A stretch of 48,121 nt of DNA, from contig NZ_JNIF01000002.1 in the NCBI RefSeq assembly GCF_000702445.1, positions 1 to 48,121 on the forward strand, given 5' to 3'. Below the pieces are notes generated by a model. The model was not told the origin of the DNA and ran no database searches. It saw only the letters and a list, made by a program, of their open reading frames with translations. This stretch comes from Bryobacter aggregatus MPL3. Its GTDB lineage: Bacteria; Acidobacteriota; Terriglobia; Bryobacterales; Bryobacteraceae. The translations under genes and the position numbers were made by a program. This document shows, in pieces, positions 1 through 48,121 of this stretch. Within the stretch, counting starts at the first letter, position 1; the number at the start of each line of letters is the position of its first letter.

Positions 1-102
1 GCTCCAGGGTTGTCAGAGCTTCTCTTCCCTGATGGATTTGAATGGATATCATGCGTTGCGTACGAGCGAACTCTTTCCATCATAACGGCTGACCGAATCC
101 TA

Positions 103-156
103 GTGACTCTACACAGTCTCCACAGATTGCTGAGTCTGCGCAGACTGCTTAGACTA
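103..156. repeat. AGWCT tract 1 (9-bp period), upstream of parA
   Basis: Six consecutive 9-bp units, each carrying AGWCT or a one- or two-base variant at the same phase: ACTCT, AGTCT, AGATT, AGTCT, AGACT, AGACT. AGACT and AGTCT are reverse complements, so each unit is a degenerate palindrome. The tract ends 9 bp before the proposed parA start, so it may be a partition-complex binding site or operator. That role is inferred from position only. Confidence 0.7.
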
Positions 157-165
157 AGAAAATCC

Positions 166-729
166 ATGAAAATTGCACTGCTTGCAAAAAAGGGTGGCGT
201 CGGCAAGTCGACGGTCTCTCTGCTTCTCTGGATGGCGCTGCGACAGGCGGGCCGCGATGCCGTTCTCCTCGATTGGGATGCCCAGGGCACCAGCACCAAA
301 GCGCTCGAACTGCTCGGCGGCCAGAACGCCAAGCAAGGCAGTCCCACCCTCTACGACACCCCGCCCAACCTCGAACACGCCGCCACCGGCACCGCCGTCC
401 GGAGCGCCGACCTCTGCCTCATCGTCACCACCCCCTCGCTTGCCGACATCTGGGAAGCCGCCGACGCCGTCCAGTTTGTCGAAAGCCGCAATCCCGGCTC
501 GGCCCGCGTCGTCTTCAATAAGGTCCGCAAGGGCACCGTACTCGGCAAGCTGCTCGACGAATCCGCCCGGCTCATCCCCGCCCCCGCTCTCGGCGTCAAC
601 TTGAGCGAACGCGAGTGCTACAAACACGCCATCGCCCAGGGCTGGAAGTCCCTCGACGGCAGCGCCCGCGAGGAAGCCCTCGAACTCGCCCTCGCCGTGC
701 TCAGCCTGGGCAGCCTCAAACAGAAATAG
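166..729 (+). CDS. parA: ParA/MinD-type partition ATPase
   Basis: A 187-aa ParA-family ATPase, expected to segregate a replicon by ATP-dependent binding to nucleoid DNA. The deviant Walker A motif KKGGVGKST lies at residues 8-16, and a switch-like YDTPPN followed by a hydrophobic strand (LCLIVTTPS) appears near residues 65-90. The open frame extends upstream to position 10, but those residues are translated from the 9-bp repeat tract. The protein therefore most likely starts at the ATG at 166, where a typical ParA N-terminus (MKIALLAKKGG) begins. It is shorter than most plasmid ParAs and has no N-terminal DNA-binding domain. The TAG stop lies at the edge of a second AGWCT tract, and the next gene encodes a small candidate DNA-binding partner. 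A chromosomal orphan ParA cannot be excluded. Confidence 0.85.
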   Translation: MKIALLAKKGGVGKSTVSLLLWMALRQAGRDAVLLDWDAQGTSTKALELLGGQNAKQGSPTLYDTPPNLEHAATGTAVRSADLCLIVTTPSLADIWEAADAVQFVESRNPGSARVVFNKVRKGTVLGKLLDESARLIPAPALGVNLSERECYKHAIAQGWKSLDGSAREEALELALAVLSLGSLKQK

Positions 730-768
730 TCTGCATAGACTACATAGACTATTGACACTGTTGAGACT
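728..768. repeat. AGWCT tract 2 (9-bp period), between parA and its partner
   Basis: Five units in exact 9-bp phase: AGTCT at 728, AGACT at 737 and 746, ACACT at 755, AGACT at 764. The tract contains the end of the parA stop codon and fills most of the gap to the next gene, as partition operators or centromeres often do. Confidence 0.75.
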
Positions 769-786
769 AAGCCGTAGCATCGAGCT

Positions 787-1140
787 ATGAAAGACAAGAA
801 GATGGAGGGACTGCTCGCCGCCCTGCGTCGCGAGGGCAACCCGGAGACGGCGCCAGAAACCGAAGTCCCCAGCCTCCCCGCCCCCCCACCCCGTGCAAAA
901 AAACCGGAAGCCCCCGCCAAGACCGAAAAACGTGGCGCCGCAGTGCAGTTCTGGTTGCGCGATGAGGACCGGCAGGTGATTCGCGAACTCTCCGCTTATC
1001 TCGCCGCCCAAGGCCGTCGCTCCACCGACAGTCTCGTCATCCGGGCCGCCTTACACCTGGCCAAGGCCGACGCGAATCTGATCCGCGCCTTCGAGCAAGC
1101 CCAATCCCTCGACGGCCGCCGGCGCAGCAAGACTCCCTAA
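787..1140 (+). CDS. Small ribbon-helix-helix-like protein, candidate ParB-type partner
   Basis: A 117-aa protein with two parts. Residues 1-45 are charged and proline/alanine-rich, probably disordered. Residues 50-95 (around AAVQFWLRDEDRQVIRELSAYL) look like a beta strand followed by two helices, the layout of a ribbon-helix-helix DNA-binding domain. It lies 57 bp after parA on the same strand with a 9-bp repeat tract in between, matching the arrangement of parA with a small centromere-binding protein. The function is inferred from context and fold pattern only; no ParB CTP-binding motifs are present. A perfect short palindrome (CCAGGC-A-GCCTGG, 1141-1153) follows immediately after the stop and may be a weak transcription end. 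Confidence 0.6.
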   Translation: MKDKKMEGLLAALRREGNPETAPETEVPSLPAPPPRAKKPEAPAKTEKRGAAVQFWLRDEDRQVIRELSAYLAAQGRRSTDSLVIRAALHLAKADANLIRAFEQAQSLDGRRRSKTP

Positions 1141-1202
1141 CCAGGCAGCCTGGAGGCGGATTCGAAACTTCGCGAGCGGAAGCCGGCTAGGGAGAAGCTG
1201 GG

Positions 1203-1477
1203 GCGGCCGTCCTTTTTGACTTCAGCCTGCCCGCAAACGGTGAATCGATCCCCAAAATTCCTGGTTGGTTTTCTACACAGACATTACTGAGACTTCCACT
1301 GTCATCGCCTTGGGCGCCCTCGAGCCCCCTCAGTTCAATTTCCTGCAAGGCTTCACGGAAACAGGAACTTTTAGCTCCCTAAACCTAGGGACCATGCTCG
1401 CCAGTTATCCCTGGCCGACATTGGTCTGGTGGGCCGCCGCCTGGCGGAAACGCCAACTCTCTCCACAGTCTCACTAG
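1203..1477 (+). pseudogene. Decayed PEP-CTERM protein gene, copy A
   Basis: A degraded paralog of the two intact PEP-CTERM genes downstream. From 1203 one frame reads AAVLFDFSLPANGESI, matching AAVLYEFSLPANGDI of the copy at 1645. A different frame later reads GFTETGTF (matching GVAETGTF) and ends WAAAWRKRQLS (matching GAAAWRKRKH). The signal peptide is gone, the middle is deleted, and at least one frameshift separates the parts. The PEP motif itself is eroded. The tail shares the same 9-bp repeat and a TAG stop with copy B. Confidence 0.8.
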
Positions 1478-1489
1478 ACAATGGAGAGA
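1467..1489. repeat. AGWCT tract 3 (weak)
   Basis: AGTCT at 1467, AGACA at 1476 and AGAGA at 1485 keep the 9-bp phase. It overlaps the stop of decayed PEP-CTERM copy A. It is probably copied together with the gene tail, because copy B has the same arrangement. Confidence 0.45.
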
Positions 1490-1540
1490 TGAAGAAGCCT
1501 GCCCCAAACGAGCTCCTTTACCTTCGGCAAGGACCAATTA

Positions 1541-1644
1541 ATAACATTTATCTTTAATAAGATTAAGATATTTATATAATTCTAGGTGTACTTTTTATTC
1601 CGCTCTAGGGCTTGGTACTATACCTATCGGTACTATATAACCCT
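1541..1644. promoter_or_regulatory. AT-rich upstream region of PEP-CTERM copy B with repeated GGTACTATA
   Basis: A strongly AT-rich stretch in otherwise GC-rich DNA, followed by two copies of GGTACTATA (near 1614 and 1629) directly before the ATG at 1645. A related element (GGTACTGTACTTACTGATATC) precedes decayed copy C near 2479. The upstream control region therefore seems to have been duplicated together with the gene. This suggests a shared regulator, but no known operator was recognised. Confidence 0.45.
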
Positions 1645-2214
1645 ATGCGTTTCTTCTCGTCCTTCAGCCTTCTCCTCACCCTATCCCTGGGCCTCAGCGC
1701 TGTAAAACCAGCTGAAGCTGCGGTCCTCTACGAATTCAGTCTTCCCGCCAACGGCGATATTGGACCAGTTCAGGTTCAGTTCACTTTTGCCAATTTTTCC
1801 GCTACTCCCAACTTGGTCATCGTTCCTGCCAACACATCCTCTCTGACCTTTCTTGCCGATCCGCTTGTCTCTGCCGGGAATTCTGTACTCGGTCTCATGA
1901 TAGAGTCCACCACCACCTATTTCGGCATAGATTTGAAGACATCATCCAATCAATCAGTGTTGTACACTCCGGCCTACCCCACTGACTTCTTCACCTTTAC
2001 CCGAGGTGTTGCGGAAACAGGAACTTTTACCGCTACAGGCTATGTCACGAGTCACTTCGGCCTCGACATCGCCTTCCCCACCGCAACCCTCACCGTTTCT
2101 GAAATCAGCGATGTTCCGGAACCGGCGACTCTGTCCTTGGTCGGTATCTGCCTCGTAGGCGCTGCCGCCTGGCGGAAACGCAAGCACACCACACAGACTC
2201 AACAGTCTCGCTAG
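1645..2214 (+). CDS. PEP-CTERM sorting-domain secreted protein, copy B
   Basis: A 189-aa exported protein. Residues 1-26 form a signal peptide ending PAEAA. The mature part is a beta-rich, Ser/Thr/Pro-rich domain of unknown function. The C-terminus carries the sorting signal: VPEPATLSLVG, a hydrophobic helix, then a basic RKRKH tail. PEP-CTERM proteins are recognised by an exosortase at the inner membrane and released to the surface or matrix, often in strains that make exopolysaccharide. The frame is open 33 bases further upstream, but the ATG at 1645 is preferred because the signal peptide starts there. The last residues (HTTQTQQSR) are encoded by a 9-bp repeat tract. No exosortase gene lies in this window. 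Confidence 0.88.
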   Translation: MRFFSSFSLLLTLSLGLSAVKPAEAAVLYEFSLPANGDIGPVQVQFTFANFSATPNLVIVPANTSSLTFLADPLVSAGNSVLGLMIESTTTYFGIDLKTSSNQSVLYTPAYPTDFFTFTRGVAETGTFTATGYVTSHFGLDIAFPTATLTVSEISDVPEPATLSLVGICLVGAAAWRKRKHTTQTQQSR

Positions 2215-2226
2215 TCTATGGAGACA
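2195..2226. repeat. AGWCT tract 4 at the 3' end of PEP-CTERM copy B
   Basis: Four units in exact 9-bp phase: AGACT 2195, AGTCT 2204, AGTCT 2213, AGACA 2222. The TAG stop codon (2212-2214) is part of the repeat. Confidence 0.7.
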
Positions 2227-2266
2227 TCCATGAGGTCTAAGGGGTTCCGCCCCCAGACCTCATGGA
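2227..2266. terminator. Long stem-loop after PEP-CTERM copy B
   Basis: Perfect 12-bp arms (TCCATGAGGTCT and its complement) enclose a loop that itself contains GGGG-TTCCG-CCCC. There is no clear T-run on either side. It could be an intrinsic or processing structure, or a REP-like element. The 190 bases that follow (2267-2460) show no convincing gene. Confidence 0.55.
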
Positions 2267-2502
2267 CGTCCTTCGCACTCCCGACTTTCCTGCTGCATCT
2301 CGGAGAAACAGACGCGACAGCCAGCTCGGGCGAATCCATCTCCCTTTTCCCCTCCGCCAACTCCCCTCTGATTTTGCCGCCCAAGCGCCGCGCCCCGATA
2401 GTCTTGGCCCGCCGCAAGACCACCTGAATGACTTCGCAGAAGCGCGGCTTCCCTTTTCCAATCAAAATAAGATTGCAAGGTACTGTACTTACTGATATCT
2501 AT

Positions 2503-2764
2503 ATGAGGTGCGCTTTTCCCACTCTCTCGCCTTTTGGACTGCCCGCATTCTTGGGCTCGGCAATATGCGCAGCCATTCTCTTTGACTCAACTTGCCCACC
2601 AACGGCTCCGTCGATGCCGTTCGAATTCAATTCACCTTCGACAGCTTTGCCCGCATTCCCCTGAGCTGACCTTGTTTCAGGGTGCTTCGAGTATCAACTC
2701 CTCCGACATGGGAACTGCGATCGGCATCAATCTGTGTGGCGTTGCCAACTAGCGCAAGCGCCGT
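2503..2764 (+). pseudogene. Decayed PEP-CTERM protein gene, copy C
   Basis: Starts with an apparent degraded signal peptide (MRCAFPTLSPFG) and then CAAILFDS, matching AAILYEFS of the intact copy at 2845. A +1 shift is needed to continue with NLPTNGSVDAVRIQFTFDSF, which parallels LPANGDIGPVQVQFTFANF of copy B. Only scraps follow, with a residual RKR-like CGCAAGCGCCG near 2752. It is truncated and frameshifted, with its upstream element still recognisable. Confidence 0.75.
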
Positions 2765-2844
2765 CTCCCCCCAGATTTCTCTCAACCGACTTCCCTTAGT
2801 TTCCAGCAGTAAAAATAGTATCCATTTCTGATCCAAGGACCAAC

Positions 2845-3384
2845 ATGAAATTCTTTGCCCTATGCGCCCTCCTGCTCAGCCTGAGCTTCGCCAGACCTGC
2901 CGAGGCTGCCATTCTTTACGAGTTCAGTCTGCCCGCCACGGGTTCGTATATCCCTGCCTTCACGATTCAGGTCGAACTCGACTCCTTTGTCACTTCGAGC
3001 ACGGCACCTTGGCTGAATCTCGAATCCTCCTCCATCACCATGATCGGCAGCATCCCGTTTCTGTCCCTGTCTGACTCCAGGATCAGGATCGTGGCCGATG
3101 GCGCCAATACGACAGTCCACTTACAACTCTGCGAGGAGGGCTGCGCCCTCCTGCTCACCACCGGCGCTAACGAAGCCTACCCCTTTGTTTTCACCCGCGG
3201 CGAAAGCGAAACCGGAAGCTTTAGCGCGGCAGCCGTCGTATATTCGGACTCCCAACTTTTCACCCCGAACGTAACCGGAACCCTCCAGGTCACCGACACC
3301 GCTCCTGTCCCCGAACCGGCCACGCTGTCCCTGGTCGGCGCCGGTCTCGTCGGCGCTGCTGTCTGGCGCAAACGCCAGCGCTAG
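2845..3384 (+). CDS. PEP-CTERM sorting-domain secreted protein, copy D
   Basis: A 179-aa exported protein paralogous to copy B. It has a signal peptide (MKFFALCALLLSLSF...RPAEAA), a mature beta-rich domain beginning AILYEFSLPATG, the conserved GESETGSF motif near residue 122, and a C-terminal PEP-CTERM signal (VPEPATLSLVGAG followed by a hydrophobic helix and RKRQR). The start is set by AAGGA six bases before the ATG. Two cysteines in LCEEGCALL may form a disulfide. The ligand or matrix role is unknown. It is the last of four tandem copies, two of which have decayed, so this is a family that has expanded and is eroding locally. Confidence 0.88.
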   Translation: MKFFALCALLLSLSFARPAEAAILYEFSLPATGSYIPAFTIQVELDSFVTSSTAPWLNLESSSITMIGSIPFLSLSDSRIRIVADGANTTVHLQLCEEGCALLLTTGANEAYPFVFTRGESETGSFSAAAVVYSDSQLFTPNVTGTLQVTDTAPVPEPATLSLVGAGLVGAAVWRKRQR

Positions 3385-3396
3385 TCGATCGAGAGA

Positions 3397-4275
3397 TTAA
3401 GAGGCCTGCCAGTCGAGAGTTCCAGCGACCCAGGCCTCATTGACATCCTTGGCCCCTCCCAACTGCTCCGCACTCAAAAAGCTCACCTTCCGCCCGCGCA
3501 GCCGGAGTTCTCGCGCCAGCACCCCCAGCGCCTTCCGGCCCGCCTCATCATTGTCCAGCGCAAAGACATATTCCTCGGCCAGATTCCAATCGTGACGCCA
3601 GCCCTGCACCCCGAAGATCGCGACAGCCGCCGGCGCTCCCGCCGCCAAGAGACTCAGCGCATCAAGCGGCCCCTCGCACACATAGAGCTTCGGCGAGGCA
3701 GGGAAGTCGCCCGCTCCAAAATAGCCCTTCGCCCCCGACAAGTGATCGTGCCGGATCTCCTTTGGGGCATGGCCCACCGCCCGGCTGTACAGATTCACCA
3801 GTTGCCCGCCGGGCGTTGTGTGCGGTACAACCAGCCGTCCAAAAGGCCAGCTTGACGCCGCCCGGCGCTGCGGCCAGGTCCCGGGCGGGGCAAAGCCGAG
3901 CCGGTGGCGTTGGGCCAGCTCGAGCGGAATCCGCCGGTCTTCAAGATACAAAGCGGCCGGAGAAGCAGGGAGCAGGGAAGTCCAGCGATCGAGCAAAGCC
4001 TGTACTTCCAATGGTTTCCGGATTTTCTCAACAGACTGTGGAATATATTTAGTCTGTGTAGACTGTGTAGTCTGTTTGGTATGCCGTGCCGAATCAAGAT
4101 AGCCCCACACCTGGCAGGCAAAGCACTGGAAGCGTCCCGACTCCGTATCGACGCTTAAGCTCCGCTGCGCATCCCCACCATGGAAGGGGCAGAAGGCCCG
4201 CACATAGCGGCCCTGGCGGATCGGCCGGCACTCCCCGAGTGCCGCATCGCTCAGACTCTCGCCCCGTTCGGCCAT
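3397..4275 (-). CDS. Short DnaG-like primase (zinc finger + Toprim)
   Basis: A 292-aa primase-like protein, expected to lay RNA primers for replication of a plasmid, phage or similar replicon. The N-terminal CHC2-type zinc site has C29, H32, C51 and C54. A Toprim-type domain follows with E201 (YVCEGPLDALSL) and D241/D243 (FALDNDEAGRKAL). It is about half the length of chromosomal DnaG and lacks the C-terminal helicase-binding region. The frame is open to 4554 but overlaps the helicase gene, so the ATG at 4275 is chosen; GAGG lies eight bases upstream of it and overlaps the helicase stop. The linker at residues 65-79 (HTKQTTQSTQTKYIP) is encoded by an AGWCT tract. It is probably co-transcribed with the helicase 11 bp upstream. 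Confidence 0.82.
   Translation of the reverse strand: MAERGESLSDAALGECRPIRQGRYVRAFCPFHGGDAQRSLSVDTESGRFQCFACQVWGYLDSARHTKQTTQSTQTKYIPQSVEKIRKPLEVQALLDRWTSLLPASPAALYLEDRRIPLELAQRHRLGFAPPGTWPQRRAASSWPFGRLVVPHTTPGGQLVNLYSRAVGHAPKEIRHDHLSGAKGYFGAGDFPASPKLYVCEGPLDALSLLAAGAPAAVAIFGVQGWRHDWNLAEEYVFALDNDEAGRKALGVLARELRLRGRKVSFLSAEQLGGAKDVNEAWVAGTLDWQAS
4033..4073. repeat. AGWCT tract 5 inside the primase gene
   Basis: AGACT 4033, degenerate unit 4042, AGTCT 4051, AGACT 4060, AGTCT 4069, all in 9-bp phase. Since 9 is a multiple of 3, the tract keeps the reading frame and codes for a polar T/Q-rich linker between the zinc and Toprim domains. Confidence 0.75.
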
Positions 4276-4286
4276 CCCAAAAGCCT

Positions 4287-5561
4287 CTAGGCTTCCTCGC
4301 GGAAGATGCCGTGGTCGGCGCGGAAAATCAGGTTCACTTTGCCCAGCGGCCCAAAGCGATTCTTCAGAATCGACAACTCCATCGGACGCGCCTCGGCACT
4401 GGCCAGGCTCGACTCCCGCGGATGCAGCACCAGCACCGAATCGGCTCCGTACTCGAGATCGCCGCTCTCCTTCAGGCTGTCGAGCGACGGCTTGCCTCCG
4501 CGCCCGTATTCGCCTTGCGAGCGGTTTTGCGACGAGATCGCAATCAGCGGGCAAACCAGGCGATTGGCCATCTCGCGCATCTCGGCTGACATCGCGCTGA
4601 CGTTGTGCCGCAGTTGCTCGTAGCCCAGGCCATGGGCGGCCCGCTGCAGGTAATCGAAAATCACCAGCGGCACGCCGTCGCCCTGGTCCATCAGGCCGAA
4701 AACGGTCTGCTGGATCGAGGCGAGCGTCGTGCGCCGCGTGCCTTCGAGCAGGTGCAAGCGCCGCAGCGCCACCGACAAGGCGGCCCCGGCGCTCTCGAGC
4801 GCCTCGATGTTCGCAAAGCCGCGCTCGATCTGGGTCGGCGACTGCTGCGAGCGGCTGGCCAGCAGCTTCAGCGTCAAGTTCGCCGGCGAATTCTCATAGC
4901 TCACATACAAGACCGGATGCCCGTTCTCGGCCGCATGGATTGCCCATTGCAGGCACAGCGTCGTTTTGCCCGCGCCCGGCCCGGCGGCCAGCACATGCAG
5001 GCCCGGCGCAAAGCCATTCAGCAGGCTGTCGAACTTGCCCAGCCCCGAGGGCACGCCCTGGATCGACTTGCCCGTCCGCTTGCGTTCCTCAAAACGGCGG
5101 ATCGCATTGCGAGTGACCTCGACGGCCAGCGAAGCAGCCGAGACGGCGCCTTCGCCTTCAGGAGCCATCACCCGGCGCACATTGTTCAGCCCCGTCTCGA
5201 GCGCAGCGAGGATCCTGGCCGGGTCCTTTTCACCGCCAAATAACTGGCTGGCGGCCATCTCCTGGAAGCGGGCGAGAAAGCGCAATTGCGCCAATCGCGA
5301 CAGCTCGGCAGCAACGGATTCGATGGTTTCGCCAGAAATGCCCGCTGACGCATCGATTGCTTCTTTTAGCCCTGCGACACCATCCAGTGGCTTTCGGGCC
5401 AACAGCAGGCCCTCTATGGCCTCAAAAATCGATTCGTAGCGAACGAACTGGTTCAACGCAAAGGGTTCTACCGCACTTCGATTGCCTTCCACCAGGAAGC
5501 GCAAAGCCAGCGACTCCAGTTGTGGATTTTGAAATTCATCTTCGAGGTGGTAAGCAGGCAT
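4287..5561 (-). CDS. DnaB-like replicative helicase
   Basis: A 424-aa DnaB/RecA-fold helicase, expected to unwind the replication fork of the replicon. The N-terminal helical part (residues 1-160) resembles the DnaB N-domain. The RecA-fold motor has Walker A AAGPGAGKTT near 192-201 and Walker B PLVIFDYLQ near 298-306, then a Q-rich segment (AISSQNRSQGEYGR) and SLKESGDLEYGADSVL, as in DnaB. The frame starts with a TTG at 5618 that has no ribosome-binding site. The ATG at 5561 has AAGG ten bases upstream and begins with MPAYHLEDE, so it is preferred. It lies directly downstream of the iteron region and upstream of the primase. Confidence 0.85.
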   Translation of the reverse strand: MPAYHLEDEFQNPQLESLALRFLVEGNRSAVEPFALNQFVRYESIFEAIEGLLLARKPLDGVAGLKEAIDASAGISGETIESVAAELSRLAQLRFLARFQEMAASQLFGGEKDPARILAALETGLNNVRRVMAPEGEGAVSAASLAVEVTRNAIRRFEERKRTGKSIQGVPSGLGKFDSLLNGFAPGLHVLAAGPGAGKTTLCLQWAIHAAENGHPVLYVSYENSPANLTLKLLASRSQQSPTQIERGFANIEALESAGAALSVALRRLHLLEGTRRTTLASIQQTVFGLMDQGDGVPLVIFDYLQRAAHGLGYEQLRHNVSAMSAEMREMANRLVCPLIAISSQNRSQGEYGRGGKPSLDSLKESGDLEYGADSVLVLHPRESSLASAEARPMELSILKNRFGPLGKVNLIFRADHGIFREEA

Positions 5562-5670
5562 GCGAAAAAGACCTTGGCCGTCAGGCCGGTTTTGGATGGC
5601 AGGCCAGCCGTATAGCAAGGAGGCTGGCTTATTTATATATACTTAAAATCCTTAGGATTATAACAACATA

Positions 5671-5716
5671 GAAAACAAAGGACTTAAGTGGCATTTTAGG
5701 AGGAGATAACGTCTAC
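5671..5716. repeat. Origin block repeat, copy 1
   Basis: GAAAACAAAGGACTTAA at 5671 followed 34 bases later by an iteron at 5705. The same pair with the same 34-base offset recurs at 5847/5881. The two copies are 176 bp apart, which is eight times the 22-bp iteron spacing. Confidence 0.8.
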
Positions 5717-5770
5717 GTAAGGGGTAGATAGCGTCTACTCCCCCCCTAGATAGCGTCTACTTTATAGCAA
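5705..5770. repeat. Three tandem 22-bp iterons
   Basis: GATAACGTCTAC at 5705, GATAGCGTCTAC at 5727 and 5749. The conserved 12-mer is followed by a variable 10-base spacer, so binding sites fall on the same helix face about two turns apart, as expected for an iteron-type Rep protein. Confidence 0.82.
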
Positions 5771-5846
5771 GATCAGGCCTCGCCATTCTGTCTCCATTGG
5801 GACACACCAACGGAATATAGCAAACCCATAAATATATCTGTCCACT

Positions 5847-5892
5847 GAAAACAAAGGACTTAACTGCCACAAAAAACGGCGATAACGTCTAC
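5847..5892. repeat. Origin block repeat, copy 2, with the fourth iteron
   Basis: GAAAACAAAGGACTTAA at 5847 and GATAACGTCTAC at 5881. The iteron is 132 bp (six times 22) from the third tandem iteron, so it keeps the helical phase. Confidence 0.8.
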
Positions 5893-6003
5893 GGGGTGGG
5901 CCAGTTATAGCATGAGGCTCCAAGCCTCCCGCCGGGTCGCTTTGCAAGTGATTGAAAACAGGACAGAAATAAAGATGATTTTCGTGTGACTGGCTTTTTG
6001 GGT

Positions 6004-7821
6004 TCATGCCAGCGATTCGATCCAATCCTCGATGCGGCGCAACAGTTCCTGGCTCGGCACCCGTTTTCCGCTTTCCACCTGCGAATAGTAAGCCTGTGTG
6101 ATCCCGAGGACGGCGGCGAGCTGCCCCTGGGTCTGTGCGGAGTTCTTTCTTGCCGTCAACAAGCGTTCATGGATCGGGCCGGGCGCCGCACTGAGGAGCG
6201 GAATCTGCTTTTGTGCGGCGTGTTCAGAATCGGGAGTTGGCAACAGATTCGAATAGTGGCTGCGAATGAACTCCGGCTGCTCGATTTCGATATTGCCCTG
6301 GTGCCAGAACTCATTTAGAAAACGGCGCACGGCATGCGGATTGGTCGGCTGGATCCAGGACCAGCGGGCAATGATGCAGTCGGCCGCCAGGCGATGCAGC
6401 GCCTTCTCGAGACGATCCTTGAGCGTCTTGTTTTCCTCCTGCGTCCACTTTTCGCCGACGGCATCGAGCAGGGTCTGGGCGCGGAAGGTGCGGATGGGGC
6501 TTTGTACCACCGAGGCCTCAATGCGCCATTGCCAGCTCAGATAGCGGGCCAGGCGTTTTTCCCAGTTCTGGCGATAGGGATCGTATTGCACGGCTTTGCG
6601 GCTCAAGAGCGCCGTCTGGCGGCCCACTCCAAACAGGAAGTTCGCAAAGACCATGCCGGGGCGGAACAGAAATTCTTCGATCTCAAGCGGCGCGTCGGAG
6701 CCGCGCTGATTGCCGGCAATGTCGGTGATGATGAAGGCGCGGCTGGCGATGTTCTGGATCTTGGTGCGTCGCGTGCGGCGGTCCGATTCGGGGGTCAGCG
6801 AATCCATCTCCCACATGCGGACCCAGAGATTGTTCAGATGGTGCAGTGAGCGAAAGAGCCGTTCGCGCTGTTCCTTGCGAAAGCCGCTCGGACGGCCGCC
6901 CTCGCCGGTCTTCGGCTTCAGGCCGCGCAGCCGCAACAGATCATCGATGCGGGCCCGGGCCGTCGAATCGGTATTGCGCGCCTGTTCGAGCCAGATGGCG
7001 CTCATCATGTCGAGGACGTCGGCGTCGAGGTCGCTCAGCTCGGCGCGCTGCTCCCACATGCGGTCGATGAGGTTCTTCTGGTGCTCGGGGTCCATGTAAG
7101 GCTGGAGTTCCGCCTCGATCGGGAAGAGCTGAGCCTGTCCACGGGCGGTGCCGCGCTCAATCGGCGCGGTGGGCCAGGGGGAGTCGGAAGCAGGCTGGAA
7201 CTTGTTCATCGCCAGGGCCTCGCGCACCGCATGATAGGGCGCATTCGACATGACGCTGAGAAAGTCTTCCTGCCCCACCAGTTCGGTGAGAGAAACGCTA
7301 TCGCCAAACAGTGTCGGGGCGAGCCCATCGTGCGTATTCTCATAAGGAATATTGAGTTCGCGATACAACAGAAACGCTGCGTAGGCGTGATTCAGATGCA
7401 GCAGGGCGCGTAGGAAGACTTTTACCTTCGGGAGATTGCGGAAGAAGGAATCAAGCGACGGGAGCAGGGAGTCGGCGAGGGCGCTGGCGCGGGTGAGCGA
7501 AGCGATTTCAAGGGCGAGAGCCTGGCGCACATGGCGGCGGCCGAGCAGTTCCTTGATCGTTTCGAGACCGGCCGAGGCGAGGCGCGGATCCTCTGTCTGG
7601 ACGGTGAGGGTGAGTGAGGCGCCGAGATCGGAAATGATACGGTCAATCTTCTCGGCAAATTCAAAGTTCTCGCGGGACGGCTGCGAAGCCTGAGCCAGGC
7701 AGATGCGGGCGCGGGTGATGGTGTCTTCGCACGAAATGGAAGTATCGCGGACGAGAATGACACGATCGGGCTTGTTGTCGGCAGGGATGGCGACAACAAA
7801 GTAGCGGATTTGCTCAGCCAT
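6004..7821 (-). CDS. Candidate replication initiator with C-terminal XRE domain
   Basis: A 605-aa protein of no family I can name with certainty. Residues 1-240 show no recognisable motif. Residues 260-345 (DLDADVLDMMSAIWLEQ... then a loop with GGRPSG and a long helix LFRSLHHLNNLWVRMWEM) have the spacing of a winged-helix domain seen in some plasmid Rep proteins. Residues about 550-600 (QTQGQLAAVLGITQAYYSQVESGKRVPS) form a clear XRE/Cro helix-turn-helix. It ends just before the iteron gap and points towards the helicase and primase, so initiation at the iterons is the most economical role. A large transcriptional regulator is the alternative. It begins at an ATG with no strong ribosome site and diverges from the first polysaccharide gene. 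Confidence 0.55.
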   Translation of the reverse strand: MAEQIRYFVVAIPADNKPDRVILVRDTSISCEDTITRARICLAQASQPSRENFEFAEKIDRIISDLGASLTLTVQTEDPRLASAGLETIKELLGRRHVRQALALEIASLTRASALADSLLPSLDSFFRNLPKVKVFLRALLHLNHAYAAFLLYRELNIPYENTHDGLAPTLFGDSVSLTELVGQEDFLSVMSNAPYHAVREALAMNKFQPASDSPWPTAPIERGTARGQAQLFPIEAELQPYMDPEHQKNLIDRMWEQRAELSDLDADVLDMMSAIWLEQARNTDSTARARIDDLLRLRGLKPKTGEGGRPSGFRKEQRERLFRSLHHLNNLWVRMWEMDSLTPESDRRTRRTKIQNIASRAFIITDIAGNQRGSDAPLEIEEFLFRPGMVFANFLFGVGRQTALLSRKAVQYDPYRQNWEKRLARYLSWQWRIEASVVQSPIRTFRAQTLLDAVGEKWTQEENKTLKDRLEKALHRLAADCIIARWSWIQPTNPHAVRRFLNEFWHQGNIEIEQPEFIRSHYSNLLPTPDSEHAAQKQIPLLSAAPGPIHERLLTARKNSAQTQGQLAAVLGITQAYYSQVESGKRVPSQELLRRIEDWIESLA

Positions 7822-7858
7822 GGGCGGGACGATTGTAACCTTACAAGGAAGTTAGCAA

Positions 7859-9055
7859 ATGACAGTGGGAGAAGAGAAAAAGAAGCTGCGCGTGCTGGTG
7901 TTATCGCCGCGCCCCGCCAATCCGCCCAATACAGGAGCCAAGCTGCGCGAATACCATTTGCTGCGGCAGATGTCGCGTTGGGCGGATTTGAAAGTGCTGT
8001 CTTTCCGCACCACGGAGGCTTATCGCGATCTGAGCTTTGCCAGTGTTGAGCATTTTGAACGGCCCCAGGGCTATACGCCGCTCAAAGTGCTCAAGGGGCT
8101 GCTGGGCGGCCAGGCGCTGAGCATTTTGAACTATCGCAGCGAGGCGATGGCCAAGCGCTTACGGGAACTGTTGCAGACCAACACTTACGATGTCATTCTG
8201 CTTGAGGCCTTGCACATGGCGGCCTATGAGAAAGAACTCGACGCCTATGCCGGCGCGGCGCTGCGCCTTTGGGACTGGCACAACATCGAAAGCGAATTGA
8301 TGGAGCGCTACTCGCAGCGCGCTCCGTCCTTCCTGCACGGTCTTTACGCCCGCGAGACCGCCCGCCGCTTGAAGCAACTCGAGCTGCGGCTGCTGGCGAG
8401 CAACAACGTCCATCTGGTGTGCAGCGAGCGGGAAGCGGAGCGGCTCCACGGTTGGGTTGGCGATTCCCGGGTGGCGGTGGTGCCCAATGGGGTCGATTGC
8501 CAGGTCTTTGGGGCCGCGCAGGGCCAGCCGCGGAAAGGCGGCTTGTTGTTTGTCGGCTCGCTCGACTACCACCCGAATATCGAAGGTCTGCGCTTTCTCA
8601 CCCGCGAAGTCTGGCCGGAGCTGCGCCGCCGCCGCAAGACCTTGCACTTGCGCATTGTGGGCTCGCGGCCCACGCCGGAGGTGCGGGAGATGGGCGACCT
8701 GGCTGGGGTGGAAGTAGTAGGATCGGTGCCGAAGGTAGAACCTTACTATGCCGAGGCGTCGGCCGCGATTGTGCCGTTATTCAGCGGGGGGGGAACCCGG
8801 CTGAAGGTGCTCGAAGCCTTTGCCGCGGGGGTGCCTGTGGTATCGACCGCGCTGGGTGTTGAAGGCATTGAGGCCCAAGCGGGCGAGCACTATCTGGCGG
8901 CAGAGACGGCCGGGGAGTGGGTGGAAGCAGTCCTGCAAGCAGTGGAGGGCCGGCCGGAACTGGGGGAGAATGCGCGGCGCCTGGCGGAGCAACGCTACGA
9001 CTGGGAAGTGGTGGGCCGGGATCTGGGCGAAGCAGTCCGCAACTGGCGGAATTAG
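7859..9055 (+). CDS. GT4-family glycosyltransferase
   Basis: A 398-aa GT-B fold sugar transferase, predicted to add a sugar to a lipid-linked exopolysaccharide intermediate on the cytoplasmic side. The N-terminal start LRVLVLSPRPANPPNTGAKL is typical of GT4 enzymes, including those associated with exosortase-type loci. The nucleotide-sugar site appears as FSGGGTRLKVLEAFAAG near residues 307-322. AAGGAAG lies seven bases before the ATG. It is the first gene of the polysaccharide locus, transcribed away from the candidate initiator, and is convergent with the initiating transferase. The sugar and linkage cannot be read from sequence. Confidence 0.88.
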   Translation: MTVGEEKKKLRVLVLSPRPANPPNTGAKLREYHLLRQMSRWADLKVLSFRTTEAYRDLSFASVEHFERPQGYTPLKVLKGLLGGQALSILNYRSEAMAKRLRELLQTNTYDVILLEALHMAAYEKELDAYAGAALRLWDWHNIESELMERYSQRAPSFLHGLYARETARRLKQLELRLLASNNVHLVCSEREAERLHGWVGDSRVAVVPNGVDCQVFGAAQGQPRKGGLLFVGSLDYHPNIEGLRFLTREVWPELRRRRKTLHLRIVGSRPTPEVREMGDLAGVEVVGSVPKVEPYYAEASAAIVPLFSGGGTRLKVLEAFAAGVPVVSTALGVEGIEAQAGEHYLAAETAGEWVEAVLQAVEGRPELGENARRLAEQRYDWEVVGRDLGEAVRNWRN

Positions 9056-9062
9056 GATCGGC

Positions 9063-10445
9063 CTAGCGGGCGCCGATGCGCAGCAGAACTGCTTTGACCG
9101 TATGGAAGAGGGTCAGGATGTCGAGGGCAGGGCTCATGTTCTTGATGTAGTACAGGTCGTACTCGAGCTTGCGCGCCGTGCTGGCGATGGAATCCTCCGG
9201 CTCATGGTGGATCTGCGCCCAACCTGTGATGCCGGGCTTGATGCGATGCCGCTGGGTGTAGAGCGGCAGATCGACGAGCAGACGCTTTTCGAGTTCTGGC
9301 ATTTCCGGACGCGGGCCGACCAGGGTCATTTCTCCCCGTAAAACATTGATCAGTTGCGGCAGTTCGTCGAGGCGCGTGAGGCGGATCCAGCGGCCGACAC
9401 GCGTGATGCGCGGGTCGTTTTCCTGAGCCCGTACCGGTCCGCTGCGGGCATCGGCATCGACATACATCGAACGGAATTTCAGAAAGGGGAAGGGAATTCC
9501 GCCCTGTCCGAGGCGGGTCTGGCGCAGAATGGCCGGGCCCGGGGAATCGAGGCGCACCGCAATCGCGGTGAGGATCATAAAAGGCCAGGCGAGCAGGAGT
9601 CCGGCGATGGCAAACACACGGCCATAAATCGCCTGCCAGGCCACCACCCAGAAGCGGGGGCGGAAGGCGGGGGAGAAGATGAGCTGCTTGGTGGAAAGCG
9701 TTTCCAGCGAGACGCGGTGGAGGAGGTCTTCGTAGAGGTCGCCGGTGCTCTTGACGGCCATGCCTTTCATGCTGCATTGCAGCAGATCTTGCATGAAGTC
9801 CGGGTTGGCTTCAAGATCGGGCGCGACGGCGATTAAGTCGGGAGTGAGTTCCTGGATTTTGCTCAGGAAGCTCTCATCGGGGATCGAAACGGTACAACCG
9901 GGAAACTCCGCAACAGGAGTGGGATGAAAGACGGCGGCGATGTGAAAACCGCATTCCGGGCGATCGAGGATGAAGCGGGCCAAGACGCGCACAATGGGCG
10001 AGTCGCCAATGAAGATGATGCGCTGGCGGCCGAAGGCCTGGAGGATGAGGGAACTGTAGAACTTGCGCCAGTAGAGAAGCCCAAAGATCGCAACGACACT
10101 GCCGCCCAACATCAGATAACGGGACAGGACCAAGGGGATGCGGGCATAACTGATGAAGGCCTGCAGCAAGAAGGTGATGCCAAAAACGAGGGTCAGATCT
10201 TCGAGGAGAGGCCGCCGGCTGGAAATACGGACTTTCTCATAACGATCGAGGAAATAGAGTCCGAGTACGACCGAGGTGGTGACGAAAGTAATGCCGGCCA
10301 GGCTGTTTTCTTCGGTGAGAAAAAACCAGAAGTCGATGCCCCAGATGCCGCCCCACGCTGTGATTGCCCAGGCAACGAGCAGGTAGGAAGCAAACAAGAT
10401 GGTGATGTCACCCGCCAGAAGCAGGAGGGTCCGGATGCGAGGCAT
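9063..10445 (-). CDS. Polyprenyl-phosphate sugar phosphotransferase (EPS initiation)
   Basis: A 460-aa integral membrane enzyme that transfers a sugar-1-phosphate onto undecaprenyl phosphate, the first step of repeat-unit assembly. The N-terminal half has several membrane helices (residues about 5-115). A CoA-binding-like/NAD fold region starting [13 protein letters not shown] follows, then another membrane helix, and the C-terminal bacterial sugar transferase domain with [40 protein letters not shown] and [13 protein letters not shown]. Full length for the WcaJ/WbaP class. It stands alone on the minus strand, divergent from the methyltransferase gene. No Shine-Dalgarno was seen before the ATG. 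Confidence 0.92.
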
Positions 10446-10500
10446 GGAGAAGGAGGATCGCTAAAATACTAGCTTCTTGAACTTAACATGAGCAGCGGGG

Positions 10501-11457
10501 ATGGGCTTTGGAAGTTTGAAACAGCAACCTTGTTTAGAGAATCCCATCAATCAGGTCTCTGTGTATCCCTGGAGTTCTATGCTTTCTTCACAGCCTTACA
10601 ACCCTTTAGTCGTTGGTGTTTCTACCTTTCCTCAGCCAGAGAACCTGGCTGAGGTTTACCTGGATCTCATGAAAAAAATTCTGACCCGGGCACTCGTCGC
10701 ACACGGTATGGAGCGGCATACCATTCACTCGCGCAGTGCCAAGTCAAAGCTGGTGGCGTCGCTCAACCAGCGTCTGGCTCAGGCGCGGCTGGAACTCGTC
10801 CGTCTGCTTCCTTCAACTCCCGATGACTACCTCGAGTCTGGACACGAAGCCACAAATCGTGTGGAAGATGCAGAATCAATGCTTGGTACCCGGCAGTTCG
10901 ATCGGATGCAGCGCTGCATTGTCGATGTGCTGGAAAAGCAGGTACCCGGAGATCTGCTGGAGGCGGGGGTCTGGCGCGGGGGCATGACCATCTTCATGCG
11001 TGCCGTGCTCAAGGCCTATGCATGCCGCGATCGCAAGGTCTGGGTGGTGGATTCCTTTGCGGGTCTTCCGCCGATTGATGGACAAAAGGAGTCGTTTGAC
11101 TGGAAGCTTGGCGATATGGCGGTTTCTCTCGAGACGGTGCGGGGGAATTTTGCCCGTTACTCGCTGCTCGATGAACAGGTGGAGTTCCTAAAAGGCTACT
11201 TCAACGAGAGTTTGCCCAAATCCTCGATCGGGCCGCTGGCGATCCTGCGCATTGACGCGGATCTCTATACTTCTACCCTCGACGCTCTGGAGCATCTGTA
11301 TCCCAGGCTCTCTCCTGGCGGCTATGCCGTCTTTGATGACTATCAGAATCTCCCGGACTGCCAGCGGGCCATTGACGAATATCGCAAGAAGCACGGCATC
11401 ACCGAAGAGATCCATAAGATCGATACGCGTGCGGTCTACTGGCAGCGAAGCCACTAG
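10501..11457 (+). CDS. TylF/MycF-type O-methyltransferase
   Basis: A 318-aa SAM-dependent methyltransferase resembling macrocin O-methyltransferase (TylF). The SAM site is DLLEAGVWRGGMTIF near residues 146-160. VVDSFAGLPP and the metal/acid segment LRIDADLYTSTLDALEHLYPRL and VFDDYQ follow, all typical of the family. It would methylate a sugar hydroxyl of the polysaccharide or its precursor. The first roughly 55 residues look unstructured and the start is uncertain; an ATG at 10669 (MKKILTRAL) is a reasonable alternative. It heads a plus-strand run with a GT4, the flippase and the polymerase. Confidence 0.82.
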   Translation: MGFGSLKQQPCLENPINQVSVYPWSSMLSSQPYNPLVVGVSTFPQPENLAEVYLDLMKKILTRALVAHGMERHTIHSRSAKSKLVASLNQRLAQARLELVRLLPSTPDDYLESGHEATNRVEDAESMLGTRQFDRMQRCIVDVLEKQVPGDLLEAGVWRGGMTIFMRAVLKAYACRDRKVWVVDSFAGLPPIDGQKESFDWKLGDMAVSLETVRGNFARYSLLDEQVEFLKGYFNESLPKSSIGPLAILRIDADLYTSTLDALEHLYPRLSPGGYAVFDDYQNLPDCQRAIDEYRKKHGITEEIHKIDTRAVYWQRSH

Positions 11458-11492
11458 TCTAGAAGAAGCTACTTGCTATCATTCTCGAAGGA

Positions 11493-12695
11493 TTGCCGCC
11501 CGTAACCCGTGGCGTGCTCTCGTACGCAGTGGCCAAAAAACGAATCCTTTATCTCCACCCGAATCTGGGCCTTCCTCCGAAGAATAAGAAGTTGGACCGG
11601 TTCTTCGCTATCTCCACTGATGTAGAGGGTGATGTTCTACATGCGTTGCAGTGGTCGAAACCCGAGGAAGTCGAAGCGGTTCTAGGGCCTGGCAGCTATC
11701 CGGTTTACCAGTGCGGGACTTTTCGCTATCACTGGTTCCTCGCCGGACAGTATAGTGGCGTCGCCCGGCGATTGCATGCCTTTCGTTTTTTTATTCGCAA
11801 AGGTCTCGAACTGCTCAAGGAGCAGCGTTACGACTGCATTATGGCCTATTCGCACATGACCAACGGCCTGTTGGGCGTGCTGCTCAAGCTATTGACGGCT
11901 CGGCCGCTAGTGATCGAAATTGCGACCTCGCCGAACCTGGTCTACATTACCGAGCGGCCCCGGCCGACCTTTGGCGACTACCTGCGAAAGCTGTATTCGG
12001 ATCTCTGTCTGCACATCTCGGTGCTGAGTGCGAACAACGTTCATTTGCTGTACCCGGCGGCGCTTCAACCCTATCCATTGCTGCACAAGGCAGCAACGAC
12101 GGTCTTTCATGAGTTTGTACCGGTCAATGAAGTCCCACCTCGTTCCCCCAGTGCCGAGCGCTTTGTGTTGATGGTAGGTGCGCCCTGGTATTTGAAGGGT
12201 ATCGACTCGCTGATTCTGGCCTTCCATAAGATTGCCGATCAGTTTCCGGATGTCCGGCTGAAGATTCAGGGCTATTATCCCGACCGTACGGAGATAGATG
12301 CGCTGGTGGCGAATCATCCGCGGATCGAGATTCTGCCTGCCTTGCCATATCACCAGACTCTTGAGCGCATGAGCCAGGCGGAACTTCTGGTGTTGCCATC
12401 CCGCTGCGAGGGAATGGGGCGGGTACTGATTGAGGCGATGGCCTTGGGATTGCCGGTGGTGGGCTCCGATGTGGGCGGCATTCCGCACATGATTCACAAT
12501 GACGTGAATGGCTTTATTTTTGCGGCGGGAGACAGCGATAGTTTGGCGCAACGGCTGACCCAATTGCTCTCCGATGCGGACCTGCGCCAAAGATTAGGTG
12601 AGCGTGGTTTCCAAATGGCGCACCAGCAATGGGATGAGAAGGCCTACCGGGAGGCTTTTCTTTTGATGATCAACCGGGCTATTGGCAAGGCTTGA
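11493..12695 (+). CDS. GT4-family glycosyltransferase
   Basis: A 400-aa GT-B fold transferase. The Rossmann-like C-terminal domain shows FVLMVGAPWYLKGID and the donor-binding segment VLPSRCEGMGRVLIEAMALGLPVVGSDVGG, split here: LPSRCEGMGRVLIEAM then GLPVVGSDVGG. It is expected to extend the lipid-linked repeat unit. The start is unclear: TTG at 11493 has GAAGGA directly adjacent, and GTG at 11529 begins the recognisable MAKKRILYLHPN strand. It lies 35 bases after the methyltransferase, and its TGA overlaps the ATG of the flippase gene. Confidence 0.85.
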   Translation: MPPVTRGVLSYAVAKKRILYLHPNLGLPPKNKKLDRFFAISTDVEGDVLHALQWSKPEEVEAVLGPGSYPVYQCGTFRYHWFLAGQYSGVARRLHAFRFFIRKGLELLKEQRYDCIMAYSHMTNGLLGVLLKLLTARPLVIEIATSPNLVYITERPRPTFGDYLRKLYSDLCLHISVLSANNVHLLYPAALQPYPLLHKAATTVFHEFVPVNEVPPRSPSAERFVLMVGAPWYLKGIDSLILAFHKIADQFPDVRLKIQGYYPDRTEIDALVANHPRIEILPALPYHQTLERMSQAELLVLPSRCEGMGRVLIEAMALGLPVVGSDVGGIPHMIHNDVNGFIFAAGDSDSLAQRLTQLLSDADLRQRLGERGFQMAHQQWDEKAYREAFLLMINRAIGKA

Positions 12696-14188
12696 TGTCT
12701 ACGGAACTGCACGAACGCAAGTCGCGGCTGGATACGGCGTTTATTCATGGCATGGGTTGGACAGCAGGCGCCAAATGGCTGACGCAGGGTTTGACCTGGG
12801 TGTCGGTGATCGTTGTGGCGCGACTCCTGTCGCCCTCGGATTTTGGGATTTCCGATATGGCTGGTCTGGTCACGGTGATGATGACTTTTCTGGCGGAATT
12901 CGGTATTGGAACAGCCGTTTTGCAGATTCGGGAGATGGACCGGCGTACTCTCGCGCAGCTCAACACCCTTTCGCTGCTCTTAGGATTAGCCGCCATTCTG
13001 TTATCCGTATTGGTGGCCCCGTTGGGGGCCTGGTTCTTTCATCTGCCTGCCCTGGCACCCTTGATTGCGTGGAACAGCCTAGGATTTTTACCTACTGCGA
13101 TCCAAGCCATCCCCTCCGGTCTGCTCCAGAAAGACTTGGATTATCGCCGCCTCTCGATCATTGAGGCGGCCCAGGCAGTCGTCCAAGCCGTGGTGATTAT
13201 GCTCTGCGCGTTCCTCGGATTTGCCTACTGGTCGTTTGTTATCTCTGCGACAACGGGCCGGTGTGTGGCTGCTGGATTGTCCTATTACTGGAGACCGGTT
13301 TCCTTTAGTTGGCCTCGACGAAGCGAGATCGGTGCAGCCATGCGTTTTGGAATCGAGGTTGCAGTGCAACGCATTGCTACGACGATCAGCGCTTCTAGCG
13401 ACACCATTATTGTGGGGCGCATTCTGGGGAGCGCTCCTCTTGGCGCCTACCGCTTGGCGATTAACCTATCGAGCGCCCCGGTGGACAAACTGGCAATGCT
13501 CATCATGAGGGTGACCGGGCCGCTGTTTGCCAGTTTGCAGGATGACAAGCCGTTGATGCGCCGCTACTTTTTGATCTTTAGCGATCTGCTGGCATTGGTG
13601 CTCTGCCCTTTGATGTCGGGCTTCATTATTACGGCGCCAGATGTGATTGCGCTGACCTTGGGGCCGAAATGGGATGCTGTTGTGGGTCCGTCACAATGGC
13701 TGGCTGCCTATATCGGTATACGCAGTCTGGGAATTCTGATGAACCAGATTCTGACCTCGTTGCACAGGACCGGCTTTTTGATGCGCCTCTCCATTGTCGG
13801 TTTTGCCGTCATGCCCGTGGTTTTCTATTTCGCCTCGCCCTATGGAACGTCAGCGGTGGCGGCAGGCTGGGTCTTAACTGCGCCGATCACCTTGTTCCCG
13901 ATGATTCCTCAGGTACTCCGAGCACTCGATTGCAGCGTGTGGACCTATTTGAGAGTTTTACTCCCGTCCTTTGCCGCAATGTCTGTAATGACGCTGGCAG
14001 TATTGGCTGTGCAGATGAAAATTCCGGGCGACTGGCCACCGCTTTGGCGGCTCATCGCGGCAGTGGCTAGCGGTGCTGTTGTTTATGTCAGCGTGATTTT
14101 TGCGATCCACCACACTCGAATCTGGCAGTATATTCAGTTCCTGAAGCAATTGCGCTCAAGAAATTCGGCAAGTATAGTGCGGGCTTAG
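12695..14188 (+). CDS. Wzx-type polysaccharide flippase
   Basis: A 497-aa multispan membrane protein of the MATE/Wzx (polysaccharide transport) group, predicted to flip the completed undecaprenyl-linked repeat unit to the periplasm. It begins with GMGWTAGAKWLTQGLTWVSVIVVARLL, split as an amphipathic start and first helix, and has about 12-14 hydrophobic segments. ARLLSPSDFG is a family hallmark. The ATG at 12695 overlaps the stop of the upstream transferase (TGATG), which implies translational coupling. It is followed 44 bases later by the polymerase gene. Confidence 0.9.
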   Translation: MSTELHERKSRLDTAFIHGMGWTAGAKWLTQGLTWVSVIVVARLLSPSDFGISDMAGLVTVMMTFLAEFGIGTAVLQIREMDRRTLAQLNTLSLLLGLAAILLSVLVAPLGAWFFHLPALAPLIAWNSLGFLPTAIQAIPSGLLQKDLDYRRLSIIEAAQAVVQAVVIMLCAFLGFAYWSFVISATTGRCVAAGLSYYWRPVSFSWPRRSEIGAAMRFGIEVAVQRIATTISASSDTIIVGRILGSAPLGAYRLAINLSSAPVDKLAMLIMRVTGPLFASLQDDKPLMRRYFLIFSDLLALVLCPLMSGFIITAPDVIALTLGPKWDAVVGPSQWLAAYIGIRSLGILMNQILTSLHRTGFLMRLSIVGFAVMPVVFYFASPYGTSAVAAGWVLTAPITLFPMIPQVLRALDCSVWTYLRVLLPSFAAMSVMTLAVLAVQMKIPGDWPPLWRLIAAVASGAVVYVSVIFAIHHTRIWQYIQFLKQLRSRNSASIVRA

Positions 14189-14232
14189 GGATGGGTGCAG
14201 CGGGGTAATGGCTGCGCGGCTATGATCAAGGG

Positions 14233-15615
14233 ATGGGAAGAATGCTGTCTCTGAAACAGCCCAACACAGCAACGGGGATTGGAATGCCGTTTCCGGCCAT
14301 GGCGCAGTCCAAGACTTCCGCTGTGAGTGTGCCACCACCTCAGGCTCTGCCTCCCTTGCCGGAAGAAGCAAATGGTTTTCGGAGATTAGCCTTCTATTTC
14401 TGTTTGGCATGTATTTTTATTCGGTTCAGCTTTATCTCAGAAGCACTTGCCTCCGGAATCGGTGTGAACACGTACATGCTGTATTTCACAGCCCCGGTCG
14501 CCATTGTTGGAACCTTGGCTACTGGGGGACTCGCTCGTACTTTTCGAAGCAAGGCAGCGGTATTTCTGATGTTGTTCTTTGCTTGTATGGTGGTTGCGAC
14601 AGTGTTCAGTAGTTGGCGTGGAGGATCTCTTCCTGTTGTAAAAGCTTATGCTCAGACCTCTATCTTTCTGTTGTTTGCGGTTGCAGGCCTAGTTTTAAAC
14701 TGGCATGAAATCCGTCTGGTATTTCATACGATGGCGTTTAGCGGTCTGGCGGTCCTGGTCATATCCAAATTGTTTCTGAGAGCAGATCAGGGAAGGTTTT
14801 CACTCAGCTTTGGTGGCACGATCGCAAATTCAAATGATCTGGCAACGCACGTTCTGTTGATGATCCCGTTCATGCTTTTTGTCTTGATGGACAAAAGGGC
14901 GATGTATATCATGCGTCTTCTGTACTTTGCGGCGATTCCTTATTCTCTCTATGTAGTTTTGGGAACGGCATCCCGTGGTTGCTTGGTGGCATTGGTGGCA
15001 GGGTGTCTTTTCTGGTTCTTCAAAGCCTCAATGAGGCAGAAAATGTTGGCTTTTCTCCTGCTGCCAGTGCTCATCGCACCTGCGATTGCATTGTTGCCGC
15101 AGGAGACCTTCAATCGGCTCAGTACGTTGAGTGGAGAGAAGAACCAGGAAGCCGACGAATCTGCAGATTCTCGCCGTTATCTGTTCTGGAAGGGGGTCGA
15201 ATTTTCAATCAAGCACCCGCTGTTGGGAGTTGGACCAGAACAGTTTATGAATGTTGAAGGCGCTAGTGCCGTTGCAGCCGGTGGTAGGGGCAACTGGCAC
15301 CAGACCCATTGCACCTGGGTACAGATCTCGAGTGAATGTGGCATCCCGGCAATGATCTTCTTTATCGCTGCATTGGGTGGAGCATATGTTCTGGTGAACC
15401 GTTGTTACAAGCAGGCGCAAAAGTTGAAGCTTGAGGAGATCGCCTCGGCCTGCTTCTGTTATATGCTGGCCTGCGTCTTTTTCTACGTTTCTACTAGCTT
15501 TTTGTCGAACGGATACACTTTCCGGCAGCCCTTCCTAGTTGGTTTGGCGATTGCAATGTTCTTTGCTATGCAGCGGACGGTGATGGCAATGCAAGTGGCG
15601 AAGGTTCCAGCATAG
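14233..15615 (+). CDS. O-antigen ligase/Wzy-type polymerase
   Basis: A 460-aa membrane protein with a cytoplasmic N-terminal tail and about ten membrane helices. The large periplasmic loop ends in the Wzy_C pattern: HPLLGVGPEQF followed by GNWHQTHCTWVQISSECG near residues 330-375. It is predicted to polymerise or ligate the flipped repeat units. The first 60 residues are proline-rich and hydrophilic, somewhat longer than usual. It is the last gene of the plus-strand run and is followed by a strong hairpin shared with the convergent gene. Confidence 0.87.
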   Translation: MGRMLSLKQPNTATGIGMPFPAMAQSKTSAVSVPPPQALPPLPEEANGFRRLAFYFCLACIFIRFSFISEALASGIGVNTYMLYFTAPVAIVGTLATGGLARTFRSKAAVFLMLFFACMVVATVFSSWRGGSLPVVKAYAQTSIFLLFAVAGLVLNWHEIRLVFHTMAFSGLAVLVISKLFLRADQGRFSLSFGGTIANSNDLATHVLLMIPFMLFVLMDKRAMYIMRLLYFAAIPYSLYVVLGTASRGCLVALVAGCLFWFFKASMRQKMLAFLLLPVLIAPAIALLPQETFNRLSTLSGEKNQEADESADSRRYLFWKGVEFSIKHPLLGVGPEQFMNVEGASAVAAGGRGNWHQTHCTWVQISSECGIPAMIFFIAALGGAYVLVNRCYKQAQKLKLEEIASACFCYMLACVFFYVSTSFLSNGYTFRQPFLVGLAIAMFFAMQRTVMAMQVAKVPA

Positions 15616-15637
15616 CTAGCTGCCGGAATCGGTAGAG

Positions 15638-15672
15638 TGAAGAAGGCCTGGCAAAAAGCTAGGCCTTCTTCA
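15638..15672. terminator. Bidirectional terminator between convergent genes
   Basis: A perfect 12-bp stem (TGAAGAAGGCCT and its complement) closes an 11-base loop containing AAAAA. It lies between the stops of the polymerase gene and the large secreted-protein gene, so it can end transcription from both sides. Confidence 0.85.
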
Positions 15673-15683
15673 TTTCAAGGCGT

Positions 15684-18600
15684 TTATTCCGATGTCGATG
15701 CGTCGCTGAACAACAGTTGAGGCTTATTGCTTAACAGAATTTCATCAGAAGCTGATAGATATTCGATCTTGAGCCAGTGGTCGCCCTGACGGCGGTCGAG
15801 ATCAACTTGGCAAGGCGAATCCGCACAGGTATAAACAATGGTGCGGCCAGACGGCTCGGTGACTGTGAGACGGGCTTTGGCGGCGCCATTGATCCCGGCT
15901 TTATCAAAATTGATGGAAGCTTGTTCGACTTGGACAGGGCGGACCCCGCCAATCCGGACAGCTGGCCACTGGTGAGCCATCCCGATGCCAAACTGGAAGC
16001 CATACCATTTGCCATAACTGAGACTCATGTCGGCGGCAAAATCATTGCTAATGCCGCTTTCAGCGAGAGCGAAGCCCTGTTGCGTAAATTGATCTCTACC
16101 CCAGAGATTCGCATAGAACTGGTCTCCCAATTCAAGAAAGTGTTGCGAGGGATTGGCTTCATAGGCGATGCGGACTGCGGACTGCGCTTCTGCCAGTAGG
16201 GCTCTGGCTGTTGCTTTTGCCCAGGAGGCTGTCCCGTTACTGCAAAAAACATTGCGGTATTCAAAACTAGGCTGACTGGCCTTGAGTACGGGCTCGCAAT
16301 TTGCGAAGCCTCGACCATAAAACAAGCCCCCGGTATCAGGATCAAATCCATCGGTCAGAACCCATGACGAGATTTTATTCGCCAGATCGGAGTAGTTGGC
16401 AGCGAGTGTGCCGTCAGCGCCAAGGCTGGCGTACTTCATCTGGAGCGCCTTGATACCTGCCATGAACGGCTGCATCCCGATCCCAGGTAGTCCGCCACGA
16501 GTCATATAAGCATTGCCAGTTGGGCCTGGCCAAGGCCGGATTAAGGTGAGAGATGTAGGGGAATTATAGGTGCAAGTCATGGAGTAAACAGAAGAGTCAA
16601 ACGACACCTTTGGTGTGCTCGCCATCGCCATCGAGTCCAGATCATTTTCTACCTGCCAAGTCACCGATCCGGTGTCGCCCAGCCAAAGAGCACTCAATGT
16701 GGTGCTCGACCCGAGGCCTGAAAACTGGAGTGACGGAGTGTAGGGTTGACCACCCCGAGTCCCTGCTAAAACGATCTTGAGCCCATTGACTAGAGTTCCG
16801 GAGGTGATCGTCAGAATTCCGCTTCCTTGTACTACGTTTCCGGTGCCACCTGCTACACGTGGACACAGGTTGGGCCTAAATCCACTGCCGGTGACTTCCG
16901 TACTTCCATTTTTCACTCCCATGGTTGGATACTCATTGCCGTAAAAGTAAAATGGGCTCGAGAAGGAGTTATCGGGTCCTTTACAGCTAAGGTCCCGAGC
17001 ATAGGATTTCGCGAGTTTTGCCTTCCAATAGGACCGCTGATTTGGGGTATCGGGATTGCCTGTATCCACTGGATCGAACATGGCGGCGAAGGCGAGCCAC
17101 ATCATCTCGTAGGCACTCTCACGGGGATCATCAAAGCAACTATTACGTTCCGCAGTCACGACGCCTCTTTCGGCAAGCTTTCGCAGCGCGTACCAACTCT
17201 GCACACGGCCATCGAGAACAGCACCAGCAACCACGCCTGCCGCGCTCATATTGCGAGGGGCAGGAAACACCCACCCATCATTGATATCGGGCTGGCTCAG
17301 CCAGTAGTCTCCCACGGCGCGTGCGGCATCGAGGGCTGGTTTCAGGCCACTTCTAAAATACTGGGCATAATTTGCGAGAACTTCATCGTAAAAATTGATG
17401 CCACCCCCGCCATTGTTGGTGACCCAGCGATGGTCGATGTAGGAGTATGTTTTGTCCTTCTGCACCCCGCGGATGGCCTCATACCCGCCCTCCCAATAGA
17501 GACGGGTGTCGCTCAGGCATGCGGTTACGTTCATGGTGCCATAGCCCTCCGTGCCATCGGTACGAGTCCAGGCTGGGGAAAAACCTCGGCTGTCGTTCCG
17601 GATGATCTGATAGGACAGCCCAGTGGCGGCATCGGCATCGGCCGGCCAGGGGCGAGTCATCTTAATTGTTGTTGGGGTGTTGCCGACTTCAATGGCTGCA
17701 AAAAATACAAATGGCACGCCCCCATGAGTACCTTCGATACGGATGGAATTGAGTTCCAGACTCAACGGCCAGTTCGTTCCGATGCCCACAAGATTGGTGC
17801 TATTGGGTTCTACAGTGACCGTACCTGCGGATGCAAGGATCTCACCATCAAGCCCAACACCACCAGGACAGAAATCCCGTAAGAACTTGGTTCCGGCGCC
17901 ATAGACCTTATTTTGGTAGATCTCTCGTCCAGCCGGCCAACTGAGCGGAGCGCCCGAACCGTTTCTTCCAGTGTTGCCATAACCGCGACCGTCATAGCAG
18001 GGAATCAGATTCAGGCCCGAAGCGGAGCAGATCAGGACGAACTCTCCACCATTGCCATGCGTTGCAATCGCGATGATTGTTGGGAACTCGGTCAGATCCA
18101 GTTTGGCGACACTCACCACAGGGATGGATGTCGATGAGGCGGTGACGGGCGCGCTCAAATTCGTTGCGACCGAAGTATAGTCGCCGGTTGCGTTGTAGCT
18201 GATGGTGCCATCCAAAGGCTTTGTCCATTCGGGGGGGGAACTAAACTTGGTTACGTAATCCTTCGCCCGGATCTGGACTCCTCGCATTGCTGCATCGTCC
18301 GCATACGCCCAGGGATTTTTCCCGAAGGCGATCATGGGCCCAAAGATCTTGTCGGCGTCAGGATTGGCATGGATCACCACTCCGTTGTTGTCTGTGGCAA
18401 CAGCGCCCAGATCGACAGTCTTGCTTCCCCGCACTCCTAACGCGTCAATGACAGTGAGTCTTAGCTTGTAACTCCCGAAAACAGCTCCTCGAATCGTCGG
18501 GGTTGGGCTGGTTTCATCATCCCAGATTAGTTGCGATGGGCCTTCCATCTGACGCCAGCGGTAGGAGACGACAGAGCCATTATCAGCCTGCGAATAGCTG

Positions 18601-19364
18601 CTCAAGCCATTGAGCTTGGCAGGATGGCCAGCGCGGATACTCACGAGATCAGACCAGAATCGAGTGTCGTTATTTTTGATGGTGACAGAGGGGATCGTCT
18701 GAATCGGAGTGGTGATGTAGCTGAGTGTTCCACCCGCGAGGTTCTGCGCGGGGAAAGCACCGGCGGAATCCGTTAGATTGCCATCAAACTTCCATTCGAG
18801 GATGCGGTTACTGTCGTCTCGAGTGATCGGAGGACGGGAGTTCAGTGGGAGCAATGTACTACAAATTCGGAAAAAACCGATGTAGCGGTCTTTGGCGAGC
18901 AGGCCCTCGTTTCCGACCCATACGGTATTATAAATTAGGGCGGTCTCCCCTTTATATGTGACAGCCTTGTTCCCGATCCGGTTCCCGTTCATATCCCAAG
19001 CTTCACAGTAGATTTTCTTGGCGCCGGAGTCCTTTTGCAGGCGGAGGTAAACTCGCTTTGCCGACAGGGTCTGCACATCAATGTCGCAATCCCCAGTTGC
19101 CCCAGTCAAATTGGACACCTCAGGACGCAAGATCATACGCGACCCTGCCGTGGTGAGCCCAATATCAGCGCCGTAGGCATTGGCCTGAGCCAGCTTGCCT
19201 CCAAAATCGTCCCAATCATGGAAGTACATTTCGATGCGCCAAGAGGTGCCGTTTGGTGCAATGGGGACGTTCGTGTTTCCGACTATGCGGCCATTCAGAT
19301 TCAACGATTGCCCGGCAACGGCGAACTGCGCCAGCAACATCAACAAAGTCATGATCCGGATCAT
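15684..19364 (-). CDS. Large secreted multidomain protein, candidate polysaccharide-active
   Basis: A 1226-aa exported protein of unknown activity. Residues 1-18 are a signal peptide (MIRIMTLLMLLAQFAVAG). Residues about 20-220 resemble a concanavalin/LamG-like jelly roll. About 230-330 look like a PKD/immunoglobulin-type domain (AKLNGLSSYSQADNGSVVSYRW). The long middle part includes a helical stretch with PALDAARAVGDYWLSQPD and SYARDLSCKG that recalls an alpha/alpha-barrel glycosidase. The C-terminus is a beta domain (ARLTVTEPSGRTIVYTC). Start: GGAG eight bases before the ATG at 19364 is better than an upstream TTG at 19385. Its place inside the locus suggests a hydrolase, lyase or binding protein for the polymer; no catalytic residues could be assigned. 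Confidence 0.75.
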   Translation of the reverse strand: MIRIMTLLMLLAQFAVAGQSLNLNGRIVGNTNVPIAPNGTSWRIEMYFHDWDDFGGKLAQANAYGADIGLTTAGSRMILRPEVSNLTGATGDCDIDVQTLSAKRVYLRLQKDSGAKKIYCEAWDMNGNRIGNKAVTYKGETALIYNTVWVGNEGLLAKDRYIGFFRICSTLLPLNSRPPITRDDSNRILEWKFDGNLTDSAGAFPAQNLAGGTLSYITTPIQTIPSVTIKNNDTRFWSDLVSIRAGHPAKLNGLSSYSQADNGSVVSYRWRQMEGPSQLIWDDETSPTPTIRGAVFGSYKLRLTVIDALGVRGSKTVDLGAVATDNNGVVIHANPDADKIFGPMIAFGKNPWAYADDAAMRGVQIRAKDYVTKFSSPPEWTKPLDGTISYNATGDYTSVATNLSAPVTASSTSIPVVSVAKLDLTEFPTIIAIATHGNGGEFVLICSASGLNLIPCYDGRGYGNTGRNGSGAPLSWPAGREIYQNKVYGAGTKFLRDFCPGGVGLDGEILASAGTVTVEPNSTNLVGIGTNWPLSLELNSIRIEGTHGGVPFVFFAAIEVGNTPTTIKMTRPWPADADAATGLSYQIIRNDSRGFSPAWTRTDGTEGYGTMNVTACLSDTRLYWEGGYEAIRGVQKDKTYSYIDHRWVTNNGGGGINFYDEVLANYAQYFRSGLKPALDAARAVGDYWLSQPDINDGWVFPAPRNMSAAGVVAGAVLDGRVQSWYALRKLAERGVVTAERNSCFDDPRESAYEMMWLAFAAMFDPVDTGNPDTPNQRSYWKAKLAKSYARDLSCKGPDNSFSSPFYFYGNEYPTMGVKNGSTEVTGSGFRPNLCPRVAGGTGNVVQGSGILTITSGTLVNGLKIVLAGTRGGQPYTPSLQFSGLGSSTTLSALWLGDTGSVTWQVENDLDSMAMASTPKVSFDSSVYSMTCTYNSPTSLTLIRPWPGPTGNAYMTRGGLPGIGMQPFMAGIKALQMKYASLGADGTLAANYSDLANKISSWVLTDGFDPDTGGLFYGRGFANCEPVLKASQPSFEYRNVFCSNGTASWAKATARALLAEAQSAVRIAYEANPSQHFLELGDQFYANLWGRDQFTQQGFALAESGISNDFAADMSLSYGKWYGFQFGIGMAHQWPAVRIGGVRPVQVEQASINFDKAGINGAAKARLTVTEPSGRTIVYTCADSPCQVDLDRRQGDHWLKIEYLSASDEILLSNKPQLLFSDASTSE

Positions 19365-19424
19365 GTAGATATCTCCAAAATTCAATTCCGCTGCGGAGTT
19401 CCCGCAAATTGACGCTCAGCCGGG

Positions 19425-20498
19425 CTAGTAGAGCGTTTGCCAACCATAGGTATCACTACTGTCTTTGGCGCACACCGCAACGGTGTCCTTTTCTCCCGTT
19501 CCAGCAAACTGATGCCAGATCTTGCCGCGGTAGGTCACGCTGCAGGCCGGCCGGGCACCTGATCCCGCAAGGACATTGGGGGCAGGCGCCAGGAGCCGAA
19601 ATACGGTGCCGTCATACCAGACCTGCTGCAGCCGTCCGGCGAGCAGAGTCCCAGGAAGCGGATTCGTGGAACCATCGTTCAACTTGATACTCTTCGCACC
19701 CAAACCATCAATTTCCAGCGTGGTTGCTCCCCCACTTCCATCGACATCGGGCCGCAAGTTCACTACCATTCCCGTTGCATAGGCGGTCAAAACTGGACTC
19801 ATCTCACAGGTATAGCTCACTGCGGATCCGCTTGTGGGGATACAGGCCAGATCGGCGCCTGTCTGGAGGGCGGTCCTGGAAACAATTTTGCTGGTATCGA
19901 TCAAATATTGCACGGTGAGTTTTGTTGCCGTGTTCGTCAGAGCACTTGTCAGGCCAAATCCCGGCAGAAAGTTCACCACTCCTTTGTTCCCCACCGGTGT
20001 TCCGTTGCTCTCGAAGCTAATCGTTCCGGGAGCCCCGTTCAAAGTCTGTGCCTTCCAGCTTGAACCATCCCATTGTAGAATCTGTCCGTTCAGTGGAGCA
20101 GTGGCAGACACTGGGTAGGATTGCAACTGCTGGACCTTCAAAGAGCTGGGAGGACCCGTGACATCTCCATTCAGGCTTTGCCACTTCATCGCGCCAGAAT
20201 TGAGGGTGAGAAATGAGCCTTCCGCGGCTCCCACCGTCGAAAGAATTCCTTGCTGGGTCCAGCTATTGTCCTGCGAACAGACATATACGTTCATTCCGCT
20301 GCTGGCACTCGTCAAAAAAAATACTTCACCCATGCCACAAGTTCCCGGAAGTCCAGAACCGCTTTTGAAAGGATATGTATTGCTGGCAGAGCGGAAATCG
20401 ACATTCTTCCCCTGGCCACGCAAGTCTACCTTTGTCTGCGAAAAGGAAGGTACTGCGAAAACGATCAAAAACCCAGCTAAATATAATCTTATTTTCAC
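19425..20498 (-). CDS. Secreted tail-fibre-like repeat protein
   Basis: A 357-aa exported protein starting at GTG with a strong AGAGGTGAT ribosome site. Residues 1-20 are a signal peptide. Residues 70-150 contain LNGDVTGPPSSLKVQQLQ and APLNGQILQWDGSSWKAQ, patterns common in phage tail-fibre and collar-type surface repeats. The C-terminal part has a short Cys-containing domain (ARPACSVTYRGKIWHQFAG). The function is unknown; surface attachment or glycan binding is possible. It lies upstream of the 1226-aa gene on the same strand with a 60-bp gap, so the two are probably co-expressed from a promoter carrying a long palindrome. Confidence 0.7.
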   Translation of the reverse strand: MKIRLYLAGFLIVFAVPSFSQTKVDLRGQGKNVDFRSASNTYPFKSGSGLPGTCGMGEVFFLTSASSGMNVYVCSQDNSWTQQGILSTVGAAEGSFLTLNSGAMKWQSLNGDVTGPPSSLKVQQLQSYPVSATAPLNGQILQWDGSSWKAQTLNGAPGTISFESNGTPVGNKGVVNFLPGFGLTSALTNTATKLTVQYLIDTSKIVSRTALQTGADLACIPTSGSAVSYTCEMSPVLTAYATGMVVNLRPDVDGSGGATTLEIDGLGAKSIKLNDGSTNPLPGTLLAGRLQQVWYDGTVFRLLAPAPNVLAGSGARPACSVTYRGKIWHQFAGTGEKDTVAVCAKDSSDTYGWQTLY

Positions 20499-20516
20499 TT
20501 AAATCACCTCTGTTTA

Positions 20517-20541
20517 ATTGTATATATTCGATATATACAAT
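20517..20541. promoter_or_regulatory. Perfect AT-rich palindrome upstream of the secreted-protein pair
   Basis: Arms ATTGTATATAT and its exact complement are separated by TCG. It lies 19 bp upstream of the GTG start of the 357-aa gene and just after its ribosome site on the other side. A dimeric repressor or activator site overlapping the promoter is the simplest reading. No T-run supports a terminator. Confidence 0.6.
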
Positions 20542-20622
20542 CGAGCGTTTTCCGTGATTTATTTCGCTCTTGATCGAAATTGAAATGAGCTTGCCTGGCA
20601 TGCCAAGATTGAGCAGATCCCT

Positions 20623-21201
20623 TTGCGCACTCTTCTCAAACAGTCTGTTCTTGCAGTGTCGTTGGCGCTTGTTTTCCCCTTTGCTTTGCTTTCGGCCTTT
20701 GGACGCCTGGAAGGCATCTACATTCTGTTTGCGCAGATCTTTGCCCAAATGCCTGGTTTGCCTGGGGATTATCTGCGGATTGCCTATTACCACCTCACTC
20801 TGACAGAGGCCTCCTTGTCCGCCCGCATTCAATTCGGTTCGTTTTTTGCGCATCCGCAGGCTCGGATGCAAGCGCATGTTTATGTGGGCTCCTACTGCAT
20901 CCTCGGACACACTGATATTGGAGAACGGACACACATTGCTTCGGGCGTGCAGATCCCGAGTGGGCGACGCCAGCACTCTCGAGGTGAGGATGGACACATT
21001 CAGGGCTCTGAGCAAGGTAGTTTTTCGATGGTCACAATCGGCAAGGATTGCTGGATCGGCGCCGGAGCGATTGTGATGGCCGATGTCGGTGCTGCTTCGA
21101 CTATTGGAGCGGGTTCTGTCGTAACGAAGCCAATTCCAGCCGGGTGTGTCGCGGTGGGGTCTCCGGCGCGGGTTCTCGACCCGGCCTCTTCGAAAACCTG
21201 A
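20623..21201 (+). CDS. Hexapeptide-repeat (left-handed beta helix) acyltransferase
   Basis: A 192-aa acyltransferase of the WcaF/LbH class, predicted to acetylate or otherwise acylate a sugar of the polymer. It has an N-terminal hydrophobic segment (residues 8-30), then hexapeptide coils (ARIQFGSFFAHPQARMQAHVYVGSYCILGHTDIG, read as short V/I-G repeats) and the typical end VTIGKDCWIGAGAIVMADV and PIPAGCVAVGSPARVL. The start is TTG; the frame is open 40 bases further upstream without ATG or GTG, so the true start is uncertain. It lies 20 bp before the ATP-grasp gene. Confidence 0.82.
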   Translation: MRTLLKQSVLAVSLALVFPFALLSAFGRLEGIYILFAQIFAQMPGLPGDYLRIAYYHLTLTEASLSARIQFGSFFAHPQARMQAHVYVGSYCILGHTDIGERTHIASGVQIPSGRRQHSRGEDGHIQGSEQGSFSMVTIGKDCWIGAGAIVMADVGAASTIGAGSVVTKPIPAGCVAVGSPARVLDPASSKT

Positions 21202-21221
21202 TTCGGGTTTGAACGGCTAAG

Positions 21222-22490
21222 ATGGAAGGCACAGGAGTTCTGCCGATCCACCCTCAAACCGCTCAATCCGGCTGGCCTCCCGTACTGGTTGCCGGGGGAT
21301 TTTTTACCGGCGTCGTGCTGATGCGCGAGTTGTCCCGGCACGGTCTCGCCGTCTATTGCATTGATCCGAACCCGACGCAGCCCTGCTTTCGCACCCGCTA
21401 TGGCCAGAGCTTCGTTTGCCCGAATCCGGACCAGCAGCCTCAGGACTGGGTGGATTTCATGCTCGGACTGGAAAGCCGCATCGGTAAAGGTCCGCTGGTG
21501 GTCATCGCCAGTTCCGACATGTTTGTGACGGCGCTGGCCGATCACGCCGCTGCGCTCAGCGATCGCTTTCTCTTCGGGAAAACTTCGATCGGCATGCAGG
21601 GCTTGCTGGCGACCAAGAAGCGTCAGTACGATATTGCTGCTGAGCATGGATTGCCCACGCCGCTCACTCGATTTGTCACCAACGAAGCCGAAGTGGAAGC
21701 CTTTGGGAAGCAGGCTGTTTTTCCGGCGCTGTTGAAGCCGCTGCACTTTCGCGAATGGCGCACCCTTGACCCCGAGCATCCGCTCTTTGAACAGAAGCTG
21801 ATCACCAGCAACAGCCCGGCCGAACTGCTGGCCAGCTATCGACTGGCGGCCAGGATCAACCCGGAATGCGTTGTCCAGGAAATCATCGAAGGTCCGGATA
21901 CGGCAAAGCTCTGCTATCTGTCCTGCTACAGCCAGAAGAGCGAGCGTCTGGGCTGGGGGGTGGTGCGGCAGATGCGAACGGACCCGATTGGCTTTGGTTC
22001 GGCGAGCATTGTCGAACCGGTACATGACCCCGAAACCGCGGAGGTCTGCGACCGCTTTCTGCGCAGCATCGGCTATACCGGCATCTGCGAGATTGAACTG
22101 AAGCGCGACACCCGAGACGGCGTCGTGAAGCTGATCGAAGCGAATCCACGCTACAGCCTCACCTCGGACGCGGCGCCCTACATGGGCGTCGAGATTGGCT
22201 GGCTGCATTATCTCGATCTGATCGGCCAGCCGGTGAGGCCGGTGGAACCGCAGCGGAACGATTTCCGCCACATTGCGCTGTTTCGCGACTTCGCCTGTGT
22301 TCCCAGCTACTTCCGCGCCGGCTTGCTCGATTGGAAGGGTCTCTTCCACAGCTATCGACAGCCACGCTATTTCTTTGATTTCGATCGCGAAGACCCGAAG
22401 CTGAGCTATGCGCACGGCATCCGGCTCTTACGGATTCTGGCCGGGGCGATGGTGCGGCAGGTGTTGCCGAAGAAGAAGCGGCGGAGCTAG
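21222..22490 (+). CDS. ATP-grasp family ligase
   Basis: A 422-aa enzyme of the carbamoyl-phosphate-synthase-like ATP-grasp fold, which joins a carboxylate to an amine or thiol via an acylphosphate. The N-terminal Rossmann-like part reads PPVLVAGGFFTGVVLMREL. The ATP-binding core contains FPALLKPLHF near residue 168 and the metal/ATP site GICEIELKRD followed by VKLIEANPRYS near 285-310. Such genes are often found in polysaccharide loci, where they could attach an amino acid to a uronic acid. The substrate is unknown. It lies between the acyltransferase and the small VOC gene, with short gaps on both sides. Confidence 0.85.
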   Translation: MEGTGVLPIHPQTAQSGWPPVLVAGGFFTGVVLMRELSRHGLAVYCIDPNPTQPCFRTRYGQSFVCPNPDQQPQDWVDFMLGLESRIGKGPLVVIASSDMFVTALADHAAALSDRFLFGKTSIGMQGLLATKKRQYDIAAEHGLPTPLTRFVTNEAEVEAFGKQAVFPALLKPLHFREWRTLDPEHPLFEQKLITSNSPAELLASYRLAARINPECVVQEIIEGPDTAKLCYLSCYSQKSERLGWGVVRQMRTDPIGFGSASIVEPVHDPETAEVCDRFLRSIGYTGICEIELKRDTRDGVVKLIEANPRYSLTSDAAPYMGVEIGWLHYLDLIGQPVRPVEPQRNDFRHIALFRDFACVPSYFRAGLLDWKGLFHSYRQPRYFFDFDREDPKLSYAHGIRLLRILAGAMVRQVLPKKKRRS

Positions 22491-22494
22491 CGGC

Positions 22495-22854
22495 ATGGCT
22501 TCCATTACTGGCTTTGGCGGCGCGTTTCTCCGGGCGAAGGATCCGGACGCTTTGTATCAATGGTACGAGCGACATCTCGGTCTGATCCGATCAGAAGGCG
22601 GTTTCGCGTTTCCCGCCCCGACACAACACCCTCAGATTGTCTTTGCCTTCTTCAGGGAGGAAGAAGAATACTTTCCTCCGGCACAGAAAGCGATGATCAA
22701 CCTCCAGGTGGATGATCTCGATGGAGTGCTGGACCGCTTGATAGCGGCAGGCGTCACGGTGGACCCCAAACGCGACCGCTATGACTTTGGGATTTTCGGT
22801 TGGGTGATCGACCCGGAAGGGAATCGCATTGAGCTCTGGCAGCCTATGGGCTAG
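22495..22854 (+). CDS. VOC (glyoxalase-fold) protein
   Basis: A 119-aa vicinal-oxygen-chelate domain protein. It has two beta-alpha-beta-beta halves, starting GFGGAFLRAKDPDALYQWYERHLGL and ending FGWVIDPEGNRIELWQP with the usual final glutamate. The ATG at 22495 has GGAG eight bases upstream, overlapping the end of the ATP-grasp gene; an open frame runs further upstream inside that gene but is not supported. Its last four bases overlap the convergent deacetylase gene. It could be a dioxygenase, isomerase or resistance-type protein; no specific function is claimed. Confidence 0.82.
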   Translation: MASITGFGGAFLRAKDPDALYQWYERHLGLIRSEGGFAFPAPTQHPQIVFAFFREEEEYFPPAQKAMINLQVDDLDGVLDRLIAAGVTVDPKRDRYDFGIFGWVIDPEGNRIELWQPMG

Positions 22855-23873
22855 AAGCCTCGTCCGCTCAACAGATTGCGAGCTCCGCTGGCCAGAAAGT
22901 GGAACTGCGACTGCGGCCAGTGGCCTTGCACGATGATGCGGCTGAGGGCGTAGGGCCGCGCCGTCTTGGGCTTCTGGAACGCTTCGTCGACAGCAAAGGC
23001 GGTGCGATAGCCGCAGGACTTCGCCATCTCGACCACCTGGGGTGAATAGTCGGCCGCGCCGCCGTTCGGATAGGCGAGGCTCGTCACCGGACGCCCCAAT
23101 TCGGCTTCGAGTTTGTCCTTGCTGTTCTGCAGTTCCTGCCGCAATTCGTCCTCGTCCAGGCGCGACAGAATCGGGTGCTCGCAGGTATGCGAGCCGATCT
23201 CGAAACCCAGTGCGGCCAGTTGCCGCGCTTCGTCCCAACTGAGGAAGTCGTGGAGTTCGTGGTCGATCTGGCTGGGGTCAAAGTGCGTTGCGGCGCGGAA
23301 GCGTTCGAGTGCAGCCAGGCGTTCCGCATTCGGGAGCTTCTTATAGATCTGCCGCAACTCAAAGGCGAGCGCGGCTCGACTGCGCGGCTCGGCCGGGATG
23401 CGCCGTTGCTGCTCGCCCACTGGGATGGCAAGACCGGGGGATTGCTCAAGGCGCACATCCATTTCGAGCGGCCAGAGGAGTCGATTGCCGCCGATGTAGT
23501 GGGTGCTCAGGAAGAAGATCGCAGGCGCCCCGTAGCGGCGCAGGATCGGCGCGGCGAGAGTCAGGTTGTTGCGATAGCCGTCATCGAAACTGATCAGCAC
23601 CGGAGGCTTTCCGCCGCTCGGGTTCTCAATCCAGTAGAGCGCCCCGGCCAGATCGACAAAGCGGTAATGGCGACCCAGCCACTCGAGATGTTGGGCAAAT
23701 TCGTCGCAAGAGACGGTGATCTCATAGCCTTCGCGGGCCGTTGGCCGGGCCTCGGAGACGACGCCGTGGTAGCAGGGGATCAGCAGGCGCGGCTCCCCGA
23801 GACGCGGCAGCAGCGAATGGATTCCAAAGGCTTCGAGGCCCCCAATCAGACCGCGTTTGAGGGCTGCCTTCAT
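22851..23873 (-). CDS. NodB-type polysaccharide deacetylase
   Basis: A 340-aa carbohydrate esterase-4 type enzyme, predicted to remove N-acetyl groups from the polymer or its lipid-linked unit. The metal-site motif 1 is LISFDDGY at residues 93-100. Motif 2 is GSHTCEHP near residues 225-232. SLAYPNGG near 260 corresponds to the later conserved motif. No clear signal peptide is seen. It is translated after the GT4 gene, with which it overlaps by four bases (ATGA), so the two form an operon. Exosortase-associated polysaccharide loci commonly contain such a deacetylase. Confidence 0.9.
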   Translation of the reverse strand: MKAALKRGLIGGLEAFGIHSLLPRLGEPRLLIPCYHGVVSEARPTAREGYEITVSCDEFAQHLEWLGRHYRFVDLAGALYWIENPSGGKPPVLISFDDGYRNNLTLAAPILRRYGAPAIFFLSTHYIGGNRLLWPLEMDVRLEQSPGLAIPVGEQQRRIPAEPRSRAALAFELRQIYKKLPNAERLAALERFRAATHFDPSQIDHELHDFLSWDEARQLAALGFEIGSHTCEHPILSRLDEDELRQELQNSKDKLEAELGRPVTSLAYPNGGAADYSPQVVEMAKSCGYRTAFAVDEAFQKPKTARPYALSRIIVQGHWPQSQFHFLASGARNLLSGRGF

Positions 23874-25045
23874 GTGCGCTCTGTCGTTGCGATGGCGAAG
23901 AGTTCTTCGTAGCGCTCGGCAATCTTCTCGCTTGAATAGTTGTCGACAATCCGCTGCCGGCCGGCGACTCCCATCGCGGCGCGCTGCTCCGGATTCTCGA
24001 TCAGTCGCAGCAGGGCCGCTGCAAGCTCGGGCGCATTGCGCACGCCGCCGCTCCAGCCGTGCACGCCGTCCTCGACCAGTTGCTCATTGGCTGGGATGCG
24101 GCTCACCAGCGAGGCAAGGCCCGTCGACATTGCTTCAATCAGGGAACACGGAAAGCCTTCAAGGCGCGAGACCAGCGTAAAGACATCGGCCAGCTGTAAG
24201 TATTCGAGAACGCGGTTCATCGGCTGCCGCCCGACAAATTGCACAAACGAAGCCAATTGCAGGCGCTCGCTTGCCGCTTCGAGAGTGGCTCGCTCCGGGC
24301 CATCGCCCACCAGAATCAGACGCGCCGCAGGCGCTTGAGCCTGGACCAGGGCAAAGGCTTCGAGCAGACTGCCGAGTTCTTTTTCAGGCGCCAGACGCCC
24401 GACATAGACCGCCACCGGGGCGTCTTCCGCAATGCCGGCGGCAGCACGCAGGCGCTTCCGCTCAGCGAGCGAAACAGGTGCGAATTCATCGACATCGACC
24501 GGGTTCGGCATCCAGAACAATTGCTGGCGATCGAAGCCAGCGTTGACCGCCTCTTGCGCGATGCCGTCGTTCAAGACCATCACCCGCTTGGCCCAGCGCT
24601 GCAGCCAACCGAGTTCGAGACGCCCGAGGAAACTCTTCTGCATGAACTCGACAATGCCGCTACCAGAGATCTTCATCACGATCGGCAGACCCAGCCAGCG
24701 GCAGATCGGCAGGCCGGGCACCAGGTGCAGGCCCTGCATCAGAAAGTAGACAACATCCACTTCTTTGCGCAGCCGCCATAACTCTCTGGCCACGCCCACG
24801 GCAAAGAGCCGATCGAGCTGGGGACTTTGCGCGCCGTGCCCGATGCTGCGTACAGGGGTTCCGTAGGGGTCCACCCAATCGGTGGCGGCTGGCATTTCCG
24901 GATGTCCGGCACATAAGACTAAGACCCTGTGCCCACGCTCCCGCAGCGCCCGGCAAACCCGCTGGGCTTCAATCTCAGAGCCGCCCAGAACTGGCGGATA
25001 GCTGAAGCAGATCAGCAGACAAGAGTACTTCTTCGCAGCCAGCAT
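23870..25045 (-). CDS. GT4-family glycosyltransferase
   Basis: A 391-aa GT-B transferase. The N-terminal strand and glycine loop (CFSYPPVLGGSEIEAQRV) and the C-terminal donor site (VSRLEGFPCSLIEAMSTG near residues 290-307, then RIPANEQLVEDG) are characteristic of GT4. PVAVYVGRLAPEKEL marks the start of the second domain. It overlaps the deacetylase by four bases and is divergent from asnB, with a shared 52-bp promoter gap that contains TCTCG/CGAGA arms and a GATAAT box. Confidence 0.88.
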   Translation of the reverse strand: MLAAKKYSCLLICFSYPPVLGGSEIEAQRVCRALRERGHRVLVLCAGHPEMPAATDWVDPYGTPVRSIGHGAQSPQLDRLFAVGVARELWRLRKEVDVVYFLMQGLHLVPGLPICRWLGLPIVMKISGSGIVEFMQKSFLGRLELGWLQRWAKRVMVLNDGIAQEAVNAGFDRQQLFWMPNPVDVDEFAPVSLAERKRLRAAAGIAEDAPVAVYVGRLAPEKELGSLLEAFALVQAQAPAARLILVGDGPERATLEAASERLQLASFVQFVGRQPMNRVLEYLQLADVFTLVSRLEGFPCSLIEAMSTGLASLVSRIPANEQLVEDGVHGWSGGVRNAPELAAALLRLIENPEQRAAMGVAGRQRIVDNYSSEKIAERYEELFAIATTERT

Positions 25046-25097
25046 TCTTATCTACTGTCTCAGATCCGATCTCGAGCGAAACGAGATAATAAATGTC

Positions 25098-26960
25098 ATG
25101 TGTGGGATTGTCGGCTACTTAACATCGCAGGAAAACGCAGACTCTGTTCTCAACCCGATGTTGGCCGCCATTGCCCGGCGGGGTCCTGATTCGGAAGGCC
25201 GCGCCTCCTGGCCGGGGGTGCATCTCGGCCATCGCCGCCTCGCCATTCTCGACCTCAGTCCTGCCGGCCATCAGCCGATGCTCAGCGAAGACGGGCAAGT
25301 GGGATTGGTCTTCAACGGCTGTATCTATAACTTCCTCGAACTCCGCGCCGAGCTCGAATCTCGCGGCCATCGCTTCCATTCGCAGTGCGATACCGAAGTC
25401 CTGCTGCGCGGCTATCTCGAATGGGGCGCCGAAGCTCTCGCGCCGCGCCTGCACGGCATGTACGCTTTTGCGATCTGGGACCAGCGTAGCCGCCGTCTGT
25501 ATCTGGTGCGCGATCGCATGGGCGTCAAGCCGCTGCTCTTTGCCAGGCGAGGACGGGACTTTGCTTTCGGCTCGACCCTGGGCGCCCTGCGCGCTGCTGG
25601 ATTTGGGAATCAGATCGATCCGGTGGCGGTGCTCGAATACCTTGAATACGGCTACATCACCGACAAGCGTTCGATTTATGAGGGGATCGAGAAGCTGCTC
25701 CCCGGTCATCTGCTCGAGTGGCACGAAGGAAGGATCACCCAGAAGCGCTACTGGAGCCTGCCGGAGACACAAGAGAACAGCAAGATCAGCTTCGAGGAAG
25801 CGGTGGAGGAAACCGAAAGACTGCTGGTGGAATCGGTGCGCCTGCGTCTGCAGGCCGATGTTCCCATCGCGGCGCTGTTGAGCGGCGGCATGGATTCGGC
25901 GCTGGTCTGCTGGGCCATGAAAAAGCTGAATGCGAATGTCACCGCCTTTACGGTGGGCTCGCCCGGAAGCCTCGAAGACGAAAGCGCAGACGCCCGCTTT
26001 ACGGCGCAGACCCTCGGCATTCCCCACGAACTGGTGACTCTATCGGGCCGCGACCGCCTTGATCTTGAGACCTATCTCGACGCCTTTCATGAGCCTTTCA
26101 GTTGCCAGTCGGCCTTCGGCATCCTCAGCGTTTCCCGCGCCATCAAGCCGCACGGCACCGTGCTGCTGACCGGAGACGGGGCCGACGATGTCTATCTCGG
26201 CTACCCGCATTTTCTGAACGCCTGGCGCGCCCAGAATGCGGCGCAGATGCTGCCTGCCTTTGCCACATCGGCCTGGAAGGGCCTGCGGCAGGCGGTGCCA
26301 GCCACTCCGTTGCTGGAGCGCGGAGTGAGCTTTCTCGATTACGCAACCGGCGGCCTGGGCCCCTACGTCCGGCGTCGCAACGGCTTGTCCTATCTGACCG
26401 ACAATCAGATTCTCGGGCCCCAACTGCGCCACCAGGAAACACCTTGGCGGAATATCCCAGCCTCTGCTGAGGCGGCTCGCCACCTATTCCGCGACGCCTT
26501 CCAATACCACTGGGACACGCACTTCACCGCCGAATTCATGCCGAAGGTGGATGGCGGCACCATGCACTATGCGCTCGAGGCGCGGGCCCCTTTCCTCGAC
26601 CAGAAGCTCTGGGAATTTGCCGCCGCCCTGCCGGTTGGCTTGCGTCTCCAGAACGGGCAACTGAAGGCGATCCTGCGGGCGATTGTCGATCGTCGCATCT
26701 CGCCTGAAATCGGGGCCCGGCCCAAGCGCGGCTTCGATGTTCCGATCTCCACCTGGATGGCTCGCGAGATGAAGCAGTTGTGGGAGCCCTTGCGCGGCGA
26801 CAGCCAAGTGGCGGCCCGTGGCTGGGTGGATCAGGAAGCGCTGCGCCAGACCATCGACCAGGCTCTCCAACGCGAACGCATCGCGCCTTCGCTGTGGAAT
26901 CTCTTCATGCTGGAGCACTGGCTCTTACGCCACAAGGCTGCGCTCCCTGCGCTCAGCTAG
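25098..26960 (+). CDS. asnB: Glutamine-hydrolysing asparagine synthetase-like amidotransferase
   Basis: A 620-aa class II amidotransferase. Cys2 of MCGIVGYL is the glutaminase nucleophile, supported by RGPDSEG and GHRRLAILD. The synthetase half has the PP-loop LLSGGMDSAL near residues 257-266, and the ending shows RAPFLDQKLWEFA and KRGFDVPISTW. The length fits AsnB. In polysaccharide loci AsnB homologs are thought to amidate sugar acids or other carboxyl groups, which may apply here given the ATP-grasp ligase nearby. Plain asparagine synthesis is equally possible. The last eight bases overlap the convergent GT2 gene. Confidence 0.92.
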   Translation: MCGIVGYLTSQENADSVLNPMLAAIARRGPDSEGRASWPGVHLGHRRLAILDLSPAGHQPMLSEDGQVGLVFNGCIYNFLELRAELESRGHRFHSQCDTEVLLRGYLEWGAEALAPRLHGMYAFAIWDQRSRRLYLVRDRMGVKPLLFARRGRDFAFGSTLGALRAAGFGNQIDPVAVLEYLEYGYITDKRSIYEGIEKLLPGHLLEWHEGRITQKRYWSLPETQENSKISFEEAVEETERLLVESVRLRLQADVPIAALLSGGMDSALVCWAMKKLNANVTAFTVGSPGSLEDESADARFTAQTLGIPHELVTLSGRDRLDLETYLDAFHEPFSCQSAFGILSVSRAIKPHGTVLLTGDGADDVYLGYPHFLNAWRAQNAAQMLPAFATSAWKGLRQAVPATPLLERGVSFLDYATGGLGPYVRRRNGLSYLTDNQILGPQLRHQETPWRNIPASAEAARHLFRDAFQYHWDTHFTAEFMPKVDGGTMHYALEARAPFLDQKLWEFAAALPVGLRLQNGQLKAILRAIVDRRISPEIGARPKRGFDVPISTWMAREMKQLWEPLRGDSQVAARGWVDQEALRQTIDQALQRERIAPSLWNLFMLEHWLLRHKAALPALS

Positions 26961-28119
26961 CGCGGCGCTCTCGATCAACTTGCGTCGTCAGCCACATCCG
27001 TTGCGGGTCCACAAAGAAGACTTTCAGACTGAGGATCGCCGCGAAGTTCATCACCAGGAAGGTCCGCGCCCAGGACGAGTAACGGCGTAGGGCGGACTTC
27101 TCTCCGAGCAGCGGAAAGACAGCGGCTAACAGGAGCAACGCCGCTTCGTTCCAGAGCAGAAAGGTCTTGGGCCAGCCGGCCGGCAAGAGCAGCGTTGTGA
27201 TCGCGATCCCGAGCAGGCACCAGGGCAGCAGCAGGCGTCCGAACTTGTGCGAAACAAAATGCAGCCACATCGGATGGGGTAGAAACAGCAAGCGTGGATG
27301 CCGCGCAAACACTTGCCACATACCGCCGAGAGTCCGCATGCGACGGCTCCATTCGGTACCCTGCGCCGTCGGAAAGTCGTAGGCCAGGCTGGTGGGATCA
27401 AAGAGAATCCGGTAGCCGGCCAGATAAGCCTGCAGCGGCAATTCTGCATCATCGATCAGAGTATGCGGCGGCAGAGCTTTCGTCAGCGAGCGGCGCATCG
27501 CATAGAGGCAACCCGTCGTATTGAATAGCGAGTACTGTGCCGATTGCTTGCTGCGCGCCCACAATTCATAGCGCCAATACAGATCCATTGCCGCCTGCTC
27601 GCCCTCAACGCCGCCCAGTGGTGTGATGCGCAGCTCGCCGGTGACGGCGCCCACTTTGGAGTCTGCAAAATTAGCGACCAATTGGCGCAGGGCCTGCGGG
27701 TGCAGCTTCTGGCGGACATCCGTAAAGAAGAAGATGTCGCCGGTTGCGCGGTTCATGCCGTAATTGAGAGCGGCCGCCTTACCGCCTCGCGGCAGGCTGT
27801 GCAAGATCACGCCGCGGTCGGCATAGCGCAGGGCGATCGCTTCGGTCTGGTCGCTGGAGGCGTCCGAAAGGACATGAATCTCCAGCTTGTCCGGTGGATA
27901 GTCGAGAGCAAGCAGACTATTCAGCTTCTCTTCGAGAAAGTCCGCGCCATTATGCACGGCCATCAGGACACTCACCGAGGGGAGATAAGACAGATCCTTC
28001 GCCACAGCAAGGCGAGGGAAGGGCCACTTCCACAACAACAGCGGATAGCCCACCATCAGGTAGAAAGCAAGGGCGAAAAAGAACAACAACAAAGCCCAGG
28101 CCCAGCACGGAGAGATCAT
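26953..28119 (-). CDS. Membrane GT2-family glycosyltransferase
   Basis: A 388-aa family 2 transferase with an N-terminal membrane helix (residues 5-27), a cytoplasmic GT-A domain and three or so C-terminal helices, the layout of cellulose-synthase/hyaluronan-synthase-like enzymes. Motifs are VSVLMAVHNGADFLEEKL, HVLSDASSDQT, the DxD-like FFFTDVRQ, the acceptor-site DDAELPLQAYL, and RRMRTLGGMWQ in place of QxxRW. It would polymerise or add sugars at the membrane. A small membrane ORF lies 36 bp upstream on the same strand. Confidence 0.87.
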   Translation of the reverse strand: MISPCWAWALLLFFFALAFYLMVGYPLLLWKWPFPRLAVAKDLSYLPSVSVLMAVHNGADFLEEKLNSLLALDYPPDKLEIHVLSDASSDQTEAIALRYADRGVILHSLPRGGKAAALNYGMNRATGDIFFFTDVRQKLHPQALRQLVANFADSKVGAVTGELRITPLGGVEGEQAAMDLYWRYELWARSKQSAQYSLFNTTGCLYAMRRSLTKALPPHTLIDDAELPLQAYLAGYRILFDPTSLAYDFPTAQGTEWSRRMRTLGGMWQVFARHPRLLFLPHPMWLHFVSHKFGRLLLPWCLLGIAITTLLLPAGWPKTFLLWNEAALLLLAAVFPLLGEKSALRRYSSWARTFLVMNFAAILSLKVFFVDPQRMWLTTQVDRERRAS

Positions 28120-28155
28120 GCAGGCGAGCTAGCCACGCGGAAGATCATCTCTCAA

Positions 28156-28371
28156 TCATATAAGCTCGCTCTCCGCTTTTCGGGCTTCCACCGGATCGGA
28201 AGAGGAAGGAGAAGCGTCACCCCACTTGTCCAACACCTGGGACAACTGCGACAAATCGCCGCTTAATGAAGGAGGAGCTGCAGGCGCAAGCGGTTCTGTG
28301 GGCAAAAATTTTCTGTCGCCCACAATCTGCCGCAGAAGGATCACCGAAGCTAAAAACAAAAGGAACACCAC
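28156..28371 (-). CDS. Possible small single-pass membrane protein
   Basis: A 71-aa reading frame starting at GTG, with AGGAG seven bases upstream. Residues 2-17 form one hydrophobic helix (VFLLFLASVILLRQIV), followed by a Pro/Ser-rich acidic tail. The same frame stays open far into the opposite strand of the FkbH-like gene, which weakens the case. It lies directly upstream of the membrane GT2 and could be a small partner. I do not recognise it. Confidence 0.35.
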   Translation of the reverse strand: MVFLLFLASVILLRQIVGDRKFLPTEPLAPAAPPSLSGDLSQLSQVLDKWGDASPSSSDPVEARKAESELI

Positions 28372-28476
28372 CGACCATCTCCTGCTGTTTCTTATCGGTG
28401 CCAGGACAGCGGCGAATAGCGCTTTCCTGGAAGGCCTGTGGGAAAATAAAGCCCTAAGGAAAGCTTCTCCCGTCCT

Positions 28477-30177
28477 GTGACTCTCAATCAGGCCCTTACG
28501 GTCATCAACTCCAGAAAAGGCCAAGGTCCCAAGAAGATTCACTTTCTGGCTTGCGGCTTTGAACCGCTCCACCTCTCGAATCTGCTGCGCGCTCATCTCT
28601 TCGAACGCCTGTCCGGCACCGATGTCGAACTGCGACACGGAGTCTATGGTGACCTGCGGGGCAATCTCGATCTGGCTACCCAATCGGAAGCCATCGCCGC
28701 TGCCGCTGTCCTCGAATGGAGTGATCTCGACCCGCGTCTCGGCCTGCGTGCCAGCGGTGGCTGGTCTGCTGCCGCAAAGGCTGATATTCTCGCTTCCCTC
28801 CCGGCCCGCATAGCCCAGCTCGAAGCCGCACTCACCCCGCTCGGAGCCCGTATGCCGGTCGCCATCGCGCCGCCGTCGCTGCCCCTGCCACCACTTGGCA
28901 ATACGATCGATACCCAGAACAGCGGCTTTGAACTGGAACTCGAAGCACAGCTCGCCACCTTTCTTGCTCGCCTGGCTCAGATTCCTGGTCTGCGCATCGC
29001 CCGCTGCACCAGCAGTGAGCCGCGCCTCGATGCGCGCATGGAGCTGATGGCCGGCTTCCCCTATAAGCTGTCCTTTGCCTCGGCTCTTGCCGCGACCCTC
29101 GCTCAGGTGCTCTGGCAGACTCCACCGAAGAAGGGCCTCATCACCGATCTTGACCATACCCTCTGGGCCGGCATCGTCGGCGAAGTGGGCGCCGACGGCG
29201 TAAGCTGGCAGCAGGATAGCCATACCCAACTGCACGGTTTGTACCAGCAGATGCTGGGTCATTTGGCGAGCATGGGCGTGCTGCTCGCGGTCGCCTCAAA
29301 GAATGAGCAGAGTACTGCGGAGGCAGCTCTTGCCCGTCCCGACCTCTTTCTCGATGCGAGATCGCTATACCCGGTGATCGCCAACTGGGGGCCGAAGTCG
29401 GCCTCGATCGCCAAGATCCTCAAGACCTGGAATATCGCTCCCGATGCTGTCGTCTTTCTCGATGACAGCCCGATGGAGCTCGAAGAAGTGCAGCAGGCTT
29501 TTCCGGAAATCACTTGCCTGCCCTTCCCGGCCAAGGATCCTGACAAGGTGCTGCGTCTTCTCTCCGAGCTGCGCAATCATTTTGGCAAACCGCTCTTGCT
29601 CGAAGAAGATCTGTTGCGCCAGAACAGCATCCGGGCTGCGGCTCAACTCCAGAATCTGGGCGATGCGGCCCACGCTCCCGAATTCTTAAGTTCGCTCCAA
29701 GGCACCGTGAGTTTTGATTGGCGCCGCGACCCGGGCGGCGGTCGCGCTCTCGAGCTGATCAACAAAACCAATCAGTTCAATCTGAACGGCAAGCGGATCT
29801 CAGAAGGCGAATGGCAGCGCTACATGGAAGAGGAGAGTACAGTCTGTACGGTTGTCTCTTATCAGGACAAGTTCGGCTCACTCGGCCGGGTTGCGGTGCT
29901 GCTCGGTTCTCGCAATGGAGAAGAGCTTCGCGTTTCGCACTGGGTGATGAGTTGCCGCGCCTTCTCCCGCAAGATCGAACACCACACGTTGCAAGGGCTC
30001 TTTGCGCAAAGCGGCATCGAGCGCATTGCCTTTGATCTCGAAGTGACGCCGCGCAATCAGCCATTGCTGGAAACGCTCGCCCCGCTGGGGCTCAGTGCCA
30101 ACCAAGTCACGCTCACCCGCAACGACTTCCTCGCCCGCTGCGGTGCCCTGCCGCATCAGAATAGTTTAGGCGACTGA
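28477..30177 (+). CDS. FkbH-like glyceryl-ACP synthase
   Basis: A 566-aa protein of the FkbH/HAD-IIIC family. Known members take 1,3-bisphosphoglycerate, dephosphorylate it and load the glyceryl group on the phosphopantetheine arm of a carrier protein. The N-terminal SGNH-like part spans about residues 1-215. The HAD core shows GLITDLDHTLWAGIVGEVG near 218-236 (DxDxT-type nucleophile), AVASKNEQ and VVFLDDSPMELEEV. The C-terminal part has GNAT-like features (NKTNQFNLNGKR). It starts at GTG with no obvious ribosome site. The acyl carrier protein 1.4 kb downstream is the obvious partner. Confidence 0.87.
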   Translation: MTLNQALTVINSRKGQGPKKIHFLACGFEPLHLSNLLRAHLFERLSGTDVELRHGVYGDLRGNLDLATQSEAIAAAAVLEWSDLDPRLGLRASGGWSAAAKADILASLPARIAQLEAALTPLGARMPVAIAPPSLPLPPLGNTIDTQNSGFELELEAQLATFLARLAQIPGLRIARCTSSEPRLDARMELMAGFPYKLSFASALAATLAQVLWQTPPKKGLITDLDHTLWAGIVGEVGADGVSWQQDSHTQLHGLYQQMLGHLASMGVLLAVASKNEQSTAEAALARPDLFLDARSLYPVIANWGPKSASIAKILKTWNIAPDAVVFLDDSPMELEEVQQAFPEITCLPFPAKDPDKVLRLLSELRNHFGKPLLLEEDLLRQNSIRAAAQLQNLGDAAHAPEFLSSLQGTVSFDWRRDPGGGRALELINKTNQFNLNGKRISEGEWQRYMEEESTVCTVVSYQDKFGSLGRVAVLLGSRNGEELRVSHWVMSCRAFSRKIEHHTLQGLFAQSGIERIAFDLEVTPRNQPLLETLAPLGLSANQVTLTRNDFLARCGALPHQNSLGD

Positions 30178-31083
30178 GACAAAGGCCGCGTACATCAGCG
30201 GCAGCTTCAGCTTCATCGCCACGGCATCCGGCACATCGATCGCAAAGCGCGTGCTCTCTTTCTCGATGCGGAAGCCGCATTCCTCAAGCATCTGGCGAAT
30301 CTCGTCCGCATTGTGGAAGAGGTAGATGTGATCGGGCATCGGCGCATTGGCTGGCGTCGTGATGTAAGCCTTGCCGCCAGGCCGCAGCAAGAGCCGCAGC
30401 TTGTTCAGCAACCGCTTTGGCTCCTCGACATGCTCGAGCACCTCCCCCATCGTGATGAAGTCAAAGGCAGGAACGTCGGAGAAATCGAAGATATCCATCA
30501 GGTGGAAGTCGATTTCGTCGCTGGCCGCAAAGCTCTGGGCCATCGCCATCGAGGTCTCGCTGATATCCACCACCTCGATGGAGGCATGGCTGCCGATGCT
30601 GCGCTGCGCCTCGCACAGATACAGCGCATGGCCGCCGCCGACCTCCAGATAGGCGCTGGCATGAGCGGCGTATGCGGGCAGATGGTCGGAAAAGAAGGCA
30701 AAGCGCTGGTACTGATCGGGCCAGAGGAACTGCGCAAAGACGAGGCCATGCATGTGATGGCGCATCAGTTCCGGATTGGAGTAAAAGCTCTGGTTCACCG
30801 CATCGAATGAGGTGTTCGGATAGCGGCCGGTCGCCAGAAACTTCTTCCGCTCGCCTTCGACAATGTGCTGTAAGCGGATGAAGCTCTCTACCCCTTCTGC
30901 GAAACTAAGCCCCTGGCTATCGAGAAAGCGGGCATAACGAGACAGGAAGGCCTCACCCCGGCGCCGATACAGCTCGTCTTGCTTCTCAACAAAGGCTTTC
31001 GCTCGCAGGCCCATCTTCGGCTCCCGCTGTTCGAGAATTTCAAGAGTTTTCGGAAGGAAGGTCGATGAAGGAGCAAGCTGCAT
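30166..31083 (-). CDS. SAM-dependent methyltransferase
   Basis: A 305-aa class I methyltransferase. The SAM-binding strand is AYLEVGGGHALYLCEAQ near residue 143, DFITMGEVLEHVEEPKRLL is motif III, and LLRPGGKAYITTPANAPMPDH is the post-motif. The N-terminal 120 residues are helical and may hold the substrate-binding part. An open frame extends 27 codons upstream, but it crosses the promoter palindrome, so the ATG at 31083 is chosen. The C-terminus overlaps the convergent FkbH-like gene by 12 bases. The target is unknown, probably a sugar or the glyceryl unit. Confidence 0.82.
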   Translation of the reverse strand: MQLAPSSTFLPKTLEILEQREPKMGLRAKAFVEKQDELYRRRGEAFLSRYARFLDSQGLSFAEGVESFIRLQHIVEGERKKFLATGRYPNTSFDAVNQSFYSNPELMRHHMHGLVFAQFLWPDQYQRFAFFSDHLPAYAAHASAYLEVGGGHALYLCEAQRSIGSHASIEVVDISETSMAMAQSFAASDEIDFHLMDIFDFSDVPAFDFITMGEVLEHVEEPKRLLNKLRLLLRPGGKAYITTPANAPMPDHIYLFHNADEIRQMLEECGFRIEKESTRFAIDVPDAVAMKLKLPLMYAAFVSVA

Positions 31084-31096
31084 GGGGATAAAAAAC

Positions 31097-31114
31097 AGAT
31101 TCCCTAGGGAATCT
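31097..31114. promoter_or_regulatory. Perfect 18-bp palindrome in a divergent promoter
   Basis: AGATTCCCT and its exact complement, without a spacer, in the 46-bp gap between the methyltransferase and the VOC gene. GATAAT at 31118-31123, just before the ATG at 31130, may be a -10 box giving a very short leader. The palindrome would then sit in or near the -35 region, fit for a dimeric regulator. Confidence 0.6.
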
Positions 31115-31129
31115 CTCGATAATACAACT

Positions 31130-31552
31130 ATGGGAAGTGACAACGCCGTCGTGCTGCACCACATCGGCTACGCCGTCAAAAGTATTGAAACCGAAGCACC
31201 CCGATTTGCCAAACTGCTGGATGCCACCTGGGATGGGGTTATTTATCACGACCCGCTCCAACAGGCTCGCGTCACTTTCCTCAGCGCCAACCAGGCTCTC
31301 GCCGGTACGCCGAAGTTTGAGCTGGTGGAAGGCGACGGCGAAGATACTCCGCTCAGCCGCTTTGTCGCCAAGGGCGGCGGATTGCATCATATCTGCTACC
31401 AGGTGGATGATCTCGCCGCACACGTGACCGAGATGAAAGCGAATGGGGCGCTACTGATCAAAGCCGCGCAACCGGCCATTGCATTTGCCGGAAAACCGGT
31501 GGTCTGGATGTTCGCCCGGCCCCAGTTGCTGCTCGAATACATCGAGAGCTAG
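31130..31552 (+). CDS. VOC protein, methylmalonyl-CoA epimerase-like
   Basis: A 140-aa glyoxalase-fold protein. VVLHHIGYAVKSIE at the N-terminus and GGGLHHICYQVDDLAAHV near residue 82 supply the two histidines of this fold, and the final LLLEYIES has the conserved glutamate. This pattern is closest to methylmalonyl-CoA epimerases and to VOC proteins that accompany FkbH/ACP genes. It may act on a carrier-bound acyl group. An ATG at 31082 is in frame but precedes the palindrome, so 31130 is preferred. It is followed 45 bp later by the carrier protein. Confidence 0.8.
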   Translation: MGSDNAVVLHHIGYAVKSIETEAPRFAKLLDATWDGVIYHDPLQQARVTFLSANQALAGTPKFELVEGDGEDTPLSRFVAKGGGLHHICYQVDDLAAHVTEMKANGALLIKAAQPAIAFAGKPVVWMFARPQLLLEYIES

Positions 31553-31597
31553 CACCGTGGAAACAGCGATTTTGTGCTTCATACTAGAGGGAAAACA

Positions 31598-31834
31598 ATG
31601 AACGATCTCAAGCCACGTCTCGCGACCTGTTTCACCAATATCTTTCCCGATCTCAAGCCGGAAGAGATCCCGCAGGCCAGCGCCAATACCCTCGCCACCT
31701 GGGATTCTGTCGCTCAAGTGACCTTGCTTGCCTCGATCGCCGAAGAGTTTGGCATCGAACTCGAAATGGCTGATTTCGATGAGCTGGTTTCCTATCCGCT
31801 GATTCTCGAGTACCTCGAACAGCGCGTGCAGTAA
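31598..31834 (+). CDS. Acyl carrier protein
   Basis: A 78-aa carrier protein. The phosphopantetheine attachment serine lies in TWDSVAQVTLL near residue 37 (the DS motif), followed by the acidic recognition helix EEFGIELEMADFDELVSY. GAGG precedes the ATG by seven bases; a start eight codons upstream has no ribosome site. Size and charge fit a stand-alone ACP. It sits between the VOC and GNAT genes, which suggests that it carries the glyceryl group made by the FkbH-like protein rather than taking part in fatty acid synthesis. Confidence 0.88.
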   Translation: MNDLKPRLATCFTNIFPDLKPEEIPQASANTLATWDSVAQVTLLASIAEEFGIELEMADFDELVSYPLILEYLEQRVQ

Positions 31835-31891
31835 GACGCTTCTCCGCAAACCGTCACAGGATCCACGCAGCAGAAGGGAACATTCGAATTT

Positions 31892-32992
31892 ATGGCGGAG
31901 ATGAGAGAATTTCGCCCCGAGGACAGCGCAGAAGTAGCATCGCTGTACTTGAAGGTGATGCGTGGCAGGCCTGCTTCCACCAACTCAAAACTAGCCTCTT
32001 ACTTTGAGCATATTTTCCTGGAGAACCCGTGGCGAGGCAACGGAATTGAATCTCTTGTTTACATCGAAAATACTCGAATCGTCGGATTCCTAGCTGCGAT
32101 GAGCAGACCCATGATCTTTAATGGCCGCGAGATCACCGTTTGCGTCGGGTCGCAATTTTTCATTGATCGCGAAGCTCACCGTGGCATGGGCGCTTTTGCT
32201 CTCTTGCGAAAACTATTCTCGGGCCCGCAGGATCTCACGCTGACTGATGGTGCCGCCGAGGCTTCCGCCAAGGTCTGGGAACCTGCCGGAGGAGATATTG
32301 CACGCCTTTATGCCTTCAACTGGATTCGAGCCCTAAAGCCCTTCGCTACCATTCAGGAACACAGCATTCGCCGCAAGTCGGGGACATCTTGGGACGCTCT
32401 CAATGGGGTCATCGGATTTTTCGGCAGCGCCGTTGACGTGCTGGCCCAGCGCGCTTTCCCTGGTGGCTTTTCCCCAAGCAGTCCTTTTCAAACTCTCGAT
32501 GTCGATGCAAACGGCTTATTCGACACCATCACAGAAATCGGCTGGAAAGAGAAGCTCAAGCCAAAGTATGAGCGCGAGTCTTTCACCTGGCTGCTCCAGG
32601 AAGCTGCCGCAGCGCCCTCGGGGGAACTGCGGAAAAAAGTAGTCTACGATCAGACGGGAAAAGCCTGCGGATGGTTTGTCTACTATCTGAATCCAGGCGG
32701 TGTCTGCTCGGTTCTTCAGATTTATTCCAGGCGTACCGACCAGTTTCGCGGAGTACTCCGCGCTCTGTTTGCAGATGCAGCCCAAGGCGGTGGCGCCTGT
32801 GTCAAAGGCCAGAGCCAACCCAAGCAACTGGTCGATCTGACCGAAGAACATTGCCTCTTTCGCCAGCCTAACTCGTCGGTGCTGGTTCAAAGCCGCGATA
32901 CGGCCATCACCGCAGCCATCCATCGCGGTGATGCAGCGCTGTCCCGTCTGGACGGAGAATGCTGGCTTCGCTTTGCGCCTGAAAAGTGGTGA
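31892..32992 (+). CDS. GNAT-fold acyltransferase
   Basis: A 366-aa protein with an N-terminal GNAT domain: MREFRPEDSAEVASLYLKVM, a central strand ENTRIVGFLAAMS, and a motif-A-like IDREAHRGMGAFALLRKLF near residues 94-112. The C-terminal half (about 200-366) is unassigned and may be a second GNAT-like fold (KACGWFVYYLNPGGVCSVLQ). It lies 57 bp after the carrier protein on the same strand. The proposed role is transfer of the carrier-bound acyl (glyceryl) group to an amino sugar or to another acceptor; acetyl-CoA as donor is the alternative. Confidence 0.75.
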   Translation: MAEMREFRPEDSAEVASLYLKVMRGRPASTNSKLASYFEHIFLENPWRGNGIESLVYIENTRIVGFLAAMSRPMIFNGREITVCVGSQFFIDREAHRGMGAFALLRKLFSGPQDLTLTDGAAEASAKVWEPAGGDIARLYAFNWIRALKPFATIQEHSIRRKSGTSWDALNGVIGFFGSAVDVLAQRAFPGGFSPSSPFQTLDVDANGLFDTITEIGWKEKLKPKYERESFTWLLQEAAAAPSGELRKKVVYDQTGKACGWFVYYLNPGGVCSVLQIYSRRTDQFRGVLRALFADAAQGGGACVKGQSQPKQLVDLTEEHCLFRQPNSSVLVQSRDTAITAAIHRGDAALSRLDGECWLRFAPEKW

Positions 32993-33062
32993 AGCGAAGA
33001 TCGGTCTCTTCTCTCCCCACCCAAGCTACAAAAAATAGACAAGACCAGTACTCTGAGTAGAT

Positions 33063-34649
33063 ATGCCAACTCTTCCATTTGAGCGTTTAGCCGTTAGGCT
33101 AGATGCCGTGTTGAATCGCAACAAGTACCTCTATCTGGCGGCAATGAGCTTTTTATGTGCGTTGACGAGCATCGGATACTCACACTCAAAAGCGGCCTGG
33201 ATTGATGAGATCCTGCAGATTCACATTGCACGCCTGCCCACCGCCGCTCAGGTGTGGGAGAACATCCGCGGCGGTTCTGTGCAGATGGACCCGCCTTTGC
33301 TACATATGCTCGACCACTTTCTGATCCAGACCTTTGGGGACAGTTTGCTTGCTGTCCGTATGGCCTCTATTGTGGGCTTCATTTTGATGTGCGTTTGCAT
33401 CTCACTCTTGCTCTGGCGTTATGTACCAGCCATCTATGCAGCAGCAGCTTTCTTTTTGCCTTACGCAACCGTGTTGCGCACACGAGTGCCCGATGTCCGG
33501 CCTTACGGAATGATGCTTGGCTTCTCTGCTCTTGCCCTATTGTGCTGGGACTCTCTCAACAATCCTGAAACCACCGGACGACGGCGGGCCTGGTGGCGCA
33601 TTGGCTTACTTTTGAGCTTGGCCGCAATGTTTTCAACGCACTTCTACAGCATCCTGTTTCTTGCTGGTTTTGGTGTCGCCGAACTTGTCCGCCTGCTGCA
33701 ACGCAAACGCCCGGACTGGCCTCTGTACGGTACTGTTGCGCTGGCATTCATCCCCTATCTGATCTGGCTTCCGACTCTGCTCGCAGCAAAACGGATTTAC
33801 ATGCAGCACTACTTTTTTCCAGTCAACTTCAATAACTTCTACAGTTTCTATTCCTTTGCAGTACAGAGTCTGCCCTTAGCTGGATTGCTGCTCTTCCTGC
33901 TCCTAATTCTCGCCCTGGCCCCTCGGCTGGAGTATCGCGAACCGGTACCGCCTTCTGATTCCCAACGAACTCTGCTGCTGGCTTGTTTGGGATTCCTGAT
34001 TGTACCCCTGGCTGGGTATCTCGTCGGTTTGCTGGCGACGGGTATTTTTGTGAATTACTACCACATTATTGCCACTTTTGGCTTGATTGTAGGACTCCCA
34101 TTGGTTCTCTCCTACTTGTCAGGCGGACAGCGTGCCATTGGGCTAGCATTGTTCGCCGCGATTGTCGGACATGGCATGCTTGTCACCGTACGGGGTATTT
34201 CTGGGTTCCGACGTACAGATACCTTCTATCCCAGCTTGGCCGCGGTGCGTGCCATTATTCCCGAGCCTCGGCCAGACATCGTTCTTCCTTCTCCCCTGCA
34301 CTTTCTTTCTTTTCAGGAAGCCAATCGAACAGACCCCGAAAACAATCTGGTCTATCTCTACGACGCCAAGAAGGCTTTGGACGCACTCGGGACAGATACG
34401 GCCGATCTTTGCCACTACTATCTGAAGCAGATCACCAATTCGGTTCGTATCGAGGCATTCGATCCATGGCTAGCACAGCATCCGCACTTCTATATCGCTG
34501 TCCTCGGCGAAAGTATCGGTGTGCAAGAGTGGCAATATGACTATCTCTTGCGCCAGGCAAGAGCAAAGATGACCTGGCTCGGAAAAGTAGGCAGCTTCCA
34601 GATTTATCGCGTTGACCAGAACACAACCGCAACGGTGGCTCCTCAGTGA
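33063..34649 (+). CDS. GT39/ArnT-like membrane glycosyltransferase
   Basis: A 528-aa integral membrane protein with about ten to twelve helices. The first periplasmic loop has AAWIDEILQIHIARLP and QMDPPLLHMLDHFLI, the acidic and D-PPL patterns shared by GT39/ArnT/PMT-type enzymes, which take sugars from polyprenyl phosphate outside the inner membrane. It also has a C-terminal soluble part (DIVLPSPLHFLSFQEANRTD). It heads a five-gene operon: its TGA overlaps the GTG of the HAD gene. DPM1-like GT2 proteins at the end of the operon could supply its lipid-linked donor. Confidence 0.85.
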   Translation: MPTLPFERLAVRLDAVLNRNKYLYLAAMSFLCALTSIGYSHSKAAWIDEILQIHIARLPTAAQVWENIRGGSVQMDPPLLHMLDHFLIQTFGDSLLAVRMASIVGFILMCVCISLLLWRYVPAIYAAAAFFLPYATVLRTRVPDVRPYGMMLGFSALALLCWDSLNNPETTGRRRAWWRIGLLLSLAAMFSTHFYSILFLAGFGVAELVRLLQRKRPDWPLYGTVALAFIPYLIWLPTLLAAKRIYMQHYFFPVNFNNFYSFYSFAVQSLPLAGLLLFLLLILALAPRLEYREPVPPSDSQRTLLLACLGFLIVPLAGYLVGLLATGIFVNYYHIIATFGLIVGLPLVLSYLSGGQRAIGLALFAAIVGHGMLVTVRGISGFRRTDTFYPSLAAVRAIIPEPRPDIVLPSPLHFLSFQEANRTDPENNLVYLYDAKKALDALGTDTADLCHYYLKQITNSVRIEAFDPWLAQHPHFYIAVLGESIGVQEWQYDYLLRQARAKMTWLGKVGSFQIYRVDQNTTATVAPQ

Positions 34650-35338
34650 TTCGAGCCATCGTTTTTGATATGGATGGAGTCTTAGTCGATTCGACAACAA
34701 GCCATGCCTTGGCATTTCAAGAAGTTCTGCAGGGGATCGGTGTGGGGGGCTTCGACTATAGCCAATACGCCGGAGAGCGCACTCCCGATGTATTTCGGAA
34801 AATCCGTGCGGAACGTGGTTTAAAACTCAGCGAAACAGAAATCAACGTGCTGGCGGATACAAAGAGCGCCAGGGCGCGACAGTTGCTCTCCGAAAATGAC
34901 TGCTTCATGCCGGATTACAAACTCGTTCTAGAAAGATTGGCAGAACACTTTGTGTTGGCGCTGGCCAGTTCCGGGTCGCGCAGCAGCGTTGATGACTTTC
35001 TCGATCGCGGTGGGGCCCGCAAGCTGTTTCGCAGTGTTCTTTCCGGTTCCGACGTAGAGAATGCGAAACCTGACCCGGAGATCTATCTCCGCAGCTTTTT
35101 GCAATTGGAGTGCCAGCCGGAAGAGTGCGCCGTAGTTGAGGACGCCTTGTCCGGTGTCCTTGCCGCAAAGAGAGCTGGCGCGGGTAGAATCATTGGCTTC
35201 CACCCAAAACGGGATGGCGGTAGCGAGTTATTGACGGCTGGGGCAGCACCTGTAATCGGGATGCTGCGAGAATTGCTGGAGCTGTTTGCCGTGCCACCCG
35301 GAGGAGTGAAGATATCATGCCAGCCTGGCCTATTTTAA
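34646..35338 (+). CDS. HAD-superfamily phosphatase/phosphoglucomutase-like protein
   Basis: A 230-aa HAD hydrolase of the beta-phosphoglucomutase-like subgroup. Motif 1 is VFDMDGVLVDS (nucleophile D9 and D11), motif 2 is ALASSGSR near residue 111, and motifs 3/4 are KPDPEIYL and VVEDALSGVLAAKRAG. The small helical cap domain lies between motifs 1 and 2. Start GTG overlaps the preceding stop. It might dephosphorylate a sugar phosphate or interconvert sugar 6- and 1-phosphates for the following nucleotidyltransferase, with which it overlaps by 22 bases. Confidence 0.87.
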   Translation: MIRAIVFDMDGVLVDSTTSHALAFQEVLQGIGVGGFDYSQYAGERTPDVFRKIRAERGLKLSETEINVLADTKSARARQLLSENDCFMPDYKLVLERLAEHFVLALASSGSRSSVDDFLDRGGARKLFRSVLSGSDVENAKPDPEIYLRSFLQLECQPEECAVVEDALSGVLAAKRAGAGRIIGFHPKRDGGSELLTAGAAPVIGMLRELLELFAVPPGGVKISCQPGLF

Positions 35339-36138
35339 ATCGTGAGAACTGGATTGAATCTGCGGCAGCTGATGCAAATCCGGACGACTATAGTGTTGTC
35401 ATCGCTGCTGCAGGGCGTGGCACGCGCCTTGATTTCAATAAGCCCAAGATCCTTTTCCCTCTGCTAGGGAAGCCCATCCTCGAATGGTTGATCGAGCTGT
35501 TTGCCCCACGCGTATCGCGTTTGGTAATCGTACTCTCCCCCGAGGGAATCTCTTTTGTGAAACCAGAGCTCGACCGGCTCATTCCGGGCCGATACGATAT
35601 TGTGGAACAGCCGATCCCGATCGGAATGGGAGACGCCGTGGCTCGCGGTCTCCAGGCCGTAAAGACGCCTTCGGTCGCCATTGTCTGGGGAGATCAGGCT
35701 GCACTCCAAACAACCACCATCGATGCGGTTCTGCGGCTGCACGCAGGTCCGCTCCATCCTTTTGCGACCCTTCCGACCGTAAAAACCAGACCTCCCTACA
35801 TTCACTTCCTGCGCAACCTGGAAGGTAGAATCGATGGATTGCTGCAGGCCCGAGAAGGCGATTCCATGCCTGAGGAAGGAGAAAGCGATGTCGGTTTCTT
35901 TTGTTTTCACACGCAGCCTCTTCTTGCGCTGTTAGACCAGATGCGGCAATCCGGCACAGCAAGAGGTGCAGCCACAGGAGAGTTCAACTTCTTGCCTGTC
36001 ATTCCTCTTGCGTCCCAACAGGGTAAGATTCTGCTCACCCCTCAAATCACAAATCCGAGTGAGGCCATGGGCATTAACTCCCGCGCCGATGCCAGCCGTC
36101 TAGAATCCCTTCTAGGAAGTGAGAAGCAGGATGTCTAA
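35317..36138 (+). CDS. GlmU/MobA-like nucleotidyltransferase
   Basis: A 273-aa NTP-transferase-fold protein. YSVVIAAAGRGTRLDFNKPK near residues 26-45 is the nucleotide-binding signature, followed by LFPLLGKPILEW, the base-contacting IGMGDAVARGL and VWGDQAAL. The end AMGINSRADASRLE resembles the GlmU sugar-1-phosphate uridylyltransferase core (GINNR). It would make a nucleotide-activated sugar or, by analogy to CofC, activate another phosphate compound. It overlaps both its neighbours, so the operon is translationally coupled. No C-terminal acetyltransferase domain is present. Confidence 0.85.
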   Translation: MPAWPILNRENWIESAAADANPDDYSVVIAAAGRGTRLDFNKPKILFPLLGKPILEWLIELFAPRVSRLVIVLSPEGISFVKPELDRLIPGRYDIVEQPIPIGMGDAVARGLQAVKTPSVAIVWGDQAALQTTTIDAVLRLHAGPLHPFATLPTVKTRPPYIHFLRNLEGRIDGLLQAREGDSMPEEGESDVGFFCFHTQPLLALLDQMRQSGTARGAATGEFNFLPVIPLASQQGKILLTPQITNPSEAMGINSRADASRLESLLGSEKQDV

Positions 36139-38146
36139 CTCTGAGAAAAGCTCCCCCAAGCTGAACATCACCATGTTTTCTGGTGGAAGTGGAACTCATT
36201 CGATTACTGCCGCGCTTTGGCGTCACCCGCAAATCTCCCTGAAGATTCTCATCAATGCCTATGACGATGGACACTCCACGGGCCGTCTGCGGCGTTTTTT
36301 ACCCGGCATGTTGGGCCCCAGCGATGTGCGGAAGAATCTCAACCGGCTCATGCCAGAGCGCGAACAGTGTCACCGGAGTCTTAAGAAAATCTCCGATCAT
36401 CGCCTCCCTGTCGGAATCCCCGCAGCAGAAGCCTTAGCCCTCATGGATATGATTCTGGCCGGACGCTGTACAAAATTGCCCGCACCCTTAGCTGACAGCT
36501 TTGCCCAGCTCAACGTCGCGCAGTATCACCGAATCCAGTCCTTCCTCTCCACTTTTCGGCGCTACTACGATGAACAGTTTGAGAAGAACAATGTCTTCAA
36601 CTTTACCGATTGCGCCTTAGGCAACCTCTTCTTTGCGGGTTGCTATTTGGAAGAAGGACAGGATTTTAACCGCACCATCGCCGCCTTCAGTGTCTTTCAT
36701 GATGTTGATCCTTCCATCCTGTTGAACGTGACCCAGGGAGAGAACCTCTTTCTTGCTGCAATGAAGGAGGACGGCCAACTGGTTGCCAACGAGGCCGATA
36801 TCGTAGCGGCACAAAGCAGCAACGCCAAAATCTCGCACCTCTATCTTTTGTCAGGCGATACCTACCTCGACAAGATGGAGCGCCAGGGCATCCTTCCTGA
36901 AGAGGGTTGGGAACACTTTCTCACCGCACAGCACGTCACCCCCGAGATTTCTCCGGCTGCAGCCGCAGCCATCGCCGAAGCTGACGTTATCATTTACGGA
37001 CCCGGCACACAACACTCCTCCCTTCTCCCTTCTTACCTGACTCGCGGCGTTGGCGAAGCCGTGGCTTCAAACCGGCAGGCAGACAAAATTTTTGTGGCGA
37101 ATATTCATCGGGACCTCGATATTCCAACCGACGATATCAACGACCTGGCCCGGAAATTTGTGGCGGCCATACAACGCCCTGGCCCCAAGATCAATGTGGA
37201 ATGGGAAGATGCAGTCACTCATTTCTTTGTTCAGGACGATCACCTGCGGACGGACAGCGCCAAGTACATCCCCTTTGATCCTGCTCAGTTCTGCTACTCC
37301 TTGAAAACGGTTCGGGTTCGGGATTGGGAATCCCAGGAAGGACGCCATTCTGGTGGCTTTGTTCTCGATGAAGTGCGGCAGATTGTTCAGGAGCGGATTG
37401 ATATCCGAATTGAGCGGACCTCGCATATGGTCTCGATCCTCATCCCAATCTTGAATGAAGAACGAACAATCGAAGAAGTTCTCAAAAGCGTCGTAGCGCT
37501 CGATTTTCAGGCGCTCGGTTTGAGCAAAGAAGTTTTAGTGATCGATGGGGCGTCAACAGACCGGAGCTACGAATTAGCGCAGAAAGTACGTTCCGTGAAA
37601 GTCTTGCGGCTGGATCAACAACAAGGGCGCGGAGCCGCTCTCCGTATGGGCATTGATGCGGCACGGGGTAATCTGATTGTGTTCTTCCCAGGGGATAAGG
37701 AATACAGCACGGGCGATCTCTATTCGCTCGTCAGCTCGCTCGTGAATTCGCGTTTCCGCACCGTCTTCGGGAGCCGGGCCGTAAAGTGCATCAACCTAAG
37801 TGGGGAACTGCGCTCCATCTACCAGAACAATCTGAGTCTCTATCTGGCCAGCAAATACGGCGGCATGCTACTCAGTATCCTGACTCTTCTGATCTACAAC
37901 CGCTATGTGACAGATGCACTTTCAAGCGTTAAGGCTTTTGACGCTGAATTCCTGCGCTCTTTGCGCCTGCAATGTGATGGCCGGGATCTGGACACCGAGA
38001 TTGTCGCCAAACTGGCTCGCCGGGAGGAATATGTTCTCGAACTGCCCGTCGACTATACTCCCCGCAGCCGCTCTGCTGGCAAGAAGATCACTGTCTTTGA
38101 TGGCTTAGCCTGCATCTGGACCTTGATTCGAGAGCGCTTTTCTTAA
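36131..38146 (+). CDS. YvcK/CofD-like domain fused to GT2 glycosyltransferase
   Basis: A 671-aa fusion. Residues 10-420 match the YvcK/CofD fold: MFSGGSGTHS at 15-24, AYDDGHSTGRLRR at 43-55, PGMLGPSDVRKNL at 58-70, CALGNLFFAG near 160, and EADVIIYGPGTQHSSLLPSY near 285-304. YvcK proteins bind UDP-sugars; CofD transfers a phospho-acid from a nucleotide donor. From about residue 432 a GT2 domain begins: VSILIPILNEERTIEEVL, VLVIDGASTDRS, QGRGAALRMG, FFPGDKEY, and DTEIVAKLARR, as in DPM1-like transferases. The ATG at 36131 is preferred to a GTG at 36119. The order of motifs indicates a genuine single reading frame, not a frameshift artefact. Confidence 0.85.
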   Translation: MSNSEKSSPKLNITMFSGGSGTHSITAALWRHPQISLKILINAYDDGHSTGRLRRFLPGMLGPSDVRKNLNRLMPEREQCHRSLKKISDHRLPVGIPAAEALALMDMILAGRCTKLPAPLADSFAQLNVAQYHRIQSFLSTFRRYYDEQFEKNNVFNFTDCALGNLFFAGCYLEEGQDFNRTIAAFSVFHDVDPSILLNVTQGENLFLAAMKEDGQLVANEADIVAAQSSNAKISHLYLLSGDTYLDKMERQGILPEEGWEHFLTAQHVTPEISPAAAAAIAEADVIIYGPGTQHSSLLPSYLTRGVGEAVASNRQADKIFVANIHRDLDIPTDDINDLARKFVAAIQRPGPKINVEWEDAVTHFFVQDDHLRTDSAKYIPFDPAQFCYSLKTVRVRDWESQEGRHSGGFVLDEVRQIVQERIDIRIERTSHMVSILIPILNEERTIEEVLKSVVALDFQALGLSKEVLVIDGASTDRSYELAQKVRSVKVLRLDQQQGRGAALRMGIDAARGNLIVFFPGDKEYSTGDLYSLVSSLVNSRFRTVFGSRAVKCINLSGELRSIYQNNLSLYLASKYGGMLLSILTLLIYNRYVTDALSSVKAFDAEFLRSLRLQCDGRDLDTEIVAKLARREEYVLELPVDYTPRSRSAGKKITVFDGLACIWTLIRERFS

Positions 38147-38162
38147 GGACTTCTTTGTACCC

Positions 38163-38897
38163 ATGCGTACTCTATCCATCGTGATTCCCGCTTATAACGA
38201 AGAAGTGTTTCTAGGCGCTCTGTTAGAGCGGATTCTCAGTGTTCCTGTCGAGCAGCTTGGGTTTCGGAAAGAGCTGCTTGTCATCGATGATGGCTCAAAG
38301 GATAAGACTCGTGAAATCGCACTTGCCTATGCTGCCAAACATGATTCCATCCAGGTCTTCACGCAAGTGCCGAATCAAGGCAAGGGGAAGGCAGTGCAGC
38401 GCGGAATTCGGGAGTCTACTGGGGAGTTTGTCCTGATTCAGGATGCGGACCTCGAATATGATCCGGATGATTATCCGGCTCTACTGGCTGCCTTATCGCG
38501 AGCAGATGTTGTATACGGCAGCCGCACCCTCGGACAGTTCCAGCAGCAGGGCTGGACTCTTTTCCCTGGACGGCATGCCTCTCAGAAGTTCGGTCCCTGG
38601 CTAGCTGGGGTACTACTGACACTTTGGACTTTCCTGCTCTATGGCCGCTGGATCACCGATACACTGACTGCCTATAAGTTGTACCCAGGGCCAGTGATCC
38701 GTCAAATGCGCATTGAGACCAAAGGATTTGAAACCGATCACGAGATCACCGCAAAACTGATTCGACAAGGATTGCAATTGACCGAAGTCCCGATTGCGTA
38801 TCATCCGCGAGGCGCCGAAGAAGGCAAGAAAATCAAACCCATTGATGGCTTGATTGCCGTATATACTCTGCTTCGATTCCGCTTTGGACGGTTGTAG
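38163..38897 (+). CDS. DPM1-like GT2 glycosyltransferase
   Basis: A 244-aa family 2 transferase resembling polyprenyl-phosphate mannose/glucose synthases. LSIVIPAYNEEVFLGALLE starts the GT-A fold, LLVIDDGSKDKT and NQGKGKAVQRGI follow, and the metal site is IQDADLEYDPDDY near residues 92-104. A single hydrophobic segment (AGVLLTLWTFLLYG) may touch the membrane. It is very similar in layout to the C-terminal half of the preceding fusion, with the shared tail RGAEEGKKIKPIDGL versus RSRSAGKKITVFDGL, so the two probably arose by duplication. It lies 16 bp after the fusion gene. Confidence 0.88.
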   Translation: MRTLSIVIPAYNEEVFLGALLERILSVPVEQLGFRKELLVIDDGSKDKTREIALAYAAKHDSIQVFTQVPNQGKGKAVQRGIRESTGEFVLIQDADLEYDPDDYPALLAALSRADVVYGSRTLGQFQQQGWTLFPGRHASQKFGPWLAGVLLTLWTFLLYGRWITDTLTAYKLYPGPVIRQMRIETKGFETDHEITAKLIRQGLQLTEVPIAYHPRGAEEGKKIKPIDGLIAVYTLLRFRFGRL

Positions 38898-38995
38898 CTC
38901 AGCCCTACTCAGAACGTCTTGACGTTGTTCCGCAACCAAGGCACGAGTTTGTCAAAGCTGAAAATCCCGAGACGAAGGCGTAAGTATCTTCCGCA

Positions 38996-39088
38996 TCAGC
39001 TGTCGCGAACCCCTTGCGCCCCACCATAACGCTCAATCTGATCCTCGTGCATCGCAGGGACTTCCGTCAGCGTGAGGTAGTCGGTCAT
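38996..39088 (-). pseudogene. Truncated Doc-type toxin fragment
   Basis: Thirty residues reading MTDYLTLTEVPAMHEDQIER then YGGAQGVRDS and stop. This is the conserved N-terminus of Doc/Fic-type toxins (usually LTEVLAIHEDQIERYGG...GVRD), but the remaining body with the HPFxDGNKR motif is missing. Its start overlaps the end of the antitoxin frame. Confidence 0.75.
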
Positions 39089-39260
39089 TTCGCAAGCTTT
39101 TGTAGAGCTCGCTGTACTTTTCATGGCTGCCAAAATAGGCGACCATCACATGCGCACGTGGCCGGGTGTTCTTTCGCTTCTCGATCAGGTCAGCCAGCGC
39201 CTCATCCATGAGTGCCTGGAGCTGCCGCCCCTCTTGTTGCACAAGATTGCGGACAGGAGT
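39033..39260 (-). pseudogene. Decayed antitoxin gene of the Doc-type module
   Basis: The frame reads KTPVRNLVQQEGRQLQALMDEALADLIEKRKNTRPRAHVM in pieces (KTPVRNLVQQEGRQLQ, then ALMDEALADLIEKRK) and SHEKYSELYKSL, an antitoxin usually found directly before a Doc toxin. The expected ATG before KTPV is replaced by ATAG, and the end runs past its natural stop into the toxin, so both ends are damaged. Confidence 0.65.
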
Positions 39261-39267
39261 TTTCTAT

Positions 39268-39291
39268 GAATGGTAAAGGACGTTATCATTC
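39268..39291. promoter_or_regulatory. Inverted repeat upstream of the decayed antitoxin
   Basis: GAATGGTAA and TTATCATTC form 9-bp arms with one mismatch around six bases. The position suits the autoregulatory operator of a toxin-antitoxin operon. Confidence 0.5.
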
Positions 39292-39386
39292 ATCAAGGAC
39301 AATCACTCTCTCGCAAACGAAATGGTCAACCCGAATCAGATTACTCTTGACCTTTCGATCATTGAGATTGCAAGAAGCTTGATTCG

Positions 39387-40160
39387 CTATTTCCTCTTAG
39401 CCAGAGCCACCGCATCGGCTCCCGCCGGAAATCGAAGCTGTCCCGTCTGGTCGTTGGCGGCACGCCACACCGTCTCGGCGACATCAGCCTCCGTCGTCAC
39501 CGCAGCCGGTTTCGCAAAGGCTGCGAAGATCGGCGCCGCAAAAGACGCGTACGCCTCCGGAATCAGCCCTTCCATCCGCTTTCCTCCATTGCTCGCAAAG
39601 CGCGTCGTCGGGCCGTAGCCTGGCTCCACCAGCTTCACCTTCACATGGAAAGCCTCGAGTTCAAACGCAAGCGACCCTGTAAATCCTTCGATCGCCGTCT
39701 TGCTCGCCGTATAGGCAGCTGCCAGGGGCATCGGCGCCAGCGTCACGCTTGAGGTCACGTTCACCACAACTCCCGATCTCCTCTCCCGAAAATGGGGCAA
39801 CAGCGCCTGCGTCATCGCCATCACACCAAAGGTGTTGGTCTCGAACACCTCGCGAACCGTGCTCATCGGCGTAGCCTCAAACGCGCCCACCACCCCGATG
39901 CCCGCATTGTTGACCAGCACATCGATCGCCCCAAACGCGGCAATCGCTCCGGCAACAGCACTGTCAATACTGTCGGCGCTGGTAACATCGAGCGGCAGCA
40001 CCTTCAGCCGATCGCTCGCCGCGCTGAAAATCTCCGCATTCGGTTGCCGCATCGTTGCGACTACATTCCAGCCATGCTCGAGAAAGAAGTCTGCTGTCGC
40101 CTTGCCATAACCGGACGAGGCGCCCGTGATGAGGACTGTTTGAGGGATTGATTTTTCCAT
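39387..40160 (-). CDS. Short-chain dehydrogenase/reductase
   Basis: A 257-aa SDR oxidoreductase. The NAD(P)-binding motif is TGASSGYGKA (residues 13-22), NNAGIG follows near 84, and the catalytic residues are S in VTSSV near 134 with YTASK near 148-152. Full length for the classical family. AGGA lies eight bases before the ATG. It is divergent from the AraC-type regulator gene, a common pairing in which the regulator controls the dehydrogenase. The substrate is unknown. Confidence 0.92.
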   Translation of the reverse strand: MEKSIPQTVLITGASSGYGKATADFFLEHGWNVVATMRQPNAEIFSAASDRLKVLPLDVTSADSIDSAVAGAIAAFGAIDVLVNNAGIGVVGAFEATPMSTVREVFETNTFGVMAMTQALLPHFRERRSGVVVNVTSSVTLAPMPLAAAYTASKTAIEGFTGSLAFELEAFHVKVKLVEPGYGPTTRFASNGGKRMEGLIPEAYASFAAPIFAAFAKPAAVTTEADVAETVWRAANDQTGQLRFPAGADAVALAKRK

Positions 40161-40169
40161 TGTGTGATT

Positions 40170-40194
40170 CCTGTCTGTTCTCAGAATAGACAGG
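40170..40194. promoter_or_regulatory. Near-perfect operator palindrome between SDR and AraC genes
   Basis: Twelve-base arms (CCTGTCTGTTCT) with one mismatch around a single central C. TATAAT at 40210-40215 is a good -10 box for the AraC gene, so the palindrome overlaps its likely -35 region and lies directly before the SDR start. Confidence 0.7.
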
Positions 40195-40248
40195 CTTCTT
40201 TGGACTATCTATAATCAGAACACCTACTTTTGTTATCAATCCTCCAGA

Positions 40249-41175
40249 ATGGATCCGCTCACTGACATCATCGCACTGCTTCGTCCGCACGCAGCCTTCT
40301 CCAAACCGATCAGCGGCCGAGGACGCTGGGGCGTGCGATATGCCGCCTATGAACAGCCCAGCTTCTGCATCGTGCTCGAGGGGCAATGCTGGCTCACCCT
40401 CGAAGGCGACGCGCCTCTGATGCTGGAACGTGGCGACTATCTGCTTCTCCCCGCTACACCTGCCTTTACGATGACCAGTGAAGTAGGCGCCGATTGCACC
40501 CTGGGGAACCCTTCCATGACAGGCGTGCGACACGGCGAGCCCGATGGCGAGCCGGACTTTCGCATGATCGGCGGAGCCTTTCAAATCGATCCGGGAAACG
40601 CGGCGCTACTCGGAGTGGTGTTCGAGAAGATTCACATTCGCTCTGCGGAAAGCGATACCAGCCGGCTCACACGAGTGATCGATCTGATTCTGGACGAGTA
40701 CGCAGCCGAGCGACCAGGTCGCGACATGATCCTCCAACGCTTCCTGGAAGTGATGCTCGTCGAATGCCTCCGCTGGCAGAGCCTGCACCAGGAATCCACA
40801 ACCGCAGGTCTGCTCGCCGGAATGCGCGATACACCGATCGCGGATGCTCTGCGCGCCATGCACTCCGATGTGCGACATGGATGGACCGTAGCCGAACTGG
40901 CCCAACATGCCTACATGTCACGTTCAGCTTTTGCCACTCGTTTTACGACGACAATCGGATGTGCCCCGATGGAATATCTGGCGCGGTGGCGAATGAGTTT
41001 GGCCCAGGATGCGTTGAGCCGTGGGGGAACCTCGCTCGATCGTCTTGCTGAAGAGATCGGTTATGAATCCGCCAGTGCCTTCAGCACCGCGTTCCGCCGG
41101 CGCTTGGGCTGTGCACCGGGAGCCTTTGCACGCTCCCGCCGGGGAAGTTCGAAAGGAAGAGTGTACGCATCATGA
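40249..41175 (+). CDS. AraC-family regulator with cupin sensor
   Basis: A 308-aa transcription factor. Residues 1-180 are a cupin-type ligand domain (SFCIVLEGQCWLTLEGDAPL and RGDYLLLPAT). Residues about 205-300 contain two helix-turn-helix units: WTVAELAQHAYMSRSAFATR and SLDRLAEEIGYESASAFSTA, followed by FRRRLGCAPGAFAR. It likely controls the divergent SDR gene through the palindrome between them. No ribosome-binding site is visible at the ATG. Its TGA overlaps the ATG of the recombinase gene, an odd coupling. Confidence 0.9.
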   Translation: MDPLTDIIALLRPHAAFSKPISGRGRWGVRYAAYEQPSFCIVLEGQCWLTLEGDAPLMLERGDYLLLPATPAFTMTSEVGADCTLGNPSMTGVRHGEPDGEPDFRMIGGAFQIDPGNAALLGVVFEKIHIRSAESDTSRLTRVIDLILDEYAAERPGRDMILQRFLEVMLVECLRWQSLHQESTTAGLLAGMRDTPIADALRAMHSDVRHGWTVAELAQHAYMSRSAFATRFTTTIGCAPMEYLARWRMSLAQDALSRGGTSLDRLAEEIGYESASAFSTAFRRRLGCAPGAFARSRRGSSKGRVYAS

Positions 41176-42143
41176 GCAAAAGTCTTGTTGTTACAGCACA
41201 AGCATCTTCCAGTCCGGTTCTTGCACGCTCCACGCTATTTGCCGCTGACCCGGCCACCGCCAAGCGTGTCTTTGAATTCTTTACCGCGAACATCCACAAT
41301 CCAAACACCCGCCGCGCCTACGCGAAGGCGACAGCCCTCTTTGCGGCATGGTGCGAGAACTATGCTATCGGCCAGCTCCGGGAAGTACAGCCCATCCACA
41401 TCGCCGCCTACATCGAGCAGCTTGGAAAGAAGACTTCAAAGCCCACCGTCAAGCAGCACCTTGCCGCGCTGCGCATGCTCTTTGATTGGCTGGTGGTCGG
41501 TCAGATCATTTCTGGCAATCCGGCGCACGCCGTCCGCGGCCCGAAGCACAGCGTCAAAAAGGGCAAAACTTCTGTTCTCGCCCCCGAAGAGATGCGGCAG
41601 CTTCTCGATTCAATCGACACCACCACGCTGCTCGGGTTGCGCGATCGCGCCCTCATCGCGCTGATGGGTTTCAGCTTTGCCCGGGTCGGCGCGGCGATCA
41701 CGTTGAAGGTCGAAGACTATTACATCCAGAAGCGACGCGGTTGGCTTCGTTTGCAGGAAAAGGGCGGCAAGCAAACCGAGATCCCCTGCAACCACAATCT
41801 CGAGCAGTATCTCGACGAATGGCTCAGCGCCTCCGGACTCACCCAACACCCCAGCGCCCCGCTCTTCCCTTCCCTGCGCCACGGCAGGTTGGGCAAATTG
41901 AACGCGCTCTCCCAGCCGAATGTTCATGTCATGATCCAGCGCCGGGCGCTGGCCGCCGGCCTCCGGACCAAGATCAGCGCGCACAGCTTCCGCGCCACCG
42001 GCATCACCACTTATCTCCAGAACGGCGGCAAGCTTGAAATCGCGCAGCGCATGGCCGGTCATGAATCGGCCCGCACCACCGGACTCTACGACCGTCGAGA
42101 TGACACCGTCGCCCTCGATGAGGTGGAGCGGATCCTCTTCTAG
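41172..42143 (+). CDS. Tyrosine recombinase/integrase
   Basis: A 323-aa phage-type integrase. The N-terminal SAM-like core-binding domain runs to about residue 115 (NTRRAYAKATALFAAWC, HLAALRMLFDWLV). The catalytic domain carries R in FSFARVGAA near 178, K in QEKGGKQTE, H-x-x-R in SAHSFRATGITTYL near 278-281, H in MAGHESARTT and the tyrosine in LYDRRDD near 313. All catalytic residues appear present, so it may be active. It shares four bases with the AraC gene. No attachment sites could be defined with confidence. Confidence 0.9.
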   Translation: MSKSLVVTAQASSSPVLARSTLFAADPATAKRVFEFFTANIHNPNTRRAYAKATALFAAWCENYAIGQLREVQPIHIAAYIEQLGKKTSKPTVKQHLAALRMLFDWLVVGQIISGNPAHAVRGPKHSVKKGKTSVLAPEEMRQLLDSIDTTTLLGLRDRALIALMGFSFARVGAAITLKVEDYYIQKRRGWLRLQEKGGKQTEIPCNHNLEQYLDEWLSASGLTQHPSAPLFPSLRHGRLGKLNALSQPNVHVMIQRRALAAGLRTKISAHSFRATGITTYLQNGGKLEIAQRMAGHESARTTGLYDRRDDTVALDEVERILF

Positions 42144-42206
42144 CGCGCAGCAGAAAAACAGTCGCCTGCAGGTTGTTGTGATCGCCGCGCCTGCAACAGC
42201 ACACAC
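42144..42206 (-). pseudogene. Fragment of a GNAT C-terminus
   Basis: The minus strand reads RRGDHNNLQATVFLLRA, matching RRRGYLDCERYNDNPQATIF of the GNAT gene at 42758-43210 with an internal deletion. At DNA level GCAGAAAAACAGTCGCCTGC (from about 42151) differs by one base from the GNAT copy near 42793. It is directly next to the recombinase stop. Confidence 0.5.
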
Positions 42207-42288
42207 CCGATAGCCGCCATTTCGGGCAGGATTCCCAAATACCTGGACGCCGGACAGGTCTTATACACTGGAGGCCCAGGATCCGCCA

Positions 42289-42768
42289 ATGCGCCTCAAG
42301 ATCACGTTCCTTCTCGGAATTCTCAGCTCAGGACTCCTCCTGACTGGCCAACAAGCCGCCCCATCCGGTATCTTTACATCTGCTCAGGCCGAGGCAGGCC
42401 GCGTGGCATACGATCGCACTTGCGGCAAATGCCATACCAACACCTTGTTGGGCCGGAAAGGCGACAACGGCGAGCTTCCGCTCCTCAGCTCCCTGTCCGC
42501 CCCTTATCAGAAATTCATCGGCCCGCGTGGCTTGGTTCCTCCCCTGGCCGGCAAGAGCTTCCTCGACCGCTGGGGAGAGAAAACGGCAGCCGACCTGATT
42601 GCTCGCTTTCAGATCACCGCGGACGACCCATTCTTTCAGTTCGAGGACATGAAGGACGAAACCACCGTCAATATCACCGCATACGTCTTGCAGGTGAACG
42701 GCGCGATCGCCGGCCCCCAGCCCTTGACGAGAAAGACAAGCGCCGTCGTTCGTTCCGTCACTCGCTGA
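42289..42768 (+). CDS. Exported c-type cytochrome
   Basis: A 159-aa protein with a signal peptide (residues 1-21, RLKITFLLGILSSGLLLTG) and one haem-binding CGKCH motif at about residues 45-49. The region after it includes PPLAGKSFLDRWGEKTAADL, typical of class I monohaem cytochromes with a distal methionine (EDMKDETT). It would act in periplasmic electron transfer. GGAGG lies about twelve bases before the ATG. It stands alone between the recombinase and a convergent GNAT gene, with an 11-base overlap at the 3' end. Confidence 0.88.
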   Translation: MRLKITFLLGILSSGLLLTGQQAAPSGIFTSAQAEAGRVAYDRTCGKCHTNTLLGRKGDNGELPLLSSLSAPYQKFIGPRGLVPPLAGKSFLDRWGEKTAADLIARFQITADDPFFQFEDMKDETTVNITAYVLQVNGAIAGPQPLTRKTSAVVRSVTR

Positions 42769-43210
42769 TTCCGCCTGTCCCCAGCCGCTTGCGCAGAAAA
42801 ATAGTCGCCTGCGGATTGTCGTTGTAGCGTTCGCAATCGAGATAGCCGCGCCGGCGATAGAGCGCAATCGCAGCCTGAAGGCCATCGTGACTATCGAGAT
42901 AGAGCCACTCCAAGCCTTGCTCGCGGGCGAAGTCCTCAAGCGCCTGCATCAGTTGATCGGCAATGCCCCGCCCTCGCGCCGCTTCCTGCACATAGAGCCG
43001 CTTGCACTCCCCAGCTCGCAGCACCACACACCCCACAGCCTTGCCATCGAGCAGCGCAACCCAGACCCCATTCCCCGGCTCTCGAAACAGAGCTTCGGTC
43101 TGCGCCTCGCTATCGCGCTGTACCACCTGGATGGCGTCGTAATACTCTTCGAGCAGCTCGAGAAAGTCGGCTCCTGGACTCGACAGGCGTTCGATCTTGG
43201 TGTCGCTCAT
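42758..43210 (-). CDS. GNAT-family N-acetyltransferase
   Basis: A 150-aa GNAT. KAVGCVVLRAGECKRLYVQEAARGRGIADQLM carries the acetyl-CoA pyrophosphate loop (RGRGIA), read here as LYVQEAARGRGIADQL near residues 78-93. The end LYRRRGYLDCERYNDNP and ATIFLRK is the usual C-terminal strand. The substrate cannot be read. The ATG at 43210 begins the recognisable fold (MSDTKIERL); an in-frame ATG at 43234 lies within the repeat tract. An AGWCT tract lies directly upstream. Confidence 0.87.
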   Translation of the reverse strand: MSDTKIERLSSPGADFLELLEEYYDAIQVVQRDSEAQTEALFREPGNGVWVALLDGKAVGCVVLRAGECKRLYVQEAARGRGIADQLMQALEDFAREQGLEWLYLDSHDGLQAAIALYRRRGYLDCERYNDNPQATIFLRKRLGTGGISE

Positions 43211-43225
43211 GGTAGCGGGAAATAT

Positions 43226-43275
43226 AGACTCCATAGTCTATGCAGACTACACAGTATATGGAGTCTATTTAGAGT
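43226..43275. repeat. AGWCT tract 6 between GNAT and ilvD
   Basis: Six units in 9-bp phase: AGACT 43226, AGTCT 43235, AGACT 43244, AGTAT 43253, AGTCT 43262, AGAGT 43271. It fills the gap between the GNAT start and the ilvD stop, 39 kb from the nearest similar tract in the window. Confidence 0.75.
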
Positions 43276-43279
43276 CGTC

Positions 43280-45109
43280 TTAGATACTGCGGACCGCGCC
43301 CCGCGCTGCGCTGGTCGTCATGCTGGCGTAGGCGCGTAAGGCTCCGGTGATCTTGCGCGGACGGGGCTCGGCCGGATGCCAGCCTTCTTCATCGTGCTTC
43401 TGCCGACGAGCCGCCAGCACCGCATCGTCCACAGCCAGATGGATCTTCCGCTCCGGAATGTTGATCTCGATCACATCGCCCGTCTCGACCAGTCCGATCG
43501 CGCCACCTTCTGCCGCCTCAGGCGACACATGACCAATCGACAAGCCCGAAGAGCCGCCACTGAAGCGTCCATCGGTAATCAGCGCACAGGCCTTGCCGAG
43601 ACCCTTCGACTTCAGGTAGCTGGTCGGGTACAGCATCTCCTGCATGCCCGGTCCGCCACGAGGTCCTTCGTAGCGAATCACCACCACTTCGCCTTCCTTG
43701 ACGACGCCGTTCAAGATGCCCTCGACAGCTGCATCCTGCGATTCAAAGACACGAGCCGCTCCGGTGAACTTCAGAATGCTTTCGTCCACTCCGGCCGTCT
43801 TCACGATGCAGCCATCCTCGGCAATGTTCCCGTACAGCACGGCGATGCCGCCGTCTTGCGAGAAGGCATGTTCGGCGCTGCGGATCACACCCTTTTCCCG
43901 ATCGAGATCGAGGGCGGTATAGCGCTTGCTCTGCGAGAAGGCGGTCTGTGTCGGCACGCCACCCGGCGCGGCGCGGTACAACTCGTGCGTCTTCTCATCC
44001 GCAGTCCGCGACACATCCCAGCGCTCAAGCGCTTCCCCAAGGCTGCCCGCATGAATCGACTTCACATCCGTATGCAGCAGCTTCGCTTTGTCCAACTGCC
44101 CCAGAATCGCCATGATGCCACCGGCGCGGTGCACGTCCTCCATGTGAACGTCGCTCTTCGCTGGCGCCACCTTGCAGAGGACAGGAACACGGCGCGACAG
44201 ACGGTCAATGTCCGCCATTGTAAAGTCGACACCCGCCTCGTGTGCCGCGGCCAGCAGGTGCAGCACGGTGTTGGTGGAGCCACCCATCGCAATGTCCAGC
44301 GTCATCGCATTCTCAAACGCTTTGAAGGTCGCGATATTGCGCGGCAGTACGCTTGCGTCGTCTCCCTCGTAATACCTCTTGGCCAGACTCACGATCAGAT
44401 GACCAGCCTGCTTGAACAGACTTTCGCGATCACTATGCGTCGCCAGGACAGAACCGTTGCCGGGCAGAGACAGGCCCAGCGCTTCGGTCAGACAGTTCAT
44501 CGAATTCGCGGTAAACATCCCCGAGCAGGAACCGCAAGTGGGGCAAGCCGAACGCTCCACCGCGTTCACTTCCTCGTCGCTCACGGTATCGTTCGCGGCG
44601 ATCACCATCGCATCCACCAGATCGAGAGAAATCAGCTTGTCCTTGATCTGAATCTTCCCCGCTTCCATCGGTCCGCCGGACACAAAGACGGCAGGAACAT
44701 TCAGACGCAGCGCGGCCATCAGCATGCCGGGGGTGATCTTGTCGCAGTTGGAAATGCAGACGATCGCGTCGGCGCAATGCGCGTTCACCATGTACTCTAC
44801 GGAGTCGGCAATCAGCTCGCGGCTGGGCAGCGAGTACAGCATGCCGTCATGCCCCATCGCGATACCGTCATCGACGGCAATCGTATTGAATTCCTTGGCC
44901 ACACCGCCCGCTGCTTCAATCTCACGAGCCACCAATTGGCCCAGGTCTTTGAGGTGCACGTGACCCGGCACAAACTGAGTGAAGGAATTCACTACCGCAA
45001 TAATCGGCTTCTGGAAATCCCCTTCCTTCATTCCAGTCGCCCGCCACAGTGCGCGGGCACCCGCCATGTTGCGGCCTTCAGTTGTCGTTCTCGAACGGTA
45101 AGTTGGCAT
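43280..45109 (-). CDS. ilvD: Dihydroxy-acid dehydratase
   Basis: A 609-aa IlvD, catalysing the dehydration of 2,3-dihydroxy-3-methylvalerate and -isovalerate in isoleucine and valine synthesis. The Fe-S ligand cysteines lie in [11 protein letters not shown] and [14 protein letters not shown], followed by [14 protein letters not shown]. The C-terminal domain has [20 protein letters not shown]. The length is typical. The frame is open 62 codons further upstream, but those overlap the nuclease pseudogene; the ATG at 45109 has AGAAAGG two bases upstream and starts [19 protein letters not shown], as in the family. The large open frame on the opposite strand is a composition shadow. Confidence 0.96.
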
Positions 45110-45132
45110 GCCTTTCTGATTTTCCCACTGAC

Positions 45133-46160
45133 TCAGTCCCCCGTCCCCAATTCCGCTTCCAGTTCTTCGATTGTCGGCAGCGTACCGCGCAGGTCTTCGG
45201 GCAACTGTTCCATGTGTGTGAACCCGGCGATCCCCATCGGCGTCGTCGTCCCACGCAAGGCGTATTCCACCACCAGCTCGGTCTTCGACTTGCACAGGAT
45301 CAGCCCAATGCTCGGCTGGTCGCTCGGGTGCTTGATCAGATCATCCACCGCCGCCAGATAGAAGTTCATCTTGCCGGCATATTCGGGTTTGAATTCCCCG
45401 CCCTTCAACTCAATCACTACATAGCAGCGCAGCTTCAGGTGGTAGAACAGCAGATCGAGGCGATAGTCCTTGTCCGCCACAGCCAGCGGATACTGACGGC
45501 CGACAAAGGCGAAGCCCACGCCCAACTCGAGCAGAAACTTCTGGATGTGCTCCATCAGACCCGTCTCGACGTCGCGCTCGCGGGCTTCGGTCGAGAGCAT
45601 CAGGAAGTCGAAATTGTAGGGGTCCTTCAATAACTGCCGGCCAGATCCGATTGCGGGGCCGGCAGCGTACGCTCAAAGTTCGTGATCGCCTTCCCCTGCC
45701 GGTGGAAGAGCCCCTGTTCGATCTGCAGCACCAGGATGTTCCGGCTCCAGCCGTGTTCGATCGCGGCGTGGACATACCAGAGGCGTTCGGCCGGGTCCTT
45801 CACCTTGTTGACTAAGGTGCAATTGTGGAACCACGGTAATTGTGCAGCAGCTTGCTGCACAATTGACTCCTCGGGCCAGGCATCGGCGAAAGCCCTCATA
45901 TATTTGAGGTTCCGGGTGGAAAAACCCTGCATGTCGGGATAGTCGCGCAGCAAGTCTTTCGAGAGTTGCTCGATCACTTTGGCGCCCCAGCCCTGCTGTT
46001 CCTGACGCTTTAAGATCTCCCGCCCAATCCCCCAATACAAGAGCACCAGCTCGCGATTGACGGCCAGCGTCGCCCGGATCTGCGCCCCGGAAATGCGTTC
46101 CTTGATGCTCGCCAGCAGCGCAGCGTAAGTCTGTGTTTCTGGCTTCTGTTCGGACATCAA
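45133..46160 (-). pseudogene. YhcG/DUF1016-type nuclease gene broken by a frameshift
   Basis: The N-terminal part (46160 to 45627) encodes the DUF1016 N-domain (ELVLLYWGIGREILKRQEQ, GFSTRNLKYMRAFA) and ends after TLPAPQSDLA with GSY and stop. The C-terminal part (from about 45630) continues in another frame with LLKDPYNFDFL, EFLL-type helix, GVGFAFVGRQYPL, DLLFYHLKLRCYVVIELK: the PD-(D/E)xK nuclease core. In intact homologs these join directly (QSDLAxQLLKDPYNF). One missing base near 45636-45642 explains the break. It could be a real inactivation or a base error. Confidence 0.85.
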
Positions 46161-46163
46161 AGA

Positions 46164-47006
46164 CTAGGCTCGCAATCGATCCATAAAGGAAATATAGTCG
46201 GCCTTGGGCAGCTCAAAGAAGCACTCGGCGTAGCGGCATTCTCCCGGCGGCAATTGGCGCGAGCGGAAGGAGTTCAACCCGATCGTCGAGTTTGTATAAT
46301 CGAGCGCCTGGTTTGCAAAGACAAAGCGCTCGAGCATCTGCCGCTTGGTCTCGAGCACCTCGTCGATTGGCAGGGCGACATTGGCGATGCACAAGCCCCA
46401 CACCTCATAAGTCAGCACACGCACCGGCCACGGAATCTGCCGCAGCACCTCGGCCAGCAGCACGGCGGCAATGCGGTGCTCCGGATGCGCATCGAGCGGA
46501 AACGGCGACAGGATCGCATCGGCATGTTGTTCACGAATCAGCGCCACCAGCTGGGCAACAATCTGTTCTGAGGCGGCGCTCAAATCGGGATGATTGAGAA
46601 AGCGCGGCGGCGCAAGGCCAAGCACCGCTGCACAAGCCGTCGATTCTGCATTGCGCAAGGCCGACATCTGCGACCGGGTCATGCCCAGATCTTCATGCCC
46701 ACCTGCTCCGTCCTGTAACAAGACAATCCGCGCCTGCTTGCCGGCCCGCACCTGCAAAGCCAGCGCTCCGCCGCAGCCGATCGCCTCATCATCCTGATGC
46801 GGCGCCACCACCAATAGCGATTCGCCCAGCGGCGCTCGAATCGGAATCGATCGCACCACGCCCTGGAAGAAATCCGTCGCCGCCAGCAACAAGCGCGCCC
46901 GCTCCTCCAGTTGCCCCACCGAGGAATTGAAGATCAACTTCAGATCCTGCCGGCCATAGAGTTTTGGGTAGACAAGCCGGTACAACTGGCGGATGTACTG
47001 TCTCAT
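46164..47006 (-). CDS. PIG-L/LmbE-type deacetylase
   Basis: A 280-aa metal-dependent N-deacetylase of the PIG-L family, acting on GlcNAc-containing or related small molecules. The metal site is VVAPHQDDEAIGCGG near residues 67-81 (PHxDDE). SPFPLDAHPEHRIAA near 168-182 supplies the second histidine pair. The N-terminal 60 residues are basic and helical. It lies 24 bp after the CelD-type pseudogene and 3 bp before the nuclease pseudogene, all on the minus strand, so it may have belonged to a small operon for glycan or metabolite modification. Confidence 0.87.
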   Translation of the reverse strand: MRQYIRQLYRLVYPKLYGRQDLKLIFNSSVGQLEERARLLLAATDFFQGVVRSIPIRAPLGESLLVVAPHQDDEAIGCGGALALQVRAGKQARIVLLQDGAGGHEDLGMTRSQMSALRNAESTACAAVLGLAPPRFLNHPDLSAASEQIVAQLVALIREQHADAILSPFPLDAHPEHRIAAVLLAEVLRQIPWPVRVLTYEVWGLCIANVALPIDEVLETKRQMLERFVFANQALDYTNSTIGLNSFRSRQLPPGECRYAECFFELPKADYISFMDRLRA

Positions 47007-47030
47007 GTCGCTGGGGTTGCCGGAGGTTGG

Positions 47031-48121
47031 CTAGGAGTCTGATTCTGCCCACTCCGCCACTTCTGCCATTTTGCTTTCATCTTGGCCAGCGAAGGGGCTG
47101 CCCGGTCCGAAGCCAGGGCTTTCCGTCGAAAACCAAAAGTAAGCCGGCGACAGCGCAGAAGTGCTCGCGTGAATGGAACCACACGGCGCGTCTTCGGCGC
47201 CCATTTGCAGCTTATAACCCTCGGTTCCCAACAGGAAATCAAAGCCCTTCCAGCCCGCGGCATAGCCTTGTTCCATCAACATCGCGATGTGGATCTTTGC
47301 TCGGAGAATAGACCTGAAACTCGCGCCGGTAAGACGGACGATACCACTGCATCCACCCATCTGAGAAGAAACCAAAGTCAGATAGCTGACTACGACATCG
47401 CCACAGCGCAGCGTCGAAACAATGGAGTCCCTTATCGAAGAGATGCTGCAGATCGAATGGAAAAAAGCCCGGATCTTCGCATCTGAGAATACACCGGGAA
47501 ACCCCTGGTCCAGCCACTTCTGATCATGCACCGTGAAGAACTCTTCGAGAACCGGCCTAGCCTCTGCCCGCGCTCGCCGGTTGCCAGACCGAAACAGGGC
47601 CAATCTCTTCTAAGCGTTTCTTTTGCCTCCGAAAATCCTTACGGTGGCTGGAGGTCCAATTCTGTTCCAGCGCAGCATAGGATTCGCTCGCAAAAGGCAG
47701 ATAAGGAGCCTCTTCCGCCTCTTCATAGAAGGGCATTCCCTTCTTGTTCAGATATTGATACAGAATCGAAAGCGCAATATCGTCTTCCGGCAAGTTTGGC
47801 CACCAATGGACGCCACCCCCCAGGAGCTGAATCTGAGCGTCCCAAAGCGCAGGCAGCGCCTCTGCTGCTGCATCGGCGATCACGACAGGACACTGGTAGT
47901 CAGAAATACCGGGAGCGGGGGAGAGGCACGGGAAAAGAAGAAGCCTCGCGCATCCGTCCGCATTCGGATGACCGGAAGCAAACCCACCATTTCCCCATCC
48001 CGCCAGGCAGTCAATACGGCGATCTGATTCGGCGGATAAACATCAAGCCAGGCTTGAAACCAAGCGGGCGATGCGAAAACTCGGGAATAAGAAAGCTGCT
48101 CCAGGAGCTTGGACCAAGCCG
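47031..48121 (-). pseudogene. CelD/BcsL-type GNAT acyltransferase, frameshifted and cut by the window edge
   Basis: Three pieces in different frames read as one acyltransferase of the CelD (Acetyltransf_6) type. From the right edge: WFQAWLDVYPPNQIAVLTAW and EMVGLLPVIRMRTDARGF. Then ISDYQCPVVIADAAAEALP through NWTSSHRKDFRRQKKRLEEI. Then ARPVLEEFFTVHDQKWLDQG through GWKGFDFLLGTEGYKLQMG. Shifts are needed near 47925-47950 and 47565-47585. Intact homologs carry these segments in this order. The N-terminus lies outside the window. Confidence 0.8.

Follow-up and report, generated by a model that had tools for sequence, protein, structure and literature searches.

The window, a stretch of 48,121 nucleotides from Bryobacter aggregatus MPL3, contains on its + strand a single open reading frame that starts at a GTG at 36119 or an ATG at 36131 and stops at 38146, encoding a CofD::GT fusion protein of 671 residues (36131..38146). 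Pfam places a CofD domain at residues 13–348 (PF01933; 86.2 bits, E 2.9e-24, above the gathering cut-off of 30) and a Glycos_transf_2 domain at residues 435–556 (PF00535; 78.4 bits, E 8.1e-22, above the gathering cut-off of 23.3), bearing out the order, CofD before GT2 in one chain, that an earlier note had read from the DNA; the YvcK-type motifs quoted there for the N-terminal half are present in the translation. Structure prediction, which the same note had proposed, gave a confident two-domain model (AlphaFold2, 36-row alignment; mean pLDDT 90.6, pTM 0.88). Among the best 50 Foldseek matches, the N-terminal part leads to YvcK structures (2o2z_A, with E 2.2e-14 and a TM of 0.83 on the target), the C-terminal part to ArnC, dolichyl-phosphate mannose synthase and GpgS, so that the suspected kinship of the two halves with YvcK/CofD and with DPM1 stands. 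Together with alignments A1 and A2, these matches delimit a CofD/YvcK-like domain at residues 10–420 (36158..37390, +) and a GT-A tail of DPM1/ArnC type at residues 428–671 (37412..38143, +). The fusion is confirmed as a real single-chain protein: an assembly error between adjacent genes, which had been raised as a danger, is excluded for practical purposes because the same junction is present in 12 of the 200 genomes surveyed in the order, our own among them, and at 55 loci in genome_contigs.

The fusion sits in a polysaccharide gene cluster, a glycan operon. Its first gene (33063..34649, +) encodes a 528-residue polytopic membrane protein with seven hydrophobic segments, perhaps GT-C-like as judged by eye, for which neither Pfam nor NCBIfam gave a match at E ≤ 0.1. 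It overlaps by 4 bases the gene of a HAD-IA enzyme of the beta-phosphoglucomutase/phosphatase group (34646..35338, +; Pfam HAD_2, 1e-25), which comes closest, among solved chains, to a sugar phosphatase, CbbY and beta-PGM, and which scores 113.4 bits against TIGR02009, under the cut-off of 153.35; D8 and K141 are kept in 36/36 sequences, D10 in 35/36 and E165-D166 in 35/35, our own included. A GlmU-like nucleotidyltransferase (NTase) follows (35317..36138, +; Pfam NTP_transf_3, 2.4e-15), overlapping the fusion gene by 8 bases. Its best PDB matches are GlmU chains, its score against the glmU model TIGR01173 is 78.8 bits, under the cut-off of 366.85, and it keeps R37, K44 and D126 in 47/47 and N254 in 46/46 sequences, again with our own. 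Downstream lies a stand-alone DPM-like GT2 with an intact D-x-D (38163..38897, +; Pfam 1.8e-30), in which D94 and D96 are found in all 39 sequences, this one included. The earlier note is silent on these partners, the GlmU-like NTase in particular, and on the wide spread of the fusion.

Within the order, the 12 genomes with the fusion (E ≤ 1e-10, our own included) encode open reading frames of 633–725 residues, one of which, L032, is remote, with 27% identity over the whole chain. Plasmid pF-183-2 of Bryobacterales bacterium F-183 bears the module as well. The 55 loci in genome_contigs, labelled as about ten phyla, were fetched by two motifs of the CofD half, INAYDDGH and F[IL]P[GS]MLGPS; some genomes of the order survey and of the profile search are also among them, and only loci from the motif scan count towards the 55. 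A tail is present in 49, namely 45 full-length loci and four in which the frame is cut or re-started and GT matches are seen (L034, L036, L060, L067), while the others are three Actinomadura loci, two that are cut before the tail (L045, L088) and one with an unreadable frame (L087). Alignment A3 holds 36 rows, the fusion of this window and 35 of the 55 loci. Ten were left out to limit its size, most of them similar to rows that were kept (L040, L050, L058, L066, L069, L075, L078, L080, L082, L084); seven had cut or broken frames (L034, L036, L045, L060, L067, L087, L088) and three lacked the tail (L077, L081, L083). Adding L091–L096 gives the 42 sequences on which the residue counts below are based; clade III is made up of six rows that a profile search retrieved, and the other matches of that search were our own genome, G483 and two weak, distant loci (L097, L098).

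The partner genes recur with the fusion. Neighbours were counted by tblastn, since gene calling by longest open reading frame masked some partners, and among the 35 loci with at least 3 kb on both sides the NTase adjoins the fusion relative in 33, the stand-alone GT2 lies near it in 27 and the HAD in 24, with no HAD found in the other 11; over all 55 loci the NTase count is 48. The two loci lacking an NTase are the decayed L081 and the unreadable L087. This co-occurrence of NTase and HAD is not due to background abundance, because our own genome holds, beyond the operon, one further NTase match (GlmU) and three further HAD matches. NTase and CofD distances are also correlated across 44 entries, our own included (r 0.94, against a maximum of 0.27 over 1000 permutations). 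In four loci NTase, CofD and GT form one chain (L049, L050, L056, L059; the first two are identical over the CofD domain), in L035, L039, L040 and L041 HAD and NTase are joined, and in L046 the GT2 runs on into a membrane part of eight segments. Adjacency and chain fusion show that these proteins share a pathway, not that the NTase product is the CofD substrate.

In the CofD half, the DD of the YDDG motif (D45-D46, 36263..36268, +) is present in 42/42 sequences and aligns with the DD of YvcK, equivalent to D40/D41 of Listeria GlmR. D65 of the GPSD motif (36323..36325, +), also 42/42, aligns with the Asp of the YvcK PGD motif, and we infer, stepping from YvcK to D57 of FbiA, that it may be the second metal Asp of CofD/FbiA; in FbiA the metal is reported to sit on two Asp residues (PMC8498797). 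Conservation of D45, D46 and the stretch adjoining D65 is partly built in, because the motifs used for fetching cover them. N324 (37100..37102, +) and H406, each invariant in 42/42, are free of that bias; N324 aligns with Asn217 of B. halodurans YvcK (N218 in B. subtilis), reported as a ligand contact (PMC5482804). At P300-S301-Y302 (37028..37036, +) YvcK has L/I-P-N, and its Asn, equated with GlmR N198 because in the YvcK of our own genome it lies 158 residues from the first Asp, falls on S301, which is Ser in 41 of the 42 sequences and Thr in one (L056). Outside the 42, L081 has G-N for D45-D46 and Ala for D65, and two Actinomadura loci, L077 and L083, which encode a CofD protein devoid of the tail beside HAD and NTase, have Asn at D46. 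D46 may thus be dispensable in places, or those copies differ; D-N instead of D-D also occurs in one solved YvcK (2ppv).

Curated cut-offs rule out assignment of the fusion to YvcK/GlmR (UPF0052, TIGR01826; 73.9 bits against a cut-off of 196, where the separate YvcK of the same genome scores 365.9), to the CofD-like protein of the GAK system (TIGR04357; 88.7 bits against 340) and to the CofD of F420 assembly (TIGR01819, cut-off 257.45; no match at E ≤ 0.1). YvcK/GlmR is nevertheless the closest solved sequence and, among the best 50 Foldseek matches, the closest fold; both have the DD pair, the P-x-D motif and the ligand Asn. In our own genome yvcK adjoins glmU, and of 18 YvcK loci in the order 12 have GlmU no more than 1.5 kb away, a parallel to a CofD domain beside a GlmU-like NTase. 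The fusion differs from YvcK/GlmR in a CofD part enlarged by about 60 residues, the GT-A tail, the glycan-operon setting and the Ser in place of GlmR N198. With CofD/FbiA and CofC/FbiD it has in common the Pfam superfamily, a putative two-Asp metal pattern and the pairing of a CofD-type protein with a GlmU-like NTase, as CofC/FbiD has been compared structurally with GlmU and is reported to be inactive without CofD/FbiA (PMC8498797). In contrast to that system, no CofD/FbiA chain was found for the fusion by sequence, the NTase matches GlmU models and not a CofC family, and the setting is polysaccharide synthesis. TIGR04357 is the best CofD model for the fusion and for four relatives scanned, but it has 368 positions and no GT tail. 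A CofD–glycosyltransferase fusion was not described in the open-access literature searched; in line with the earlier note, which knew of no characterised enzyme of this domain order, none was met there either.

The tail has the fold of DPM1/ArnC/GtrB enzymes and keeps Y525, R549 and D595 in 42/42 sequences, but, unlike those enzymes and the canonical GT2 encoded next to it, its D-x-D is intact in 0/42. Here the motif reads P520-G-D522 (37688..37696, +). Its first position is Pro in 23/23 rows of clade I, to which the fusion of this window belongs, and Ser or Thr in 13/13 of clade II; the second Asp is Ser in 6/6 rows of clade III, D522 being universal in the other 36. The remaining nucleotide-site residues of GT2 enzymes are kept in 23/23 clade I tails and in 0/13 of clade II, where the CofD half is kept; in all, the tail is degenerate in two clades. 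Metal-independent GT-A enzymes exist, and a clade I tail, keeping its nucleotide-site residues, may still be a working glycosyltransferase. Because the CofD residues are invariant and the tails lack the D-x-D, it is the CofD half that looks like the conserved enzyme, with the GT half resembling a tail that holds the acceptor; in a gated glycosyltransferase the roles would be the other way round.

From the architecture, operon, conservation, co-occurrence and predicted fold, we infer the chemistry, the substrate X, its acceptor and what the tail does, as follows. The fusion may carry out the phospho-transfer step of a dedicated surface-glycan pathway, to which, as a whole scheme from NTase through CofD to acceptor, we assign a probability of roughly 40%. 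With the HAD enzyme feeding or assisting it, the GlmU-like NTase would turn phosphorylated X, probably a sugar- or polyol-phosphate, into NDP-X; the CofD domain would bind NDP-X with a metal on D45/D46 and D65 and, releasing NMP, move X-phosphate onto a polyprenyl-linked acceptor, at a hydroxyl or a phosphate. The GT-A tail, kin of polyprenyl-phosphate glycosyltransferases, would mainly hold the acceptor, although in clade I it may still bind a nucleotide sugar, while the intact stand-alone GT2 would make a polyprenyl-phosphate sugar for use outside by a membrane protein. Of the two ideas in the earlier note, phospho-transfer to a glycan and gating by a UDP-sugar, the former fits the data best and is our leading hypothesis, judged from sequence comparisons; against it count the nearness of the domain to YvcK/GlmR rather than to F420 CofD, by sequence as well as by fold, the nucleotide site kept by clade I tails, the Asn at D46 in L077 and L083, and the 11 of 35 loci in which no HAD was found.

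A different reading is channelled donor supply, in which the CofD domain, as a GlmR-like uridylyltransferase, makes or holds a UDP-sugar for the fused GT2, an active polyprenyl-phosphate glycosyltransferase with P-x-D instead of D-x-D. YvcK is reported to bind UDP-sugars (PMC5482804), and GlmR to act as a nucleotidyl transferase that forms UDP-GlcNAc out of UTP and GlcNAc-1-P, with an activity about 100-fold lower in a D40A D41A N198A triple change (PMC10128056); two of these three residues are matched by D45 and D46, the nucleotide site of clade I tails is otherwise kept, and the housekeeping YvcK of our own genome adjoins glmU. The third residue, however, is replaced by Ser or Thr throughout the 42 sequences, and the neighbouring NTase would already do that job. 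Clade II tails have lost the nucleotide site next to a preserved CofD domain, clade III tails have Ser for the metal Asp, and Actinomadura has the CofD domain with no tail to supply, which leaves this reading unlikely in our view. We regard as rather improbable that there are two independent active sites, the CofD domain transferring X-phosphate and the GT2 adding a sugar, one after the other, to the same lipid-linked intermediate. In clade I neither site looks much damaged, yet the first D-x-D Asp is Pro in every one of its tails and is kept in 39/39 stand-alone GT2 sequences. Very doubtful is a gated glycosyltransferase, with CofD as a UDP-sugar sensor switching the fused GT2 as YvcK/GlmR regulates GlmS, since, for all the UDP-GlcNAc-dependent partner switching reported for B. 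subtilis GlmR (PMC7525490) and the confident two-domain model, D45, D46, D65 and N324 are unchanged in 42/42 sequences and a sensor has no need for the three Asp, the D-x-D of the GT2 that would be switched is broken in every row and its nucleotide-site residues are gone in all 13 clade II rows, and CofD stands tailless beside HAD and NTase in two of three Actinomadura loci. By eye, Tyr265 and Arg301, with which YvcK binds UDP-GlcNAc and of which Arg301 is essential, fall on Y379 and R405; R405 varies among relatives, so that Arg301 would lack a conserved counterpart, but the alignment is uncertain there because hhalign ends at residue 347.

The recurrence of the phospho-transfer candidate with the same partners in very different bacteria hints at a new way of attaching groups to surface sugars. 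The papers cited here report two roles of the CofD superfamily, F420 assembly (PMC8498797) and, for GlmR/YvcK, the supply of cell-wall precursors (PMC10128056, PMC7525490, PMC5482804); one more branch, in about ten labelled phyla and with recurring partner genes, would bring CofD chemistry into glycan building. It would also bear on whether the general role of the CofD fold is phosphoryl transfer, nucleotidyl transfer or sensing, on which the GlmR papers differ; because NTase::CofD::GT chains occur in nature, a single expressed protein would suffice to put this to the test. Should the tail prove to be a former glycosyltransferase that now serves as an acceptor platform, it would clearly exemplify the re-use of a catalytic fold to hold a substrate. 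A broader and speculative extension, which we consider unlikely, is that such proteins form a class of their own among phosphoglycosyl or X-phosphate transferases, new and non-integral, with catalysis by the CofD fold, NDP-X from the GlmU-like partner, channelled within one chain in some species, and a polyprenyl-linked acceptor on the retired GT2; an unrelated fold would then do the job of the membrane WecA- and PglC-type enzymes.

Some labels of metagenome-assembled genomes are doubtful, as L061, labelled 'Bacteroidetes', falls within Verrucomicrobia in the tree. For a viral origin, a single scan of viral_contigs (P0002) yielded two pattern matches and no relative. The plasmid collection contains three distant CofD-family matches of 25–27% identity, one of which, from Acaryochloris, is a 365-residue CofD gene without a GT tail.

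The fusion occupies a single forward-strand frame from an ATG at 36131 (or a GTG at 36119) to 38146, encoding 671 residues, in which Pfam places CofD over residues 13–348 (2.9e-24) and Glycos_transf_2 over residues 435–556 (8.1e-22), bearing out, with a profile match in each half, the two-domain frame reported in an earlier note. The assembly error considered there is refuted by the recurrence of the fusion: at E ≤ 1e-10 the CofD half matched 12 of 200 genomes of the order (the source genome among them), spread over 10 of 75 genera, and the frames around these matches are all open (633–725 aa). When the window was aligned with the other eleven, tail (the fused GT-A part) and linker were found to be kept in ten close relatives, with L032 remote. 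The window itself is one complete contig of a 5.75 Mb genome in 4 contigs.

Scanning genome_contigs with the alignment yielded 55 loci, labelled Acidobacteriota, Pseudomonadota (Magnetococcales, Pseudomonadales, Alphaproteobacteria), Myxococcota, Bdellovibrionota, Synergistota, Patescibacteria, Verrucomicrobiota, Bacteroidota, Binatota and Actinomycetota; the tail is present in 49 of them and absent from all three Actinomadura. A phylum-wide search matched 10 of 396 genomes, namely its own, one of clade I (the group of fusions that includes the window), six of a more distant third clade from other Acidobacteriota families (L091–L096) and two weak distant matches. In a quick tree, clade II and Actinomadura form one starred branch and the Acidobacteriota rows of clade I another. 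We found no description of this fusion architecture and gene module in the open-access literature searched.

The fusion was modelled confidently (pLDDT 90.6, pTM 0.88) as a YvcK-like half followed by a glycosyltransferase-like half, with Foldseek matching the former to YvcK (2o2z) and the tail to ArnC, DPMS and GpgS. Sequence profiles matched YvcK chains, and no CofD/FbiA chain. D45 and D46 align to the DD of YvcK, D65 to its P-G-D, and N324 to the YvcK ligand asparagine (Asn217 in B. halodurans). Together with H406, these residues are invariant in all 36 rows of an alignment of the window with 35 of the loci and in 6/6 third-clade rows, conservation that for the motif stretches is partly selected, since the loci were fetched via CofD motifs and members with altered motifs are under-counted. 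Outside these 42 rows, D46 is Asn in two Actinomadura copies (L077, L083), and a third Actinomadura CofD copy (L081, 9971–11212), in which none of the three Asp is left and neither a HAD nor a nucleotidyltransferase gene lies in reach, looks decayed. Excerpts of work on FbiA describe a metal held by two Asp (PMC8498797), and by analogy D45 or D46, plus D65, may be the counterparts of that pair.

The nucleotide site of the tail differs among the three clades. In clade I (23 rows), E443, D472, S475 and D477 are kept in 23/23, and Pro stands in place of the leading D-x-D Asp, likewise in 23/23. In all 13 clade II rows E443 has become Arg, D472, S475 and D477 are replaced or gapped, and the first D-x-D position is Ser or Thr; a clade II model (pLDDT 87.0, pTM 0.81) retains the GT-A fold (ArnC, E 4e-07). 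The six clade III rows carry Asp or Glu at the first position and Ser at the second (6/6). Stand-alone GT2 proteins keep both Asp (39/39). Y525, R549 and D595 are invariant in 42/42 tails, and R549 aligns with the Arg of the DPMS G-S-R motif, which we take to contact the lipid phosphate.

The fusion lies among five same-direction genes with tight or overlapping ends, the others, also on the forward strand, encoding a membrane protein (33063–34649), a HAD enzyme (34646–35338) that may be a phosphatase or mutase, a GlmU-like nucleotidyltransferase (NTase; 35317–36138) and, downstream, a DPM-like GT2 (38163–38897). Flanks of 3 kb or more on each side are available for 35 loci, and in these tblastn (E ≤ 1e-5) detected the NTase in 33 (not in L081 and L087), GT2 in 27 and HAD in 24; for all 55 the counts are 48, 41 and 36. 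Abundance does not account for this neighbourhood, because beyond the operon copies the genome of the window holds one further NTase match (GlmU) and three further HAD matches. HAD and NTase form a single chain in L035, L039, L040 and L041, and NTase, CofD and GT do so in L049 (2633–5524), L050, L056 (8119–10917) and L059 (681–3548), with 932–963 aa in the three located here. NTase and CofD pairwise distances correlate at 0.94 over 44 entries (at most 0.27 in 1000 permutations), a value inflated by near-copies and shared ancestry.

The nearly unchanging CofD site, the decaying glycosyltransferase nucleotide site and the rarely lost NTase together point to phospho-transfer, to which we assign a probability of about 40%: the NTase would make a nucleotide-activated group, NDP-X, the CofD half would be the enzyme taking it as substrate, and the tail would hold a polyprenyl-type acceptor. 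Among schemes already worked out, the closest, as excerpted from PMC8498797, is that of CofC/CofD, in which an NTase activates a phospho-acid that CofD passes on, CofC working only together with CofD. A second parallel to a fusion beside a GlmU-like NTase comes from the same genome, where the housekeeping YvcK directly adjoins glmU (L033 6512–8930, from contig C4); across the order, 12 of the 18 YvcK loci (one genome giving two) have GlmU no more than 1.5 kb away. This adjacency leads us to favour a sugar-phosphate as X.

The same adjacency keeps alive a rather unlikely alternative, that a GlmR-like CofD half provides UDP-sugar to the fused glycosyltransferase. In the excerpted GlmR study, the triple change D40A, D41A and N198A lowered uridyltransferase activity ~100-fold (PMC10128056); D40/D41 correspond to D45/D46, but by spacing N198 falls on S301, leaving the third position unmatched, and we lower the weight of channelled supply for this reason. 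That the chain carries two independent active sites is unlikely. The earlier note's interpretation holds in part: its YvcK kinship is upheld by Foldseek and profiles, and of the two roles it offered a phospho-transfer is the one favoured here, but gating of the transferase by a UDP-sugar appears quite improbable.

Other genes accompany the module among relatives. A SAM methyltransferase with paired Cys (17 of 52 clustered entries) and a B12-binding radical SAM protein (9 of 52; L054 4593–6086, L055 14076–15581 and others), both outside the window operon, may modify the sugar. Of 35 entries examined, 20 have a large ORF with at least 7 hydrophobic segments, not always GT-C-like, no more than 6.5 kb away. 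The stand-alone GT2 of L046 (11976–14207) continues into a membrane part, the whole 743-aa frame having 8 hydrophobic segments.

One relative sits on a plasmid record (pF-183-2, 40,882 bases), and the window contig looks like a plasmid: a ParA-like gene at its start, a Toprim primase, a DnaB helicase and an integrase, along with two PEP-CTERM proteins, flank the polysaccharide cluster. No direct repeats of at least 60 bases, which could have indicated a circular molecule, were found in the window. Upstream of the operon, the cluster encodes a priming transferase, a flippase, and polymerase-like and GT4 proteins, and at 28477–31552 an FkbH-domain protein adjoins a methylmalonyl-CoA-epimerase-like gene and a methyltransferase.
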